Shown: positions 1 through 64,000 of the stretch, piece by piece
Layout: every line of letters begins with the position of its first letter
Position numbering within the stretch: the stretch's first letter is position 1
The notes under the pieces: generated by a model
The model's database searches: none
Told to the model about the DNA's origin: nothing
Seen by the model: the letters and a program-made list of their open reading frames with translations, nothing else
Assembly (NCBI RefSeq): GCF_014218725.1
Contig: NZ_JABBJE010000006.1
Span: forward strand, 62,001-126,000
Direction of reading: 5' to 3'
Source of the DNA: Brevundimonas huaxiensis
GTDB taxonomy: Bacteria; Pseudomonadota; Alphaproteobacteria; Caulobacterales; Caulobacteraceae
DNA length: 64,000 nt
Position numbers and translations under genes: made by a program

Positions 1-1759
1 GCACCACATCGGTGTCGATGACGAAGGTGCGGGCGGTCGCCGTGCCGCCGCTGACGTTGAAATCGGCGACGGCGCAGCGGATCTGGCTTTCGGCCTGGTC
101 GCCGCTCAACAGCTTCAGCAGGCCCGCGCTGGCGTTGATGCCCAGCAGTTCGGCGAAGGCCGCCCGCATCTTGCCGTTCGGCACCACCAGGCTGAGCGAG
201 CCTTTCGACGCGGCGGCGAAATCATGAATCGAGGCGCCCGGTCCCTCCAGCTTGGCCCGGCCCAGCGCCCTTCCCGTGACGGGCGCCGAGCCGTTGCGGG
301 CCGGGATGATGGACTCCAGCGGATAGCCCGCCAGACGCAGATCGACGGTGCTGTAGGGGGTGTCCTTGGTCGCATCGATCCGCGCCGTGCCGTTCAGCGC
401 GCCGCGATTGAAGTCAAAGCTGATCGGGTCCAGCTTCAGGATGCCGTCCTTCAGGTCGGCGCCCAGGTTCACCTGACGCACGTCGAAGGCGTTCGCCTTC
501 ACCGATCCGGCCCGATAGGACAGGGTGCCGTCCATGGTCTGCAGCCGTTCGGTCTGCAGCTTGGCGTCCGGCAGCAGCTTGCCGCCGACCACGACCGGCG
601 CCTCGGTGTCGGTGCCCGCCGCATTGGTCCGGGTCGGCGCGCCCAGGACAGCGGCCAGGTCGTCGATGTCCAGGCGACGCGAGGTTAGGTCGGCGTCCAC
701 GCGCAGCCGCTGGCCCGACTGGACCTTCACCTCGCCCGACAGATCGGACGCGCCGACGCGTCCGTCGAAATCCTTGAAGGTCCAGATCCGCCGATCACGA
801 TTCAGCGCGCCCGACAGCCGGTACGGCGGCGTATTGGGCAGGGCGACGCCGGTCAGCAGATAGAGGTCTGACATATTGCGGCCCTGGATCGTCATGGTCG
901 CATCAAACCGCCCCAGATCGAACGGTCGAGTAATCGCCCCCTTGGCGACCAGGGACGAGTCCGCGCCGGTCACATCCGCCTCGAACCGATAGGGACGGAC
1001 GCGCCGGATGTTGATGAAGGGACCGCCCTCGATCCTGACGGTCATGGGCGCGCCGCGGACATCGCCGCGCCCGTCCAGCACGAAACCGGCCTGGCCGCTG
1101 GACGCCTCGCGCGCATTGACCGCCGCCTCCAGCGTCAGTCCGCGCCGCTGTTCCTCAAAGGTCAGCTGGCCGTCCTTGATGACCAGTTGCTGGATGACCG
1201 GCAGGTTCAGCCCTTCGCCGTCATCGGGCTTGTTGGGATTCAACTGCCAGCTCTTGCGACCGTCCTTGGTGGAGATCAGCACGACCCGGGGCCGGGTGAA
1301 GCTCAGCAGGGGCATCTCCACCTGACCGGCCAGCAGCTTTCTCAGCCGAACCGAGGCCTGGACCTCATCGACGTCGGCCGTGTCGCGATCGCGCGCCCAG
1401 TCGGGGCCGCCGATTTTCAGCCCCCGCACCACGGCGGACGGCGTCCAGCTGAACAGATTGACGTCCAGATCGCCGGTCAAAGCGATTTCGCGATCGTATT
1501 TGACGGAGGCCCAGCGGCCGATGGGTCCGCGCAGCATGTTCCAGTCGAACAGGGCCAGGAAAAGAACCACGGCCGCCACGACGACCAAGACCACGCCCGC
1601 CGCCCATTTTTCCGCCGCCCCCGGCCGCCGGGCCGCCGCATAGACAGGATCGTTGTCGCGCACCCAGTCGCGCCAGGTGCGCAAACGCGCCCCGGCCGGC
1701 GCCCATGCCCGCTGATTCAGGTCGGCCCGAAAAGTGCGCCAATTCCGTGGGTTCGACAA
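1..1759 (-). CDS. AsmA-family membrane-anchored protein (3' end outside window)
   Basis: This minus-strand frame is open from 1759 to the window edge, so the C-terminus is missing; about 586 codons are visible. The N-terminus reads MSNPRNWRTF, and a hydrophobic segment of about 20 residues (AAGVVLVVVAAVVLFLALF) lies near residue 50. A long beta-rich region typical of AsmA proteins follows, with an AsmA-like opening LTGDLDVNLFSWTPSAVV and repeated I/V-x-D-G strands. AsmA-family proteins are inner-membrane-anchored periplasmic proteins linked to outer-membrane assembly or lipid transport. No in-frame ATG exists near the start. I chose a TTG at 1759 because GGAG lies 8 nt upstream in the transcript; a GTG further in is the alternative. 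The family call is by sequence character and the start is uncertain. Confidence 0.7.
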   Translation of the reverse strand, partial: MSNPRNWRTFRADLNQRAWAPAGARLRTWRDWVRDNDPVYAAARRPGAAEKWAAGVVLVVVAAVVLFLALFDWNMLRGPIGRWASVKYDREIALTGDLDVNLFSWTPSAVVRGLKIGGPDWARDRDTADVDEVQASVRLRKLLAGQVEMPLLSFTRPRVVLISTKDGRKSWQLNPNKPDDGEGLNLPVIQQLVIKDGQLTFEEQRRGLTLEAAVNAREASSGQAGFVLDGRGDVRGAPMTVRIEGGPFINIRRVRPYRFEADVTGADSSLVAKGAITRPFDLGRFDATMTIQGRNMSDLYLLTGVALPNTPPYRLSGALNRDRRIWTFKDFDGRVGASDLSGEVKVQSGQRLRVDADLTSRRLDIDDLAAVLGAPTRTNAAGTDTEAPVVVGGKLLPDAKLQTERLQTMDGTLSYRAGSVKANAFDVRQVNLGADLKDGILKLDPISFDFNRGALNGTARIDATKDTPYSTVDLRLAGYPLESIIPARNGSAPVTGRALGRAKLEGPGASIHDFAAASKGSLSLVVPNGKMRAAFAELLGINASAGLLKLLSGDQAESQIRCAVADFNVSGGTATARTFVIDTDVV

Positions 1760-1926
1760 TCGCTCGTCTCCGTCAGCCAGAGGAAACGCACCAGCTTCGG
1801 TTTGGCGCCGCAGGGTCAGCTTGTCGTCGATTTGACGCGAAGTTGTCGCATAATCTTTACAAATCTCAGGATTGGCGCATAATTCGTCAGAGTCCTGATC
1901 TTAATGCAGGCCGTGGAGGACTGCCG

Positions 1927-2232
1927 ATGACCCGTTTTCTGACCCCCGCCCTGATCGCCGCCGCTCTGGCGGCCGCAACGACGCCGGCGCTGGCGCAAAG
2001 TCCGCGCCCCGCCGAGCGCGCAGCCGTGCTGCAAACCGTCAGGGTATGCGGAACCGATGTGGCCTCGCGCACGGCCTACCAGCGCGACCACGGTGCGACG
2101 CCGACCTTCGTCACCGCGCAACAGGCCGTCGCCGCCTATCAGTCGGGCCAGCGCTGGGCCGCGCCGCGCTGCATGACCGCGCACCAGTATGACCGCCTGG
2201 CCGGGGCGCCGATGCAGCGCGCGGCGTTCTGA
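1927..2232 (+). CDS. small exported protein of unknown function
   Basis: The product is 101 residues. The ATG at 1927 is preceded by a good ribosome site (GGAGGA, about 7 nt upstream), which excludes the longer in-frame extension upstream. Residues 1-22 form a clean Sec signal peptide (MTRFLTPALIAAALAAATTP, then ALAQ). The mature part is about 80 residues with two cysteines (RVCGTD and PRCMTA) that could form a disulfide, and it carries no motif I recognise. It stands alone, divergent from the AsmA-like gene, and is followed by a strong terminator. It is probably a periplasmic protein; function unknown. Confidence 0.75.
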   Translation: MTRFLTPALIAAALAAATTPALAQSPRPAERAAVLQTVRVCGTDVASRTAYQRDHGATPTFVTAQQAVAAYQSGQRWAAPRCMTAHQYDRLAGAPMQRAAF

Positions 2233-2256
2233 TCCTGAACAAACGGGCATGAAGAA

Positions 2257-2290
2257 GGGGCGCGGTCGTCGGACCGCGCCCCTTTTTTTT
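2257..2290 (+). terminator. Rho-independent terminator
   Basis: A perfect 11-bp stem (GGGGCGCGGTC, 2257-2267, pairing with 2272-2282) with a 4-nt loop is followed directly by eight T residues (2283-2290). It lies 25 nt after the stop of the small exported protein gene. The S9 peptidase gene converges from the other side. Confidence 0.92.
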
Positions 2291-2309
2291 GTCTCTGGAC
2301 GGACGCCTG

Positions 2310-4421
2310 TTACTGCGCCGGCGTCAGATATTTGTTCAGCCAGCCGAACACCTCATTATGCCATTGCAGGCTGTTGGCCGGCTTCAGCACCCAGTGGTTT
2401 TCGTTGGGGAAGACGATCAGGCGGCTGTCGATGCCGCGCCGTTGCAGGGCGGTGAAGGTCGACAACCCTTGCGCGGTCGGGATGCGGAAGTCGCGGTCGC
2501 CCTGAACCACCAGCATCGGCGTCTTCCAGTTATCGACGTGGTTGGCCGGGTTGAACTTCTGATAGCCCTCAGGCTTGTCCCACGGCGTGCCGCCGTATTC
2601 CCACTCGGTGAACCACAGCTCTTCGGTGGAATAGCCCATGCCGAAGGTGTCGAAGACGCCGTCGTGGTTGACCAGGCATTTGAATTCGTTGGACCAGTTG
2701 CCGGCGATCCAGTTGATCATATAGCCGCCGTAGGAGGCGCCCAGCGCACAGGCGTTGTCGCCGTCCAGGAAGCTGTATTTCGCTTGAGCCGCCGCCCAGC
2801 CCTTCTGCAGGTCTTCCAGCGGGCGGTCGCCCCAGTGCTGGCTGATCGCGTCGGTGAAGGCCTGGCCGTAGCCGGTCGAGCCGTGGAAATCGATCATCAC
2901 CACCGCATAGCCCGCGCCCGCATAGGTTTCGGGGTTCCAGCGATAGGACCAGCCGTCCCCGAACGAACCTTGCGGCCCGCCGTGGATCAGGAAGGCGACC
3001 GGATATTTGCGGCCCTCGACGTAGCCAGCCGGCTTGATGACATAGCCGTGGACCGTCTCGTTGTTCCAGCCGGCGAAGCTGAACTGCTCATACTCGCCGA
3101 ACTGTTTGGCGGCGAAGGCGGGGTTGGACTGCGTCAGACGACGCGGCATTTCGCGACCCAGATAGGTCTTGAAATACAGGTCGCCCGGCTCGCGCAGGCT
3201 GTCCTGGGCGAAGACGAAGCCCGACGGCGTCTGCTGGAAGGCCGAGACGTGGCCCGCGCCCGTGATCGGCGTCACCACGCCGTTGCGCGTATCCACCGAA
3301 AACAGCTTGGTAGAGCCGACGTCGCCCGCCGTCGTGTACAGCGTCTGGCCGTCGCGCGACCATTGCAGCGTGTCGGCCGAGCGATCCCAGTTCGAAGCGA
3401 TCTCGCGCTTCTGGCCCGTTTCGACGTCCATCAGCACGATCTGATAGCGATCGGCCTCGAAGCCTGGCCGCGCCATAGCGCGATAGGCCAGGGTCCGGCC
3501 GTCCGGCGAGAAGACCGGCCCGGTATCCCAGGCGTCGTTGCCGTCGGTCAGGTTGGTGAAGGTGCCGTCGCCCGACAGGCCGTTGGTCTTCCACAGGTCG
3601 AAGTTGGTGCTCCACGGCTCGGTCTGACCGGCGAGACGCGCCGAGAAGACCACGGCGTCGCCCGCCGGCGTGAAGACGAACTCGCTTTCGTCGCCGAAGG
3701 GTTTGGAGGGCGTGTCGCCGTCAAAGCCCTTGGTGATCCAGACCGGCGTGCCCGTGGCCTTGCCGTCGCGGCCGATCGACTGGACGAACAGATGGTTCTG
3801 GGTGTGGTCGTTCCAGGTGTCCCAGTGGCGCACGAACATGCGGTCATAGACCTGGCCCGTCGACTTCTGATCGGCGATCGCCTTGCCCATCTCGACCGAG
3901 GCGTTCAGGTCGGCCGCATTGGGATAGACGGCCAGCGACACCGCCACCTTGTCGCCCGACGGACTGATCCGATAGGCGTTCACGTCGGTCGGCAGGTTCG
4001 TCACCTGAACCGGCGCCGACGTGGGCGAGGCCACGCGCCAGACCTGGCTCGCGCCCGACTTGCTGGATAGGAAGTACAGATTGCCGTCCCCGCCCCAACG
4101 CGCGGTGTTGGCGCCCTGATCCGAGATGGCCAGGCGGCGCGGCGCGGCGTCCGGTGCGTTCAGGTCCAGGATCCACAGGCTGCCAGCGCGGCTGTTGGCC
4201 TGAACATCGGTGGTCGTGACCGAATAGACGACATAGCGGCCGTCCGGCGACACCTGCGGATCGCCCAGCCGGTTGGCCGAGATCATGTCCTGATAGGTGA
4301 AGGCGTCAGGCGTCGCGGGCGCGGCCGGAACCGGCGCGGGCGGCACCTGGGCCAGGGTCGGCGCGGCGCTCATCAGCGCAACAGCCGCGCAGGCGGCGGA
4401 CAGAAGGGAACGGTGACGCAT
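2310..4421 (-). CDS. secreted S9-family prolyl oligopeptidase (first of a tandem pair)
   Basis: The product is 703 residues from the ATG at 4421, which begins a signal peptide (MRHRSLLSAACAAVALMSAA, then PTLAQ). The upstream in-frame extension lacks signal character and is rejected. The N-terminal two thirds show the DPP-like beta-propeller with repeated S-P-D-G-R motifs (for example SPDGRYVVYS). The C-terminal alpha/beta hydrolase domain carries the triad: Ser563 in GASYGGYM, Asp644 in GDRDFRIP and His676 in ENHWVLKP. S9 enzymes cleave oligopeptides or dipeptides, and this one probably acts in the periplasm. It lies 69 nt downstream of a paralogue on the same strand and is likely co-transcribed. 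Substrate preference cannot be read from the sequence. Confidence 0.93.
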   Translation of the reverse strand: MRHRSLLSAACAAVALMSAAPTLAQVPPAPVPAAPATPDAFTYQDMISANRLGDPQVSPDGRYVVYSVTTTDVQANSRAGSLWILDLNAPDAAPRRLAISDQGANTARWGGDGNLYFLSSKSGASQVWRVASPTSAPVQVTNLPTDVNAYRISPSGDKVAVSLAVYPNAADLNASVEMGKAIADQKSTGQVYDRMFVRHWDTWNDHTQNHLFVQSIGRDGKATGTPVWITKGFDGDTPSKPFGDESEFVFTPAGDAVVFSARLAGQTEPWSTNFDLWKTNGLSGDGTFTNLTDGNDAWDTGPVFSPDGRTLAYRAMARPGFEADRYQIVLMDVETGQKREIASNWDRSADTLQWSRDGQTLYTTAGDVGSTKLFSVDTRNGVVTPITGAGHVSAFQQTPSGFVFAQDSLREPGDLYFKTYLGREMPRRLTQSNPAFAAKQFGEYEQFSFAGWNNETVHGYVIKPAGYVEGRKYPVAFLIHGGPQGSFGDGWSYRWNPETYAGAGYAVVMIDFHGSTGYGQAFTDAISQHWGDRPLEDLQKGWAAAQAKYSFLDGDNACALGASYGGYMINWIAGNWSNEFKCLVNHDGVFDTFGMGYSTEELWFTEWEYGGTPWDKPEGYQKFNPANHVDNWKTPMLVVQGDRDFRIPTAQGLSTFTALQRRGIDSRLIVFPNENHWVLKPANSLQWHNEVFGWLNKYLTPAQ

Positions 4422-4490
4422 CAAGATCTTCCTCGCGAAGCTTTCTGGCCGCGAGGCGTAGCACCCTGCCAAGGCGCGTCAATGGGTCGC

Positions 4491-6575
4491 TCAGCCCGCC
4501 GGCGCCGTATAGCGGCCCACCCAATCCAGGATTTCCTGCTGCCAGTCGACCCAGGTGCGGGGCTTCAGCACCCAGTGGTTCTCGTCCGGCACATGGACGA
4601 AGCGGCTGGGCACGCCCTGACGCTGAAGCGCCGAGAAGGTCGCCAGCCCCTGCTCCATCGGCACGCGGAAGTCCTTGGAGCCATGCAGCACCAGCATCGG
4701 CTTGTTCCAGTCGCCGGCGTAGGTCTCAGGGTTGAAGGCGTCATAGACGGCCTTGCGCTCCCAGCTCGGTCCGCCGAACTCCCAGATGAAGTTGCCGATA
4801 TCCATGGCGTTCATCAGCTGCGGAACGTCGAACACCCCGGCGTGGTTGACCAGGCAGCGCCACGGCCCGTTCCACTTGCCGGCGATCATATTGACCATAT
4901 AGCCGCCGTAGGAGGCGCCCAGCGCACAGGCCCGGTCGCCGTCGATCCACGGATTGTTCGACAGCGCCGCCGCCCAGCCCTTCTGCAGATCCTCCAGCGG
5001 CCGGTCGCCCCAGTGATCGTTGATCGCGTCGGTGAAGGCCTGGCCGTAACCGGGCGAGCCGTGGAAGTTGACCATCACCACCGCATAGCCCGCCGCCGTA
5101 TAGACCTGCGGGTTCCAGCGGTAGGACCAGTTCTCGGTCCAGGGCGATTTCGGGCCGCCGTGGATCAGATAGACCGCCGGATAGCGCCGCCCCTCGACCG
5201 CGCCCGCCGGCTTGAACACCCAGCCCTGCACCGGCTCATTGTTCCAACCGGCGAAGGTGAAGGCCTCGCCTTTCGGCAGGTCCAGCTGCGCCAGCACCTC
5301 GGCGTTCTGGCGGCTGATCTGGCGGGGTTCGCCGCGCGTCTGAACAAAGATCTGGGTCGGGGCGACGAAGCTTTCGTGGGCGTAGGCCAGGACCCCGGCC
5401 TTCTCCTCATAGGCGCCGACCGTGCCGTTGCCGGTCAGGGGCGTAATCCGGCCGGTGCGGGCGTCGACCGAGAACAGCCGGTTCTGGCCCTCGTCCGCCG
5501 CCGAGACCAGCAGCGACCGGCCGTCGGTGCGCCATTGCAGGCCGCCCGCGCCGCGATCCCAGTCGGTCAGCTTCCTCGCGCCGGAGCCGTCGGCGTCAGC
5601 CACCCAGACCGCCGCCTGATCCCCGCCGACGTTTTCGCGCGGCGCCGACAGCCAGGCCAGCTGGCGACCGTTCGAAGAGAAGACCGGATTGCCGTCCGAT
5701 CCCTTGTTGCCTTCCGTCAGATTGACCGGCGCGCCGCCGTCGAGGCTGACGCGGAAGACGTCGCTGTTGCTGGTGAAGGCCTCGCCCGCCCCTTGCGTCT
5801 GGGTTCCGTAGACCAGGGTCCGGCCGTCCGGAGAAATGTCGAAGCTGGAATCGCCGGCCGAGACATCGGCATCCAGGCCCGCCATCAGATCGCGCGGTTC
5901 GCCGCCACTCAAACCCGACCCGTTCAGCGGCTGGACGAACAGATGGGTGCGGCGCGTATCGACCCAGTGGTCGAAGTCGCGCAGCGGCAGACGGTCATAG
6001 GTCTGGAGCGTCGACTTGCCTCGGGCGTCCAGCCGGGTCTTGGTGCAGGCCAGGGTGTCGCAATCGACGAAGACCGAGACGGCCAGGACCAACGACTTGC
6101 CGTCCGGCGCGATGCGGAAGCCCGACACGTCGAAAGGCAGGGTCGTCACCTGGGCCGCCGCCATGCCGGCCGCATCCGTGCGCCAGACCTGGTTCGATCC
6201 GCCCCGCGACGACAGGAAATAGATCGCACCGCCGTCCGGCGCCCAGCGCGCGCCCGAGGCGCCGCCTTCGGAAATCGCCAGCCGACGCGGCTCGCCGCCC
6301 GACACGTCCGCCAGCCACAGGCCGTTGACGCCCTTGTTGCCGTCCCAGTCGGTGGTGCGCACGGCGTAGAGGATTTGGCGGCCGTCCGGCGAGACGCGCG
6401 GCTCGCTGACCCGCTCCATCATCGCCAGATCTTTCAGCGACAGGCCGCGCGATGCGGGCGCTTGGGCGGCGGGGGCGGCGGCCGGCGCGGACGAGGCCTG
6501 CTGCGCCAGGCTGGGCGCCGCGGCCAGGATCAGGCTTCCAAAGGCGACCGCCGCCATCCAGCGTGAACGCGTCAT
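4491..6575 (-). CDS. secreted S9-family prolyl oligopeptidase (second of a tandem pair)
   Basis: The product is 694 residues. The ATG at 6575 gives MTRSRWMAAVAFGSLILAAA, then PSLAQQ, a typical signal peptide; a GTG five codons upstream is possible. The propeller has several SPDGR-type blades, and the hydrolase domain shows Ser555 in GASYGGYM, Asp635 in GSKDFRVP and His667 in ENHWVLKP. The hydrolase domain is very similar to that of the downstream neighbour (both contain DHWGDRPLEDLQKGWAAA or a near copy), indicating tandem duplication, while the propellers have diverged. Role: periplasmic peptide breakdown, inferred from the family and the signal peptide. Confidence 0.93.
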   Translation of the reverse strand: MTRSRWMAAVAFGSLILAAAPSLAQQASSAPAAAPAAQAPASRGLSLKDLAMMERVSEPRVSPDGRQILYAVRTTDWDGNKGVNGLWLADVSGGEPRRLAISEGGASGARWAPDGGAIYFLSSRGGSNQVWRTDAAGMAAAQVTTLPFDVSGFRIAPDGKSLVLAVSVFVDCDTLACTKTRLDARGKSTLQTYDRLPLRDFDHWVDTRRTHLFVQPLNGSGLSGGEPRDLMAGLDADVSAGDSSFDISPDGRTLVYGTQTQGAGEAFTSNSDVFRVSLDGGAPVNLTEGNKGSDGNPVFSSNGRQLAWLSAPRENVGGDQAAVWVADADGSGARKLTDWDRGAGGLQWRTDGRSLLVSAADEGQNRLFSVDARTGRITPLTGNGTVGAYEEKAGVLAYAHESFVAPTQIFVQTRGEPRQISRQNAEVLAQLDLPKGEAFTFAGWNNEPVQGWVFKPAGAVEGRRYPAVYLIHGGPKSPWTENWSYRWNPQVYTAAGYAVVMVNFHGSPGYGQAFTDAINDHWGDRPLEDLQKGWAAALSNNPWIDGDRACALGASYGGYMVNMIAGKWNGPWRCLVNHAGVFDVPQLMNAMDIGNFIWEFGGPSWERKAVYDAFNPETYAGDWNKPMLVLHGSKDFRVPMEQGLATFSALQRQGVPSRFVHVPDENHWVLKPRTWVDWQQEILDWVGRYTAPAG

Positions 6576-6690
6576 GTCTTCATTCCCCACAGCTTTTCTC
6601 CAGTGATAGGGGCCGCCCGCCCGATCGCCAAGCGTCTAGGACGCCGCGCATCTTGCCCCCTCCGACCGAACCGGCGACAAGCGATCTTTC

Positions 6691-7545
6691 ATGACCGCCG
6701 CCACCCTTCCTGCCCGCCGTCAGCCCCACATCGTCGATGTGCTGATCGCCGAACGCGCGCCGCGCCTGACCGCCTCGCCGTTGTGGCCGGTCGTGCGGCC
6801 GGCGCTTTACGGCGTGCTGGGCTATGGGGCGGCGGTGCGAATGGCCGACGCCATCCGCGACCTGTCGGGGACCGAGACCTTCGATTACGTCTCGGACCTG
6901 CTGAGGCTGAAGGTGACGACGACAAACCTGGACCGTCTGCCGGCGACCGGCCGCTGCGTCGTCGTCTGCAACCACCCCACCGGCATCGCCGACGGGGTCG
7001 CCGTGTTCGACGCGATCAAACAACGACGCACAGACATGATCTTTTTCGCCAACGCCGACGCCATCCGCGTCTCGCCCCGGCTGAACGAGACCATCATCCC
7101 CGTCGAATGGGTCCACGACAAACGCACCCGCGAGAAGACCCGCGCCACCCTGAACGCCGCCAAGGAAGCGTTCGAGGCCGAACGCTGCGTCGTCATGTTC
7201 CCCGCCGGCCGTCTGGCGCGCGAGAAGAACGGCGTCCTGACCGATCCCGAATGGGCCCCGACCGCCGCCTCGATGGCGCGCAAGTATGACGCGCCGGTCG
7301 TACCCATTCACGTCACCGGCCCGTACAGCCGGCTGTTTCACCTGTTCGACAAGGTCTCGCAGGAGCTGCGCGACGTGACCCTGTTCCACGAGTTGCTGAA
7401 CAAGGAAGGCAAGCCGTTCGGCGTCGATGTCGGCTTGCCCATTCCGTCCGAGCGGCTGGACGTGGACGCGGCCAAGGCCACCGAGGCGCTGAAAACCTTC
7501 ACCGAACGCACCCTGGCCGCCGATCGTGACGCGGTGTTCCCATGA
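6691..7545 (+). CDS. LPLAT-type lysophospholipid/glycerol acyltransferase
   Basis: The product is 284 residues. It contains the acyltransferase block NHPTGIADG (His95) and a second block FPAGRLAREKNG near residue 170, like the FPEGTR motif of PlsC-type enzymes that move acyl groups onto (lyso)phospholipids. The first block has five residues between His and Asp rather than the usual four. There is no strong membrane helix. It opens a chain of six plus-strand genes; its stop overlaps the tsaE start by 4 nt. The specific acceptor is unknown. A second, more canonical PlsC lies at 37813. Confidence 0.8.
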   Translation: MTAATLPARRQPHIVDVLIAERAPRLTASPLWPVVRPALYGVLGYGAAVRMADAIRDLSGTETFDYVSDLLRLKVTTTNLDRLPATGRCVVVCNHPTGIADGVAVFDAIKQRRTDMIFFANADAIRVSPRLNETIIPVEWVHDKRTREKTRATLNAAKEAFEAERCVVMFPAGRLAREKNGVLTDPEWAPTAASMARKYDAPVVPIHVTGPYSRLFHLFDKVSQELRDVTLFHELLNKEGKPFGVDVGLPIPSERLDVDAAKATEALKTFTERTLAADRDAVFP

Positions 7546-8063
7546 AGATCGAACTGCCCGACGCCGAGGCCACCACCGCCCTGGGCCAGGCCATCGCCCC
7601 CCTGCTGGCGGCGGGCGACAGTCTGCTGCTCTACGGTCCGCTGGGCATGGGCAAGTCGACCCTGGCGCGCGGCCTGATCCGCGCCCTGACCACGCCGGAC
7701 GAGGACGTGCCCAGCCCGACCTTCACCCTGGTTCAGTTCTACGAAAGCGACCCGCCCGTCGCCCATTTCGACCTCTATCGCCTGACCCGGCCGGAAGAGG
7801 CGTTCGAGATCGGCTTGGACGAGGCGCTGGACGAGGGATGCGCCGTCATCGAATGGCCCGAGCGTCTTGGCGACGATCCCGGCCGGTTTCTGGGGCCGGA
7901 CCAGCTCATCATTCATCTGTCCGAGATCACGCTCGACGCGGCCTCGGAACGCCCTCAAGCAGACGGGCTCCGCGAGCCCGTCGATAGGGCTCTGCAAGGA
8001 AGGCTTGCGACCGTTTCCGGCGTAGGCCGATGGGAGACGGGGCTGAAGGATCTGCATGTCTGA
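7542..8063 (+). CDS. tsaE: tRNA t6A-synthesis ATPase TsaE
   Basis: The product is 173 residues. It has the Walker A loop GPLGMGKST near residues 32-40, the family signature SPTFTLVQFYE, then HFDLYRL and IEWPERLG. TsaE supports TsaB/TsaD in making threonylcarbamoyladenosine at position 37 of ANN-reading tRNAs. The start overlaps the preceding stop (ATGA) and the end overlaps amgK by 8 nt. The family fold should end near residue 130; the last 40 or so residues are an extra tail encoded by DNA containing a perfect hairpin (7962-7982), see findings. The remaining t6A genes are not in the window. Confidence 0.93.
   Translation: MKIELPDAEATTALGQAIAPLLAAGDSLLLYGPLGMGKSTLARGLIRALTTPDEDVPSPTFTLVQFYESDPPVAHFDLYRLTRPEEAFEIGLDEALDEGCAVIEWPERLGDDPGRFLGPDQLIIHLSEITLDAASERPQADGLREPVDRALQGRLATVSGVGRWETGLKDLHV
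7962..7982. repeat. perfect inverted repeat inside the 3' end of tsaE
   Basis: GACGGGCTC (7962-7970) and GAGCCCGTC (7974-7982) form a perfect 9-bp stem with a 3-nt loop. It lies inside the reading frame, in the part that encodes the non-conserved C-terminal tail of TsaE. It may be a short palindromic repeat that inserted near the original stop codon; this is inference. Confidence 0.6.
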
Positions 8064-9147
8064 CCGCGAAACCCTCCGTCTCGACTTCCTGAAGGCCGCC
8101 GGCCTGGCCGACGCCGTGCGCGCCCCCCTGCCCGGCGACGCCTCGACGCGGCGGTATGAGCGGCTGACGCCGACGACCGGCCCAACCCTGATGCTGATGG
8201 ATCAGGCGCCCGCCGCCGAAAGCCGGCCGTGCGATCCGCGCTGGACGCCCGAGCAGCGTCACGCCGCCGGCTGGAACGCCGTCGCCCGCCTGTCCGCCGG
8301 CCGGATCGAGGCCTTCGCCGCCGTCGCCGCCCATCTGAAGTCCCTTGGCCTGTCCGCCCCTGAGATCCCGGCCCTGGACGCCGCCAACGGCCTGGCCGTG
8401 CTTGAGGATTTCGGCGACGACCTGTTCGCCCGCGTGATCGCGGACGGCGCCGACGAGACGCCGCTTTATCTGGCCGCCATCGAGGCCCTGGCCGTTCTGC
8501 ACGACGCCGGGACGCCGCCCGAGACCCTGCACGGCCCCGGCGGCGACTGGCCGCTGCTGACGTATGACGAGACGGCGCTTCAAGGCGGGGCCGATCTGTT
8601 CGTCGAATGGTTGCCGAAGCTCGACGATCGGGTCCGCTTCGACGCCGCCGCCATCGCCGACTGGCGCACCGCCTGGGCGCCGATCGTCGCCTCGGGCGCG
8701 GCCGGGGCGTCGGTCATGGCCCACCGCGACTATCACGCGGAAAACCTGATCTGGCTGCCCCAGCGCGACGGCGCCGCCCGCGTCGGCATGATCGACTTCC
8801 AGGACGCCGTGCGCGCCCACCCGAGCTGGGACCTGCACTCGCTGTTGCAAGATGCCCGCCGCGACGTCTCCCCCACGCTGGAAGCGCAAGCGCTGGATCA
8901 TTATTTCGACCTGCGTCCCAGCGTGGATCGCGCGGCCTTCATGGCCGACTATGCGGGTCTGGCGGCGCTGAACGAGACGCGCATCATCGGCATCTTCGCC
9001 CGGTTGATCGCACGCGACGGCAAGCCCCGTTACCGCCAGTTCCTGCCGCGCATGTGGCGGCACCTGAACGCCAATCTGAACCAGCCGGCCCTGGCGCCCG
9101 TCGCCCGCTGGTTCGACCGCCACGTCCCTGCCGAGGTGCGCGCATGA
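8056..9147 (+). CDS. amgK: N-acetylmuramate/N-acetylglucosamine kinase AmgK
   Basis: The product is 363 residues of the aminoglycoside-phosphotransferase fold. The catalytic loop reads MAHRDYHAENLIW, followed by the metal-binding MIDFQDAVRAHPSWDL. AmgK phosphorylates the anomeric carbon of MurNAc and GlcNAc recovered from peptidoglycan. The call is firm because the next gene is the partner nucleotidyltransferase murU, overlapping by 4 nt; together they feed UDP-MurNAc back to wall synthesis, bypassing the fosfomycin-sensitive MurA step. It also overlaps tsaE by 8 nt. Confidence 0.9.
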   Translation: MSDRETLRLDFLKAAGLADAVRAPLPGDASTRRYERLTPTTGPTLMLMDQAPAAESRPCDPRWTPEQRHAAGWNAVARLSAGRIEAFAAVAAHLKSLGLSAPEIPALDAANGLAVLEDFGDDLFARVIADGADETPLYLAAIEALAVLHDAGTPPETLHGPGGDWPLLTYDETALQGGADLFVEWLPKLDDRVRFDAAAIADWRTAWAPIVASGAAGASVMAHRDYHAENLIWLPQRDGAARVGMIDFQDAVRAHPSWDLHSLLQDARRDVSPTLEAQALDHYFDLRPSVDRAAFMADYAGLAALNETRIIGIFARLIARDGKPRYRQFLPRMWRHLNANLNQPALAPVARWFDRHVPAEVRA

Positions 9148-9872
9148 CCGCCCCCAAGACGGCTCCCAAGACCGCAATGGTGCTCGCCGCCGGCCTGGGC
9201 ACCCGAATGCGCCCCCTGACCGACGACCGGCCCAAGGCCCTGGTCGAGGTGCAGGGCCGCGCCCTGATCGACCATGTGCTGGACCGGCTGGCCGAGGCCG
9301 GGGTCGAGAAGGCGGTGGTCAACGTCCACTGGTTCGCCGACCGGCTGGAAGGCCATCTGACCGCGCGCGGACGCCGGCCGCAGATCGTCATTTCCGACGA
9401 ACGCGCCGAACTGCTGGAGACCGGCGGCGGGCTGAAGAAGGCCCGCGCCCTGCTGGGCGACGATCCCGTCTTCGTCGCCAATATCGACAGCGTCTGGATC
9501 GATCACGGCGATGCGCTTGCCGACATCGTCCGCCTGTGGAATCCCGAGACAATGGACGCCGCCCTGCTGCTGGCCCGCCGCGAAGGCTCCATCGGCTTTG
9601 AGGGCGACGGCGATTTCTTCATGGCCGACGACGGGACGCTGACGTTCCGTGGCGACGCCCCCTCCGCGCCGTTCGCCTATATGGGCGTCCACATCACCCG
9701 GCCCGGCTATGCCGATCACGGCCCCGACGGGCCCTTCTCCCTCAGCCCCCTTTGGCGCAAGTCCGCCGCCGAGGGCCGTCTGTTCGGCTGCGTCCTGGAC
9801 GGCGACTGGATGCACGTCGGCGACCCGCAGGCGCGCGATGACGCCGAGGCGAAACTGGCGGGAGACGCGTGA
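9144..9872 (+). CDS. murU: N-acetylmuramate-1-phosphate uridylyltransferase MurU
   Basis: The product is 242 residues. The nucleotidyltransferase signature MVLAAGLGTRMRPLTDDRPK lies near residues 12-31, with the metal-binding NIDSVW further in. The length and lack of a left-handed beta-helix fit MurU rather than GlmU or RfbA. It makes UDP-MurNAc from MurNAc-1-phosphate and UTP, downstream of AmgK. The ATG at 9144 overlaps the amgK stop, and the stop (TGA, 9870-9872) overlaps the GTG of addB. Confidence 0.9.
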   Translation: MTAPKTAPKTAMVLAAGLGTRMRPLTDDRPKALVEVQGRALIDHVLDRLAEAGVEKAVVNVHWFADRLEGHLTARGRRPQIVISDERAELLETGGGLKKARALLGDDPVFVANIDSVWIDHGDALADIVRLWNPETMDAALLLARREGSIGFEGDGDFFMADDGTLTFRGDAPSAPFAYMGVHITRPGYADHGPDGPFSLSPLWRKSAAEGRLFGCVLDGDWMHVGDPQARDDAEAKLAGDA

Positions 9873-12800
9873 GCGCCTTCGATCCCTTCTTTGGCGACAC
9901 GCCGCGCTGGTACGCCATCCCTGCGCACCGGCCGTTCCTTGAGGACCTGTCCGCCGGGGTGCTGGCCTGGCTGGGCGATCTGCCGCCCGAAACCCTGTCG
10001 GACGCCACCATCCTGTTGCCCAACCGCAGGGCCGCGCGCGCGTTCACCGGCGCCCTGTCCAAGCTGTCGCAGGGTCGCCCCATCCTGCTGCCCCAGGTGC
10101 GGCCGCTGGGTGATCTGGAGGAAGACGAGCCGCCCTTCACGCCCGGAGCCCTGGGTCTGGACCTGCCGCCCGCCATCCCCGCCCTGACGCGCCGTTTCGA
10201 GATGGCGCGGATGATCGTCGAACAGTTCGATGCGTCCCTGAGCCCGATGCGCGCGCTGGATCTGGCCGATGCGCTGGGCGGCTTCCTCAATTCCTGTCAA
10301 CTGGAAGAGATTCAGAACCCCGAGCGGATCGCGACCCTGGTCGACGGCGAAATGGCCGAACACTGGGAACAGTCGGCCGAGTTCCTGGGTCTGGCGGTCG
10401 AGGCCTGGCCGAAGCGTCTGGCCGAGCTGGGTCTGGTCGATCCGGCCTGGCGCCGCGCGACCCTGCTGCGCCGCCTCGCTGAGTTGTGGGACCGCGAGCC
10501 GCCGCGCCAGCCCGTCATCGCCGCCGGTTCGACCGGCACGGTTCCCGCCGCCGGCGACGTGCTGAAGGCCGTGGCGCGGGCGCCGCTGGGCTGCGTCGTC
10601 CTGCCCGGCCTCGACCTGGATCTGGACGCCGGCGTCTGGGACCGGCTGGACGAACAACATCCGCAAAGCGCGATGAAGCGGCTGCTGGACCGCTGCGAGA
10701 TCGCGCGCGAGAGCGTCCGCCCCTGGTTCCGGCCCGCCGTCTCCCCGGCCGTCGAGGCGCGCGGACTGGCGCGCCAGCGGCTCGTCAACGAGGCCCTGCG
10801 CCCCGCCGAGGCCACCGATGACTGGCGCCGCGCCATCCGCGACATCCGCTCGGCGGCCGCCGCGCGCAGTGAGGCGCGCGACCCCATCGCCGAAGGGCTG
10901 CAGGGCCTGTCACTGCTGAGCGTGCGCGCCGAGGAAGAGGCCGCCGCCGCCATCGCCCTGATGATGCGCGAGACGCTGGAGACACCCGGCAAGACCTGCG
11001 CCCTGGTCACGCCGGATCAGGCCCTGGGTCGCCGCGTCGCCGCCCGGTTGGAACGCTGGGGCGTCATCTCAGATTCGTCCGCCGGCGCCCCCCTGTCGCG
11101 CCTGCCCGCCGGCGCCCTGGTCGATCTGTGTGCGCGCTGGATCGCCGATCCGGTCCAGCCGCATCTGCTGCTCGCTGTGGTCAAACATCCGCTGGTCCGG
11201 TTCGACCTGGGCGACGCCTCTCAAGCGGCAGCCGTCGCCGCGCTGGAAGAACACGCCCTGCGCGGCCCCCGCCCGCGCGACTTCGCCGCCATCCATCGCC
11301 GCCTGCTGGAGGCGGTTCAGCCCGACCGGCGCGGCAAGGCCCCGCCCGAGTGGAAACAGGCCCGGCTGTCGGCCGCGACCCGCCTGGTCGATCAGCTTCA
11401 GGCCGCCATCGAGACCGCGACTGCCGCCTTCACGCCCGGCGCGGATCTGAACGTCGCCGCCTCGGTCCTGACCCGGCTGATCGAAACCCTGGCCGGCCAG
11501 AACGCCTGGGCCGGTCCCGACGGCGAGGCCGCCGCCGCCCTGTTGTCCGGCCTGATCGAGGGCGGGGCGTCGCTCGGTCGTATCCGCCGCGCGGAACTGG
11601 CCGAACTGGTCACGTCCGTGGTTAAGGAAAACGTCGTGCGGACCGGCGGGGCGACCCATCCGTCGCTGCGCATTCTGGGGGCCATCGAGGCGCGCTTGGT
11701 CAGGGCGGACCGGATGATCCTGGCCGGGCTGGAGGAAGGCGTCTGGCCCCAGGCGGCGCCGACCGACCCCTTTCTGTCGCGCCCGATGCGAAAGGCGCTG
11801 GGTCTGCCGCCGCCCGAACGTCGCCTGGGCCAGACGGCGCAGGATTTCGTCCAGGCCGCATGCGCCGACGAGGTCATCCTGATCCACAGCGAGCGGCGCG
11901 GCGGCCAGCCCGCCGTCCGCTCGCGCTGGCTGTGGCGGCTGGAGATGCTGACGCGCGGGGCCGGCGTGGCCTTGCCGCGTCCCACGATCGTGCTGGACTG
12001 GGCCCGCGCCCTGGACGCGCCCCCGCCCGGCCCGCCCCGGTTCGCCAAACGACCGGAGCCGCGCCCGCCGGTGCATCGCCGTCCGCGCAGCCTGTATGTC
12101 ACCCGCATCGAACGCTGGGTGCGCGATCCCTACGCCATCTACGCCCTGTGGGTGCTGGGGCTGGAGGCGATGAAGCGGCCCGGCGCGTCCGCCGAAGCGC
12201 TGGCTCGCGGCAACGCCGTCCACGCCGCCATCGAACGGCTGACGCTGGACTGGCCGAACGCCCTGCCTGACGACTGCGAGGCCATCCTGCACGACCATCT
12301 GCTGCGCGAACTGGGCGCGCGCGGGTTCGAGGACGCGGCCATGGCGCGCGAGGCGCCGCTGGCCCGCAACTGCGCCCGCTGGCTGACCGAGTTCGAGCGT
12401 CGACGTCGGGCGCGCGGCGTCGACATCCTGGTGGAACAGCAGGGGACGATGACCTTCGACGCCCCGGCCGGCCCCTTCACCGTCAAGGCCTTCGCCGACC
12501 GCATCGAACTGGCATCGGACGGCGCGGCGGTCCTGGACTTCAAGACCGGGGCGGCGCCGTCCGCCAAACAGGTCAAGTCCGGCTTCGCGCCGCAGCTGAC
12601 CCTGACCGCCGCCATCCTGACCGACGGGGGGTTCAAGGACACCAACGGTCCGGTCACGCCCGACGAACTGACCTATGTCCGCGTGGTGGGGCGCAAGATG
12701 GCGGGCGAAGTCGTCACCCGCGCCTCGGGCCTCGAGGCCGCCGACCTGGCCCAGGCGGCGCTGGAAGGTCTGAAGCGCCGGGTCGCGCGTTTCGACGACG

Positions 12801-12919
12801 AGAACACGCCTTACGTTTCCTGGGCCGCGCCCCAGTTCATGGGCAATCAGGGCGGCAACTACGATCATCTGGCCCGCGTCTGGGAATGGTCGGTGATCGG
12901 CGACGGGGACGAAGAATGA
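9869..12919 (+). CDS. addB: double-strand break repair protein AddB
   Basis: The product is 1016 residues from a GTG that overlaps the murU stop. It matches the alphaproteobacterial AddB type: a helicase-like but inactive N-terminal part (with LLPNRRAARAFTGAL near residue 50) and a C-terminal RecB-like nuclease domain with VLDFKTGAAPSAKQV near residue 890. With AddA it forms the helicase-nuclease that resects DNA ends for RecA. Its last codons overlap the addA start by 4 nt, as expected for a 1:1 complex. Confidence 0.95.
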   Translation: MSAFDPFFGDTPRWYAIPAHRPFLEDLSAGVLAWLGDLPPETLSDATILLPNRRAARAFTGALSKLSQGRPILLPQVRPLGDLEEDEPPFTPGALGLDLPPAIPALTRRFEMARMIVEQFDASLSPMRALDLADALGGFLNSCQLEEIQNPERIATLVDGEMAEHWEQSAEFLGLAVEAWPKRLAELGLVDPAWRRATLLRRLAELWDREPPRQPVIAAGSTGTVPAAGDVLKAVARAPLGCVVLPGLDLDLDAGVWDRLDEQHPQSAMKRLLDRCEIARESVRPWFRPAVSPAVEARGLARQRLVNEALRPAEATDDWRRAIRDIRSAAAARSEARDPIAEGLQGLSLLSVRAEEEAAAAIALMMRETLETPGKTCALVTPDQALGRRVAARLERWGVISDSSAGAPLSRLPAGALVDLCARWIADPVQPHLLLAVVKHPLVRFDLGDASQAAAVAALEEHALRGPRPRDFAAIHRRLLEAVQPDRRGKAPPEWKQARLSAATRLVDQLQAAIETATAAFTPGADLNVAASVLTRLIETLAGQNAWAGPDGEAAAALLSGLIEGGASLGRIRRAELAELVTSVVKENVVRTGGATHPSLRILGAIEARLVRADRMILAGLEEGVWPQAAPTDPFLSRPMRKALGLPPPERRLGQTAQDFVQAACADEVILIHSERRGGQPAVRSRWLWRLEMLTRGAGVALPRPTIVLDWARALDAPPPGPPRFAKRPEPRPPVHRRPRSLYVTRIERWVRDPYAIYALWVLGLEAMKRPGASAEALARGNAVHAAIERLTLDWPNALPDDCEAILHDHLLRELGARGFEDAAMAREAPLARNCARWLTEFERRRRARGVDILVEQQGTMTFDAPAGPFTVKAFADRIELASDGAAVLDFKTGAAPSAKQVKSGFAPQLTLTAAILTDGGFKDTNGPVTPDELTYVRVVGRKMAGEVVTRASGLEAADLAQAALEGLKRRVARFDDENTPYVSWAAPQFMGNQGGNYDHLARVWEWSVIGDGDEE

Positions 12920-15900
12920 GCATCGCCCCCCAGATCGTCGCCGCCGACCCGCGCCTGACCGTCTTCGTCACCGCCAACGCCGGTTCGGGCAAGACCACCA
13001 CCCTGGTCAACCGGGTGGCGCGACTGCTGCTGGATCAGGTCGATCCCGGCGCCATCCTGTGCGTCACCTACACCAAGGCCGCCGCCGCCGAGATGCAGGC
13101 CCGGCTGTTCGACCAACTGGGCGGCTGGGCCGTGCTGGACGACGAAGAGCTGTCCAAAAAGGTCGCGAAACTGGACGACGGCGACCCAAAAACTCTCGAC
13201 GGCCAAGCCCTTTCCCGCGCGCGCAAGCTGTTCGCCCGCGCGCTGGAAACGCCCGGCGGACTGAAGATTCAGACCATCCACGCCTTCTGCGAAAAACTGC
13301 TGCGCCGGTTCCCGCTGGAGGCTGGGGTCTCGCCCCGCTTCACCGTGCTGGAAGACCAGGCCGCGACCGCGCTCAGCCATGCCGCGCGCGAAGATCTGGC
13401 CCGCGCCGCCGTCGCCGATCCGGACGGCCCCATCGGCCAGGCCTACAGCCATTTCGCCGTCGAGCTGGACTGGCCGCGGTTCCAGGCCCTGCTGTCGATG
13501 ATCGAGGCCAGACGCGCCGATCTGCTGGACTATATCGACCGGGCCGAGGCCGGGACTGCGCCCGATCCCTGGGCCCTAACCGGCGCCGAGCGTGACCGTA
13601 GCCCGGAGGATCTGGAGCGCGACTTCGTCGCCTTCATCGATCCCGGCGAGTGGAACCGCATGGCCGAGGCCATGGAAACCGGCTCGGCCAATGACAAGAA
13701 GATCGCCGACGCCATGAGCGTCGCCGCCCCGCCCTACGCCGGGTTCGCAGCCCTTGCCGGGGTCTTCTGCACCCAGGCGGGCGAACCGCGAAAGAGCATG
13801 GGCACAAAGTCGGGGCCGCAGGGGGCGGTCGGCTGGCTGCTGGACCTCCAGACCAAATTCCTCGCCACGCGCGAGGCCTTGCGCAAGGCCAAGGTCGCCG
13901 ACGATACGGTCAAGGTCCTGACCCTGGCCCGCGCCCACGCCGCCTTTTACGAAGCGGCCAAGGCCCAGCGCGGGGCGCTGGACTTCCCCGACCTAGTCGC
14001 GCGCGCCGCCGCCCTGCTGACCCAAAGCGGCGCCGCCGCCTGGGTGCTGTACAAGCTGGACGGCGGGGTCGATCATGTTCTGATCGACGAGGCCCAGGAT
14101 ACCGCCCCCGAACAATGGGCCATCGTGCGCGCCCTGACCGGCGAGTTCTACTCCGGCGAAAAGTCCGGCCGCACCGTCTTCGCCGTCGGCGACGAGAAAC
14201 AGTCGATCTATTCCTTCCAGGGCGCGCGACCCGAACGGCTGCGCCAGGAACGCGGCGCCTTCCTCGCTCTGGCCGAGGGCGCCGGCGAACCGTTCGCCGG
14301 GCCGGAACTGAACACCTCCTACCGTTCGACCGAAGAGGTGCTGGCCTTCGTCGACGCCGTCTTCGCCGACCCCGACCGCACTCGCGCCCTGACCGGCCCG
14401 CAGGGCGATATCGCTCGACACCTGCCCGCCCGCATCGGACAGCACGGCGCAATCGACCTGTGGCCCCTGTTCCTCGACGAGCCCGCGCCCGAAACCGACG
14501 CCTGGGACGATCCGGTCGATCAGGAAGGCGCCGGCAGCGCCAGGAAACGCCTGGCCCGCGACCTGGCCCGCGAGATCCGCCGCCAGGTCGAAAGCGGCGT
14601 CGCCGTCTTCGATCGCAGCACCCGCGACCTGCGCCCAGCCGGCTATGGCGACTACATCGTCCTGGTCCGCCGCCGCGACGCGACGTTCGAGGAGATCATC
14701 AGGGCGCTGAAGACCGAAGGGCTGCCCGTCGCCGGCGCGGACCGGCTGAAGCTGTCCAGCCATATCGTTTTCGACGACCTGATCTCGCTGGCACGTTTCG
14801 CCCTCTTCCCCGACGACGACCTGTCCCTGGCCGAGGTGCTGCGCAGCCCGCTGTGCGATGTGGACGAGGACGGCCTGTATGCGCTGGCCGGGCGCGAGAA
14901 CCGCAAGGCCGGCCAGCTGTGGCGCGACCTGCGCGACCGGGCGCACGAACGCCCTGAATGGGCCCGCGCCCGTGATGCGTTGCAGGCCGCCATCGACGCG
15001 CGCGACGGCGATCCCTTCGCCTTCTTCTCTCAGGCCCTGAACCGGGTGGACGATACGGGGCGGTCGGGCCGCGCCCGCATCCTGGCCCGGCTGGGGCGCG
15101 AGGCCGAAGAAGCCATAGACGAGACCCTGAACCAGGCTCTGGCCGCTGAAAATCGTGGCGCGATCGATCTGGAAACCTGTCTGGCGCAGCTGGAGGCCGC
15201 CGACGTCGAGGTGAAGCGCGAACTGGAGGGCGCCCGCGGCGAGGTCCGCGTCATGACCGTCCACGGCGCCAAGGGTCTGGAGGCGCCCATCGTCATCCTG
15301 CCCGACACCACCATGAAGGCGAAGGCGCAAGGTCCGTCCCTGATGCCTGCGGTCACGCCGGAGGGCGAAGGGGAGGCCTGGCTGATGGCGCCCGGCTCGG
15401 CGAAGGACGACTGCCCGGCCTCGGCCGACGCCCGCGCCGCGCGCCAGGCCCGCACCGACGACGAGACCCTGCGCCTGCTCTATGTCGCCCTGACCCGCGC
15501 GCGCGACCGCGTCATCGTCATGGGCCGCGCCTCCAGCCGGGGCGCCGAGGCCGGCAGCTGGTGGTCGATCCTTGAGGAAACCTTCGACCGCCTGGGCGAT
15601 CAGGTGCGCGAGGTCGAGAACGGCGTGCGTCGCTATGGCGTCGACCCCGAGCGTCGCCCGGTCGCCGCCGATGAAGTGCAGCCCGTCTCCGCCCTGCCCG
15701 CCTGGGCCGCCTCGCCGCCGCCGGCCGACGCCGCCGCCCGCTTCGCCTCGCCGTCGCGGATGGAGGGCCAGGTCCGCATACCCGCCCCCTCGCCCCTCGC
15801 CCGCAGCGCGGCCGGCGGCGCCGCGCTGGGCCGGTTCCGGCGCGGCGACCTGATCCACCGGCTGCTGGAACGCTTGCCCGAGATCGCGCCCGCCGACCGC

Positions 15901-16338
15901 CCCGACGCCGCCCGACGCCTGCTGGCCCGCGAGACCGATCTGGACGAGGCCCAGCGCGCCGAGATGATCGCCGCCGCCTTCTCCGTGCTGGACGACGCCC
16001 GCTTTGCCCCCGTCTTCGGTCCCGGCTCCCGCGCCGAAGTCGCCCTGACGGGGTCCGCGCCCGACCTGCCGCCCGGCGTCGCCATCAACGGCCGCATCGA
16101 TCGGCTGGTGGTCACGCCGGAACGGGTTCTGGTCGTCGATTACAAGACCAACCGCCCTGCGCCAGACGCCGTCGAGGCGGTCGATCCCGCCTATGTGCTG
16201 CAGGCCGCCGTCTATGTCGCCGTGCTGAAGCGCCTCTATCCCGATCGCCCGGTCGAGGCCGCCCTGGTCTGGACCGACGGGCCCAAGCTGATGCCCATTC
16301 CCGAAACCCTGCTGGCGGCGGCGCTCGCGGGCAGTTGA
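12916..16338 (+). CDS. addA: double-strand break repair helicase AddA
   Basis: The product is 1140 residues. I chose the ATG at 12916, inside the addB stop (GAATGA), over the longer upstream extension. UvrD/RecB-type helicase motifs are complete: Walker A ANAGSGKTTTLVNR, motif II DEAQDTAPEQW, motif III GDEKQSIYSFQGARP, motif IV LNTSYRSTEEV, motif V TVHGAKGLEAP and motif VI LLYVALTRARDRV. A C-terminal nuclease motif VLVVDYKTNRPAP completes the dual-nuclease AddAB arrangement. Role: resection of double-strand breaks. Confidence 0.97.
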   Translation: MSIAPQIVAADPRLTVFVTANAGSGKTTTLVNRVARLLLDQVDPGAILCVTYTKAAAAEMQARLFDQLGGWAVLDDEELSKKVAKLDDGDPKTLDGQALSRARKLFARALETPGGLKIQTIHAFCEKLLRRFPLEAGVSPRFTVLEDQAATALSHAAREDLARAAVADPDGPIGQAYSHFAVELDWPRFQALLSMIEARRADLLDYIDRAEAGTAPDPWALTGAERDRSPEDLERDFVAFIDPGEWNRMAEAMETGSANDKKIADAMSVAAPPYAGFAALAGVFCTQAGEPRKSMGTKSGPQGAVGWLLDLQTKFLATREALRKAKVADDTVKVLTLARAHAAFYEAAKAQRGALDFPDLVARAAALLTQSGAAAWVLYKLDGGVDHVLIDEAQDTAPEQWAIVRALTGEFYSGEKSGRTVFAVGDEKQSIYSFQGARPERLRQERGAFLALAEGAGEPFAGPELNTSYRSTEEVLAFVDAVFADPDRTRALTGPQGDIARHLPARIGQHGAIDLWPLFLDEPAPETDAWDDPVDQEGAGSARKRLARDLAREIRRQVESGVAVFDRSTRDLRPAGYGDYIVLVRRRDATFEEIIRALKTEGLPVAGADRLKLSSHIVFDDLISLARFALFPDDDLSLAEVLRSPLCDVDEDGLYALAGRENRKAGQLWRDLRDRAHERPEWARARDALQAAIDARDGDPFAFFSQALNRVDDTGRSGRARILARLGREAEEAIDETLNQALAAENRGAIDLETCLAQLEAADVEVKRELEGARGEVRVMTVHGAKGLEAPIVILPDTTMKAKAQGPSLMPAVTPEGEGEAWLMAPGSAKDDCPASADARAARQARTDDETLRLLYVALTRARDRVIVMGRASSRGAEAGSWWSILEETFDRLGDQVREVENGVRRYGVDPERRPVAADEVQPVSALPAWAASPPPADAAARFASPSRMEGQVRIPAPSPLARSAAGGAALGRFRRGDLIHRLLERLPEIAPADRPDAARRLLARETDLDEAQRAEMIAAAFSVLDDARFAPVFGPGSRAEVALTGSAPDLPPGVAINGRIDRLVVTPERVLVVDYKTNRPAPDAVEAVDPAYVLQAAVYVAVLKRLYPDRPVEAALVWTDGPKLMPIPETLLAAALAGS

Positions 16339-16454
16339 ATTGCCCGCGATTCGCTCCCACATCTGCGACCGAACCCGGACGCTCCGGCCAACATCAACCT
16401 GCGCTCAAGCAGCGAGGCGCCGCGCGCCGAGCGATAGCGCCCAAGGAGCCATTC

Positions 16455-16784
16455 ATGGCGACAGTGAAAGTCACCGACGAAAGCTTTGACGCCGACGTCC
16501 TGAAATCCTCGACCCCGGTCCTGGTCGATTTCTGGGCCGAATGGTGCGGCCCCTGCAAACAGATCGGCCCGGCGTTGGAACAGATCGCCGACGAACTGGG
16601 CGGTCAGGTCACCGTGGCCAAGATCAACATCGACGACAGCCCCATTACCCCGTCCAAGCTGGGCGTGAAGGGCATTCCGACCCTGATGCTGTTCAAGGAC
16701 GGCCAGATGGCTTCGATGAAGGTCGGCGCCATGCCCAAGGGCAAGATCGTCGAATGGCTGGCCGAGGCCGGCGTCAAGGCCTGA
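16455..16784 (+). CDS. trxA: thioredoxin
   Basis: The product is 109 residues with the active site WCGPC (Cys31, Cys34), the preceding FWAEW, and the cis-proline segment KGIPTLMLF. It is a cytoplasmic protein-disulfide reductant. The ATG at 16455 has AAGGAG about 9 nt upstream. The gene lies 116 nt after addA and ends with a strong terminator, so it probably has its own promoter in that gap. Confidence 0.97.
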   Translation: MATVKVTDESFDADVLKSSTPVLVDFWAEWCGPCKQIGPALEQIADELGGQVTVAKINIDDSPITPSKLGVKGIPTLMLFKDGQMASMKVGAMPKGKIVEWLAEAGVKA

Positions 16785-16809
16785 GCCTTTTCGACCCTGT
16801 CAGATCAAA

Positions 16810-16839
16810 CGCCCGCCGGTCCGACCGGCGGGCGTTTTT
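16810..16839 (+). terminator. Rho-independent terminator after trxA
   Basis: A perfect 11-bp stem (CGCCCGCCGGT, 16810-16820, with 16824-16834) and a 3-nt loop are followed by five T residues. It sits 25 nt after the trxA stop and 18 nt before the next small gene. Confidence 0.92.
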
Positions 16840-16856
16840 CATGCTAGGATGGCGCC

Positions 16857-17042
16857 ATGAGCGACGAAGACACCCCGAACCCGGCTGACGACATCCCCGG
16901 CGAGACCCCGGTCCAGAAGGCTCTGCGCCTGAAGACCGCCAAGCTGGATGCGCGCGCCAAGCTGCCGCGCGGCGGTCGCTTCCAGCGCGAACAGGCCGCC
17001 CGCATCGCCGCCGGCAAGTCCAAGCCCTGGATGACGCGCTAG
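16857..17042 (+). CDS. small conserved-looking basic protein, unknown function
   Basis: The product is 61 residues with an acidic head (MSDEDTPNPADD) and a strongly basic tail (KTAKLDARAKLPRGGRFQRE, ending KSKPWMTR). Codon use matches the neighbours (G/C at nearly all third positions), supporting a real gene. It follows the trxA terminator by only 18 nt, so its promoter would overlap the terminator or it depends on read-through. Its stop codon shares a CTAG palindrome with the stop of the convergent folC gene. No domain is recognised. Confidence 0.65.
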   Translation: MSDEDTPNPADDIPGETPVQKALRLKTAKLDARAKLPRGGRFQREQAARIAAGKSKPWMTR

Positions 17043-18325
17043 ATCGGCCAGGTCTCCTCGCTGGCGCCCAGGACCTCGCCGGCCAGATACAACGAGCCGC
17101 AGATGGCGACCCGGCCCGCTCCCAGGCGCAGCGCCAGGTCCAGCGCCTCGGAAACCGAACCCGCCGGGGTCGCCGCCAGCCCATGCCCGCGCGCCACGGC
17201 CGCCAGCGCCGTCGGCTCGGCTGCGGCCCCGTCGAAGCCGACGGTGAAGACGGTGGCGTGGCTGTCCTTCAGCGCGGCGAAGAACCCGCCCGCGTCCTTG
17301 TTTGACAGCATTCCGCAGATCAGCGCCAGGGGACGCGGCGCCCGCGCCTGACGCTCGGCCAGAAACGCCGCCAGCGCCCGCGCCGCATGGGGATTGTGCC
17401 CCCCGTCCAGCCATAGCTCCGCCTCCGCCGCCTTGGCCGCAGCGCCATAGGGGCCGCCCGAAATCCGTTGCAGCCGTGCGGGCCAGCGCACGCGTTTCAG
17501 CCCTTCGGCGATCGCGGCCTCGGGCAGGTCCAGTTCGACCGCCGCCGCCACGGCCAGGGCCGCATTGTCGATCTGGTGCGCGCCTGCCAGGGCCGGCGCC
17601 GGCAGGTCCATGAACAGTTCGGCCGTCTGGAACGCCAGACCGCCCCGCTCGGCCCAGGCGTCGAAGTCCACGCCCAGAACGGTCAGCCGCGCATGGACGT
17701 CCGTCGCCCGTCGTTCGATGGCGGCCATCGCTTCTTCCTTCTGGCGCGCGATCACGGCCGGCGCTCCAGCCTTCAGCACCCCTGCCTTTTCCGAGGCGAT
17801 GGCGGCCAGATCCGTGCCCAGGAACTCCGCATGGTCGTAATCGACCGGCGCGATGACGCTGAGCAGCGGCCGTTCGATGACGTTTGTGGCGTCCAGCACC
17901 CCGCCCAGACCCACTTCGATGATGGCCAGATCGGCGGGCGTCTCGGACATGGCCAGGAAGGCGGCGGCGGTGGTGCTTTCGAACACCGTGGCCTCGCTGT
18001 CCGTCTCGGCCATGACCGCCTCGATCCGGTCCAGGATCGCGTTCAGATGGTCGTCCTCGATCAGCGTTCCGGCCAGCCGGATCCGTTCATTAAACCGCAC
18101 CAGATGGGGCGAGGTGTAGGCGTGCACCTTCAACCCCGCCGCCTCGGCGATGGCGCGGATCAGCGCTACGGTCGATCCCTTGCCGTTGGTGCCCGCCACA
18201 TGGATCACCGGCGGCAGCTTGTGCTGCGGATCGCCAAGGGCCGCGCACAGCACGCGCATTCTTTCCAACGAAAGGTCGATCCGCTGGGGGTGGCGCGCGC
18301 GTAATCGTTCGGAGACGGGATCCAT
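17039..18325 (-). CDS. folC: bifunctional folylpolyglutamate/dihydrofolate synthase
   Basis: The product is 428 residues. It has the Mur-ligase P-loop HVAGTNGKGSTVALI near residue 45, DYDHAEFLG, and the C-terminal domain with LDGGHNPHAARAL. FolC adds glutamate to dihydropteroate and extends the polyglutamate tail of folates. In related genomes it often follows accD directly; here a plus-strand DoxX-like gene sits between them. The ends of folC and the 61-residue gene overlap by 4 nt, convergent. Confidence 0.95.
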   Translation of the reverse strand: MDPVSERLRARHPQRIDLSLERMRVLCAALGDPQHKLPPVIHVAGTNGKGSTVALIRAIAEAAGLKVHAYTSPHLVRFNERIRLAGTLIEDDHLNAILDRIEAVMAETDSEATVFESTTAAAFLAMSETPADLAIIEVGLGGVLDATNVIERPLLSVIAPVDYDHAEFLGTDLAAIASEKAGVLKAGAPAVIARQKEEAMAAIERRATDVHARLTVLGVDFDAWAERGGLAFQTAELFMDLPAPALAGAHQIDNAALAVAAAVELDLPEAAIAEGLKRVRWPARLQRISGGPYGAAAKAAEAELWLDGGHNPHAARALAAFLAERQARAPRPLALICGMLSNKDAGGFFAALKDSHATVFTVGFDGAAAEPTALAAVARGHGLAATPAGSVSEALDLALRLGAGRVAICGSLYLAGEVLGASEETWPI

Positions 18326-18361
18326 CCGCCTCCTTTACCTCCTGATTTCGAGAACCGCGAC

Positions 18362-18805
18362 ATGACTTCCAGGCCGCAGATCAGAACCGCGGCGCGCCTC
18401 GTCCTCGCGGCCGTCTTCCTGGGCGCCGGCGTGCTGCATCTGATGGTCCCCGGCCCTTTCGTGCGGATCACGCCGGCGTGGGTTCCGCAGCCGGCCCTGG
18501 TCGTGGCCCTGACAGGGATCGCCGAACTGCTGGGCGCGGCGGGTCTGATGATCCCGCGCCTGCGCGTCGCCGCAGGCTGGGCGCTGGCCGCCTACGCCGT
18601 CTGCGTCTATCCGGCCAACATCCAGCATGCCGTGAACTTTATGACGTCGGGCGCAGGGCTAGATTGGGCCTATCACGGCCCGCGCCTGCTGTTTCAGCCG
18701 GTCATCGTCTGGTGGTGCCTGTGGGCCTCGACCGCGATCGACTGGCCCTTCAGACGGTCTCAGGCGGCGGCGCGCGTGCCGCCCATCAGCATGGACAGGA
18801 TTTGA
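18362..18805 (+). CDS. DoxX-family membrane protein
   Basis: The product is 147 residues with four predicted membrane helices, around residues 12-28, 45-65, 70-88 and 105-125. GVLHLMVPGPFVRITPAWVP and GIAELLGAAGL are typical of small DoxX/DoxD-like proteins. The role is unclear; relatives are linked to redox or stress functions. It is divergent from folC with 36 nt between starts, and its last 46 nt overlap the 3' end of accD on the other strand, so it interrupts the usual accD-folC order. Confidence 0.8.
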   Translation: MTSRPQIRTAARLVLAAVFLGAGVLHLMVPGPFVRITPAWVPQPALVVALTGIAELLGAAGLMIPRLRVAAGWALAAYAVCVYPANIQHAVNFMTSGAGLDWAYHGPRLLFQPVIVWWCLWASTAIDWPFRRSQAAARVPPISMDRI

Positions 18806-19650
18806 CCCAAGGTGCGCGGCAGGTCGGCGCGGGTCACGACCCGGTCCACCATGCCCTTGTCCTGCAGATATTCGGCGCGCTGGAAGCCGGGCGGCAGTTT
18901 CTCGCGGATGGTCGCCTCGATCACGCGCGGTCCAGCGAAGCCGATCAGGGCGCCGGGCTCGGCCAGATGCACATCGCCCAGCATGGCGTAGGAGGCCGTC
19001 ACCCCGCCCGTCGTCGGATCCGTCAGGACCACGGCGTAAGGCAGTCTGGCGTCCTTCAGCTCTTCGATGGCCAAGGTGGTGCGCGCCATCTGCATCAGCG
19101 ACAGGGCGCCCTCCTGCATCCGCGCGCCGCCGGCGGCGGTGAAACAGACCAGCGGAACCTTGCGGCTCACCGCTTCGCGCGCCGCCTTGATGAAGGCTTC
19201 GCCCGCCGCCATGCCCAGCGACCCGCCCATGAAGGTGAAGTCCTGAACGATCACGACCGCGTCCTGACCGCCGACCGAACCATAGCCGATGGCCATGGTG
19301 TCCTTTCGGCCCGCGGCCTTGCGCGCGGCGTTCAGGCGATCCTTGTAGGATTTGCCGTCCGAGAATTTCAGAGGATCTTCCGGCACGTCCGGCGTGTCGA
19401 TGGACTGGAAGACACCCCCGTCGAAGGTGGCCTTCAAGCGCGTCGGCGCGTCGATGCGCATATGCCGGCCCGACGGCGTCACCCAAAGGGCGGCCTCCAG
19501 GTCCGAGCGATACAGCATCTCGCCGCTGTCGGGATCCTTGACCCAGAGATTGTCCGGGGTGTCGCGCCGCGACACGATCTTGCGCACGCCGGGCGCAAAG
19601 CGGCTCAGCCAGCCGCCGCGCTTTTCCTGAGGCTTGGTCTTGTCGTTCAT
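18760..19650 (-). CDS. accD: acetyl-CoA carboxylase carboxyltransferase subunit beta
   Basis: The product is 296 residues from the ATG at 19650 (MNDKTKPQEKRGGWL). The carboxyltransferase core is intact: FMGGSLGMAAGEAF, FTAAGGARMQEGALS, DPTTGGVTASYAMLGD and IGFAGPRVIE. With AccA it transfers carboxyl from biotin to acetyl-CoA to make malonyl-CoA. The N-terminal region that is normally a four-cysteine zinc ribbon reads LWVKDPDSGEMLYR and LWVTPSGRHMR (about residues 35-65), with no cysteine left. The gene lies 10 nt downstream of trpA. The product assignment is firm; the loss of the zinc site is notable. Confidence 0.95.
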   Translation of the reverse strand: MNDKTKPQEKRGGWLSRFAPGVRKIVSRRDTPDNLWVKDPDSGEMLYRSDLEAALWVTPSGRHMRIDAPTRLKATFDGGVFQSIDTPDVPEDPLKFSDGKSYKDRLNAARKAAGRKDTMAIGYGSVGGQDAVVIVQDFTFMGGSLGMAAGEAFIKAAREAVSRKVPLVCFTAAGGARMQEGALSLMQMARTTLAIEELKDARLPYAVVLTDPTTGGVTASYAMLGDVHLAEPGALIGFAGPRVIEATIREKLPPGFQRAEYLQDKGMVDRVVTRADLPRTLGQILSMLMGGTRAAA

Positions 19651-19660
19651 CCGCGCGCTC

Positions 19661-20503
19661 TTAGACGGTTTCCGCCACGGAAGCACTAGCGGCGACGGAT
19701 CGAACCGCATCGCCCAGCGTCTTCACCCGAGCCAGAACGCGCGGCGCGACGGGTGCGTTCGCCTCCAGCGCCGCCGCCACCTCGTCCACCAGGGCCGAGC
19801 CCACGACCACCGCATCGGCGACGCGGGCGATCTCGGCGGCCCGTTCCGGCGTCTTGACCCCGAAGCCGACCGCGACCGGCAGGCCCGAGGCCTTGCGCAC
19901 TCGCTCGACGGCCGGCGCCACCACGTCGGCGTTCGCTTCCTTGACGCCCGTCACACCCGCGACGGCGACGTAATAGACGAAGCCCGAGGTGCCCTGGACC
20001 ACGATCTTCAGCCGCTCGTCGTCCGAGGTCGGCGTCGCCAGGCGGATCAGCGAGATCGAAACCTTGTCCAGCGCCTCGATCAGCGGCCCGGCCTCTTCCG
20101 GCGGGCAGTCCACCACGATCAGACCGTCGATGCCGCAGTCGGCGGCATAGGCGGCGAAGGCGTCATAGCCCAGGCTCTCGATCGGGTTCAGATAACCCAT
20201 CAGCACGATGGGCGTGGCGTCGTCGCCCTGACGGAATTCCCTGGCCAGATCCATCGTCGAGCGAAGGCCGAAACCCGCCGCCATGCCCCGGATCGCCGCC
20301 CTCTGGATCGGCGGCCCCTCGGCCATCGGATCGCTGAACGGAAAGCCCAGTTCGATGATGTCGGCGCCCGCAGCCGGCAGGCCGTTCAGGATCGCCAACG
20401 CCTCTTCACGCGACGGATCGCCGCCCATCACATAGGGAATGAAGGCCGCACGGCCCTCGGCCTTCAGCGCCTTGAAGCGCGCATCGATACGGGCGGTGGT
20501 CAT
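19661..20503 (-). CDS. trpA: tryptophan synthase alpha subunit
   Basis: The product is 280 residues from the ATG at 20503 ([14 protein letters not shown]). Catalytic signatures are IELGFPFSDPMAEGP (general-base Glu) and GLIVVDCPPEEA (the Asp loop), followed by GVTGVKEA and the phosphate-binding GFGVKTPE. It cleaves indole-3-glycerol phosphate to indole for TrpB. The start overlaps, by 4 nt, the stop of an exported unknown protein rather than trpB, which is unusual. Confidence 0.96.
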   Translation of the reverse strand: MTTARIDARFKALKAEGRAAFIPYVMGGDPSREEALAILNGLPAAGADIIELGFPFSDPMAEGPPIQRAAIRGMAAGFGLRSTMDLAREFRQGDDATPIVLMGYLNPIESLGYDAFAAYAADCGIDGLIVVDCPPEEAGPLIEALDKVSISLIRLATPTSDDERLKIVVQGTSGFVYYVAVAGVTGVKEANADVVAPAVERVRKASGLPVAVGFGVKTPERAAEIARVADAVVVGSALVDEVAAALEANAPVAPRVLARVKTLGDAVRSVAASASVAETV

Positions 20504-20991
20504 TGTTGCGGCGATCCGGCGGCGGCAGGCGGTGTCGCGGCCGCAGCAGCGGCGCACACGTCGCCCGGAATGGTGGCGAAGCCCAGATAGCCGGGCAGTT
20601 CGGCGACGGCGGTCTTGGTGGTGTCGTAGAAGGCGACCATCTGCATGCCGTCGCAGCCGCCGGCCTCGCGGCGCTTGATGAAGACGACGCGGTTGTCGTC
20701 GCCGCCGGCGGCCAGCCAGTTCTTGGTTTCCAGATCGGCGATATAGGCGTCGGCCAGGGCGCCGATCTGGCCCAGCTGTGCGGTCACGCACCAGGCCCGT
20801 CCCGTCAGATTGTTCAGTCCCCCGCAATCGGGTGACAACTCGGCGCCGGGCAGCAGCCCGACGTCGGCCGGACCGCCCTGCTGCGCCGACTGCGGCGCGA
20901 CGGAGGCCGGCGTCCGGCTAGAAGTCTGGGCCTGCGCAACGGCGGCGGACAGGCTCAGGACGGCGGTCGCCGCAAGAAGGGTACGGATCAC
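20500..20991 (-). CDS. exported protein of unknown function between trpB and trpA
   Basis: The product is 163 residues from a GTG at 20991. Residues 1-22 form a Sec signal peptide ([20 protein letters not shown], then AQ). The mature part has four cysteines (SPDCGG, RAWCVT, GGCDGM, GDVCAA), enough for two disulfides, and an Ala/Pro-rich tail. It shares GTGA with the trpB stop and ATGA with the trpA start, so it is translationally coupled on both sides. No domain is recognised; the repeated phrases [15 protein letters not shown] and [12 protein letters not shown] could seed a search. A link to tryptophan synthesis is not implied by the sequence, since the protein should be periplasmic. Confidence 0.8.
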
Positions 20992-22250
20992 AGGTTCACT
21001 CCCAGATGTTTGGCGACCTGGAAGATGTCCTTGTCGCCGCGCCCCGACATCAGCAAAACGACGTCGCCGCCCTTGCCGACTTCGCGCGCCACTTCGCCCG
21101 TCCGCGCCAGGGCGTGGGCGGGCTCCAGCGCCGGAATGATGCCTTCCAGCTTCGAGCACAGCTGGAAGGCTTCCAGCGCCTCATTGTCCGTCGCCGAGCG
21201 ATATTCGGCCCGGCCGATGTCGTGCAGCCAGGCGTGTTCCGGCCCGATGCCGGGATAGTCCAGCCCGGCCGAGATCGAGTGCCCCTCGACGATGTTGCCG
21301 TCCTCGTCCTGAAGCAAGTACGTCCGGTTGCCGTGCAGCACGCCAGATCGCCCGCCCTTCAGCGAGGCCGCGTGATCCGGCGTATCCAGACCATGGCCGG
21401 CGGCTTCTACGCCGATCAGCCGCACGCCCTCGTCCTCGATGAAGGGGTGGAAGGCGCCGATGGCGTTCGACCCGCCGCCGATGCAGGCGACCACCGCTTC
21501 GGGCAGCTTGCCCATCCGGGCCATCGACTGGCTCTTGATCTCCTTGCCGATCACCGACTGGAAATCGCGGACCATGGCTGGATAGGGGTGCGGACCCGCC
21601 GCCGTGCCGATGATGTAATAGGTGTCCGAGACATTGGTGACCCAGTCGCGCATCGCCTCATTCATCGCGTCCTTCAGCGTCGCGGCGCCGGCCGTGACCG
21701 AGAAGACTTCCGAACCCAGCAGACGCATGCGGAACACGTTCGGCTGCTGCCGCTCCACGTCCACCGCGCCCATATAGACGGTGCAGGGCAGGCCGAACCG
21801 CGCCGACACGGTCGCCGAGGCCACGCCGTGCTGCCCCGCGCCGGTCTCGGCGATGATGCGCGTCTTGCCCATGCGACGGGCCAGCAGGATCTGGCCCATG
21901 CAGTTGTTGATCTTGTGCGCGCCCGTATGGTTCAGGTCCTCGCGCTTCAGCCAGATGTTCGCCCCGCCGAAATGTTCGGTCAAGCGTTCGGCGAAATACA
22001 GCGGGCTCTCGCGACCGACGTAATGCTCCAGATAACCGTCCAGCTCGGCCTGGAAACTGGGGTCCGCCTTGGCCGCCTTGTAGGCCGCGTCGAGCTCATG
22101 GATCAGCGGCATCAGGGTCTCGGCCACAAACTGACCGCCATACGGACCGAAGCGACCCTGCGCGTCCGGCCAGGCATAGGCGTTCGACAGCGGCTGGGTG
22201 GAATCGGCGGCTTGAATGGAGGTTTGGGCGTTCACGGTTTCGACTTTCAC
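20988..22250 (-). CDS. trpB: tryptophan synthase beta subunit
   Basis: The product is 420 residues. The PLP lysine lies in HTGAHKINN, with [10 protein letters not shown], the phosphate-binding GGGSNAIG and ARTGE near the end. It condenses indole with serine to make tryptophan. The listed start is a GTG at 22250; a GTG five codons in (MNAQTS) is also possible. It lies 17 nt downstream of trpF. It is separated from trpA by a coupled exported-protein gene. Confidence 0.96.
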
Positions 22251-22267
22251 GCGGAGAGGCGTCGCAA

Positions 22268-22909
22268 TTACGACCGGCGCGCGTTTTGGATGAAGGCCGC
22301 GATCCGGTCGGCGTCCTTAACACCCGGCGCGCTTTCCACGCCAGAGGACACATCGACCATGGGCGCGCCCGTGATCCTCAGCGCCTCGGCCACATTATCC
22401 GGGTTCAGCCCCCCCGCCAGGAACCACGGATGGCGAAAGGCGCGGCCGGACAGCAGGGTCCAGTCGAAACTGTGCCCCACCCCGCCGGGCAGCGCCGACC
22501 CCTCCGGCGGCTTGGCGTCGAACATCAGATGATCGGCATGATCATCCCACGCATCGGCGGCCGCGAAGTCGTCCGCCTGGCGGATGGGCAAGGCTTTGAT
22601 CACCCCCGCCCCCGTAAGCGCCCGCACCTGTTCTGCCCGCTGCGCCGTCTCAGACCCGTGCAACTGGATGAAGTCGGGCCTCAGCGTCCGGGCGATCTGT
22701 TGGAGCAGGGCGTGGTCGGGATCGACCGTCACCGCCACGATCTTGGCCCGCCCCCGCGCCCGCTCGAACAAAGCGGCGGCGGTTTGGGGATCCAGATGGC
22801 GCGGGCTTTTGGGGAACACCACCGCCCCAACGAAATCCGTCCCGCCCTCCAGGGCGACGTCCAGCGTGTCGGGCGTGGTCACTCCGCAGATCTTGATCTT
22901 GGTGGTCAT
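22268..22909 (-). CDS. trpF: phosphoribosylanthranilate isomerase
   Basis: The product is 213 residues from the ATG at 22909 ([14 protein letters not shown]). It is a TIM barrel with the catalytic Cys in KICGV, then FIQLHGSE, the catalytic Asp region [16 protein letters not shown] and the phosphate site [10 protein letters not shown]. It isomerises N-(5-phosphoribosyl)anthranilate in tryptophan synthesis. It is the first gene of trpF-trpB-unknown-trpA-accD. Confidence 0.95.
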
Positions 22910-22949
22910 CCCTCGACCTGCGCGTCCGATCCCGCAGGCGTCAAGAGCC

Positions 22950-23702
22950 TCAACCCACGCTCTCGGGCGCCGTGAAGATCGAGGCGACCTCGTCCGCCGT
23001 CGCGAGGCGCCACTGACCGGGCGCCAGATCGGCGGGTAGGACCAGCCCGCCCAGCCGTTCGCGATGCAGGGTCTCGACATGGTTGCCGGCTGCGGCGAAC
23101 ATCCGGCGCACCTGATGATAGCGGCCTTCCGTCACCGTCAGCAGGGCCTCGGTCGGCGACACCACGTCCAGCACCGCCGGCGCCAACGGCTTGTCCTCGC
23201 CCTCCAGCACCAGCTCGCCCGAAGCGAACAGCGCGCCTTCGGTTCCGGTCAACGGCCGCGCCAGACCCGCCCGATAAACCTTTGTCACATGGCGCTTGGG
23301 ACTGATCACCCGGTGCAGAAGATCGCCGTCGTCGGTCAGCAGCAGCAGACCCGTCGTCTGCTTGTCCAGCCGTCCGATGGTCGAGATGGCGGGATCGCGC
23401 GCCCGCCAGCGCCCCGGCAGGATGTCATAGACCAGCGCCCCTTCTTCCTTGTGCGAACAGGTCATGCCCAGCGGCTTGTTCAGCAGGATCACCAACCCCT
23501 GCACCGGATCCAGCGGCTCGCCGTCGATCTCCATTCGGGTGGGCAGATCGGGCGTCACGGCGATGCGTTTGGACACGTCCGTCAGGTCCGCCCCGTCCAG
23601 CACGATGCCGCCCGCCTTGGCCATCCGCGCCATTTCGGCGCGTGATCCATAGCCCATCGAGCCCAGCAGACGATCGACCCTCGACGTCGGGACTTTCTTC
23701 AT
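22950..23702 (-). CDS. rsuA: RsuA-type 16S rRNA pseudouridine synthase
   Basis: The product is 250 residues with an N-terminal S4 RNA-binding domain (about residues 7-55: RVDRLLGSMGYGSRAEMARM) and a pseudouridine synthase domain. The catalytic Asp is in GRLDKQTTGLLLLTDDG, with LLNKPLGMTCSHK upstream and GRYHQVRRMFAAAGNHV downstream, as in RsuA. The likely target is U516 of 16S rRNA. It lies 40 nt upstream of trpF on the same strand. RsuA and RluE-like enzymes are hard to separate by eye. Confidence 0.88.
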   Translation of the reverse strand: MKKVPTSRVDRLLGSMGYGSRAEMARMAKAGGIVLDGADLTDVSKRIAVTPDLPTRMEIDGEPLDPVQGLVILLNKPLGMTCSHKEEGALVYDILPGRWRARDPAISTIGRLDKQTTGLLLLTDDGDLLHRVISPKRHVTKVYRAGLARPLTGTEGALFASGELVLEGEDKPLAPAVLDVVSPTEALLTVTEGRYHQVRRMFAAAGNHVETLHRERLGGLVLPADLAPGQWRLATADEVASIFTAPESVG

Positions 23703-23734
23703 GCGTTACCGCCCTTCGAACTGCTTGAGCGCGG

Positions 23735-24634
23735 TCACTTCACCGCCTCGAACAGCTTGTAGCCGCCCGCCTCGGCGACCAGCCGCACCCGCTTGAACGC
23801 CGCGTTCAGCTCGGCCTCATACGGCAGGTGCCGGTTGGCCACGACCCAGGCGACGCCGCCCTTTTTCAGAAGCTCCGCCGCCTTGCGGATGAAGGCCTGA
23901 CCCAGCCGCCGGTCCTCGGCGCCGCCGTCGTGGAAGGGCGGATTGCTGACGACGAAATCCTTGTCGCCTTGGGCCTCCAGGATGCGGGCGTCCGACCACC
24001 ACACCTTGGCGCGGTCGTCGTCGATATTGCGGCGAGCGGCCTGGATGGCGCGGCGATCCAGATCGACCATCTTCAGCTTGGTCACGGCGGTCGAGCGCAG
24101 CACCACGATCGACAGCGCGCCATAGCCGCAGCCCAGATCGACCCCCTCGCCCTTCATTGCCGGCAGATGTTCGGCCAGCAGCGCCGAGCCCGGATCGATC
24201 CGGTCCCAGGCGAATACGCCGGGCTGGGACCAGGCTTCCAGTCCCGGCACGATCTGCGGCCCGCCCGCGGCGATGGCCTCGTCCAGCCCCTCGACCGTTT
24301 CGGGCCGAATGACGATGCAGCGGCGATGGTGCGCCTTGGCGGTCTCGGCGACCTCCAGGCCGAACGTCTTCAGCTCCTTGCCCAGGCGCGATCCGCCCTT
24401 GTCCTTGGGCGCCATGACATCCAGCCGTCCGCCGACCTTCAGCGCCTTCAGCGCCAGGGCCAGCACATAGCGCCGCTCCAGCACGCCGGGCGGGGCGTAG
24501 ATCGTGACGCTGTCGGCCGAGCCAGGGTCCTGCGCCTCCAGCGCAGCCGAGTCCGGAATCAGGGGCGAGGTTTGGATTGCGTCGCCGGGCGGATCGAAAA
24601 CGACCGGCGGACGGCCATACAATAGCGTGGTCAT
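23735..24634 (-). CDS. RsmC-like class I SAM methyltransferase
   Basis: The product is 299 residues from the ATG at 24634 (MTTLLYGRPP). The SAM loop is VDLGCGYGALS and the catalytic SNPPFHDGG motif is that of N2-guanine methyltransferases such as RsmC and RlmG. The N-terminal half is the degenerate second domain seen in RsmC. A 16S rRNA G1207-type activity is likely but not proven. It lies 4 nt after uppP and 32 nt before rsuA, forming a run of envelope and rRNA-modification genes. Confidence 0.85.
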   Translation of the reverse strand: MTTLLYGRPPVVFDPPGDAIQTSPLIPDSAALEAQDPGSADSVTIYAPPGVLERRYVLALALKALKVGGRLDVMAPKDKGGSRLGKELKTFGLEVAETAKAHHRRCIVIRPETVEGLDEAIAAGGPQIVPGLEAWSQPGVFAWDRIDPGSALLAEHLPAMKGEGVDLGCGYGALSIVVLRSTAVTKLKMVDLDRRAIQAARRNIDDDRAKVWWSDARILEAQGDKDFVVSNPPFHDGGAEDRRLGQAFIRKAAELLKKGGVAWVVANRHLPYEAELNAAFKRVRLVAEAGGYKLFEAVK

Positions 24635-24638
24635 GATC

Positions 24639-25439
24639 TCAGAACCCCGCCTGCAACAGCGCCAACCCAACGACGCCGACCACGATCCGCCACCAGGCGA
24701 AGACGCCGAAGCCCCGCTTGGATACGAAATCCAGCAGGAACCGCACCACCGCCAGGGCCGAGATGAAGGCCACGACGAAACCCACGGCGATCAGGCCGAT
24801 GTCGCTGAAATCCAGCGTCTTGTGGTTCTTCAGCAGGTCATAGGCCACCGCTGCCCCCATGGTGGGCAGGGCCAGAAAGAAGCTGAACTCGGCCGCCGAC
24901 CGCTTGTCTGTTTTCAGCAGCAAGCCGCCGGCGATGGTGGCGCCGGACCGCGACACGCCGGGGATCATGGCCAGGCACTGGAACAGGCCGATCAGGAAAT
25001 AGATGCGCATCGGATAGGCCTCGGCGTCCAGCCACCTGGGCTTCTTGTCCATCCGATCCAGCAGCAGCAGGATCACCCCGCCGACGATCAGGGCGATGCA
25101 CACCACCTGGGGCGTCTCGAACAGCACCGTCTTGATGAAGTCATAGGCCAGGAATCCGATCACGACGGCCGGCGCGAAGGCGACCAGCAGCCCGATCAGG
25201 AATCGGCGCGCCTCGGCGTCGAAGGGCCAGCGCGTCGCCAAGGTCCACAGCTTCTTGAAATAGACGCTGACGATGGCCAGCAGAGCGCCCAGCTGGATCA
25301 CGATCTCGAACGTCTTGCCCGCGCTCTCGAAGCCCATGAAGTGGCCCAAGAGCAGCATATGGCCGGTGGACGAGACGGGAATGAACTCGGTCAGCCCCTC
25401 GACCAGACCCAGAATGATGGCGGCAAGCCAGTCCGACAT
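24639..25439 (-). CDS. uppP: undecaprenyl-diphosphatase UppP (BacA family)
   Basis: The product is 266 residues from the ATG at 25439 ([19 protein letters not shown]). It has the two BacA motifs: [19 protein letters not shown] near the N-terminus and [10 protein letters not shown] in the middle, with about eight hydrophobic helices. The enzyme dephosphorylates undecaprenyl pyrophosphate on the periplasmic side, recycling the carrier lipid; family members give bacitracin resistance. Gene order puts it first in uppP-methyltransferase-rsuA. Confidence 0.95.
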
Positions 25440-25493
25440 GAGACCCTCGAAAACCAATGCGCCCGGAACGCGCCGCGCCCGGATGCCTTCCCC

Positions 25494-25530
25494 CTAGAGC
25501 ATGATCGTTTCGGACGGAACGACCCGTTTG
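25494..25530. repeat. possible dispersed palindromic repeat in the uppP/efflux-gene spacer
   Basis: The 138-bp divergent spacer contains CTAGAGCATGATCGTTTCGG, whose core CGTTTCGGACGGAACG (25506-25521) is an imperfect inverted repeat. From memory, CTAGAGCATGATCGTTTCGG-like elements recur between genes in many alphaproteobacteria. Only one copy is seen in this window, so a repeat status rests on recall. Confidence 0.4.
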
Positions 25531-25577
25531 GGCCAGCGGTTGGCTTTCAGCCACGATTGCGCGAGAAGAAGCCGACA

Positions 25578-26570
25578 ATGACGACCCCCGCCCCCGCCCC
25601 CGCCTCGCTTGACGACGCCCATCTGGCCACGCGCCGCATCACCCGCCTGTCGGTCGGGGTCGCGGTGGCGCTGATAGCGATGAAGGCCTTTGCGCTCGGC
25701 GCTTCAGGCTCGGTCTCCATCCTGGCGACCCTGGCGGATTCGGTGCTGGATCTGGCGGCGTCCCTGACCACCTTCTTCGCCGTGCGCTGGGCCGCCGCCC
25801 CGGCCGACGAAAACCATCGCTATGGCCATGGCAAGGGCGAGGCCCTGTCCGCCCTGGTCCAGGCCGGACTGGTCTTCGCCTCGGCCCTCTTCATCGCGTG
25901 GGAGGGTGTGCAGCGCATCTTCGATCCCCGTCCCGTCACCGCCGGCCTTTGGGCCACGGGGGTCATGGTCGCGGCCATCGCCATCACCGCCTGGCTGGTG
26001 TGGATGCAGACCCAGACGCTGAAGAAGACCGGCTCCCTCGCCGTCGCCGGCGACCGCGCCCACTATGCGGCGGACCTCGCCGCCAACGTCGTGGTGCTGA
26101 TCGGCGTGATTTCGGGCGCCTTCCTGGGCGCGCCGGGACTGGATGCGGCCGCCGGCATCGTCGTCGCCGTCTGGCTGTTCTGGGGCGCGACGGGGATGTT
26201 GAAGGCCGCCGCCGATCACCTGCTGGATCGCGCCGTGCCCGAGGCCGACCGCGCCGCCATCACCAAGGCCGTCCTGGCCGACCCCCAGGTCTTTGGCGTG
26301 CACCAGCTGCGCACCCGCATGTCCGGTCAGGTGATGATGATCCAGATGCATGTCGACCTGGACGCGCACCAGACGCTGGACGCCGCCCACGCCATCGTCG
26401 TCGCCGCCGAAAACCGGGTGCTGGCCCAGTATCCCGCCGCCGACATCCTGATCCACGCCGACCCGCGCGGCCACGCCCGTCCGCAGCCCGCGCTCCCGGC
26501 CGCCGCTCCAGCCGAGCCGCAAGCCGCCCCCGCCTCGACCGGCCCCGCGCCCAAGGGGCCGTGGTCCTGA
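25578..26570 (+). CDS. cation diffusion facilitator (FieF/CzcD-type metal efflux)
   Basis: The product is 330 residues from the ATG at 25578; the much longer open frame upstream is antisense to uppP and rejected. It shows six hydrophobic helices, the metal-site motif ADSVLDLAAS in TM2, and the HRYGHGKGEALSALVQ loop, then DRAHYAADLAANV in TM5 (two Asp/His metal ligands). A cytoplasmic C-terminal domain has the family-like VFGVHQLRTRMSG. It exports Zn, Fe or another divalent ion by proton antiport. The last 35 residues are an Ala/Pro-rich tail not typical of the family. Confidence 0.92.
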   Translation: MTTPAPAPASLDDAHLATRRITRLSVGVAVALIAMKAFALGASGSVSILATLADSVLDLAASLTTFFAVRWAAAPADENHRYGHGKGEALSALVQAGLVFASALFIAWEGVQRIFDPRPVTAGLWATGVMVAAIAITAWLVWMQTQTLKKTGSLAVAGDRAHYAADLAANVVVLIGVISGAFLGAPGLDAAAGIVVAVWLFWGATGMLKAAADHLLDRAVPEADRAAITKAVLADPQVFGVHQLRTRMSGQVMMIQMHVDLDAHQTLDAAHAIVVAAENRVLAQYPAADILIHADPRGHARPQPALPAAAPAEPQAAPASTGPAPKGPWS

Positions 26571-26592
26571 CCTTGCGTCCAATTTCAATGCA

Positions 26593-26608
26593 GTAAACGC
26601 GCATTAAC
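26593..26608 (+). promoter_or_regulatory. CtrA-like box upstream of the GST gene
   Basis: GTAA, seven bases, then TTAAC (26593-26608) differs by one base from the Caulobacter CtrA consensus TTAA-N7-TTAAC. It lies 24 nt upstream of the glutathione S-transferase start. A single near-match in a short gap can arise by chance. Confidence 0.3.
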
Positions 26609-26631
26609 GGGTCCGGGCGCATCAACCCCTG

Positions 26632-27318
26632 ATGGCCGACCCTTGCGTTCTCTTCCACTTCGCCTTCCAGCCCGCCTCGCGCGCCGCGCGACTGGCGCTG
26701 GGAGAGGCGCGGATCGAATGGACGGATGCGCCGGTCCGTCCGTGGGAAGACGATTGCCCGGTCAATGACTTCAACCCGTCCGGTCTGCCGCCGGTGATCC
26801 AGACGATGGATCGCGGCCGTCCGTTGGTGCTGTGCGAACTGCCCGCCATCCTGGGCTGGATAGAGGATCAGCAGAAGGGCCCTCTGCTGCTGCCCGCCGA
26901 CCTCGCCGAACGGGCCGAGGCGCGCCGACTGACCGGCTGGTTCGAGCGCCGCTTCATGGACGAGGTCGACGCCGTCCTGCTGCACGAGCGGATGGAAAAA
27001 CCCCTGCTCAAGCTGGGCCCGCCCGAAGCCCGCGCCCTGCGTGACGGCCGCGACGCCCTGAAATCCCACCTCGCCATGCTGGAGGACCTGGTCGCCGCGC
27101 GCGACTGGCTGGCCGGCCGCCGCCTGTCCCAGGCCGATCTGATCGCCGCCGCCCACCTGTCGGTGCTGGACTATTTCGGCGAGATCCAGTGGAAGACCTG
27201 GCCCGGCCTGAAGACCTGGTACTCCAAGGTCAAATCCCGCCCCTGCTTCCGCCCCCTGCTCGCCGACCGCTTCGTCGGCGTGCCGCCGTCGGCGTGGTAT
27301 GCGGACCTGGATTTCTAG
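26632..27318 (+). CDS. glutathione S-transferase family protein
   Basis: The product is 228 residues. It has an N-terminal thioredoxin-like GST domain (VLFHFAFQPASRAARLALGE, then PSGLPPVIQ and the gamma-Glu site ELPAILGWIE) and an all-helical C-terminal domain ending GLKTWYSKVKSRPCFRPLL. It conjugates or reduces substrates with glutathione; the target is unknown. It is placed 61 nt after the metal efflux gene. Confidence 0.88.
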   Translation: MADPCVLFHFAFQPASRAARLALGEARIEWTDAPVRPWEDDCPVNDFNPSGLPPVIQTMDRGRPLVLCELPAILGWIEDQQKGPLLLPADLAERAEARRLTGWFERRFMDEVDAVLLHERMEKPLLKLGPPEARALRDGRDALKSHLAMLEDLVAARDWLAGRRLSQADLIAAAHLSVLDYFGEIQWKTWPGLKTWYSKVKSRPCFRPLLADRFVGVPPSAWYADLDF

Positions 27319-27440
27319 ACTCAAAGCCGACGTGCTTGATGACCGCTTAGGGTGGGAAGCGGACATTACCAAACGCAGTTTTACAATCCTTGACTGCTCA
27401 TCCTAAGCACCATCTGATTGGGTGTTCTAAGGAGGGCGTC

Positions 27441-28118
27441 ATGATCCATAATCTTGCAGCGCTTACGCTTGTGGTCGCGCAGGCGACGGCGCCCGATCCC
27501 CTAACTGAAGCGGCCCTGAACGCGCTACGCGCCAGCATCGCGGAGGCAAAAGAAGCACAGAGCGCATTGCCTCCGCCACAGACGGATCAAGAACGCCTGG
27601 AGCGCATGGGGGCTATCGACCAGGCCGCTCGACAAGGTCTTTGGAAGGCTCTGGCGAACGTGCCGCCGCCCGAACGCGCGCGAGTTCGACGCGCGCTTTG
27701 GCCCGAGGTACGGGCGGTCGATGTCGAAAACCAGCAGCAGTTGTTGGCGATGGTGCCCGAGGACGGCTGGTTCAGAAAAAGTCGCTACGGCGACAACGCA
27801 GCCGCGTCGGCGTTCCTCGTTGTGCAGCATGGCGATGAGACGCTGTGGGAGCGCTTTCTGCCTATTCTCGCCGACCTTGTGCCTAGCGGGGAAGTCGCAG
27901 GTTCGGAGTACGCCATGATGTATGACCGGCTGCAGATGACGAGGGATCAACCTCAGAGATACGGGACACAGATGACCTGCCCTTACGGCACCGGTCAGTG
28001 GACGCTTTGGCGGCTTGAGGATGCGGAGCGCGTCGACGAATTTCGAGCTTTGGTCGGTCTCGGGCCGGTTGCAGAATATGTCGACAGCTTCAAAACGCGG
28101 GCTCCTCCGACCTGCTGA
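27441..28118 (+). CDS. DUF6624-like protein of unknown function
   Basis: The product is 225 residues from the ATG at 27441, fixed by AAGGAGG about 6 nt upstream. A hydrophobic start (MIHNLAALTLVVAQATA) may be a weak signal peptide. The stretch SAFLVVQHGDETLWERFLPI followed by YAMMYDRLQM resembles the DUF6624 pattern (a QH-D-xxx-Q core). Base composition is visibly less GC-rich and third-position bias weaker than in neighbours, as is the spacer upstream, suggesting recent acquisition between the GST and queG genes. Function unknown. Confidence 0.7.
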   Translation: MIHNLAALTLVVAQATAPDPLTEAALNALRASIAEAKEAQSALPPPQTDQERLERMGAIDQAARQGLWKALANVPPPERARVRRALWPEVRAVDVENQQQLLAMVPEDGWFRKSRYGDNAAASAFLVVQHGDETLWERFLPILADLVPSGEVAGSEYAMMYDRLQMTRDQPQRYGTQMTCPYGTGQWTLWRLEDAERVDEFRALVGLGPVAEYVDSFKTRAPPTC

Positions 28119-28223
28119 TAAGCTCGCCGACGAAGGTCCTCTAAGGGTCGAAGGCAGACTCGAGCACAGTCTTCAAGTCGCTCCTCTCAAGACGCGTCCG
28201 CGCTCTCATGCTATCCCCGCCCC

Positions 28224-29333
28224 GTGTCCGACCGCCTGAAAACCTTCATCCGCCAGCGCGCGACCGAGCTGGGCTTCGATGTCTGCCGGTTCGCCTCGGC
28301 GGCCGACGCCTGGCCGGCGGGCGAGCGGCTGCGGCGTTTCGTGGACGAAGGCCGGCATGGCGACATGGAATGGATGGAGACGACGCTGGCTCGCCGCCAG
28401 CATCCGACCGCCATGTGGGACGAGGCCCGGACCGCCATCGTCCTGGGCATGAACTACGGCCCGGAGCAGAACCCGCTGGATCAGCTGGCTGACCGTTCGG
28501 CCGGCTACATCTCGGTCTATGCGCGCGGCGACGACTATCACGAGGTCATCAAGGGCCGGCTGAAACAATTGGCGGGCCAGATCGCGGCCCGCAACGGCGC
28601 GGACATCAAGGTCTTCGTCGACACCGCCCCCCTGATGGAAAAGCCCTTGGCCCAGCGCGCCGGCCTGGGCTGGCAGGGCAAGCACACCAATCTGCTCAGC
28701 CGCACCCACGGCAACTGGCTGTTCCTCGGGACCATACTGACCGCCGCCGAGATCGCGCCCGACGCGGCCGAGACCGAACATTGCGGCCGCTGCACCGCCT
28801 GTCTCGACGCCTGTCCGACCAAGGCCTTTCCCGCCCCGTTCCAGCTCGACGCCCGGCGCTGCCTGTCCTACCTGACCATCGAGTTCGCCGGTCCCTGGCC
28901 GGTCGAGTTCCGCACCCTGACCGGATCGCGCCTCTATGGCTGCGACGATTGCCTGGCGGTCTGCCCGTGGAACAAGTTCGCACAGGAAGCGCGCGAGATC
29001 CGGCTGGCGCCCCGCCCGGCCTTTGAAAGCCCGCGTCTGCACGACCTGCTGGCGCTGGACGACGCCGCCTTCCGCGCCCTGTTCACCAAGAGCCCCGTCA
29101 AGCGGATCGGCCGCGACCGCTTCCTGCGGAATGTCCTCTACGCCGTCGGCAACTCGGGCGACGCGACCCTCGTCGCCCCGACGAAAGCCCTGCTGGACGA
29201 CCCCTCAGCCCTTGTGCGCGGCGCCGCCGTCTGGGCCTTGTCGCAGTTGATGCCGGCTGGCGCGTTCGCGGCCCTGGCCGAGGCGACGACCGAGACCGAC
29301 TCCCGGGTTCTGGTGGAGTGGCGGCGCGCTTAA
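28224..29333 (+). CDS. queG: epoxyqueuosine reductase QueG
   Basis: The product is 369 residues from a GTG at 28224 with no clear ribosome site. It has the cobalamin-binding N-terminal domain, two 4Fe-4S motifs (CGRCTACLDACPTKAF and CDDCLAVCPWNKFA), and a C-terminal HEAT-like helical part. QueG reduces epoxyqueuosine to queuosine at the tRNA wobble position, the last step of the pathway. Other queuosine genes are not in the window. Confidence 0.95.
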   Translation: MSDRLKTFIRQRATELGFDVCRFASAADAWPAGERLRRFVDEGRHGDMEWMETTLARRQHPTAMWDEARTAIVLGMNYGPEQNPLDQLADRSAGYISVYARGDDYHEVIKGRLKQLAGQIAARNGADIKVFVDTAPLMEKPLAQRAGLGWQGKHTNLLSRTHGNWLFLGTILTAAEIAPDAAETEHCGRCTACLDACPTKAFPAPFQLDARRCLSYLTIEFAGPWPVEFRTLTGSRLYGCDDCLAVCPWNKFAQEAREIRLAPRPAFESPRLHDLLALDDAAFRALFTKSPVKRIGRDRFLRNVLYAVGNSGDATLVAPTKALLDDPSALVRGAAVWALSQLMPAGAFAALAEATTETDSRVLVEWRRA

Positions 29334-29334
29334 G

Positions 29335-29485
29335 GTCTCCTCCCTGCGAAGCGGAGAGGGGGACCGCGCGTAGCGTGGTGGAGGGGCTCTTGAAGTCCCA
29401 CAGGCGCCTGTGATGCGGCACAGAACCCCTCCGTCACGGCGCTGAAGACGCGCCGCGCCACCTCCCCACAAAGTGGGGAGGAGAC
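29335..29485. repeat. long imperfect palindrome between queG and the FKBP gene
   Basis: The 165-bp gap between the convergent genes is nearly filled by an inverted repeat. GTCTCCTCCC (29335-29344) is matched by GGGAGGAGAC (29476-29485), and the arms continue with imperfect pairing (GGTGGAGGGGCTCT against AGAACCCCTCCGTCAC). The centre holds a perfect 14-bp palindrome, CACAGGCGCCTGTG (29399-29412). It is probably a mobile palindromic element that may also act as a bidirectional terminator. Confidence 0.75.
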
Positions 29486-29498
29486 GGATCACGCGGCC

Positions 29499-30014
29499 TC
29501 ACCCCATCGCCGTGCCGACGCCCGATCCGCCGCCGGGCACCTTGGCGACGTCCAGCAGTTTCAGGCGGAAGATCAGTACGGAGTTGGCGGGGATCTTGGG
29601 ATTGCCCTGCTCGCCATAGCCCAGCTCGGGCGGGACATAGAGCAGCCATTCGTCGCCGACGCGCATCATCTGCAAGGCTTCGGTCCAACCCTTGACCACT
29701 TCCTCGGGCGTGAACACCGCCGGCGCGCCGCGCGCGAAGGAGCTGTCGAACACGCTGTTGTCGACCAGCTTGCCCTCGTAGTCGACCTTGACCAGGTCGT
29801 TGCGGTCGGGGCTGACGCCGTCGGCCGGTCCCGCCTGCACCACCTTGTATTGCAGGCCGCTGGGCAGGGTCTGAACGCCCGCTTCCTTGGCGTTCTTGGC
29901 CATGAAGGCGGCCGCCTCGACCTTGCCCGCGTTCGGATCGACCGGCGCGGCCTGGCCGCAGCCCGCCAGCAAGAAGGTCGCGACGATTGCCGCCTTACCC
30001 CATCCGAAGTTCAT
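29499..30014 (-). CDS. FKBP-type peptidyl-prolyl isomerase lipoprotein
   Basis: The product is 171 residues with a lipoprotein signal (MNFGWGKAAIVATFLLAGCG; lipobox LLAGC). The FKBP domain has LVKVDYEGKL, FDSSFARGAPAVF, VVKGWTEALQMM, LYVPPELGYGEQG and IPANSVLIFRLKLLDV, the standard order for this fold. It should catalyse proline isomerisation of envelope proteins, anchored to a membrane by lipid. Its start overlaps the 3' end of the threonine dehydratase gene by 20 nt in another frame. Confidence 0.94.
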   Translation of the reverse strand: MNFGWGKAAIVATFLLAGCGQAAPVDPNAGKVEAAAFMAKNAKEAGVQTLPSGLQYKVVQAGPADGVSPDRNDLVKVDYEGKLVDNSVFDSSFARGAPAVFTPEEVVKGWTEALQMMRVGDEWLLYVPPELGYGEQGNPKIPANSVLIFRLKLLDVAKVPGGGSGVGTAMG

Positions 30015-31197
30015 AGCCGCGTTCCTTCAAGGCTTCGCCGATCTCGTCGGCGTGGGCGCTATCGCGCGTTTCGACCATGATGTCGAACTCGGCGCCCTTG
30101 GCCGGCACGTCCAGCGCCAGACGGTTGTGGACCACGTCGATGATATTGCCGCCCAGGCCGCCGATCACCGCCGCCATGGCCGACAACATGCCCGGCCGAT
30201 CGTCGCCCAGGATGCGATAGACGATCAATCTGCGCTCACGGACCATCTCGCGGTTCAAGACGACCGCCAGCATCCGCGCATCGATGTTTCCGCCGCACAG
30301 CTCCAGCCCGACCTTCATCCCCTTGAACCGGTCGGGATAGGCCAGAAGCGCGGCCAGCCCCCCCGCGCCCGCGCCCTCGGACACGGTCTTCTCATAGGTG
30401 ACATAGGTGGCGACGGCCCGTTCGAAGTCGGCTTCCTGGCAGACGAAGACCTCGTCCACCAGCGGATCGGCCAGGGCGAAGGGGATGTCGCCCACCGCCT
30501 TGATGGCGATACCCTCGGCGATGGTTTGTCCGGTGCAGACCGGCGGCTTGCCCGCCCGTTTGGCGGTGAACGAGGGATAGCGCGCGGCCTCGACGCCGAA
30601 GACTTTGATGTCCGGCTTCATCGCCTTTGCAGCTATCGCGCAGCCGGCGATCAGCCCGCCGCCGCCGATGGGGATGATCAGGGCCTCGACCTCGGGCGCA
30701 TCCTCCAGAAGCTCGATCGCGCAGACGCCCTGGCCCGCCACGATGCCTTCGTCATCGAAGGCCGAGACGAAGACGTAGCCCTTCTCGGCCTCCAGCCGCT
30801 TGGCCGCCTCGGTCGAGCCGGTGAAATCCAGCCCCTCGATCACCACGGTCGCCCCGTGCGAGCGGGTGCCGTTGATCTTGGCGAAGGGCGTGCCTTCGGG
30901 CATCACGATGGTCACCGGCACGCCCAGCCGTCCGCCGTGATAGGCCAGGGCCTGGGCGTGGTTGCCGGCGCTGGCGGCCACCACGCCGCGCTTCATCTCC
31001 TCGGGACTCAGCATCAGCAGCCGGTTCAAGGCGCCGCGCTCCTTGAAGCTGCCGGTGAATTGCAGATTGTCGAACTTCACCCAGACCTCGGCGCCCGTCA
31101 GCTGCGACAGCTTTCTGGAATAGCGGGTCGGGGTGCGGTCGACCGCGCCGGCGATCCGGGTGCGCGCGGCTTGAATATCGGCGAAGGTGACGGTCAT
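29995..31197 (-). CDS. threonine ammonia-lyase (threonine dehydratase) with ACT domain
   Basis: The product is 400 residues from the ATG at 31197 (MTVTFADIQAARTRI). The PLP lysine is in GSFKERGALN, with the glycine loop IPIGGGGLIAG and an ACT-type domain in the last 75 or so residues (RILGDDRPGMLSAMAAVIG). It deaminates threonine to 2-oxobutanoate, feeding isoleucine synthesis or catabolism. The single ACT domain and length fit the TdcB-like/short IlvA class. It overlaps the FKBP gene by 20 nt. Confidence 0.92.
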   Translation of the reverse strand: MTVTFADIQAARTRIAGAVDRTPTRYSRKLSQLTGAEVWVKFDNLQFTGSFKERGALNRLLMLSPEEMKRGVVAASAGNHAQALAYHGGRLGVPVTIVMPEGTPFAKINGTRSHGATVVIEGLDFTGSTEAAKRLEAEKGYVFVSAFDDEGIVAGQGVCAIELLEDAPEVEALIIPIGGGGLIAGCAIAAKAMKPDIKVFGVEAARYPSFTAKRAGKPPVCTGQTIAEGIAIKAVGDIPFALADPLVDEVFVCQEADFERAVATYVTYEKTVSEGAGAGGLAALLAYPDRFKGMKVGLELCGGNIDARMLAVVLNREMVRERRLIVYRILGDDRPGMLSAMAAVIGGLGGNIIDVVHNRLALDVPAKGAEFDIMVETRDSAHADEIGEALKERGYELRMG

Positions 31198-31371
31198 GCA
31201 GGGCGTTTCCGAGCTGTCGCGCCTCGACGACTGGGCGCGTTGTCGGGCCTGTTTCGCGCGTTGTGGGGTCCGGGTCCAGAGGGGGAATCTTGAGCGTGGA
31301 AGTCGCCCGGCCTGTCGTGCGATAGTGGGGAACGTCGTCCCCCACGACCCCGAAATCCCGGAGGAAGCCCC

Positions 31372-31887
31372 ATGTCGATCCGTTCGTTCGCCGCCCCTGG
31401 CCTGGCTCTCGCCCTGACCGCCGCAGCCCTCTCCGCCTGTGCGCCCACCGCCGGCGGCGGCCTGCCGTACGGGGGACCGGCCGCCTTCAACGAGGCGGAT
31501 TTCGGCTGGTCCCAAATGCCCGGCCGCAACAGCATTCAGGGCCAGATCGCCTTCGCCCGGGACGGCAAGGCCTTCGACTGCGTCGCCAGCGTCGGCCTGA
31601 CGCCGGACACCCCCTATACGCGCGCGCGCATTCGCACCCTGTACGGCTCGACCCAGCGCGCGGCCGTGCCCGCCGCGGTCGTTCGCGCCCGGACCGTCGC
31701 CGACGCCAACGCCGACTATCGCAACTATGTCCGCTCCGAGCGGTGCGAGAACGGCCGTTTCCGCTTCGACGGTCTGCCCGACGGCGGCTGGTTCCTGATC
31801 GTGCCGGTCACCTCGGGCGATGCACCCCTGGTGCTGATGCAGTCGGTGCAGACGCGCGGCGGCCGGGTCGTCTCCGTCACCCTGTGA
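31372..31887 (+). CDS. hypothetical lipoprotein
   Basis: The product is 171 residues with a lipoprotein signal (MSIRSFAAPGLALALTAAAL, then SACAP). The ATG at 31372 has GGAGGAA about 7 nt upstream. The mature part contains GQIAFARDGKAFDC and FRFDGLPDGGWFLIVPV, reminiscent of a small beta-sandwich like those in carboxypeptidase regulatory-like domains. It is divergent from the threonine dehydratase across 174 nt, which must hold both promoters. Function unknown. Confidence 0.78.
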   Translation: MSIRSFAAPGLALALTAAALSACAPTAGGGLPYGGPAAFNEADFGWSQMPGRNSIQGQIAFARDGKAFDCVASVGLTPDTPYTRARIRTLYGSTQRAAVPAAVVRARTVADANADYRNYVRSERCENGRFRFDGLPDGGWFLIVPVTSGDAPLVLMQSVQTRGGRVVSVTL

Positions 31888-32002
31888 CCCGCACGCCCCG
31901 TCTCACGAAGATGCGACCCCGGTAACGCGGATCGCCATCTTCTGACCACGAGCGCCCCGGACTGATCGCGGCTTCTGTGCGAGAGTTCGGGGAGCTTTTT
32001 TC

Positions 32003-32200
32003 TTGTCCCAACACAACATCATAGGATCCGAGGCCTTTACGCGAGGGCCGTCGGTCATCATCCGTAAGTACAAGGCGGGCGGCATGCGGCGTCGCCGGTC
32101 CAAGACCATCGCCACCTTCATCGCCGGCGCGGGCGCCATGCTGGTGGTGGGCGCCGTCGCCGTCGCGGCCGTCTATGGCCCCGCCCTGGCGGGCGGCTGA
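32003..32200 (+). CDS. small single-pass membrane protein
   Basis: The product is 65 residues. Residues 28-36 are a basic patch (MRRRRSKTI) followed by a hydrophobic helix (FIAGAGAMLVVGAVAVAAVY). Third positions are almost all G or C after the first 20 codons, supporting translation. The start is a TTG at 32003 with GGGGAG about 9 nt upstream; the internal ATG (MRRRR) is an alternative. Orientation and charge suggest an inner-membrane protein with a cytoplasmic N-terminus. Function unknown. Confidence 0.55.
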   Translation: MSQHNIIGSEAFTRGPSVIIRKYKAGGMRRRRSKTIATFIAGAGAMLVVGAVAVAAVYGPALAGG

Positions 32201-32216
32201 CCCTGCGGGCTGGCCG

Positions 32217-32750
32217 TCAGGCCAGCCACACCATCATGCGGGTATCGGCCTCGGCACGACGCGCCCGGCTCCACGCCCGGCGCGTCTCGCCGGTGTAGAG
32301 GAAGCCCGCCTTTTCCAGCACGCGGCCAGAGGCCGGATTGTCGGCGAAATGCCCGGCGACCAGAGCCCGGCGCTTCCACTTGCGGCTGGCCCAGACCAGG
32401 GCGGCGTCCAGCGCCTCGGTGGCGAAGCCCCGACCCCAGTATTCACGCCCGATCCAATAGCCGGTTTCCGGCACCCGATCCTCGCCCTCGAACAGGCCGA
32501 TGACGCCGATGGGCCCCACGTCCTCATGGTCGATGACGAAGGTGTTGGCTCGTCTTGGGTCCTGCGAGGCGACCTGCAACACGAAGTCGTCGGCGTCGCG
32601 CATCTGGAACGGATGCGGCATCCGCTTGGTCATGCGCGCGATGTCCAGGTCGTTGGCCAGGGCGGCGATGCGCGGCGCATCCTGGGGCGCGGGCGCGCGC
32701 AGGATCAGGCGCCGGGTCTCGACGACAGGAGAGGTTTCGATGACGCACAT
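32217..32750 (-). CDS. GNAT-family N-acetyltransferase (RimJ/RimL type)
   Basis: The product is 177 residues from the ATG at 32750 (MCVIETSPVVETRRLILR). The RimJ/RimL pattern is clear: ETRRLILRAP, IGVIGLFEG, IGREYWGRGFATEAL (acetyl-CoA loop) and NPASGRVLEKAGF. It transfers acetyl groups to an amine, often a protein N-terminus or a small molecule; the target is unknown. It is downstream of rpmA but a terminator-like hairpin separates them. Confidence 0.88.
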   Translation of the reverse strand: MCVIETSPVVETRRLILRAPAPQDAPRIAALANDLDIARMTKRMPHPFQMRDADDFVLQVASQDPRRANTFVIDHEDVGPIGVIGLFEGEDRVPETGYWIGREYWGRGFATEALDAALVWASRKWKRRALVAGHFADNPASGRVLEKAGFLYTGETRRAWSRARRAEADTRMMVWLA

Positions 32751-32820
32751 GGGCGTTGCCTCGGATTGTCGACCATCTCCTTGAAGGGCTCGGACGGTCT
32801 TCGAGGCGGGGAAACGCAAA

Positions 32821-32848
32821 CGGGGAGCCTGGTGATCCAGACTCCCCG
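32821..32848 (-). terminator. probable terminator downstream of rpmA
   Basis: CGGGGAG (32821-32827) pairs with CTCCCCG (32842-32848), with TGG/CCA extending the stem inside. Read on the minus strand it is followed by TTTGCGTTT, a weak T-rich tract, about 70 nt after the rpmA stop. Confidence 0.6.
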
Positions 32849-32917
32849 CGGATTATAATCCCTGGTCCGGATCGGCTGCTGGCAGGAGCAACGCGATCCG
32901 GGAAGGTCCAGACTGCG

Positions 32918-33205
32918 TTACTCGGCGGCCATCGCCTGAGCGGCGTCGTCGTTGGCCGCGAGGATCGACACATAACAACGGCCACCACGTTTGGTGGTGA
33001 ATTTCACAGCGCCGTTCGTCAGAGCGAACAGGGTGTGGTCGCGGCCCATGCCCATGTTCTCACCGGCGTGGAAGGTGGTGCCGCGTTGGCGCACGATGAT
33101 GTTGCCGGCCAGCACGCGCTCGCCGCCATACTTCTTCACGCCAAGGCGCTTCGACTCGGAGTCGCGACCGTTACGCGACGAACCACCGGATTTCTTGTGA
33201 GCCAT
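32918..33205 (-). CDS. rpmA: 50S ribosomal protein bL27
   Basis: The product is 95 residues with the canonical start [20 protein letters not shown], then [20 protein letters not shown] and [20 protein letters not shown]. The N-terminal tail reaches the peptidyl-transferase centre. It is encoded downstream of rplU on the same strand with 96 nt between them, the standard pairing. Confidence 0.98.
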
Positions 33206-33301
33206 CTTGCCGCTCCGTACTTTCTTGGTGCGCTACCGGCCTTTCGGCCTATTTGAGCGCGTCCGTAACTCAGGTCTGGCGCCGAGGCGCCGGTGAATGT
33301 C

Positions 33302-33856
33302 TTAGGCTTCGTCGCCGGCGGCTTCAGCCTTGGGCGCAGCCTTCTTCTTGGCCGGGGCCTTCTTGGCGGGAGCCGAGCTCTCGACCACGACGCCCTTGAC
33401 CTCGGCGCCGTCCACGTCGGTCACGACCGTCTCGGTCGAACCCAGCGAGGACGCAGCGTCACGAGCGGCCAGGTTGCGAGCGCGCAGATTGATCTCGGCC
33501 TTGGTGGTCAGATCGACCTTGCCTTCCCACTTGGCGGTCTCGCCGGCGCCTTCGATGCCGGTGATGCGCAGGACCGATTCCATCTGGCGATGGCCGTTCG
33601 TGCGGCGATAGCCCTGGCGACGGGTCTTCTTGAAGATCTTGATCTTCTCACCCTTGCGGGTCTCGACCAGGGTCGCGCCGACGAAGGCGCCGTCGATCAG
33701 GGGGGCGCCCAGGGTCACGCCCTTGTCGCCGCCCAGCATCAGGACGCTGTCGAACTTCAGCTCAGCGCCGGCGTCGCCGTCGAGCTTTTCGACGACGATG
33801 GTGTCGCCCGGTTGGACCCGGTACTGCTTGCCGCCGGTCTTGATCACCGCGTACAT
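33302..33856 (-). CDS. rplU: 50S ribosomal protein bL21 with extended C-terminus
   Basis: The product is 184 residues; the first 102 or so are standard L21 (MYAVIKTGGKQYRV, then KIKIFKKTRRQGYRRTNGHR). The remainder is an extension of about 80 residues ending in an Ala/Lys/Pro-rich tail (SSAPAKKAPAKKKAAPKAEA). Such extensions are, from memory, common in this order. It binds 23S rRNA. It leads the rplU-rpmA operon; its 160-nt upstream region shows no further gene. Confidence 0.97.
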   Translation of the reverse strand: MYAVIKTGGKQYRVQPGDTIVVEKLDGDAGAELKFDSVLMLGGDKGVTLGAPLIDGAFVGATLVETRKGEKIKIFKKTRRQGYRRTNGHRQMESVLRITGIEGAGETAKWEGKVDLTTKAEINLRARNLAARDAASSLGSTETVVTDVDGAEVKGVVVESSAPAKKAPAKKKAAPKAEAAGDEA

Positions 33857-34016
33857 GTTGAAGCCTCAGCGCAAACGCAAAAAAAGATACGCCCCCGGAG
33901 AGGGCCCCGGCGGCGAAGAGCGGCGACATATACGGAAGGGTGTCGGAGAGTCAACGCCGAACCGGGCGGAAATTCAGCCCCGGACGGATTATCCCCGCTG
34001 TCGCCGCGCCTTGAAC

Positions 34017-34550
34017 TCAGTCCAGGGCGCAGATGTCCGGCAGGCCCCTCAGCGTGCCGGCGTGGTCCAGGCCATAGCCGACCAGGAAGCGGTTCGGCGC
34101 CTCCCAGCCGACGAAGTCCGGCTCGGGCGCGCGGGGCTTGGGCCAGGGCTTCCTGGCGAAGACGCAGGTCAGGACTTCGGACGCACCGGCGTCCTTGGCG
34201 ATGCGCACGGCCTCGGCCAGCGACAGCCCGGTGTCGAACACGTCGTCCAGGATCAGGACGCGGCGTCCCGCGATCGGGCGCTGGAACGGCGCATAGACGT
34301 CGATCCGGCCCCGGCTGGTCTGCTCGTCGCCATAGGAGGCCAGCCACAGGGCGTCGAAACGGACGTTGCGGCCGACGCGCGACAGGGCGCGGGTCAGGTC
34401 GGCGGCGAACCACAGGCCGCCGGTCAGCAGCACGGCGGCGACCGTGTCGTCGTCGATGACGGGCGCGATGCGCTGGGCCAGGTCGGCGACGATGCGCGCC
34501 ACCTCGGCCTCGGACAGAAGAACGGTCGGCGTCGGGGAGGGATCAGCCAT
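34017..34550 (-). CDS. hypoxanthine-type phosphoribosyltransferase
   Basis: The product is 177 residues from the ATG at 34550 (MADPSPTPTVLLSEAEV). The PRPP-binding motif is VLILDDVFDTGLSLAEAV, with AVLLTGGLWFAADL (a nucleobase/PRPP loop) and the C-terminal FLVGYGLDHAGTLRGLPDIC, typical of hypoxanthine-guanine phosphoribosyltransferases. It salvages purine bases with PRPP. The usual KG after LLTGG is replaced by LW, so specificity may differ. It overlaps the upstream zinc-ribbon gene by 8 nt. Confidence 0.88.
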   Translation of the reverse strand: MADPSPTPTVLLSEAEVARIVADLAQRIAPVIDDDTVAAVLLTGGLWFAADLTRALSRVGRNVRFDALWLASYGDEQTSRGRIDVYAPFQRPIAGRRVLILDDVFDTGLSLAEAVRIAKDAGASEVLTCVFARKPWPKPRAPEPDFVGWEAPNRFLVGYGLDHAGTLRGLPDICALD

Positions 34551-35478
34551 GATGCGAGGCCGATACCGCCTCACCATGCCCCTTGTCCACAGCCCCGACC
34601 GGCCGCGCGTCGATCGGCGCGGCCGTGTTCGGCGCCTCGGCGCCGGGCGCCGTCGCCGAGCGCAGTCCTTGAGAGGTTTCGGCGGCGGGCTGCGTCGCGT
34701 GCGCGGGCGCGGCCTTCGCATCATGTCCGCCGTGTTCGGCTGGGGGTTTGGCCGGCGAAGGGCTGGCCGGCGCGAAGTCGACGCCGATCCCGGCCCCGTG
34801 GCCGCCCGGATCGGGGATCAGGGCGGCGAAGCCTTGGACCTTGCCCGGCAGGACAGGCGCCGCGTCGATCTTTACGATCTTGAACCCGACCTCGGCGCCG
34901 GCGGCGTCCAGCAGGGCCACGCGAATCGGCGGCGAGACGATCTCGACGTCGCGCACATTGCGGATGGCGCCGGACACCACGACCATGCCGGGATGGTTCG
35001 GCGCGGCCTTGGCCGTCAGGGCCTCGAAGTCCAGCCCGACCGGATTGACCGGCGCGCCGAAGAATTTGTAGGCCGAGGCCGCCCGAGGGAAGGCCTGGAC
35101 GATCTCGACGCGGAACAGGAAGGCCGAAACGATCAGGCCGATAAATACGCTGGCCAGACCCGCCCAGATCACCCCCTGGGTGGCGGCGCGGCGCAGCTTC
35201 TTCTGGCGATCGGCGCGGGCGCGGAAGGCGCGAGGCAGCTCCGGCGCCGGCGTTTCAGCCAGGCTGGCCGCCGTCGGCGCGGGATCGGGTTCGGGCGGCG
35301 CTGCGGGCGCGACGGCGGCGACCGCCGGCTCGGGCGTCAGGGTCAGCTCCAGCGGCTCGTCAGGGGTCGCGCGCCAGACTTCGCCGCACGATTGGCAGCG
35401 CACCTTGCGACCTTCGGGGCCTATGGCTTCGTCACGGATGAAATAGCTGGTGGCGCAGGCGGGGCAGGTCAGTATCAT
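34543..35478 (-). CDS. zinc-ribbon / DUF3426 membrane protein
   Basis: The product is 311 residues from the ATG at 35478 (MILTCPACATSYFIRDEAIG). The N-terminal MJ0042-type zinc ribbon has two CxxC pairs (CPAC, CQSC) within 30 residues. A Pro/Ala-rich linker is followed by one membrane helix (VIWAGLASVFIGLIVSAFLF, about residues 135-155) and a DUF3426-like domain (ISGAIRNVRDVE-like SGAIRNVRDVEIV, then VLPGKVQGFAALIP). The Ala/His-rich tail after that is low complexity. It is divergent from ftsE and coupled to the phosphoribosyltransferase. Function unknown. Confidence 0.88.
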   Translation of the reverse strand: MILTCPACATSYFIRDEAIGPEGRKVRCQSCGEVWRATPDEPLELTLTPEPAVAAVAPAAPPEPDPAPTAASLAETPAPELPRAFRARADRQKKLRRAATQGVIWAGLASVFIGLIVSAFLFRVEIVQAFPRAASAYKFFGAPVNPVGLDFEALTAKAAPNHPGMVVVSGAIRNVRDVEIVSPPIRVALLDAAGAEVGFKIVKIDAAPVLPGKVQGFAALIPDPGGHGAGIGVDFAPASPSPAKPPAEHGGHDAKAAPAHATQPAAETSQGLRSATAPGAEAPNTAAPIDARPVGAVDKGHGEAVSASHHG

Positions 35479-35549
35479 GTGGCTGACTGCGAGGCTGTCG
35501 CCCCCTCCCGTAAGGCGCGACGCCGCGCCCTGTTCCTGAAACACATACC

Positions 35550-36260
35550 ATGCCGTCCTCGCCCGCCGAACCCGCCGCTATGACCGAGACCGTTCGCCTG
35601 TCTGGCGTCGGCTTCGGCTATGTCGGCGCGCCCGACGTGCTGCGGGACGTTAACCTCATTTTGCCGCGCGGCTCTTTCCACTTTCTTACCGGGCCGTCGG
35701 GGGCCGGAAAGTCCTCGTTGCTGCGTCTGCTGACGCTGGCGGACCAACCCCGGACGGGAACCCTCCGCCTGTTCGGATCGGATGTCACGCGCATCGATCG
35801 GCGCGACATCCCGGCCTTTCGGCGGCGGATGGGGGTAGTGTTCCAGGATTTCCGCCTGCTGGATCATCTGTCGGCCTTCGACAATGTCGCCCTGCCGCTG
35901 CGCCTCACGGGCTTATCCGAGGCCGAGTACGCCGACGACGTGCGCGAGATGCTGAAGTGGGTCGGCCTGGGTCGCCGGATGGAGACCCGTCCCCCCGCCC
36001 TGTCCGGTGGCGAGAAGCAGCGGCTGGCCATCGCCCGCGCCGTCATCACCCGCCCCGGCCTGATCGTGGCCGACGAACCGACCGGCAGCGTGGACGCCGT
36101 CATGGCCGACAAGCTGCTGCGGCTGTTCCAGTCGCTGAACAAACTGGGCGCCACCGTCCTGATCGCCAGCCATGACAAGGCTCTGGCCCAGCGATCCGGC
36201 GCGCGCGTCTTGAGGCTGGAGGCTGGACGGCTCAGCGAACCCTCGCGGGCCGCCGCATGA
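35550..36260 (+). CDS. ftsE: cell division ATP-binding protein FtsE
   Basis: The product is 236 residues, or 226 if the ATG at 35580 (MTETVRLSGV) is used; neither has a clear ribosome site. ABC ATPase motifs: Walker A GPSGAGKSSL, the Q-loop VFQDFRLLDHLSAFDNVALP, signature LSGGEKQRLAIARA, Walker B LIVADEPTGSVD and the switch His in ASHDKAL. With FtsX it controls periplasmic wall hydrolases at the septum. Its stop overlaps the ftsX start (ATGA). Confidence 0.95.
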   Translation: MPSSPAEPAAMTETVRLSGVGFGYVGAPDVLRDVNLILPRGSFHFLTGPSGAGKSSLLRLLTLADQPRTGTLRLFGSDVTRIDRRDIPAFRRRMGVVFQDFRLLDHLSAFDNVALPLRLTGLSEAEYADDVREMLKWVGLGRRMETRPPALSGGEKQRLAIARAVITRPGLIVADEPTGSVDAVMADKLLRLFQSLNKLGATVLIASHDKALAQRSGARVLRLEAGRLSEPSRAAA

Positions 36261-37171
36261 TCCGTCTGTCAGACTTCAGCCTCTCCAGCCGCCGGCCCGG
36301 CCTGCTGCCGCCCGCCGCGGCCGGCGAGCCCTGGCTGATGACGGTCATCGCGGTCCTGTGCTTTCTGGCCTGCCTCGCCGCCGTCGCCGCCTCGGCCGCC
36401 GACCGCGCCGCGCACGGCTGGGCCCGACAGCTGGGCGCCGAGGCCACCGTGCAGGTCCGTCCCCGCGTCGGCGAAACCGGCGACACCGCCGCCGCCCGCG
36501 CGGCCGAGACCCTGTCCGGCGTGGATGGCGTGGAGGAGGCCGCCGCCCTGAGCCGCAAGGCGGCGGAGGATCTGCTGCGCCCCTGGCTGGGCGACGCGGT
36601 CCTGCCCGACCTGCCCCTGCCCCATCTGGTAACGGTGCGGCTGAACGCCCAGGCGCCGGCCAGCGCCGTGACCCTGAGCCGCGCCCTGGCCGAGGCTGGG
36701 CTGGACGCCACGGTGGACGATCACAGCCTGTGGCGCGGCGAGGTCGAGCGGTCCGCCGGCATGATCACGGTCCTGGCCGGCGCCGCCTTCCTGGCCGTCG
36801 CCTTCGCTGCAGCCGCCGCCATCGCCTATGCGACCCGCGCGGGGTTGGCGGCCGGTCAAGGCGTGATCGAAACCCTGAGCCTGAACGGCGCGACCGACGG
36901 GGCCATCGCCTGGCTGTTCCAGCGGCGGTTCGGCCTGATGGCGGCCGGCGCCGGCGCGATCGGCGCCGGGCTGGCGGCGGTCCTTCTGATCCTCCTGCGG
37001 TTCATCGGCGGATCGGGCGGCCTCACGGCGGCCCTGCCCATCAGCTGGAGCGACCTGGCGTTGCTCTCGCCTTGCCCGCTGCTCGCGGCTACGGTTGCCT
37101 TTCTCGCGGCGAGATTCGCCGCCATGCGAATGCTGGCTTCAGGACGGCCGACACAGGGAGGGGGCGCATGA
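36257..37171 (+). CDS. ftsX: cell division protein FtsX
   Basis: The product is 304 residues with four predicted membrane helices, about residues 28-48, 170-192, 215-243 and 265-290, and a large periplasmic loop between the first two. The GQGVIETLSLNGATDGAIAWLFQRRF loop (split here as GVIETLSLNGATDGAIAW and LFQRRF) is the typical FtsX coupling region. It forms the membrane part of the FtsEX complex. It overlaps ftsE and the following gene by 4 nt each. Confidence 0.92.
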   Translation: MIRLSDFSLSSRRPGLLPPAAAGEPWLMTVIAVLCFLACLAAVAASAADRAAHGWARQLGAEATVQVRPRVGETGDTAAARAAETLSGVDGVEEAAALSRKAAEDLLRPWLGDAVLPDLPLPHLVTVRLNAQAPASAVTLSRALAEAGLDATVDDHSLWRGEVERSAGMITVLAGAAFLAVAFAAAAAIAYATRAGLAAGQGVIETLSLNGATDGAIAWLFQRRFGLMAAGAGAIGAGLAAVLLILLRFIGGSGGLTAALPISWSDLALLSPCPLLAATVAFLAARFAAMRMLASGRPTQGGGA

Positions 37172-37812
37172 GACTGTTGAGCGTCATCTTCATCGCCGGT
37201 CTGATCTGGCTGGTCGGCCTGTTCGCCTTCGCCCACCGGGTGCGCGAGCTGACGCCGGCCGACGATCCCGCGCGCGCCGACGCCATCGTGGCCCTGACCG
37301 GTCCGTCGTCCGAGCGGGTCAACACCGCCATCCGCCTGTTGGAACAGGGCAAGGGCGAGCGGGTGCTGATCTCCGGCGTCAATCGCGAGGTGCGCCGTCA
37401 GGAGCTGCGCGAGCTGACGCCCGGCTCCAGCCGTCTGTTCAACTGCTGCGTCGACCTGGGCTTCGAGGCCGAGGACACTGTCGGAAACGCCCAGGAGATC
37501 GCCGCCTGGACCCGCGCCAAGGGCTATCGCAGCCTGATCGTCGTCACCTCCGACTATCATATGCCGCGATCGCTGGTGGAAATCCGGGGCCAGCTGCCGG
37601 GCGTGAAACTGACGCCCTACGCCATCTCCACCCCGTCGCTGGACAATGCGCGCTGGTGGCGGGCCGCGGTGACCGCGCGGCGGATGACGCTGGAATATAT
37701 GAAATACCTCGCCGTCCTGGGCCGTGAGGGCGTGCGTCGCATCACCCGCGACCGGCCCGCCGCCGTCACGGCCGAGACCGAAACCGCCCCTGACGAAAAG
37801 GCCGCGTCCTAA
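37168..37812 (+). CDS. YdcF/DUF218-family membrane-anchored protein
   Basis: The product is 214 residues from the ATG at 37168, with GGGAGGGG just upstream. An N-terminal membrane helix (LLSVIFIAGLIWLVGLFAFA) precedes a DUF218 domain: ADAIVALTGPSSERV, KGERVLISGVN, DTVGNAQEIAAW and SLIVVTSDYHMPRS, with conserved Asp/His residues. Family members (YdcF, SanA) are linked to envelope integrity. Its place between ftsX and plsC suits an envelope role. Confidence 0.88.
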   Translation: MRLLSVIFIAGLIWLVGLFAFAHRVRELTPADDPARADAIVALTGPSSERVNTAIRLLEQGKGERVLISGVNREVRRQELRELTPGSSRLFNCCVDLGFEAEDTVGNAQEIAAWTRAKGYRSLIVVTSDYHMPRSLVEIRGQLPGVKLTPYAISTPSLDNARWWRAAVTARRMTLEYMKYLAVLGREGVRRITRDRPAAVTAETETAPDEKAAS

Positions 37813-38550
37813 GTGAACACCCTGCGTTCCCTGATCTTCACCGCCTGGCTCTATCTGTCTATGCCGATCATCGCCATCGGCCTGTCGCCGGTCCTGCTGC
37901 TGCCGCATCGCTATGTTCAGGGCGTGTGCAAGCTGTGGGCGAAGATCGTCCTGTTCGGCCTGCGCTGGATCGCGGGGGTCAAGGTCGAGGTGCGCGGGCT
38001 GGAGCACGCCCCGTCCGGCGCCGCCCTGATCGCGTCCAAACACCAGGGGATGCTGGACATCGTGGCCCTGCTGGCCGTCCTGCCCGACGCCTGTTTCGTG
38101 ATGAAGAAGGAGCTGATGCCCCTGCCCTTCTTCGGCTGGTTCGCCTGGAAGTCGAAGATGATCGCCGTGGATCGCGCGGGCCACGCCAAGGCGCTGAAGG
38201 ACATGACGCGACAGGCGCGCGACCGCCTGTCCGAAGGCCGCCAGATCGTCATCTTCCCCGAGGGCACGCGCAACGATCCGGGGGTGCCCGGCGACTACAA
38301 GCCCGGCGTCGCCGCCATCTATCGCGACTTGGAAGGCCCCTGCTGGCCCGTCGCCACGAACTCCGGCGTCCACTGGCCGGCCCACGGCTTCCGCCGCTAT
38401 CCCGGGACGGTCGTGTTCGAATTCCTTGAGCCGATCCCGGCCCAGCTGAAGCGCGGCGCGATGATGGCGTTGCTGGAAAGTCGCATAGAGACGGCGTCGT
38501 TGGCGCTGCTGGAGCCAAAGGCCCAGCTTGAGCATTCTGGACCGGCCTGA
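37813..38550 (+). CDS. plsC: 1-acyl-sn-glycerol-3-phosphate acyltransferase
   Basis: The product is 245 residues from a GTG immediately after the preceding TAA. The catalytic HX4D block is SKHQGMLDIVA and the acceptor motif is IIFPEGTR-like (VIFPEGTRNDPG). N-terminal hydrophobic helices anchor it in the membrane. It acylates lysophosphatidic acid to phosphatidic acid. It ends the ftsE-ftsX-ydcF-like-plsC cluster. Confidence 0.93.
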   Translation: MNTLRSLIFTAWLYLSMPIIAIGLSPVLLLPHRYVQGVCKLWAKIVLFGLRWIAGVKVEVRGLEHAPSGAALIASKHQGMLDIVALLAVLPDACFVMKKELMPLPFFGWFAWKSKMIAVDRAGHAKALKDMTRQARDRLSEGRQIVIFPEGTRNDPGVPGDYKPGVAAIYRDLEGPCWPVATNSGVHWPAHGFRRYPGTVVFEFLEPIPAQLKRGAMMALLESRIETASLALLEPKAQLEHSGPA

Positions 38551-38585
38551 CCTCCCCGCTCGGGCGCCATTCATGGAAACGCCCG

Positions 38586-39281
38586 ATGCTTCGTCCCCTT
38601 CTGCTCTCCGTCGCCTTCGCCGCCGTCGCCGGCTCCGCCCTGGCCCAGTCGCAACCCTATGAGCAGATCAGACCCGCCCCCCAGAATTGGACCGTCGATC
38701 TCGGCGCGGGCGTTCTCTATCGCAACGATTCCAACGGCGACACGGGCTCCAAGACGACAATAGCCCCGTGGGTGTCGGCCAATTATCGCGACCTAGTCTA
38801 CCTGAACCCGATCGAAGGCCTGACGCTGGATCGTCCGGGCTTCGGCGCGGACCTGGCCGCCTACGCCTACAAGCGTCTGCCCGGCAATGTGGTGGTCGGC
38901 GGCCGGATCAGCCGCGACGTGTCCGACGTCAGTGAGGGCACGGAATACTACGCCTCGATCGGCCATCAGCGCGTGACGTCCGTCGGCCTGCTGAACGCCT
39001 CGGCCTATGTGCGTGGCGGCGATTCCAAACTGGCCGACGCCTACTATGGCGTCAGCACCGCCGAGGCGGCCGCCAACGGCATCGGCGCCTATTCCCCCGG
39101 CGGCGGGCTTCAGGGCGCGGGCGCCAGCCTGGTCCTGCTGGTCCCGGTCGGCGACAAATGGGGCGCCGGGGCCTTGCTCAACTACGAACGCCGCTTGGGC
39201 GACGTGGCCGACAGCCCCCTGTCGCAGAGCGACGACGCGGTCCGCACCGGCGTCTTCATCGCCCGTCGCTTCGGCGGCTGA
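38586..39281 (+). CDS. MipA/OmpV-like outer-membrane protein
   Basis: The product is 231 residues with a signal peptide (MLRPLLLSVAFAAVAGSALA, then QSQ). The mature protein has alternating strands (WTVDLGAGVLYRND, IAPWVSANYRDLVYLNP, FGADLAAYAYKR) and ends in a beta-signal-like RTGVFIARRFGG, consistent with a small barrel of the MipA/OmpV family. It is followed by a terminator. The family assignment is by pattern; function unknown. Confidence 0.72.
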   Translation: MLRPLLLSVAFAAVAGSALAQSQPYEQIRPAPQNWTVDLGAGVLYRNDSNGDTGSKTTIAPWVSANYRDLVYLNPIEGLTLDRPGFGADLAAYAYKRLPGNVVVGGRISRDVSDVSEGTEYYASIGHQRVTSVGLLNASAYVRGGDSKLADAYYGVSTAEAAANGIGAYSPGGGLQGAGASLVLLVPVGDKWGAGALLNYERRLGDVADSPLSQSDDAVRTGVFIARRFGG

Positions 39282-39288
39282 TAGCAAG

Positions 39289-39319
39289 GCGGCGGCTGCT
39301 GATGCGGCCGCCGCTTTTT
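39289..39319 (+). terminator. Rho-independent terminator
   Basis: GCGGCGGC (39289-39296) pairs with GCCGCCGC (39307-39314) around a 10-nt loop and is followed by five T residues. It lies just after the MipA-like gene and before the convergent hisC end. Confidence 0.85.
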
Positions 39320-39327
39320 CCCTTCAA

Positions 39328-40431
39328 TCAGGTTGCCGCGAACTCGCTCAGCGCGTCGATGACGGCGCGGTTCTGGTCTTCGGTGCCGATGGTGATGCGC
39401 AGAGCCTGGGGCAGGCCGTAGCCGCCGACCGGGCGGACGATGATGCCCTTGCTGTTCAGATAATCGTTGGCGGCGGCGGCGCGCTCGGCGCCGTCGAACA
39501 GCACCAGCACGAAGTTGCCGGCGCTGGGCAGGACGTTCAGCCCAAAGCCGCGCAGGGCCTGGGTCAGGCGCGGCTTCCAGTTAGAGATCAGATCGCGCGA
39601 CGCCGTCTGGTGCGCCTCGTCCGACAGGGCGGCCGTTGCGGCTTCCAGCCCCGGCACCGAGACGTTGAAGGGCAGGCGAATGCGGTCGATGGCCTCGGCG
39701 ACCTTCAGCGGCGCATAGCCGAAGCCGATGCGCAGGCCGCCCAGGCCGTGGATCTTCGAGAAGGTGCGGGTGACGACGATATTCTCGGCATCCTTGGCCA
39801 GCGGGAAGGCGGTCTCCCAGTCGGCCTCGGTCACATATTCCGCATAGGCCTCGTCCACGACCAGGATGATGTGGGCCGGCAGAGCGGCGTGAAGGCGGCG
39901 CATTTCCTCGCCCGTGTTGTAGCTGCCGGTGGGGTTGGACGGATTGGAGACATAGACGATCCTGGTGCGGTCATCGACCTGGGCCAGTAGGGCGTCGACC
40001 TCGGCCTTGAAGTTCGGCTCGGGCGCCAGCTTGACTTGGGCCTCGCAACCCAGGGCGCTGATGCGGTAGGCGAGGAAACCGTACTGGCCGCAGACGATGT
40101 TGTCGCCCGCCGTCAGATAGGTCTGGTTCAACAGGGCGAACACCTCGTCCGAGCCGTTGCCGAAGATCAGCCGCTCAGGCTCCAACCCGTGCAGTTCCGA
40201 CACCGCATTCCGCAACTTGGTCGCCCGGCCGTCGGGATAGATGTGAATGTTCTTGATCGCCGCCTCATAGGCCGCACGCGCCTTTTCGCCCGCGCCCAGC
40301 ATGTTCTCGTTGGAGGACAGCTTCATCGGCTCCGCGACGCCGGCGATGGACGACTTGCCGCCGACATAGGGGGCGATGTCGAGGATGCCGGGCTTGGGGG
40401 CAGGGCCGTGTGGCGCGGTCGCGTCGGTCAT
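39328..40431 (-). CDS. hisC: histidinol-phosphate aminotransferase
   Basis: The product is 367 residues from the ATG at 40431 (MTDATAPHGPAPKPGILD). It is a fold-type I PLP enzyme: LSSNENMLGA, YPDGRATKLR, the PLP lysine in SKIHGLGGLRIGFG, and the Arg-containing IVRPVGGYGLPQALRITIG. It makes histidinol phosphate and, in many bacteria, also transaminates aromatic 2-oxo acids. The upstream chorismate-mutase-like gene (14 nt away) fits the aromatic role. Confidence 0.94.
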   Translation of the reverse strand: MTDATAPHGPAPKPGILDIAPYVGGKSSIAGVAEPMKLSSNENMLGAGEKARAAYEAAIKNIHIYPDGRATKLRNAVSELHGLEPERLIFGNGSDEVFALLNQTYLTAGDNIVCGQYGFLAYRISALGCEAQVKLAPEPNFKAEVDALLAQVDDRTRIVYVSNPSNPTGSYNTGEEMRRLHAALPAHIILVVDEAYAEYVTEADWETAFPLAKDAENIVVTRTFSKIHGLGGLRIGFGYAPLKVAEAIDRIRLPFNVSVPGLEAATAALSDEAHQTASRDLISNWKPRLTQALRGFGLNVLPSAGNFVLVLFDGAERAAAANDYLNSKGIIVRPVGGYGLPQALRITIGTEDQNRAVIDALSEFAAT

Positions 40432-40445
40432 GGAAAGCCTTGATC

Positions 40446-41132
40446 TCAGAAGATGGGGGCGGCGCCGATCACGCCGCTCATTCGGCCGGGCGCGCTCTTC
40501 AGCCGCCCGTCGTCGATCTGCACATAGCCCGTCAGCATAAACAGCTTCAACCCGCCCGCCGCCGCCAGCGGATCGGCGATCAGTCCCGCGTCGCCCAAGG
40601 CGTCCACGATCTTGGTCTCGGACCAGCCGCTGTCGGTGACCCAGAAGCTGCGGTCGTCGCCCGTAGGGCCGGATGTCTCTTTGGACACGACGAAGGCCTG
40701 GGGCCGTCCGCGCCGGTTGTCCGGCAGGGCGGCGACGATCTTCAGTTCGGGCCGCGCCAGCAGGCGGCCCCACCACGGCCGGTCGGGCGACAGGTCGATC
40801 ACGGCGCGCGAGCCCGCCTCAGCCGCCTTCAGCGCTTCGTCGGCAAACAAGGGTCGCGACCGCAGGCCGTAGCGGTCCGTGGCCAGGGCTTGGGCCACGC
40901 CGCCACAGACGACCAGCGCGGGTCCGGTTGCCGCCTCGATCCGGCCCCACACCGCCTTGACCGTCGCAGCCTCATCCGCCGAGGCGCCGTCTAGCAGTTG
41001 ACGCAGGGCGATGGCCGAGGCGTCGGCTCGGTCGCACGGACCGGCGGCGACCCGCGCCCGCACCGCCTCGGCCAGGGCGCGATCCAGCGCCAGCAGGGCG
41101 TCGTCGGCTTCGGGTTCGTTCAGCAGCGCCAT
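40446..41132 (-). CDS. chorismate-mutase-like protein
   Basis: The product is 228 residues from the ATG at 41132, overlapping the DUF2125 stop by one base (TGATG). The N-terminal 90 residues are helical and look like a diverged AroQ fold (DDALLALDRALAEAVRARV). The rest resembles a degenerate prephenate-dehydratase or ACT-like part (FVVSKETSG, DSGWSETKIVDALGDAG, ending SGVIGAAPIF). I cannot point to a complete set of chorismate-binding Arg/Lys residues, so activity is uncertain. The place between DUF2125 and hisC supports an aromatic-acid role. Confidence 0.6.
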   Translation of the reverse strand: MALLNEPEADDALLALDRALAEAVRARVAAGPCDRADASAIALRQLLDGASADEAATVKAVWGRIEAATGPALVVCGGVAQALATDRYGLRSRPLFADEALKAAEAGSRAVIDLSPDRPWWGRLLARPELKIVAALPDNRRGRPQAFVVSKETSGPTGDDRSFWVTDSGWSETKIVDALGDAGLIADPLAAAGGLKLFMLTGYVQIDDGRLKSAPGRMSGVIGAAPIF

Positions 41133-42190
41133 CAGAACAGCTTGGGCGCCGGGGCCAGCGGGAAGGGGCCGAGCCAGGTGCGGCCGTCGCGGAAGACCAG
41201 CGTCAGGGGCAGTTGCTCCTGTCCCGTCGCCTCGGCCGCGCCCGCTGCTGCGGCGGCCCCGGCCGCGCCGATGCGGTTCACCGGCCCCTGTCGGGTCGCC
41301 ATCAAACCAGCAAGGGCGGGCAAAGGCTTTTGCGCCTGAAGTTGCACCTGGCCGGTCAGCCGGCCGTTCGCATCGGCTCGCAAGACATCGCTGGAGAGGG
41401 TCGCACGGCTGTCGCCCGCCTGCAGATCGCCGCGCACATTGCGGAACGTCCCGCCCGCCTTTGTCCAGGCGGAGAAGACACCCGCCGCATCGCCGCCGGT
41501 CTTCAGTAGGCTGGCGTGGCCGATCTCGGCCTCCAGCTGGGTCGTCAGGCGGCCGTCCTGGGCGAAGCCCTCGACGGGGCCGTCCGCCCGCCCCTGCCCA
41601 TCCACCAGACGGAACATGACATCGACGTCGTCGGTCGGCGCGGTCGAGCCCTCCAGATGCGGCCGAGCATAGAATTCGATCCGCGCGGCCCGGGCGATGG
41701 GGAAGGGTTCGGCGCCGGTCTGGGCCGTGAAGACCGGATTGACCATCTCCAGCGCCAGATTGGGCCAACGCTGATCGATGCCGCTGGCGCTCATGCGGAT
41801 GGCGTCGCCCTTGACCGCGACCTCGCCCTTGCCTGCGCGGGTCAGCATCAGGCCTTGCGGGGCCACCACCACCCATTTGGTCGGCTGATAGGCGTTGGCC
41901 TCTGCGGTCAGATCGGACGCCTTGATCGCATGGCCCGACGGCGCCTGAACGATCAGGTTCGTCAAGGCCACACGGGTGCGAAACGGCCAGCCATTTATAG
42001 ATTTGTCGGCGAAGCGGATGTCCCAGCGGTCCTGACGCAGGGTCTGGACCTGAGCCTCAAGCCGCGTGTCGATCTGGCGCGTCAGGAAGATCCACCATCC
42101 CGTCCAGGCCGCCAGCGCGATCAGCACCAGGATGAAGGGCGCATACAGGCCCTTGCGGCTGTGTCGCTTGGTCGTCGAGACTTCGGTCAT
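41132..42190 (-). CDS. DUF2125 membrane-anchored periplasmic protein
   Basis: The product is 352 residues. A basic N-terminus (TKRHSRKGLYA) precedes a membrane helix (PFILVLIALAAWTGWWIFL), then a long beta-rich domain with GWPFRTRVALTNLIVQAP, typical of DUF2125, a group related in style to AsmA-like envelope proteins. The C-terminal 60 residues include an Ala-rich stretch. Function unknown. It is coupled to the chorismate-mutase-like gene downstream. Confidence 0.85.
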   Translation of the reverse strand: MTEVSTTKRHSRKGLYAPFILVLIALAAWTGWWIFLTRQIDTRLEAQVQTLRQDRWDIRFADKSINGWPFRTRVALTNLIVQAPSGHAIKASDLTAEANAYQPTKWVVVAPQGLMLTRAGKGEVAVKGDAIRMSASGIDQRWPNLALEMVNPVFTAQTGAEPFPIARAARIEFYARPHLEGSTAPTDDVDVMFRLVDGQGRADGPVEGFAQDGRLTTQLEAEIGHASLLKTGGDAAGVFSAWTKAGGTFRNVRGDLQAGDSRATLSSDVLRADANGRLTGQVQLQAQKPLPALAGLMATRQGPVNRIGAAGAAAAAGAAEATGQEQLPLTLVFRDGRTWLGPFPLAPAPKLF

Positions 42191-42222
42191 GCCGGACCTA
42201 TAGCGCGCCGCACCCCGACCTT

Positions 42223-42696
42223 CTAGGCGGTCAGGTCGGCCAGCACCGCCTTCGCCGCCCGCCGCGCATCGTCCGGCGCCAGGCCCAGCAGAAGCCCCCG
42301 CTGACCGCCGTTGATCAGGACCTGATCGAACAGGATGGCGGTTTCGTCGATCGCAGTAGGCACGGCCTTTCGCTGGCCGAACGGGCTGACCCCGCCGACC
42401 TTGTAGCCGGTCAGACGTTCGGCGTCGGCCGGCTTCATCATCTGGGCCGACTTAGCCCCCAGCACCGCCGCCAGCTTCTTCATGCTGACCTCGCAGTCGG
42501 ACGGCACGATGACGCAAGCCGGAGCGCCGTCGATCAGGACCATGAGGGTCTTGAACACCTGCTCTGGCGCCACGCCCAACGCCTCGGCGGCCTGCAATCC
42601 CACGCGCGGCGCGTCGGGATCATAGTCGTAGGGAAACAGATCGAAGGCGACGCCGGCCTTGGTCAGGGCGACGGTGGCAGGCGTGGTCTTGGACAT
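42223..42696 (-). CDS. ybaK: Cys-tRNA(Pro) deacylase YbaK
   Basis: The product is 157 residues. YbaK/EbsC hallmarks are present: VFKTLMVLIDG (catalytic Lys), CVIVPSDCEVSMKKLA, GYKVGGVSPFGQRKAVP and INGGQRGLLLGLAPDD. It hydrolyses cysteine wrongly attached to tRNA-Pro. The start is 1 nt before the helicase stop region (42698), so it probably belongs to the same transcript. Confidence 0.94.
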   Translation of the reverse strand: MSKTTPATVALTKAGVAFDLFPYDYDPDAPRVGLQAAEALGVAPEQVFKTLMVLIDGAPACVIVPSDCEVSMKKLAAVLGAKSAQMMKPADAERLTGYKVGGVSPFGQRKAVPTAIDETAILFDQVLINGGQRGLLLGLAPDDARRAAKAVLADLTA

Positions 42697-42697
42697 C

Positions 42698-45553
42698 CTA
42701 CGTCGTCTCGGGGTTCAGGAAAGTGCGGGTCAGTTCGACCGCATCGGCCAGGCCCATGCGCTGGACCTCGGTCCCGGGCGGCAGGCTGGCGAACAGGCGG
42801 ATGGGGGTGGCGGCGTCCAGCATCAGAAAGACACCCTTGTCGTCGCCGCGCCGGATCAGCCGGCCGAACGCCTGGGCGATGCGGGCGCGGGCCAGGGCAT
42901 CGTCATAGCCCTTGCCGCCCAACCGTTCGCGCCGCGCCTTGTGCAGCAAATCCGGGCGCGGCCACGGCACACGGTCGAAGGCGAGCACCCGCAGCGACCG
43001 TCCCGGCACGTCAACCCCGTCGCGCACGGCGTCGGTGCCCAAAAGGCAGGAATTCTCCTCGACCCGGAACATGTCCACCAGCGCCCCGACCTCCAGCGGA
43101 TCGACGTGCTGGGCATACAGAGGCACGCCCGACTTCGCCAGATCCGGCCCCAGCCGCTCATAGACCGCCTTCAATCGGCGAATGGCGGTGAACAGGCCCA
43201 GCCCCCCGCCGCCCGCCGCCAGGAACAGTTCGCGCATCGCCGCCGCCGTCTGGCGCGGATCGTCCTTGACCAGATCGTTGACGACGATGACCCGGCTGTT
43301 GGCCGCATAGTCGAACGGGCTCTCGACCTTCAGGGTGCGAGGCGGCTCGATCAAACGCGCCGAGCCGGTCCGCATCCGCGCCAGATCGAACGGGTCTTCC
43401 TGCAAGGGATCGGAGAGGGTGGCCGACGTCACCAGCACCCCGTGCGACGGCACGATCACGGCGGCCTCCAGCGGAACCGTCGGGTCGATCCAGTGGCGAC
43501 GCAGCGCCACGTCGTGGATACGGCCGAACGCCGTCTCGGCCGACAGCCAATCGACGAAATCAGGATCGGGCTGATCGCCCCCGTCCTCCAGCGCCGCCAG
43601 CATCGACCGCCACCCCGGCAGGGTCATGCGCGCGCGCCGATCCAGTCCGCGCAGCGCCCCTTCGATGCGCGACCGTTGCGACCCGTCCAGCTCTGCCGCC
43701 TCGTCGTCAAGGATGTCTTCCAGATGTCGCGACAGCGCCAGCAGCGGCGCCTCGATGGCGGCCAGGGCCTGGGCCGCCGCGCGCGCCGTCTCGGCGACCG
43801 GATCGGTCACCGGCTTCAGCGCGCACTCCATGCCGAACTCGGGGCCGCCGTACGTATTGGTCTCCGCCGTGCGGGCGCGCAGCTGATCCAGCGCGGCGGC
43901 CAGGAAGGCCTCGATCGGTCCGATCGGATTGACCTCGCCTGAGGCGGGGGCGACGCGGCCCGACACGCCTTCGCCCGGCAGGGCGGCGGAGGCGCGGATG
44001 GCGTCCTGAAGCGATTTCAGCGCCGCGTCATTGTCGCCGACCATGTCGCCCAGCCGCTGCTGAAGCCCGCGCCCGCGACGCCCCCGCCCTTCCGGCCCAC
44101 GAATCCAGCGACGCAGCTCGGCCGCCTCCTGGCCCGACAGACAGGCGGAAAAGGCGCTGTCGGCGGCGTCGAACAGGTGGTGGCCCTCGTCGAAAACGAT
44201 CCGCTTCAGCGCCGCCGTCTCACCGTCCGACTTCTGGCCCCGCGCCGAGCGCGCGCCGTCGAATGCCGCCTGGGTCAGGACCAGGGCGTGATTGGCGATC
44301 ACCAGATCCGCGCGGCGGCTGGCGCGGATCGTCTTTTCCACGAAACAGGTGCGGTAGTGCGGACAGGCGGCGTGGACGCACTCGCCGCGCCGGTCCACCA
44401 GATTGGCCGCTCCCGCCGCATGAGCCGCCGGCATGGCGAACAGGCCGGGCAGCCAGCCGGGAAAGTCCCCGCCCGTCATGTCGCCGTCGCGCGTATGCAG
44501 CGCCCATCGCCCGGCCAGCGCCAGGCCGATCAGGTCGCCATTCCCCAGCTGGGCCGCCTGGACCATGTCCTGCAGGTTCAGGACGCACAGATAGTTCTCG
44601 CGCCCCTTGCGGATCACCGCCTTCTTCTTGCGCTCGGCCGGATCGGGCCACAGCGAATGGCTTTCGCGGTCGATCTGCCGTTGCAGCGCGCGGGTATAGG
44701 TCGAGATCCACGCCGCTCCCTGGTTCCGTTCGGCCCAAAGCGAGGCGGGCGCCAGATAGCCCAGGGTCTTGCCGGTGCCGGTTCCCGCCTCGGCCAGCAG
44801 CATGCGGGGCCGCCCCTCCTCATTCCTCGGCGAAAAGGCGAAGGCGGCTTCGGCGGCGTAGTCCGATTGCGTCGGCCGCGTCTCGTCCAGGCCCGAGGCC
44901 TGAAGCAGTTTCTCCAGCCGGATGCGGGCGCTCTCGCTGTCGACCGGGGCCGATCCCGCCTCGCCGCGCGGCGCCTCGTCCTCCCATTCGGTCAGGCGCG
45001 ACCAGACATCCAGCCCCGACCCGCGATGCTGGCGCGCCCTTACGCCGCCGGCCTCCAGCGCCTGAACCACCCGCTCGCCCCAGGCCCAGCCCGCCCGCTG
45101 CATTGTCAGCGCCAGGACATAGGCCGCCTCGCGCTCCCGGTAGGCCGGATCGGCCAGTTCGCGCAGCAGCAGCCCCGCCGCCTCACGCAGGCCCGCCGCC
45201 TGTTCCTCCGCCGACTTCGGCTGGGCCAGACCCAGCGACAGCGCCAAGCCCGTCGGTGACGGCGCACAAAAGCGCGCCGGTCGCACGAAGGCGTAAAGCT
45301 CCAGCACATCCATCAGATCAGTCGATCGCGGCGGCGGCGTCAGCCCCAGCCGGCGCGCCGTCAGCGAGGCATGGGCGACCAGCACCGGCCCGGTGCTGAA
45401 GAACCCCTCGGCCGCCCCGCGCCCGATCTTCCGGGTCCCCGCCTCGTCGCACACCGCCCCTGCGCCCGGCGGCGTGGCGAGCGCCGGCGGCAAGTCCGCC
45501 CACGGCTGGGCGCCGGCCAGGCGGATTTCGGAAATGACGGATTCGTCGGACAC
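42698..45553 (-). CDS. DinG/YoaA-type iron-sulfur DNA helicase
   Basis: The product is 951 residues, an XPD-like superfamily 2 helicase. Walker A is EAGTGTGKTLGYLAPA and the DEAH-type box is VFDEGHHLFDA. Four cysteines for an Fe-S cluster lie between them (ENYLCVLN, GECVHAACPHYRTCFVE). C-terminal motifs include VTSATLSDP and the arginine-finger QAFGRLIRRGDD. Such helicases unwind damaged DNA, R-loops or stalled forks. The N-terminal 240 residues before the helicase core are extra and have no motif I recognise. It is divergent from the Lhr-like helicase with 58 nt between starts. Confidence 0.92.
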   Translation of the reverse strand: MSDESVISEIRLAGAQPWADLPPALATPPGAGAVCDEAGTRKIGRGAAEGFFSTGPVLVAHASLTARRLGLTPPPRSTDLMDVLELYAFVRPARFCAPSPTGLALSLGLAQPKSAEEQAAGLREAAGLLLRELADPAYREREAAYVLALTMQRAGWAWGERVVQALEAGGVRARQHRGSGLDVWSRLTEWEDEAPRGEAGSAPVDSESARIRLEKLLQASGLDETRPTQSDYAAEAAFAFSPRNEEGRPRMLLAEAGTGTGKTLGYLAPASLWAERNQGAAWISTYTRALQRQIDRESHSLWPDPAERKKKAVIRKGRENYLCVLNLQDMVQAAQLGNGDLIGLALAGRWALHTRDGDMTGGDFPGWLPGLFAMPAAHAAGAANLVDRRGECVHAACPHYRTCFVEKTIRASRRADLVIANHALVLTQAAFDGARSARGQKSDGETAALKRIVFDEGHHLFDAADSAFSACLSGQEAAELRRWIRGPEGRGRRGRGLQQRLGDMVGDNDAALKSLQDAIRASAALPGEGVSGRVAPASGEVNPIGPIEAFLAAALDQLRARTAETNTYGGPEFGMECALKPVTDPVAETARAAAQALAAIEAPLLALSRHLEDILDDEAAELDGSQRSRIEGALRGLDRRARMTLPGWRSMLAALEDGGDQPDPDFVDWLSAETAFGRIHDVALRRHWIDPTVPLEAAVIVPSHGVLVTSATLSDPLQEDPFDLARMRTGSARLIEPPRTLKVESPFDYAANSRVIVVNDLVKDDPRQTAAAMRELFLAAGGGGLGLFTAIRRLKAVYERLGPDLAKSGVPLYAQHVDPLEVGALVDMFRVEENSCLLGTDAVRDGVDVPGRSLRVLAFDRVPWPRPDLLHKARRERLGGKGYDDALARARIAQAFGRLIRRGDDKGVFLMLDAATPIRLFASLPPGTEVQRMGLADAVELTRTFLNPETT

Positions 45554-45611
45554 GTCCGATAGATAGCGAGCCTGGGGCTGAAACGGAACGGGAACATGCT
45601 ATATCCCGTCC

Positions 45612-48122
45612 GTGACGACCGCCGCCGCTCCCGCAACGCTTCCGCCCCTGTTCGCCGACTGGTTCGCGTCGCGCGGCTGGGCGCCCCGGCGGCATCAGCT
45701 GGAGATGGTGGCGGCGGGGGAGGCCGGCCGCCACGCTTTGCTGGTCGCGCCGACCGGCGGGGGCAAGACGCTGGCGGGGTTTCTGCCCAGCCTGATCGAC
45801 CTGGCCGAGCGCGGACCGAAGCCGGCGACCGGGCCGGGGTCGGGCGTGCATACGCTTTATCTGTCGCCGCTGAAGGCCCTGACGACGGACGTCGAGCGCA
45901 ATCTGATGACCCCGATCCGCGAGATCGGGCTGAACATCCACGTCGAGACGCGCAACGGCGACACCAAACAGTCCAAACGCCAGCGACAGCGCGACTTTCC
46001 GCCCGACATCCTGCTGACCACGCCCGAGCAGCTGGCCCTGTTCTGCGCCTGGGAAGGCGCCCGGTCCTATTTCGCCGATCTGAAATGCGTCGTGCTGGAC
46101 GAGGTCCATGCGATCTGGAGCGGCAAGCGCGGGGACCTATTGTCTCTAGGTCTGGGTCGATTGCAGAGTTTCGCCCCCGACATGCGCCGGGTGGGTCTGA
46201 GCGCGACCATCGAGGATCCCGATCTGATCCGGGGGTGGTTGGCTCCGGGCGGAGGGGCTCTTGATGTGGTGACTCTGGTCAAGGGCGACCCCGGCGCGCC
46301 CGCCGTCATCGACGTGCTGATCTCCGAGGGCAAGGTGCCGTGGGCGGGCCACACGGGCCAGCACGCGATCCCGGAGGTCTATGCCGCCATCCAGCGTTCG
46401 ACCCTGGCCCTGATCTTCGTCAACACCCGCTGGCAGTCGGAGTTCGTGTTCCAGCAGCTCTGGGCCATAAACGACGAGAACCTGCCCATCGGCCTGCACC
46501 ACGGCTCGCTGGCGGCCGAGCAGCGGCGCAAGATCGAGGCCGCCATGGCGCGCGGCGACCTCAGGGCCGTGGTCTGCACCTCGACGCTGGATCTGGGCAT
46601 CGACTGGGGCGACGTGGATCTGGTCATCCAGATGGCGGCGCCCAAGGGCTCCAGCCGCCTGGTCCAGCGGATCGGCCGCGCCAACCACCGGCTGGACGAG
46701 CCGTCGCGCGCGCTTCTGGTGCCCGCCAGCCGGTTCGAGATGCTGGAGTGTCAGGCGGCGCGCGAGGCCGTCGCGGACAACGCCTTCGACTGGGAGCCAG
46801 TCCATATCGGCACGCTCGACACCCTGGCCCAGCACGTCATGGGCGTCGCCTGTTCCGAGCCGTTCGACATGCAGGTCCTGTATGACGAGATCATCGGCTG
46901 CGGCCCCTATCGCGCCCTGACGTGGGAGCAGTTCGAGGAGGTGGTCGATTTCGTCGCCACCGGCGGCTATGCGCTGCGCACCTACGACCGGTTCGCCCGG
47001 ATCGTGCGCACGCCGAATGGCCGCTGGAAGGTCCGCAACCAGCACATCGCCCAGCGGCACCGCATGAACGTCGGCGCCATCGTCTCAGCCGGCACGCTGA
47101 ACGTCCGCGTCGCCAGCCGTCGCGGCGGCGCCTCGCGCCAGCTGATCGGCGGCCGCAAGGTCGGCGAGGCCGAGGAGTGGTATTTCGAACAGCTGACGCC
47201 CGGCGACACCTTCCAGTTCGCCGGCCAGACCTGGGCGTTCCAGGGCATCACCGGCACCGACGCCCTGGTCACCCACGCCAATGACAGCGACCCCAAGATT
47301 CCGTCGTGGGGCGGATCGAAGTTCCCGCTGTCCACGTCGCTGGCCGACCGGGTGCGCACCATGATCCATGATCGCGATCACTGGCGCGTCCTGCCGCCCG
47401 ACGTGCAGGAATGGCTGGAGTTGCAGGAAAACCGCTCGGTCATTCCCGACGCCGAATCCATGCTGGTCGAAACCTTCCCGCGCGGCAGCCGGCATTTCCT
47501 GGTGGCCTATCCGTTCGAGGGCAATCTGGCCCACACCACTCTGTGCATGCTGCTGACGCGGCGGCTGGACCGGATGGGCGTCGGGCCGCTGGGGTTTGTC
47601 GTGACCGACTATTCGCTGGCGATCTGGTCGATCAAGCCGATGGACACGATCGATCTGGACGCCCTGTTCCAGCCGGACATGCTGGGTGACGATCTGGAAG
47701 CCTGGCTGGAGGAAAGCTTCATGATGAAGCGGTCCTTCCGCAATTGCGCCCTGATCTCGGGCTTGATCGAACGCCGCCAGCCCGGCGCCGAAAAGACCGG
47801 CCGGCAGGTGACCTTCTCCACCGACCTGATCTACGACGTGCTGCGCCGCCACCAACCTGACCATCTGCTGCTGAAGACCGCCCGCGCCGACGCCGCCTCG
47901 GGCCTGCTGGACGTGGCGCGCCTGGGCCAGATGCTGGCGCGCATCGAGGGGCGCATCCGCCACCAACCCCTGAACCGCGCCTCGCCCTTCTGCGTGCCCG
48001 TGCTGGTCCAGATCGGACGCGAACGGGTCAGCGGAGACGCCGCCGAAATGATCTTGGACGAAAGCGCCGACCTGCTGATCGCCGAAGTCATGGACGACGC
48101 CGAGCCAGAAGCCGCCGCATGA
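45612..48122 (+). CDS. ligase-associated DNA damage response DEXH helicase (Lhr-like)
   Basis: The product is 836 residues from a GTG at 45612. Helicase motifs: APTGGGKTLAGFLPS, the DEVH box VLDEVHAIWSGKRGDL, RVGLSATIEDP and QRIGRANHRLDEPSRA, followed by the winged-helix/C-terminal region of short Lhr-like proteins. The immediate partner is PdeM (4-nt overlap), so it belongs to the ligase-associated repair module that usually also has an LigB-type ligase and an exonuclease. Those two are not in the window. Role: DNA-damage response, from the family. Confidence 0.94.
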   Translation: MTTAAAPATLPPLFADWFASRGWAPRRHQLEMVAAGEAGRHALLVAPTGGGKTLAGFLPSLIDLAERGPKPATGPGSGVHTLYLSPLKALTTDVERNLMTPIREIGLNIHVETRNGDTKQSKRQRQRDFPPDILLTTPEQLALFCAWEGARSYFADLKCVVLDEVHAIWSGKRGDLLSLGLGRLQSFAPDMRRVGLSATIEDPDLIRGWLAPGGGALDVVTLVKGDPGAPAVIDVLISEGKVPWAGHTGQHAIPEVYAAIQRSTLALIFVNTRWQSEFVFQQLWAINDENLPIGLHHGSLAAEQRRKIEAAMARGDLRAVVCTSTLDLGIDWGDVDLVIQMAAPKGSSRLVQRIGRANHRLDEPSRALLVPASRFEMLECQAAREAVADNAFDWEPVHIGTLDTLAQHVMGVACSEPFDMQVLYDEIIGCGPYRALTWEQFEEVVDFVATGGYALRTYDRFARIVRTPNGRWKVRNQHIAQRHRMNVGAIVSAGTLNVRVASRRGGASRQLIGGRKVGEAEEWYFEQLTPGDTFQFAGQTWAFQGITGTDALVTHANDSDPKIPSWGGSKFPLSTSLADRVRTMIHDRDHWRVLPPDVQEWLELQENRSVIPDAESMLVETFPRGSRHFLVAYPFEGNLAHTTLCMLLTRRLDRMGVGPLGFVVTDYSLAIWSIKPMDTIDLDALFQPDMLGDDLEAWLEESFMMKRSFRNCALISGLIERRQPGAEKTGRQVTFSTDLIYDVLRRHQPDHLLLKTARADAASGLLDVARLGQMLARIEGRIRHQPLNRASPFCVPVLVQIGRERVSGDAAEMILDESADLLIAEVMDDAEPEAAA

Positions 48123-48883
48123 ACGCCGCCCTGCGCCAGACCCTGTCCCCGGCCCGCAAGGTCTGCGGTTCGCTGAGCGTGCGGATCGCGGGCGAGGCCT
48201 GCGTATTGCGCTGTTCCGGCGCGATGTGGGTTCCGGCCCACGGCGCCCTGATCGTCGCGGATCTGCATCTGGAAAAGGGGTCAGCCTTCGCCGTGCGTGG
48301 TCAGTTGCTGCCGCCCTATGACAGCCGCGCCACGCTGGACAAACTGGAAGCCGAGATCGTCGAACTGAACCCGGCCGTGGTCGTGCTGCTGGGCGACAGC
48401 TTCCATGATGGCAAGGCCATTCCCCGTATGGCGGCCGACGACCGGGCGCGGCTGGACCGGCTGGCGGCGGGGCGCGACTGGCTGTGGCTGGAAGGCAATC
48501 ACGACCGCGAGGCCCTGAACCGCAGCCTGGCGCGCGATGCGGAGGCGACCGCCCGCCTGCCCGGCCGGATCGTCGGCGACATGACCCTCGGCGCGTTGCG
48601 CCTGACCCACGAGCCGGAGGCGCTGACGGCCGACGACGACCGGCGCGGCGAGGTCGCGGGCCACCTGCACCCCGCCGCCAAGATCGCCGCCTACGGACGC
48701 GGCGTGCGCCGTCCTTGCTTCGTCACCGACGGATCGCGCATCGTCCTGCCGGCCTTCGGCGCCTTCACCGGCGGGCTAAACGTGCGCGATCCCGCCATCG
48801 CCGACCTGTTCGCAGCCCCGCCGTTGGCCGCCGCCCTGGGACGAGACCGTGTCCACGCCCTGGATTGGGCGATCCTGCGATAG
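48119..48883 (+). CDS. pdeM: ligase-associated DNA damage response endonuclease PdeM
   Basis: The product is 254 residues of the calcineurin-like metallophosphatase fold. All metal motifs are in order: VADLHLEKG, LLGDSFHD, EGNHDREA, LTHEPE and GHLHPAAK. PdeM is named for its association with Lhr-like helicase and ligase genes, and here it overlaps the helicase gene by 4 nt. The first 30 residues precede the phosphatase core and may be a start-site artefact, but the ATGA overlap supports this start. Confidence 0.92.
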   Translation: MNAALRQTLSPARKVCGSLSVRIAGEACVLRCSGAMWVPAHGALIVADLHLEKGSAFAVRGQLLPPYDSRATLDKLEAEIVELNPAVVVLLGDSFHDGKAIPRMAADDRARLDRLAAGRDWLWLEGNHDREALNRSLARDAEATARLPGRIVGDMTLGALRLTHEPEALTADDDRRGEVAGHLHPAAKIAAYGRGVRRPCFVTDGSRIVLPAFGAFTGGLNVRDPAIADLFAAPPLAAALGRDRVHALDWAILR

Positions 48884-48976
48884 TCTGTTCGTAAAGCGTT
48901 CAGCACGTCGCTTCACCGCATCTTGGCGGACGGCGATGCAGGATGACGGCGGATTAAGGTCACGGACACCCGCCTC

Positions 48977-49438
48977 ATGCTCACGCCCCGCCGCATCGTC
49001 ATGGCCGCCCGCCTCGGCTTCGCCCTTGCGGCGCTGGGCATGGCCGTCCTGATGCTGGGACCATTCCAGGGTCTGGAACAGGTTTTCGGTCTGAACGACA
49101 AGGCCGCCCACGTCATCGCCTTCTATGGCGTGGCCAGCGGCCTGTTCCTGATCGCGCCGAACCAGCGCCGCGACGACCTGGCCCTCTATGTCATCGCCGC
49201 CGCCTTCGGCGCCGAACTGCTTCAGGCCCTGACCGGCCGCAGCGTCTCGGTCATCGATTTCCTGGCGGGCGCGGCCGGCGTCGCCGCCGCCTGGGCGCCC
49301 GGACGGATCGAACAGTTGCGCCAGGCCTTCCGCCGCCATCCGGACATGACCCTGGCCGAGATCGATCGTCTGGATCGCCGACTGCGCCGTCGCCGCGTCG
49401 AAACCAGCCGCCCGGGCGTCGCCGTCCTGCGCCCCTAG
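48977..49438 (+). CDS. VanZ-like membrane protein
   Basis: The product is 153 residues with about three membrane helices (about residues 10-30, 40-60, 65-95) and the VanZ-type signature LNDKAAHVIAFYGVASGLFL followed by LLQALTGRSVSVIDFLAGAAG. The C-terminal 45 residues are soluble and Arg-rich. Function of this group is unclear. It ends in a CTAG shared with the convergent HNH gene. Confidence 0.85.
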   Translation: MLTPRRIVMAARLGFALAALGMAVLMLGPFQGLEQVFGLNDKAAHVIAFYGVASGLFLIAPNQRRDDLALYVIAAAFGAELLQALTGRSVSVIDFLAGAAGVAAAWAPGRIEQLRQAFRRHPDMTLAEIDRLDRRLRRRRVETSRPGVAVLRP

Positions 49439-49995
49439 GGCTCCAGCTCGATGTCCCAATAAAGATAGTCCAGCCAGCTCTGATGCAGATAGTGCGGCGG
49501 GAAGCGCCGGCCGGCGTCCTGAAGCTGCCAGGCGTTGGGGCGATAGGGTTCGCGGCGGATCGGCATCATCGCCTGGCGCGGCGTTCGCCCGCCCTTGGCC
49601 AGATTGCAGGGGCTGCAGGCCGCGACGATATTGTCCCAGGTCGTGCGTCCGCCCTGTGAGCGCGGGATGACGTGGTCGAAGGTCAGTTCGGCCGACTGAC
49701 CGCAGTACTGACAGGCGAAACCGTCGCGCAGAAAGACGTTGAAGCGAGTGAAGGCGGGGCTGCGGTCCTGATCCACATAGCTGCGCAGCGCGATCACGCT
49801 GGGCAGCTGCATCTCCATCGATGGCGAGCGGACGACCTTGTCATACAGGGACACCACGTCCACGCGGTCCTGATAGACAGCCTTGACCGCCTCCTCCCAC
49901 GGCCACAGCGACAGCGGATAATAGGACAGCGGCCGGAAGTCGGCGTTCAGCACCAACGCGGGAAAACCGGAGGGCGGTCGATGGAGAACCTGCAT
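49435..49995 (-). CDS. HNH endonuclease-fold protein
   Basis: The product is 186 residues. The HNH domain has CQYCGQSAELTFDHVIPRSQ, then GGRTTWDNIVAACSPCN, with both zinc CxxC pairs and the catalytic DHV-I-P. The N-terminal part (LVLNADFRPLSYYPLSLWPW) and the tail are typical of a widely conserved bacterial HNH family of about 185 residues, not a homing enzyme. The biological substrate is unknown. Confidence 0.93.
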   Translation of the reverse strand: MQVLHRPPSGFPALVLNADFRPLSYYPLSLWPWEEAVKAVYQDRVDVVSLYDKVVRSPSMEMQLPSVIALRSYVDQDRSPAFTRFNVFLRDGFACQYCGQSAELTFDHVIPRSQGGRTTWDNIVAACSPCNLAKGGRTPRQAMMPIRREPYRPNAWQLQDAGRRFPPHYLHQSWLDYLYWDIELEP

Positions 49996-50148
49996 CAGGC
50001 CCTCCCGCTCAGACGGGGGGATTTTGAGGCGACAGAGGTGAGGACACGTCTCCTTCCCTAGTCTTGGCCTTGGTCTTGTCGATTTAACCTAACCCTGATT
50101 CCCGCTCATCGCCATGACCAGTGTGCAGCGTTTTCGTGACGTCTTGTC

Positions 50149-50808
50149 TCAGACCCCGCGCGCGTGGGTTGGAAACCCCGGCAGGGTCCAGCCCCAGCGC
50201 AGGGCGGCCGCGCGCAGCAGGAAGCCGGACAGCGCCGCGACGATGGCGGCGGGCCAGACGCCGACGCCCGGCGCCCTCAGCACCATATAGACCGTCGCCG
50301 CCAGGATCGCGGCTGTGACGTTGATCTCTCGCCGCAGCAGGATCGACGGCTGGCCCGCCAGGGTGTCGCGCACCACCCCGCCGAAACAGGCCGTCAGCGT
50401 GCCCATGACGATGCAGATCAGGGCCGGCGCCCCGGCCGCCTCGGCCTTGGCCGCGCCCATCACGCCATAGGCCGCCAGCCCCACCGCATCCAGCCACAGC
50501 AGGGCGCGGAACCGCCAGTCGCGCTGCCCCACCAGCCACAGGGCCGTCGAGGCGAACAGGCAGACCGCCAGATAGCGCCAGTCCTGCACCCAGAAGACCG
50601 GAAGGCCCAGCAACAGGTCACGCAGCGTCCCGCCGCCCACGCCGGTGATGGCGCCGAAGAAGGCGAAGGTGACCACATCGTGCTTCTCGCGCGCGGCGGC
50701 CAAGGCGCCGGTGGCGGCGAAGACCGCCACGCCGGCGAAATCCAGCGCGGTCAGCACGGTCTGCGGATTGCGCAGCGGTTCGGTCAGAGCCGGATCGAGC
50801 GGGGTCAT
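50149..50808 (-). CDS. TRIC/UPF0126 family cation channel protein
   Basis: The product is 219 residues from the ATG at 50808. It has two repeated three-helix halves, each ending in a Gly-rich TM segment: FFGAITGVGGGTLRDLLLG and MGTLTACFGGVVRDTLAGQ. This duplication is diagnostic of the TRIC/YicG family of trimeric monovalent-cation channels. It is coupled by a 4-nt overlap to the upstream DNA glycosylase gene. Confidence 0.9.
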   Translation of the reverse strand: MTPLDPALTEPLRNPQTVLTALDFAGVAVFAATGALAAAREKHDVVTFAFFGAITGVGGGTLRDLLLGLPVFWVQDWRYLAVCLFASTALWLVGQRDWRFRALLWLDAVGLAAYGVMGAAKAEAAGAPALICIVMGTLTACFGGVVRDTLAGQPSILLRREINVTAAILAATVYMVLRAPGVGVWPAAIVAALSGFLLRAAALRWGWTLPGFPTHARGV

Positions 50809-51455
50809 GCCTGCGCATCCAGCGCGATCTCGCCGCGCTTCACGCCCGTGTACCAGGCCCACAGCAGGTGCGTGGCGACCGCACGATAAGGCCGCCAGAC
50901 CTCGGCGCGGGCATAGGCGCCCTTCTGATCGGGTCGCACCTCTGCGCCGTCCGCCCAGCGGATCGCCTCCTGCAAGGCCACGTCGCCGCCGGGAAAGACA
51001 TCCAACCGCCCCTCGCACATCATCAGATAGGCCTCGGCCGTCCACAGGCCCACGCCCTTCAGCGCCGTCAGGGACGCAATCGCCGCCTCGTCATCGAGGT
51101 TGGCCAGATGCTCCAGATCGATCTCGCCCGCGATCTGCGCCCGCGCGATCCCCTGACCATAGGTCGCCTTCTGTCGCGACAGGCCCATGCCGCGCAGTTG
51201 GTCCAGATCGTGCGCCAGCAACAGCTCGGGCGTGATCCCGCCCATGCCTTCGCGCAGTCGCGCCCAGACCGAAGCGGCCGAGGCCACCGACACCTGCTGC
51301 TCCACGATCATGCGGAACAAGCCTTCGAACCCGCCCACTCTCAGCCGCCATTCCAGCGGCGGCGTCTGCGCGTCCACGCGCACGAGCGCCGGATCGGCGG
51401 CGACCAGCGCGCGACGCGCGGCGGCGATGTCATCAGGCGTGGGGGCGAACGGCAT
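50805..51455 (-). CDS. AlkA-like DNA-3-methyladenine glycosylase
   Basis: The product is 216 residues of the HhH-GPD fold. The hairpin and catalytic region read LKGVGLWTAEAYLMM, then RLDVFPGGDVALQEA, with the catalytic Asp in FPGGD. The N-terminal ogg-like domain of E. coli AlkA is absent, as in short AlkA-type enzymes. It removes alkylated bases in base-excision repair. It overlaps the TRIC gene by 4 nt. Confidence 0.9.
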   Translation of the reverse strand: MPFAPTPDDIAAARRALVAADPALVRVDAQTPPLEWRLRVGGFEGLFRMIVEQQVSVASAASVWARLREGMGGITPELLLAHDLDQLRGMGLSRQKATYGQGIARAQIAGEIDLEHLANLDDEAAIASLTALKGVGLWTAEAYLMMCEGRLDVFPGGDVALQEAIRWADGAEVRPDQKGAYARAEVWRPYRAVATHLLWAWYTGVKRGEIALDAQA

Positions 51456-51536
51456 TCGCCATGCTTACGGCCCGTCGCGCTTGTCGGAAAGAGCGGGGGC
51501 GCCGTTGAGGGCCGCAAACCGCTAAGGAGCGTCTTG

Positions 51537-52397
51537 ATGTTCGCCACCCGCTTCGCCCCCTCGCCGACCGGCCGCCTGCACAAGGGCCACGCTTTCTCGG
51601 CCCTGACCGCCTGGACGGCGGCGAAGACGGCGGGCGGGCGGTTCGTGCTGCGCATTGAGGATATCGATCCGACGCGATGCCGACTGGAACATGAGGCGGG
51701 CATTCTGGAAGATTTGGCCTGGTTGGGTCTGGACTGGGACACGCCGGTCCGGCGCCAGTCGGATCATCTGGACGACTACGCCGCCGTGATCGAGGGCCTG
51801 CGGGCGCGCGGCTTGCTCTATCGGTGTTTCCGCACGCGCAAGGATATCCTGAACGCCATCGGCGGCGCGCCACACGGGGCGATGGAGGCGGCGAGGCCCG
51901 GCCCGCATTCAGCGGACGAGGAGGCGCGTCTGCTGGCCGCGGGTGCGGCCTTCGCCTGGCGGCTGTCGCTGGACCGGGCGCGGGAGGCCTTGGGCGAGGC
52001 GACCTGGAACGGCCTGAGTTTCGTCGAGGAGGGCGAGGGCCCGAACGGCGAAACCGGCGTCATCGCCGTCGATCCCGAGGCGGCGGGTGATGTCGTCCTG
52101 GCGCGCAAGGATACGGGCGTCGCCTATCATCTGGCCGTGGCCCACGACGACGCATTGCAGGGGATCACCCATGTCATCCGGGGCCAGGACCTGTTCCAGG
52201 CGACCCATGTGCAGCGGCTGATACAGACCCTGATGGGCTGGCCGGCGCCGACCTATCGTCACCACGCCTTGCTGACAGGGCCGGACGGGCGGCGCTACGC
52301 CAAGCGCGATCGCTCGATCACTCTTGCCGAGCTGAGAGCCAGCGGACTAACGGCCGAAGGCCTGCGCGCCGAGTTGGGATTCAGCTCCGCCGGCTGA
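51537..52397 (+). CDS. gluQ: glutamyl-queuosine tRNA(Asp) synthetase
   Basis: The product is 286 residues from the ATG at 51537, with AAGGAG about 8 nt upstream. It is the catalytic domain of a glutamyl-tRNA synthetase without the anticodon domain: RFAPSPTGRLHKGHAFSAL, RIEDIDPTR and the KMSKS-equivalent YAKRDRSITL. GluQ-RS attaches Glu to the queuosine of tRNA-Asp. The zinc-site cysteines of the E. coli enzyme are incomplete here (YRCFRTRKD has one Cys). With queG at 28224, the window holds two late queuosine-pathway genes. Confidence 0.93.
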   Translation: MFATRFAPSPTGRLHKGHAFSALTAWTAAKTAGGRFVLRIEDIDPTRCRLEHEAGILEDLAWLGLDWDTPVRRQSDHLDDYAAVIEGLRARGLLYRCFRTRKDILNAIGGAPHGAMEAARPGPHSADEEARLLAAGAAFAWRLSLDRAREALGEATWNGLSFVEEGEGPNGETGVIAVDPEAAGDVVLARKDTGVAYHLAVAHDDALQGITHVIRGQDLFQATHVQRLIQTLMGWPAPTYRHHALLTGPDGRRYAKRDRSITLAELRASGLTAEGLRAELGFSSAG

Positions 52398-53190
52398 AGA
52401 TGCGCGAGGCGCCGTAGCCGGTCAGGGCGGCCAGCACGACGCAAAGCACGCCGTACAGCCACGGCCGACGGTGGGCGAACTCATAGATGTCGCGCTCCAG
52501 CCCGACCTTTTCGACCGTCAGGGTCAGGTTCGACACCGACTGCGGCTCGCCGTCCTGAAACAGCCAGACCTCGGCGTAGTATTTGCCGGTGGGCGCCACG
52601 GTCGGCAGTTTGACCTCGGCGCGGAACAGGCCCCGGTCGACGAACTCGACCCCTTGGGAATCGGTGTCATAGAGGGCGGCGGCCTCCTTCAGCCGGATCA
52701 CGGCGCGGCGCCAGTCCAGATAGTCGTCGCCCAGACGGCTGACGACCACGTCGCGCACGCCGTAGCGGGTGACGGTGCGGCTTTCCTCCGGCGCATCGAT
52801 GCGCAGGTGATCGACGCCGACACCCAGGCGGCGCAGCTGGCCGAAGTCGGCGATGTCGCTGAGCGGGCGGGTCGAGGCCGTCATGTAGAAGCCGGGCGCG
52901 CCCTCGAACAGCACGGGCCGGCTGTTCAGCCAGACACCCGAGGTGCGCGTCTTCTTGACCAGGCGGATCGGCGCGTCCGGCCCCCGCACCACGACCACCA
53001 CATCCGCCGGTTCAGGCGTCGGATTGAATACGGCGCCGTAGAGGACGATCGACGCGCCCCGGAAACTGCTGTCGACCCGGACCTGGGCGTCGGTCAGGGC
53101 GGCGGCGACGCGCAGGTCGCCGGTCGTCGCTTCGGACCGATCGAGCGGCGGGGCCGCAACAGCGGGCGGAGGGGGAGGAAGCGCCTGCAT
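52381..53190 (-). CDS. TIGR02186-family membrane protein
   Basis: The product is 269 residues from the ATG at 53190, which overlaps the exporter stop (TGATG). The domain reads VDSSFRGASIVLYGAVFNP, VVVVRGPDAPIRLVKKTR, and ends with a C-terminal membrane helix (PWLYGVLCVVLAALTGYGAS). The pairing with a TauE/SafE exporter is the typical context of TIGR02186. Relatives are normally exported, but the N-terminus here (MQALPPPPPAVAAPPLDRSE) is not a recognisable signal peptide. Its 3' end overlaps that of gluQ by 17 nt, convergent. Confidence 0.85.
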   Translation of the reverse strand: MQALPPPPPAVAAPPLDRSEATTGDLRVAAALTDAQVRVDSSFRGASIVLYGAVFNPTPEPADVVVVVRGPDAPIRLVKKTRTSGVWLNSRPVLFEGAPGFYMTASTRPLSDIADFGQLRRLGVGVDHLRIDAPEESRTVTRYGVRDVVVSRLGDDYLDWRRAVIRLKEAAALYDTDSQGVEFVDRGLFRAEVKLPTVAPTGKYYAEVWLFQDGEPQSVSNLTLTVEKVGLERDIYEFAHRRPWLYGVLCVVLAALTGYGASRIFSRRS

Positions 53191-54113
53191 CAGTCGGCGA
53201 TCCCCGGCGCGATCATGAAGATGTCGTTGGGCCGCACGAACAGATCCAGCCCCATCTGGATCCCGACCAGAAGCACGATCAAGCCCAGCGCCGCGCGCAG
53301 TTCCTCGGCGCGGAACCGCCCGGCGAACCGCGCGCCGACCTGGGCGCCGACGACGCCGCCGAGCAGCAGGATGGTGGACAGGACGATGTCGACCGTTTGG
53401 TTCCGCCCGGCCTGAAGGATGGTGGTGATGGCGGTGGTGATGATGATCTGGAACAGACTGGTGCCCACCACCGCGCCCGCCCGCATGCGCAGGATATAGA
53501 GCATGGCCGGCACCAGGATGAAGCCGCCGCCCACCCCCATGATGGCCGAAAGCACGCCCGCAAAGACGCCCAGGCCGAACGGCGGCAGGGCGCTGATATA
53601 GAGGCCTGACTTGGGGAACTTCATCTTCAGCGGCAGGCCATACAGCCACATCGGCCGCCGACGCTGCTTGTGCGGCGCGGGCAGCCCCCGGCGGCGGCGC
53701 AGGATTTCCGTCAGGCTCTCGTTCAGCATCAGAATGCCGATGGCGCCCAGGAAGACGAGATAGGACAGGGCCACGACCAGATCGGCCTGGCCCAGCAGGC
53801 GCAGGTAGCGAAACAGCTCGACCCCCGCCAGGGCGCCGGCCGCGCCGCCGGCCGCCATCACCGACCCCATCTTGAAATCGACCGAACCCGCCCCGGCATA
53901 GCGGATGACGCCCGACGTCGAGGAGGCCACGACATGGCTGGCCTGGCTGGCGACGGCGACGGTCGGCGGGATGCCCAGGAACACCAGGATCGGCGCCATC
54001 AGGAAGCCGCCGCCGATGCCGAACAGGCCGGACACGAATCCGACCACCGCCCCCAGAATCACCAGGGTCGGCCAGTTCACCGAAACCTCGGCGATCGGCA
54101 GATAGATGTCCAA
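53190..54113 (-). CDS. TauE/SafE-family sulfite/sulfonate exporter
   Basis: The product is 307 residues if started at a TTG (54113, MDIYLPIAEVSVNWPTLV); a TTG ten codons upstream is the alternative, and no ATG exists. It has about eight helices in two related halves: VGFVSGLFGIGGGFLMAP and AGVLSAIMGVGGGFILVPA, the double GxGGG motif of the family. These proteins export sulfite, sulfoacetate or related anions. The TIGR02186 partner follows directly. Confidence 0.9.
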   Translation of the reverse strand: MDIYLPIAEVSVNWPTLVILGAVVGFVSGLFGIGGGFLMAPILVFLGIPPTVAVASQASHVVASSTSGVIRYAGAGSVDFKMGSVMAAGGAAGALAGVELFRYLRLLGQADLVVALSYLVFLGAIGILMLNESLTEILRRRRGLPAPHKQRRRPMWLYGLPLKMKFPKSGLYISALPPFGLGVFAGVLSAIMGVGGGFILVPAMLYILRMRAGAVVGTSLFQIIITTAITTILQAGRNQTVDIVLSTILLLGGVVGAQVGARFAGRFRAEELRAALGLIVLLVGIQMGLDLFVRPNDIFMIAPGIAD

Positions 54114-54210
54114 AGGACGCGCCTTCGGCTGGAGCGGACACAAGAATCGCCGTCAGGCGGGCGAGGTCGGGGACGACCGGGCGACCGATAGCCGCCCGGC
54201 GCCTGGGAAT

Positions 54211-57057
54211 CTAGCCTGTCGCTTGAGTCTGGGCCTGCGACTGGGCCACGAAGGCGTCGGCGGCGGTGCGGGCTGCGCGCTGGGCCGTGGCGCTGGCCGT
54301 CGGGCGCAGGCGCGTCACGGCGGCCTGGGCCTCCGCATCGCCGCCGCGTGCGGCGATCATGTACCACTTCAGCGCTTCGGTCGGATTCTTGGCCACGCCG
54401 TCGGCGCCGGTCTCATAGATGCGCGCGACGTTGTACTGGCTGTCCGGCAGGCCGCGCTCGGCCGCGTTCAGCAGCCAGGTCAGGGCCTCGGCCTGATTGG
54501 TCGCGCCGCCGTCGCCTTCATAGAGCTGCATCCCATACAGATGCATTCCGCGCGGATCGCCGCCCTCGGCCGCGCGACGGCCCCACTGACGGCTTTGGAC
54601 TGGATCGGCGGGCACGCCATTGGCGCCGTCCAGATACAGCTGACCCAGATAGGTCTGGGCAGGGGCGTAACCCAGGTTGGCGGCGCGCTTCATCCCTTCC
54701 AGGCCTGAGTTGTCGCCGGCCTCCAGCTTGCCGATCGCCGCCTCATAGTCCGCCGCACCGGGGCCGCCGATGTCGAAGGTCGCCTTCGGGCCGGTCGGCG
54801 TCACAGCCGACGCGGCCAGCGGCACTGCGCCGTTTGTCGTCGAGCCGCCGCCGAAGCTGGGCATCTCGAAGTCCGGGGCGCCGCCGTCGGTCAGGGACAG
54901 ATAGCCATAGACGCCCCCGGTCAGGGCGACCGCCGTGACCGAAGCCAGAAAGGTCTTCTTGACCGTCGAGCCGTCTTTTGACGCCTGCCGGTCCAACCGC
55001 TCCTGCAGCTTGGACTTGCCGCCGCGCTTCAGGCCGAAGCCCGACCGGGGCGCAGGTTCCGGCTCGGACGGCGCGGTGATCGCGGCGCGGGCGGCGTCGA
55101 TGGTGCTGCGGGTCGAGGCGGCGCGGCCGGCGGCGGCGGCGGCTTCCATGCTGGAGCGCAGCCGGCGCGGATCCACGAACTCGGTCTCGCCGCCGAAATC
55201 GTCATCGTCCGCGTCCAGGGCAGCCGCGCTGCGCTTTTCGGCCGGTGCGGTCGAGAAACCCGGCGACGTGGCCTCCAGCGCATCCTCGACGTCGGCGCCG
55301 CCGAAACCGCTGAAGGGCTGGATGATGGGCTCGACGCCGTCGGGATCGACCTGGCGCATCGGCATGTCGTCGGCCAGCGCCTCGACGGGCTCGGCCTCGG
55401 TCTGGGCGACGGGCGACGAGGGGAAGGGCGCGGCGGTCGCGACTTCGGGCGTCACCGGATCGCTGGACCAGGCGTCCTGGTCGGTGAAGGTTTCATCGGG
55501 GAAGGCGGCGGCGCGCCAGTCGCCTTCGATGGATGCGGACTGGATCGGCGCCGAGGCGGCGCGTTCCAGCACCTGTCGCGCCGGGGTCCACGCGGGCTCA
55601 TTGTCCAGCGGCTTGTCGCGGATCGGCGTGGGCGCGCGGGCGTCGATGCTTTCGCGGGCCTCGGCCAGCAGACGGGCGGTGCGCTCCTCGCTCAGACGCA
55701 TCCGCTCGGCCAGTTCGCCGGAGGCGCGGTCGTAGCGCTGCTCGATCTTGTCCGAGCTTTCCGACAGGCGTCGGCCGATGTCTTCCAGCGCCTGCTGCGA
55801 GCGGCGCTCGGACTGGGCGATGCGATCGCTCAGCTGGTCCGAGATGCGCGTGATCTCGCCGCCCAGCTTCTCCAGGGCGATGGCGTGGCGATCGTCGCTC
55901 GCGGTCAGGCGTTGGTCGACGCGGTCGACGTGGCGGGCGAACTCCTGGTCCAGACGCGCGGCGCGGCGGGCGACCTCGGTTTCGATAGTCTGGCTGACGA
56001 CGTCGGCGGCGGCGCGGGCGACGGCTTCGGTGCGACCGTCGTTGTCCGTCTCGACCTTCTTGACCCGCGCATTCAGGTTGCGGGCAATGCGCAGGACCTC
56101 GCGGCCCATGGCCTCAAGGCCAATGGCGCCCTTCTCTTCGGACGCCTTCAACTGATCGCCGACGGCCTGGACGGCGCGTTCGATACGGTCGATGCGCGCG
56201 CCCGTTTCGGCGGCGTCCAGGCGCTGCATCATCTCGGCGCGATTGTTGTCGATCTGACGCGACAGGCTTTCGGCCAGTTTCTCGAAACGGGCCAGGTCGC
56301 GCGTGCCTTCCGGCTCGACGCGGCTTTCGGCCGTCCGCATGCGCTGGTCCAGGGCGGCGAACGAGCGTTCCAGCGTCTTCAGGGCTTCGGTCGTGCGGTT
56401 CTGGGCCTCGTCCAGACGCGCGCTGACCTGGGCCAGCATTTCCGTGCCGACGCCGGGGCCGGCGGCCTTCTCGACCGCCTCCATCCGCTCGCGCAGATCG
56501 CTGACGCCCAGACGCTGGCGTTCCTCGATGTCGTACAGGCGCCCGGTCAGCGCGCCCAGGGAAGTCTCGATCTTGCCGAAGGCTTCCCGGGTCGATGGGC
56601 CGGTGTCGCGTTCGAAGGCGCGCAGGCGGCGATGCCCTTCGCGCAGTTCCTCGGCGATGTCGTCGATGCGGCGGGCGGCGCCCTGGGCCTCGGCCTCCTG
56701 GCCGTCCAGCCGGCGCATCAGGCCCGCGACGGCCTGATCCACGCCCTGAATGGCCACGGTCGAGCGACGTTCGGCGGCTTCCAGCCGCGCGGCGATCACG
56801 TCGATGGAGGCGCTGATCCGCTGCTGGCTGTCTTCGACCTCATAGGCGTCGTCCAGACGGCGGCTGCGGTTGCGGCGTTCGTATTCGGCGGCCTGGGAGC
56901 GACGCGGCAGGGTGGCGTAGCCCTCCTCCTCGTCTTCCATGATCATGGAGTTGAGCCATTCGCCCAGAGTCATGCCGGACCGGCGCGCCAGATCCTTGGC
57001 GACCTCGCGTGCTTTGGGATCGATTCCCTTAACGCTCCACGGCGCTGCAGCGCTCAC
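54211..57057 (-). CDS. podJ: PodJ-like polar organizer, C-terminus shortened
   Basis: The product is 948 residues. The start (AAPWSVKGIDPKAREVAKDL) is a PodJ hallmark. Residues about 60-480 are long coiled coil, then a Pro/Ser/Glu-rich linker, one membrane helix at about 702-722 (after KK700-701), and a periplasmic part with three to four Sel1 repeats (about 780-910: GYAPAQTYLGQLYLDG, GDPRGMHLYGMQLYEG, GLPDSQYNVARIYETG). PodJ organises the flagellar/pilus pole. The C. crescentus protein ends in a peptidoglycan-binding domain; here the chain ends within 35 residues of the last repeat. It is alone on its transcript. Confidence 0.9.
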   Translation of the reverse strand: MSAAAPWSVKGIDPKAREVAKDLARRSGMTLGEWLNSMIMEDEEEGYATLPRRSQAAEYERRNRSRRLDDAYEVEDSQQRISASIDVIAARLEAAERRSTVAIQGVDQAVAGLMRRLDGQEAEAQGAARRIDDIAEELREGHRRLRAFERDTGPSTREAFGKIETSLGALTGRLYDIEERQRLGVSDLRERMEAVEKAAGPGVGTEMLAQVSARLDEAQNRTTEALKTLERSFAALDQRMRTAESRVEPEGTRDLARFEKLAESLSRQIDNNRAEMMQRLDAAETGARIDRIERAVQAVGDQLKASEEKGAIGLEAMGREVLRIARNLNARVKKVETDNDGRTEAVARAAADVVSQTIETEVARRAARLDQEFARHVDRVDQRLTASDDRHAIALEKLGGEITRISDQLSDRIAQSERRSQQALEDIGRRLSESSDKIEQRYDRASGELAERMRLSEERTARLLAEARESIDARAPTPIRDKPLDNEPAWTPARQVLERAASAPIQSASIEGDWRAAAFPDETFTDQDAWSSDPVTPEVATAAPFPSSPVAQTEAEPVEALADDMPMRQVDPDGVEPIIQPFSGFGGADVEDALEATSPGFSTAPAEKRSAAALDADDDDFGGETEFVDPRRLRSSMEAAAAAGRAASTRSTIDAARAAITAPSEPEPAPRSGFGLKRGGKSKLQERLDRQASKDGSTVKKTFLASVTAVALTGGVYGYLSLTDGGAPDFEMPSFGGGSTTNGAVPLAASAVTPTGPKATFDIGGPGAADYEAAIGKLEAGDNSGLEGMKRAANLGYAPAQTYLGQLYLDGANGVPADPVQSRQWGRRAAEGGDPRGMHLYGMQLYEGDGGATNQAEALTWLLNAAERGLPDSQYNVARIYETGADGVAKNPTEALKWYMIAARGGDAEAQAAVTRLRPTASATAQRAARTAADAFVAQSQAQTQATG

Positions 57058-57058
57058 T

Positions 57059-57191
57059 GATTCGTCTCCCAGCCCATGCGACGAAGGCTATACCGTCAAT
57101 ATCGAGGGTGTAAACTGATGGTTAACCGCAATATCTAGCAGCGATATTCCAATCCTGTGGACATCGCGCCAGACAGCGGGATTTGTGAATC
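57059..57191. promoter_or_regulatory. two GANTC sites upstream of podJ
   Basis: GANTC motifs, the CcrM methylation target, lie at 57059-57063 and 57187-57191, in the gap upstream of the podJ start at 57057. In Caulobacter, podJ is cell-cycle controlled through GcrA, which acts with GANTC methylation. Two sites in 135 bp is a modest excess over chance. Confidence 0.4.
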
Positions 57192-57273
57192 ATCTCGGTT
57201 AACGCGGCATGAAGATTAACCTCCCGGCAAGGGTTCGCTTGCCAAGCGGCGCGGCTTTCGCCACCTGCGGCGC

Positions 57274-57492
57274 ATGAGCCTGACCACCACCCTCGTCCTG
57301 CTGGGCGTCGCCCTCGCCGTCATGGTCTTTTGCGGATGGCGCGGCGCCCGGCCGCCGGATCCGTTCAAGGGGCCGCGCCTGATGCCGTGGCGGTTCCTGA
57401 TGGTCGGCGCGGCGGCGATCGCCATGCTGCTGCTGATCCACCTGGCGACGCTGTTCGGCGCCGAGCGTGCGCCCTGGATACCTGGCGCCTAG
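57274..57492 (+). CDS. small two-helix membrane protein
   Basis: The product is 72 residues with two membrane helices (LTTTLVLLGVALAVMVFCGW and FLMVGAAAIAMLLLIHLATL) joined by a Pro-rich loop (RGARPPDPFKGPRLMPWR). Codon bias is strong, supporting a real gene. It is divergent from podJ. Function unknown. Confidence 0.7.
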   Translation: MSLTTTLVLLGVALAVMVFCGWRGARPPDPFKGPRLMPWRFLMVGAAAIAMLLLIHLATLFGAERAPWIPGA

Positions 57493-57553
57493 AGACGGGA
57501 ACCCGATGACGGCCGGTCGGTTGAACCTTGCGAACCACTCAAGGAGAGACCGC

Positions 57554-58051
57554 GTGTCCGACAAACTGACCCCCGCCGAGGCCGAGAAGGAATTCTGGAA
57601 GAGCCTGAAGGAGTCCAACACCGGCATGCTGGGCATCGATCGCCCCGGCTATCACCACCAGCCCATGACCGGTTTCGGCGAGGACGAGACGGGGACTATC
57701 TGGTTCTTCACCCGCGATGATACCGATTTCGCCCGTGACATCGCCGGCGGCGGCCAGAACGGCATGTTCTGTTACCAGGCCAAGGACGGCAAGGTTCAGG
57801 CTTGCATCCACGGCCGTCTGGCGATCGATCAGGACCGCAGCCGCATCGAGAAATACTGGAACCCCGTCGTCGCCGCCTGGTATCCGGACGGCAAGGACGA
57901 TCCCCACCTGACCCTGATCCGCTTCGACGCCGACGACGGCCGCGTCTGGGTCTCCGACAAGGGCGCTCTCGGCTTCGGCTATGAAGTTCTCAAGGCCAAC
58001 CTGACCAAGAGCGTCCCGGATGTCGGCGGCGTGTCGGACGTGAAGCTCTAG
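57554..58051 (+). CDS. pyridoxamine 5'-phosphate oxidase-like flavin-binding protein
   Basis: The product is 165 residues from a GTG at 57554 with AAGGAGAG just upstream. It fits the general-stress-protein-26 subset of the PNPOx split-barrel fold: TGMLGIDRPG, TIWFFTRDDTDFARDI, ACIHGRLAIDQDRSRIEKYW and AWYPDGKDDPHLTLIRFDAD. It probably binds a flavin; stress role is from the family. A bidirectional terminator follows. Confidence 0.88.
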   Translation: MSDKLTPAEAEKEFWKSLKESNTGMLGIDRPGYHHQPMTGFGEDETGTIWFFTRDDTDFARDIAGGGQNGMFCYQAKDGKVQACIHGRLAIDQDRSRIEKYWNPVVAAWYPDGKDDPHLTLIRFDADDGRVWVSDKGALGFGYEVLKANLTKSVPDVGGVSDVKL

Positions 58052-58081
58052 CAGACTGATCACTAGTCCGTGGTGATCTGG

Positions 58082-58110
58082 AAAGGCCGGGGAGCGATCC
58101 CCGGCCTTTT
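58082..58110. terminator. bidirectional Rho-independent terminator
   Basis: A 12-bp stem (AAAGGCCGGGGA, 58082-58093, with 58098-58109) and a 4-nt loop are followed by T residues on both strands (CCTTTT to the right, CCTTT to the left). It separates the convergent PNPOx-like gene and the small membrane gene after argF. Confidence 0.88.
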
Positions 58111-58114
58111 ACAG

Positions 58115-58591
58115 TCAGCAGCCAGATACCCGCTCGACTCTGGATATTCGCGAGCGGTCCACTCCCAACGCATTGAGCCGATCGGCACACTCAAGAAATA
58201 CATGATCGTTCGAGGCCAAGCGGACGATCGCGTCTTCGGCTAACGGCCAGAACTTGGCTCTTATAAATCCGACGCTGACCTGCTGGCCTTGGCGCAGCCC
58301 TCTGACCAGCGCCAAATCAACGCAGGCCTGGTCACGAGCATAAGGGTTGCATCGCGACGCATGATTGCGGCCCACTCCGTCAGTGATCACGAGCACCGGC
58401 AGCGCCTTGTAAGACGATATGCTGACGCGACCTTCGATGGTGACGGCTTCATACGAGAACTTGCCGGGATCAAGCGTCGGCGCCGCCGCGGTGAAGAGCG
58501 CGAAGGCGCCAACCGAAACAGCCAGCAGCATTACAACGACAAACCAGAAGCGCGACGCGGTCGACATCGCCTTCCAGTCATCCAACGTCAT
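58115..58591 (-). CDS. membrane-anchored protein of unknown function coupled to argF
   Basis: The product is 158 residues from the ATG at 58591, which shares ATGA with the argF stop. One N-terminal membrane helix ([19 protein letters not shown], residues 15-33) is followed by a domain with four cysteines ([17 protein letters not shown], final SGC). Base composition is clearly less GC-rich than argF, and no domain is recognised. Coupling to argF may reflect simple insertion downstream in the operon. Confidence 0.75.
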
Positions 58592-59502
58592 CCCCCGAAG
58601 CACCAGGCCAGGACGGCCTTCTGGGCGTGGATGCGGTTTTCGGCCTCGTCCCAGACCAGAGAGCGCGGCCCGTCGATGACGGCGTCGGTGACTTCCTCGC
58701 CACGGTGGGCGGGAAGGCAATGCAGGAAGACCGCTTCGGGATCGGCGAGATTCATAAGGGCTTCGTCGACGCCGTAGTGTTCGAACGCCGCCAGCCGCGC
58801 CTCATAGTCCTGGTCCCCCATGGAGACCCAGGTGTCGGTGACGACGACGTCGGCGCCCTTGACCGCCTCGCGCGGATCGCTGGTCAGGGTGACGGCGTCG
58901 CCGCCCTTGGCCAGGTCGCGAAGGTCGGGGTGGTATTCCGCCGGGCAGGCGACGTTCAGATGGAAGCCGAACTTGGGCGCCGCGTGCATGAAGCTGTGGC
59001 AGACGTTGTTGCCGTCGCCGATCCAGGCGATCGTCTTGCCGGCGATCGGCCCGCGATGCTCCTCGATCGTCTGCAGATCGGCCAGGATCTGACACGGGTG
59101 CGACCGGTCGGTCAGGCCGTTGACCACCGGCACGGTGGAGACGCGGGCGAACCGCTCGACATCCTCGTGATCGTTGGCGCGGATCATCACCGCATCGACC
59201 ATGCGTGACAGAACGCGGGCGGTGTCCTCCACCGGCTCGCCGCGCCCCAACTGCATGTCCGAGGCCGTGGCGATGATGGACGAGCCGCCCAACTGGCGGA
59301 TCGCCGCGTCGAAGCTGAAACGGGTGCGCGTCGAGTTCTTCTCGAAGATCATCGCCAGAACGCGGTCCTTGCCGGGCGCATCGGCGTCGGCGCGACCCTG
59401 GGGCCAGCCCTTTCGGGCGGCCTTGCGGGCATGGGCGTCGTCCAGGATGGCGCGCAGATCCGCCGCGTCCAGCCGGTGGATGTCGAGGAAGTGCCGGACC
59501 AT
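58588..59502 (-). CDS. argF: ornithine carbamoyltransferase
   Basis: The product is 304 residues from the ATG at 59502 ([11 protein letters not shown]), chosen because GGAG lies 8 nt upstream; an ATG six codons earlier falls within a repeat arm. Motifs: carbamoyl-phosphate site [26 protein letters not shown] and the ornithine site [11 protein letters not shown]. It makes citrulline in arginine synthesis. It follows argD on the same strand, separated by a palindromic element. Confidence 0.96.
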
Positions 59503-59511
59503 ATGTCTAGC

Positions 59512-59634
59512 TCCGCTCATCCCCGCGAAGGCGGGGATCTAGTGCTGTGGGCGACACCCGCCCGTCGGGTGGTTCATCCGCCGACCCCGCGTTCTCGAAA
59601 GAACTGGGTCCCCGCTTTCGCGGGGATGAGCGGA
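59512..59634. repeat. palindromic (MITE-like) element between argD and argF
   Basis: A 27-bp arm at 59512-59538 (TCCGCTCATCCCCGCGAAGG and on to GCGGGGAT) is matched in inverse by 59608-59634 with only a few changes. Each arm is itself a small hairpin (CCCCGCGAAGGCGGGG). The 69-bp interior is unrelated to coding sequence. Elements with this TCATCCCCGCG core are, from memory, dispersed in Caulobacterales genomes. It fills the argD-argF spacer. Confidence 0.8.
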
Positions 59635-59642
59635 TGTCGGGC

Positions 59643-60836
59643 TCAGGCCGCCAGCTTTTCGCGGGCGACCTCGCAGGCCGCTTCGAAACGGGCCACGGCT
59701 TCGCGGGCTTCGTCCAGCGTCAGGTTCAACGGCGGCAGCAGGCGCACGCAGTTGTCGCCGCCGCCGGCGATCAGCAGCCGTTGCGTGTCGCGCGCCAGGG
59801 CCATGAACTCGCGATTGTTCGGCACCATCTTGATGCCGATCAGCAGACCCTTGCCGCGGACGTCGGCGATCACATCGGGGAAGCGTTCCTGAAGGCCGGC
59901 GAACTGCTGCTTCAGATAGCCGGCGACCTCGTTGACGTTGTTCAGCGTCTCGGGACTGTTGATCAGGCTCAGCGCCTTTTGACCGACGGCCATGGCCAGG
60001 GGGTTGCCGCCGAAGGTCGAGCCGTGCGCACCGACCGTCATGCCCTTGGCCGCCTTGGCCGAGGCCAGGCAGGCGCCGATGGGAAAGCCCCCGCCGAGGG
60101 CCTTGGCCACCGCCATGATGTCCGGCGCCATGCCCGCCCATTCATGGGCCCACAGCTTGCCGGTCCGGCCCATGCCGCACTGGACCTCGTCGAAGATGAT
60201 CAGGACGCCGTGTTCGTCGCACAGTTCGCGCAGACCCCGCAGGCACTGTTCGGGCATGGCGCGGCAGCCGCCCTCGCCCTGCACGGGCTCGACGATGATG
60301 GCGGCGGTCGTGGGCTTGGCGATGGCGGCCTTGATCGCCTCGTGGTCGCCCCACTTCAGCTGGTGGAAGCCCTGCATCGGCGGGCCGAAGCCCTCGGTGT
60401 AGCTGGGGTTGGCGGCGGCGTTGATCGCGCCATAGGTCCGACCGTGGAACGAGCCGTCGAAGCCGTAGATGTCGATCCGCTCAGGCGCGCCGTTGGCAGA
60501 GTGATATTTGCGCGCCGTCTTCAGCGCGCATTCGACGGCTTCGGTGCCCGAGTTGGTGAAGAACACCACGTCGGCGAAGCTGGATTCGCACAGGGCGTCA
60601 GCCAACGCTTCCTGACCCGGAATGCGGAAGATGTTGGAGACGTGCCACAGCTTCTCGGCCTGATCCTTGACCGCCTGGACCAGTTCGGGGTGGGCGTGGC
60701 CCAAGCCGTTGGTCGAGATGCCGGCGACGCAGTCCAGATATTCGGTCCCGTCGGTCGCCCACAGACGCGCGCCTCGGCCGCGTTCCACTTCCAGCGGCGC
60801 GCGATTGTAGACACCCATCAAATGCTCAGTGGACAC
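59643..60836 (-). CDS. argD: acetylornithine/succinyldiaminopimelate aminotransferase
   Basis: The product is 397 residues from a GTG at 60836 ([20 protein letters not shown]). GGAGG lies about 10 nt upstream, so the longer frame starting at 60938 is rejected. PLP features: [35 protein letters not shown] and the PLP lysine in [14 protein letters not shown]. It makes acetylornithine, and often also acts in lysine synthesis. argD-argF-unknown form one transcript. Confidence 0.96.
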
Positions 60837-60953
60837 GGGACCAAGACCTCCAAAAGCGAGACGGCCCCGCCGCGTGTGCGACGGAGCCGGATCAATACGG
60901 TCAGGCGTTGTCGGATTAGTGACGGTGTTAGTCAACACCGAGCACCAAGCCGC

Positions 60954-61979
60954 TTAAGGGTTGCCGGCGTCCGGCGCGGGCGTGCTGGCCGCAGGGGCGT
61001 CCGGCGCCGTTTCGGCGGCGACCGCTTCGTCCTTGGCCTGGATTTCGACCAGCTTCTTGTCCAGGGCCAGGCCCAGGTCGGCGATGAACAGGCCGAAACG
61101 AGCGACGTCGACGCCCTTCAGATAGGACAGCTTGTCGTCAGTCGTATGGATGCGCTGGAAGACGGGCGGGACGAAGCCCTCCTTCAGGCCGTTGTCCTTG
61201 CCGCCGTTGAAGGCCAGCCACATCTGGTGGGCGCCGACCGCATCCTGGGTGCCCATCGACACCACCGTCACGCCTGCGGCCGAGAAGGCGCGGTCGTCGC
61301 TGGGCGGATAGGTCGGATAGGGCATGCAGTCGAAGCCGCGTTCGGCGCACAGGCTGCGCAGCGTCTCCAGCACGAAGGCCGATTGCGGCCCGTTGTTCTC
61401 GCCATACATGACCGTCTGGCCATAGGCGGCGACATCGGCGTTGATGACGGCGGCGATCCGGTCCTTGCCGTGTTTCGCCAGGAAGGCCTTGACGCCCAGA
61501 AGGCCCAGCTCTTCCTGGTCGGTGAAGACGAAGACGAAGCGGTGAGCGACCGGCTGGCCTTCCAGCGCCATGTCCAGCGTCTTGGCCGCCTCCATCATCG
61601 CCATGACCGAGCCGACGTTGTCGACGATGCCCTGGGACAGCGTCCCGTCGCGCAGTTTCACCGCGTCATAATGGGCGGTCAGGACGATGTCCTTGTCGCC
61701 CTCGCCCGCCGTAACGACGACATTGGCGCCTTCCATCGGGCCGGTGGCCTGGTTGCCGCCTTCAAAGGTCTGGATTTCGGGCGTGAAGCCCAACGTCCTC
61801 AGGAAACCGACCAGAACCTGGGTCCGTTCGGCGTTGGTGGGCTTGATGAACTGGGCGGCGCCGGCGGCGATGTCGGGGCGATCGCCGGCCTGGGGCGTCG
61901 CTTCCTGAGCGAAGGCGGGACCAAAAGCGGATGTGGCGGCGAACAGGGCCGTGGCGGCGACGAGCGAACGAAACAGCAT
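60954..61979 (-). CDS. exported M28-family zinc metallopeptidase
   Basis: The product is 341 residues with a signal peptide ([20 protein letters not shown], then PAFAQ). Zinc-ligand motifs of M28 aminopeptidases are in order: LTAHYDAVK (His, Asp), VDNVGSV (bridging Asp), [10 protein letters not shown] (catalytic and ligand Glu), INADVAAY and RIHTTDDKL (His). A Pro/Ala-rich tail closes the chain. It should trim peptides in the periplasm. It is followed 17 nt upstream on the map by argD on the same strand but reads as its own unit. Confidence 0.9.
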
Positions 61980-62021
61980 GAAGCGGACCTCTCGGGGGAG
62001 CGATCCGCAACAGGTAGCGAT

Positions 62022-62852
62022 CTAGCTCTTAAGACGCCAGCCCGAGCGGAACACCAGCCAGCAGACCACGCCCATGACCGCCATCAGCACGGCCGACCCT
62101 ATGACGCCGACCGTCAGATTGCTCTCGGCATGGCCGATGAAGCCGTAGCGGAAGCCGTCGATCAGATAGAAGAAGGGGTTGTATCGGCTCAGCGCCCGGA
62201 ACGGCTCGGGCAGGTTCTCGACCAGATAGAAGGTCCCCGACAGGAAGGTCATCGGCATGACGATGAAGTTCTGGACCGCCGACAGGTGGTCGAACTTCTC
62301 GCTCCACAGCCCCGCCAGCACCCCGGTCATGCCCATGATGAAACAGGCGGCCAGGGCGAACCAGACGATGGCGAAGATATTGGCGATGCCCAGCGGCGCG
62401 AACGGCAGCACGCAGATCGCCGTCACCAGACCGACCGCCAGGCCGCGCGTCGCGGCGCCCAGCGTAAAGCCCAGCGTCAGCTCCAGCGGGCTGAGCGGCG
62501 GGGTCAGGAAGTCGGTCGCCGTGCCCATGATCTTGGCCTGGATCAGGCTGGACGAGGCGTTGGCGAAGGCGTTGTTCAACATGGCCATCATGATCAGGCC
62601 GGGCGCGACGAACAGGGCGAACGGCGTGCCGTGCAGCGGCGGCCGCGCGTTCTGAAGCGCCACCACGAACACCAGCATATAGAGCAGCGTCGTGACCACC
62701 GGCGCCGCCACCGTCTGTGCGCCCACCTTCCAGAAGCGACGCACCTCGCGCAGATACAGGGTCTGCACCCCGATCCAGTTGATCCCCGGATAGCGACGCG
62801 GCTGCGGCAGGCCGGCAGGCCGGGTGGAGATCAGATCGGGCGTATCGGTCAT
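62022..62852 (-). CDS. ABC-2 type transporter permease
   Basis: The product is 276 residues from the ATG at 62852 ([18 protein letters not shown]). Six membrane helices follow an amphipathic start; [38 protein letters not shown] and [18 protein letters not shown] are typical of ABC-2 exporters. No ATPase gene is adjacent on either side, so the ATP-binding partner must be elsewhere. The substrate is unknown. Confidence 0.9.
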
Positions 62853-62904
62853 GGCCCGCCAGATGCGCTCGACCGCCGCGCTTCGCAAGGCCGAGGTGAT
62901 TGAT

Positions 62905-63105
62905 GAATCGTGACTGTCCTGCGCAGTCGTCCTGACTCACCAGTCACGCGTCGCCATTCACCAATCCGCCTTAACCTTAACGATGATTCAATATCTGGTT
63001 TCTGTGGACAGGATGATTCGCACATCTTGCGTCTCTTAACGGCTGGTTTACGATTAGTTGTAGGTCAAGACCCCGGAGGGGGAGCCTGGACCTAGATATT
63101 GAATC
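62905..63105. promoter_or_regulatory. cluster of five GANTC sites in the gcrA promoter region
   Basis: CcrM-type GANTC motifs lie at 62905-62909, 62934-62938, 62985-62989, 63015-63019 and 63101-63105, in the gap between the ABC permease and gcrA. About one would be expected by chance in 200 bp. In Caulobacter, GcrA activity and CcrM methylation of GANTC sites control cell-cycle promoters, so this fits methylation-dependent control of gcrA. Confidence 0.7.
63036..63051 (+). promoter_or_regulatory. CtrA-like box upstream of gcrA
   Basis: TTAA, seven bases (CGGCTGG), then TTTAC (63036-63051) differs by one base from the CtrA consensus TTAA-N7-TTAAC. It lies 75 nt upstream of the gcrA start. In Caulobacter, CtrA represses gcrA, so position and direction fit. 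Confidence 0.6.
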
Positions 63106-63125
63106 CAAACTCGCTGGAGGGTGGC

Positions 63126-63662
63126 ATGACCGCAGGCTGGACCGACGACCGCGTAGGCGCGCTAAAGAAGCTCTGGCTTGAGGGCCAGTCCGCGAGCCAG
63201 ATCGCCAAACAACTGGGCGGCGGGGTCACCCGCAACGCCGTGATCGGCAAGGTGCACCGTCTGGGCCTGTCGGGCCGGGCCGCCCCGTCGCAACCGGCGC
63301 GCACCGTCGCCGCGACCTTCCGCACCGCGCGTCCGCGCCCGGCGCCGGCCGCTCCGGCGCAGCAACCTTCGGCCCCGCGCCGTCTGGAAGCCGTCCAGCC
63401 CAAGCCGGTCGAACCCGCAGCCCCCGTCCCCGCCCCGATCCCGGATTTGCCGGGCACGGCGACCGTGATGACCCTGGGCGCCCACATGTGCAAATGGCCG
63501 ATCGGCGACCCATCGTCGCGCGAGTTCAGCTTCTGCGGCCGCCGCTCGTCGGAAGGCGTCTATTGCGTCGAACACGCCCGCGTCGCCTACCAGCCGCAAG
63601 TCCGTCGCGGCTCCAAGGAAAGCGGTTCCGACCTGGCCCGCAGCCTGCGGCGTTACATCTAA
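63126..63662 (+). CDS. gcrA: GcrA cell-cycle regulator
   Basis: The product is 178 residues from the ATG at 63126, with GGAGGGTG just upstream. The N-terminal DNA-binding part reads WTDDRVGALKKLWLEGQSAS, then QIAKQLGGGVTRNAVIGKV. A Pro/Ala-rich linker leads to the conserved C-terminal sigma70-binding domain with CKWPIGDPSSREFSFCGR and GVYCVEHARVAYQP. GcrA activates cell-cycle genes by working with sigma70 at CcrM-methylated promoters. Its presence is strong evidence for a Caulobacterales-type genome. Confidence 0.97.
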   Translation: MTAGWTDDRVGALKKLWLEGQSASQIAKQLGGGVTRNAVIGKVHRLGLSGRAAPSQPARTVAATFRTARPRPAPAAPAQQPSAPRRLEAVQPKPVEPAAPVPAPIPDLPGTATVMTLGAHMCKWPIGDPSSREFSFCGRRSSEGVYCVEHARVAYQPQVRRGSKESGSDLARSLRRYI

Positions 63663-63848
63663 AGAGCGCTACGCTCACGACGCGGTCGCTCGCGACTTGA
63701 GCGCGGCGCTTCGCGCGGGTCATGCCCGCGTCACAGATGCTCTCCATTGAGCTCACTTCCCCCTCGCCGGTTCGCGCAAGCGGCCGGCGAGATTTCAGGG
63801 GCGGGGCTGCGGTTCATCCGGGTTGACGCAGCCCCATCCGCCCTTCGA
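63663..63848. other. intergenic region with hairpins between gcrA and apaG
   Basis: This 186-bp gap separates convergent genes. CTCGCCGG (63763-63770) pairs with CCGGCGAG (63784-63791), and GGGGCTGCG (63803-63811) pairs with CGCAGCCCC (63827-63835). Neither is followed by a clear T run. GAGCGCTACGCTC-like short palindromes are also present near 63664. No ORF or RNA gene is evident. Confidence 0.6.
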
Positions 63849-64000
63849 TCAGTTCAGCACCCGCCGCGCATCCGGCGTATCCAGCGAAAACGCCGGGATC
63901 TGCGCCTTGAAACTGCGCCCGTCCGCATCCGTCATATAATAGGCGCCCACCATCGACCCGCTGTCGGTGCCCAGCGGACAGCCCGAGGCGTAAGCGTAGC
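63849..64000 (-). CDS. apaG: ApaG, 5' end outside window
   Basis: The last 50 or so codons are visible on the minus strand, reading [20 protein letters not shown], then [20 protein letters not shown], and ending ARRVLN before a TGA at 63849-63851. The GSM-G-Y-M, dG-x-F and IPAFSLD pattern is the C-terminal end of ApaG, a small fibronectin-like protein linked to diadenosine tetraphosphate/cobalt phenotypes in enterobacteria. The remaining two thirds lie beyond the window. Confidence 0.85.

Follow-up and report, generated by a model that had tools for sequence, protein, structure and literature searches.

The described systems closest to the DNA upstream of gcrA in our stretch of Brevundimonas huaxiensis (64,000 nucleotides, positions 1-64000, hereafter the window) are the operators of the ATP/dATP-sensing regulator NrdR at S. 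coelicolor nrdRJ, at E. coli nrdHIEF, nrdDG, and nrdAB, and at S. pneumoniae nrdHEF. As presented in PMC9110341, PMC12176259, and PMC12051234, these operators have in common with gcrA palindromes that end in C and G, lie three or four helix turns apart, and are placed at or over the promoter. The paired 16-bp boxes that NrdR is reported to bind are separated by 14-17 or 24-27 bp, so that their centres are three or four helix turns apart (PMC12051234). In the Streptomyces NrdR structure, conserved G:C pairs are found at 9/18 and 40/49, 31 bp apart, and inverting the core-end pairs of one Streptomyces box makes binding approximately 50-fold weaker (PMC9110341). S. pneumoniae nrdHEF is described with three NrdR boxes where gcrA has four NrdR-type boxes. 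In addition, DnaA binds to E. coli nrdAB, which parallels the DnaA-like site at gcrA. Unlike the known NrdR operators, the region studied here precedes the gene of a cell-cycle regulator and not of a reductase, carries CtrA-like and DnaA-like sites between its boxes, and has a GANTC at three box edges.

The gcrA promoter has itself been studied in other Alphaproteobacteria, with which we compare ours by description. In C. crescentus, gcrA is activated by DnaA, with one DnaA box, and repressed by CtrA via a promoter site, and NrdR is no part of the circuit as it is described there (PMC3193534, PMC8959179, PMC4287350). A 2010 motif study missed the DnaA site at Caulobacter gcrA and found it in two relatives (PMC2877005), whereas one DnaA box was counted at Caulobacter gcrA in other work (PMC3193534). 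The gcrA promoter of Agrobacterium tumefaciens is also dense in GANTC, with six in 250 bp; methylation lowers its activity, in E. coli as well, and a hemimethylation switch has been proposed for it in an account whose consulted portions do not mention NrdR boxes (PMC11514494). Because the effect of methylation is also seen in E. coli, methylation may well act on RNA polymerase directly. Finally, MucR, and CtrA on a synthetic promoter, are described as competitors of CcrM that lie over GANTC sites and keep the methylase off (PMC5172544), which offers a possible model for NrdR, albeit with a different regulator.

In the window, gcrA (63126..63662, forward strand, ATG at 63126) encodes a protein of 178 aa that matches PF07750 with 172.6 bits, and the divergent gene (62022..62852, reverse strand) encodes an ABC-2 type permease matching PF01061. 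GANTC starts at 62905, 62934, 62985, 63015, and 63101, i.e., five times in 201 bp, or at -221, -192, -141, -111, and -25 from the gcrA ATG. This bears out the original prediction of five CcrM sites within about 200 bp of gcrA upstream DNA (62905-63105), and ccrM, on whose presence that prediction depended, is encoded in the genome (358 aa, PF01555 plus RAMA). The statement that about one site was to be expected agrees with dinucleotide shuffles (mean 286.55 GANTC per 64 kb, approximately 0.9 per 201 bp), but the actual mean in the window is lower, at 0.19 per 201 bp. GANTC is indeed strongly depleted across the window, with 60 sites found against a shuffle mean of approximately 287, so that the cluster is rarer than had been stated: at least five sites would arise by chance, under a Poisson model, with a probability of 1.7e-6 per stretch and approximately 5e-4 over the whole window. 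A second spot with five GANTC in 201 bp lies at about 54036-54229 in the same window, spanning the 3' end of a podJ-like gene and the start of an ORF on the reverse strand (53190-54143). Two more GcrA-family genes are present in the same genome (C1:860316-860747 and C5:127753-128106), with few GANTCs upstream, and PF07750 also scores over its cut-off in the archaeon Sulfolobus acidocaldarius, a member of our control set.

We aligned 110 gcrA promoters of Brevundimonas, made up of the window, 29 loci, and 80 further ones, 109 of them distinct over the last 200 bp. They come from 131 genomes, 129 of which have a GcrA match; the 21 genomes left out comprise the two lacking a match and 19 in which the match was split, partial, or weaker. 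The closest named match is Brevundimonas intermedia, at 99%. The expectation that the spacing of the GANTC sites would be kept in relatives held for the inner three, which are found at their aligned places in 63 (62985..62989), 81 (63015..63019), and 108 (63101..63105) of the 110 promoters, and failed for the outer two (62905..62909 and 62934..62938), found in only eight and five promoters, respectively, and both lying on the permease side. All three inner sites occur together in 56/110 promoters, and not one of the 110 has none of the three.

Of more interest than the cluster is what accompanies it, a conserved and phased candidate operator of the NrdR type, which we regard as the stronger finding. 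Each inner GANTC is at the edge of a better-conserved palindrome, CNANATNTNG (C-N-A-N-A-T-N-T-N-G), whose six fixed columns are conserved at 98-100% at box A and at 99-100% at box C across the 110 promoters. The core of box A, CAATATCTGG (62989..62998, within a 16-bp box at 62986-63001), has its first base in common with the final C of the GANTC at 62985, and 107/110 promoters fit CNANATNTNG there. The core of box B, GCACATCTTG (63020..63029), lies 31 bp from A and abuts the GANTC at 63015; all 110 promoters fit NNANATNTNG, a pattern that leaves the first C free. Another 31 bp on lies box D, CGATTAGTTG (63051..63060), which is degenerate in this genome and fits CNANNNNTNG in 97/110 promoters. 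The core of box C, CTAGATATTG (63092..63101, within a 16-bp box at 63089-63104), is 41 bp from D, corresponds to the exact core, and fits CNANATNTNG in 109/110 promoters; its last G is the first base of the GANTC at 63101. The GANTC therefore shares a core-end G:C pair at both A and C. Another near-invariant block in these promoters is TTTACGAT.

We also considered that boxes A and C might pair with each other as an RNA stem or a cruciform, given that, in the window, GATTCAATATC is the exact reverse complement of GATATTGAATC. We find this hardly credible and rejected it, as the 10-bp cores are exactly complementary in just 8/110 promoters and both fit CNANATNTNG in 106/110.

The palindrome at gcrA resembles the NrdR box. 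This likeness was tested with a matrix built from 97 nrdA and nrdB sites of Brevundimonas (25 unique) that contains no gcrA or podJ sequence. Upstream regions were obtained for 38/50 nrdB and 47/50 nrdA loci; a 31-bp pair is present in 33 of the 47 nrdA promoters and the exact core in 31 of the 38 nrdB promoters. Within the same genome as the window, both nrdB and glyA-nrdR are preceded by the exact core, and upstream of nrdA there are two cores with one mismatch each, 31 bp apart. Over the 63,985 positions of the window, the matrix placed box A at rank 3, box C at rank 4, box B, taken alone, at rank 87, and box D at rank 768. As pairs, A-B ranked first among those at 31 bp, B-D fifth at 31 bp, and D-C second at 41 bp. 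The 31/31/41 quadruple scored 25.0, the runner-up -16.0, with a layout that was itself taken from this promoter. The spacing of the box centres, 31, 31, and 41 bp, fits the published NrdR geometry (PMC12051234). Across the genome, the exact core shows no excess, with 25 occurrences against 35 for a reversed control, and thus proves nothing by its occurrence alone.

The genome encodes an NrdR (TIGR00244, 177.4 bits) with a Zn ribbon and an ATP-cone, and the protein has D15 and R17, the DNA-reading residues described for the Streptomyces NrdR structure (PMC9110341). That the palindromes belong instead to a different alphaproteobacterial regulator with nrd genes among its targets seems improbable to us. 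The attribution to NrdR does rest on sequence and spacing common to nrdA and nrdB; against another regulator, the core, its C/G ends, and the 31-bp spacing match structurally solved NrdR operators (PMC9110341, PMC12051234), and the core also occurs before glyA-nrdR. MucR was considered as the owner of the palindromes and set aside, as the same core precedes nrdA, nrdB, and glyA-nrdR.

The regulators known from C. crescentus also have candidate sites among the boxes. A CtrA-like box, TTAA-N7-TTTA, at 63036-63050 has one mismatch to TTAA-N7-TTAA, is kept in 92/110 promoters, and ends 75 nt before the ATG, as had been predicted for a one-mismatch box between the GANTC sites; the full TTAA-N7-TTAA occurs at gcrA in none of the 110 Brevundimonas promoters. 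Between boxes A and B, the octamer CTGTGGAC (63002..63009) or its variant CTGTGGAT is present in 109/110 promoters. It is similar to a DnaA box; the DnaA box has the sequence TGTGGATAA, which CTGTGGAC, or its form with T, resembles but does not equal. A possible gcrA promoter on the forward strand (63028..63054) consists of TTGCGT (63028-63033) and TACGAT (63049-63054), 15 bp apart; it was picked by eye from conservation, and its columns are conserved at 91-100% in the 110 promoters. A scan of 62853-63125 with the sigma-70 consensus returned no promoter.

We consider it likely, with good confidence, that the 5' region of gcrA is a four-box NrdR operator in which DnaA-like and CtrA-like sites are interleaved and, in Brevundimonas, CcrM sites are placed at the box edges. 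From the boxes, their match to those of nrdA and nrdB, their spacing, their conservation, and their overlap with GANTC, we infer how NrdR binding, repression, its timing, and a coupling to methylation might operate at gcrA. Boxes A, B, D, and C, at 31, 31, and 41 bp, would all face the same side of the helix and overlap with the likely promoter; the DnaA-like site falls between A and B, and the CtrA-like site between B and D. With ample dATP, NrdR carrying ATP and dATP would occupy pairs of boxes, bend the DNA, and keep gcrA repressed. Once replication had lowered dATP, NrdR would dissociate and DnaA could activate gcrA, until the return of CtrA turned it off again. As CcrM sites are fixed at three box edges, methylation could affect NrdR occupancy and vice versa: the binding of NrdR or of RNA polymerase may change with m6A, or bound NrdR may shield the GANTCs from CcrM.

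The original prediction had read this layout as the one to be expected of a gcrA promoter repressed by CtrA and tuned by methylation. With the density of GANTC itself taken as functional and acting on RNA polymerase or on an activator, we regard this as a possible account whose chances fall somewhat below even. The Agrobacterium promoter described above speaks in its favor (PMC11514494), as do the presence of ccrM, the GANTC at box C in 108/110 promoters with an AATC past the core conserved at 99% per column, and the retention of the CtrA-like box. It does not explain why the GANTC is lost at box A in 47/110 promoters and at box B in 29/110 with the palindromes staying in place, or why the boxes remain outside the genus where GANTCs are often missing or elsewhere; in addition, ccrM is non-essential in B. 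subvibrioides in PYE (PMC7987155). The proposed layout is thus insufficient, since the spacing of the conserved GANTCs follows the better-conserved NrdR-type boxes and few strains have the outer two sites; ccrM and the inner GANTCs are the parts of it that stand, and the CtrA-like box is kept in its one-mismatch form. A functional GANTC density and an NrdR operator can be compatible.

At the other extreme, the conserved GANTCs could be mere by-products of the NrdR-box sequence and lack any function themselves, and their weaker conservation at A and B than that of the boxes would agree with this. We hold it to be unlikely, because GANTC occurs within 5 bp of none of the 64 nrdA/nrdB boxes of the genus, so that an NrdR box does not demand a GANTC, and because the AATC outside the core of box C is as invariant as the core itself. 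The overlap of GANTC and box in Brevundimonas therefore looks to be under selection in its own right.

Beyond the genus, we read the gcrA loci of a second alphaproteobacterial set, L013-L084, hereafter the other loci. It comprises 72 loci, or 71 after removal of L018, a Brevundimonas; L005-L012 were left out of it as Brevundimonas-like, and L013 is probably also present in the genus set (as G074) and so counted twice. The best pair at 30-33 bp before gcrA scored above all 20 shuffles in 105/110 Brevundimonas promoters and in 59/72 other loci. Among the 67 of the 71 other loci with a length of 4 kb or more, the best pair of the whole locus lies at most 300 bp upstream of gcrA in 59, against 3.7 expected (58/66 without L013). 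With column-permuted matrices, the median for the other loci was 20.3 with the real matrix, against a permuted mean of 3.4 and a best of 12.0; in Brevundimonas, the median was 16.1, with a permuted mean of 2.3 and a best of 13.8 among 60, and some permuted matrices thus come near the real one in this genus.

A class-wide set gave a GcrA match in 127/193 genomes, and 68 promoters were read, several of them near-duplicates (28 of 30 listed loci, our own genome and one locus of the same genus being left out, plus 40 chosen ones). Here, the pair reached p<=0.05 in 53/68 promoters and exceeded all 100 shuffles in 43/68, but three sets of control spacings also gave p<=0.05 in 28-32 of the 68 promoters, as one strong box can carry the sum. 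As the pair p-values are non-specific, we put weight on the rank within the locus and on the histogram of spacings.

Among the boxes of at least 7 bits in the 71 other loci, the most frequent spacings are 31 (22 pairs), 32 (16), 42 (14), and 104 bp (14), with further peaks at 73 (12), 63 (11), and 62 bp (10), and just 2 of 164 pairs fall at 20-27, 35-38, and 45-48 bp. These peaks correspond to the six distances of one four-box array. In the class-wide set, 31 (20) and 32 bp (8) are on top and 29 of 100 pairs lie at 30-33 bp. In Brevundimonas, 104 (64) and 103 bp (37) precede 31 bp (25), because box B often scores below 7 bits. Two or more boxes of at least 7 bits are present in all 110 Brevundimonas promoters (1.6 in shuffles), in 57/71 other loci (4.5), and in 40/68 class-wide promoters (6.2). 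The four Caulobacter-named loci are mixed: L025 is strong, L016 just exceeds its shuffles (8.3 versus 7.9), and the box pairs of L017 and L019 do not beat theirs. No credible pair was found in L052, L063, and L081, from Microvirga and Methylobacterium.

The proposed NrdR operator bears on the question of how bacteria couple the start of S phase to dNTP supply. The transition from G1 to S is delayed in C. crescentus when dNTPs are raised, by a mechanism called undefined and independent of CtrA, and deletion of nrdR leads to 10% more spreading on soft agar, synergistically with deletion of fssC (PMC12186491). The authors read the phenotype of the nrdR deletion as an effect of raised dNTPs, and gcrA has no occurrence in the main text (PMC12186491). 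Derepression of gcrA alone would predict the opposite phenotype, so that in C. crescentus the effect on metabolism must outweigh it or the link be a weak one; by our analysis, the phenotypes do not simply fit a repression of gcrA by NrdR. If present as proposed in many Alphaproteobacteria, an NrdR operator before gcrA would connect dATP directly to a master regulator of the cell cycle, which suggests that dNTP supply may help set the advance of the cell cycle, and the GANTC overlap in Brevundimonas would be a meeting point of nucleotide and methylation signals.

We found no paper on the link between NrdR and gcrA: neither gcrA nor podJ is named as an NrdR target in the open-licence literature searched. 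An earlier prediction may exist in RegPrecise or in the supplements of PMC5343134. The latter study of proteobacterial NrdR describes deoxyribonucleotide-biosynthesis regulons and states that NrdR autoregulation was never found (PMC5343134); here, unlike in that study, glyA-nrdR is preceded by a single box. This box is a perfect 20-bp palindrome, GACCACAACATCTTGTGGTC, at C1:907423 of the same genome (L230:2924), and suggests a possible autoregulation of NrdR.

We found a second pair of NrdR-type boxes in the window, upstream of the podJ-like gene (54211..57057, reverse strand; 948 aa, with Sel1 repeats). The pair (57097..57138) consists of the cores CAATATCGAG (57097-57106) and CAATATCTAG (57129-57138), 32 bp apart; the second core is the top-ranking single box of the window and the pair ranks first at 32 bp. 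Relatives of this gene are present in 66/80 genomes of the family, among which 30 promoters were read. All 30 contain a box that scores 7 bits or more (6.3 in shuffles), and 12 contain two or more such boxes (0.3). A weak second box, CTAGGAATCG, which contains a GANTC, occurs in 8/30, and in 22/30 a GANTC starts 6-10 bp before the podJ start. DnaA is said to regulate both GcrA and PodJ in C. crescentus (PMC4287350), and podJ is reported as not regulated by GcrA in B. subvibrioides (PMC7987155).

Tentatively, and with more doubt than belief, we propose that NrdR acts as a direct dNTP sensor that gates both gcrA and podJ by dATP. The Brevundimonas operator would then be a switch that responds to dNTPs and methylation together: NrdR binding would depend on m6A at the box edges, and passage of the fork, by lowering dATP and hemimethylating the operator, would lead to the release of gcrA. 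In a ccrM mutant of B. subvibrioides, 14 direct CcrM targets outside the GcrA regulon rise, from which the authors infer a methylation-dependent repressor (PMC7987155). If our proposal were true, NrdR would be a candidate for this repressor.

Two further sites in the same genome carry similar cores. One, CTATATGTAG, is a single core that may be due to chance and lies just before an ORF of the Pirin family (C4:89475, at about position 976 of L233). At the other, CAACATCTAG (C4:5397, at about position 2398 of L232) is accompanied by a similar core, CAGATATTGA, approximately 33 bp away; both lie downstream of polA, where no gene is called.
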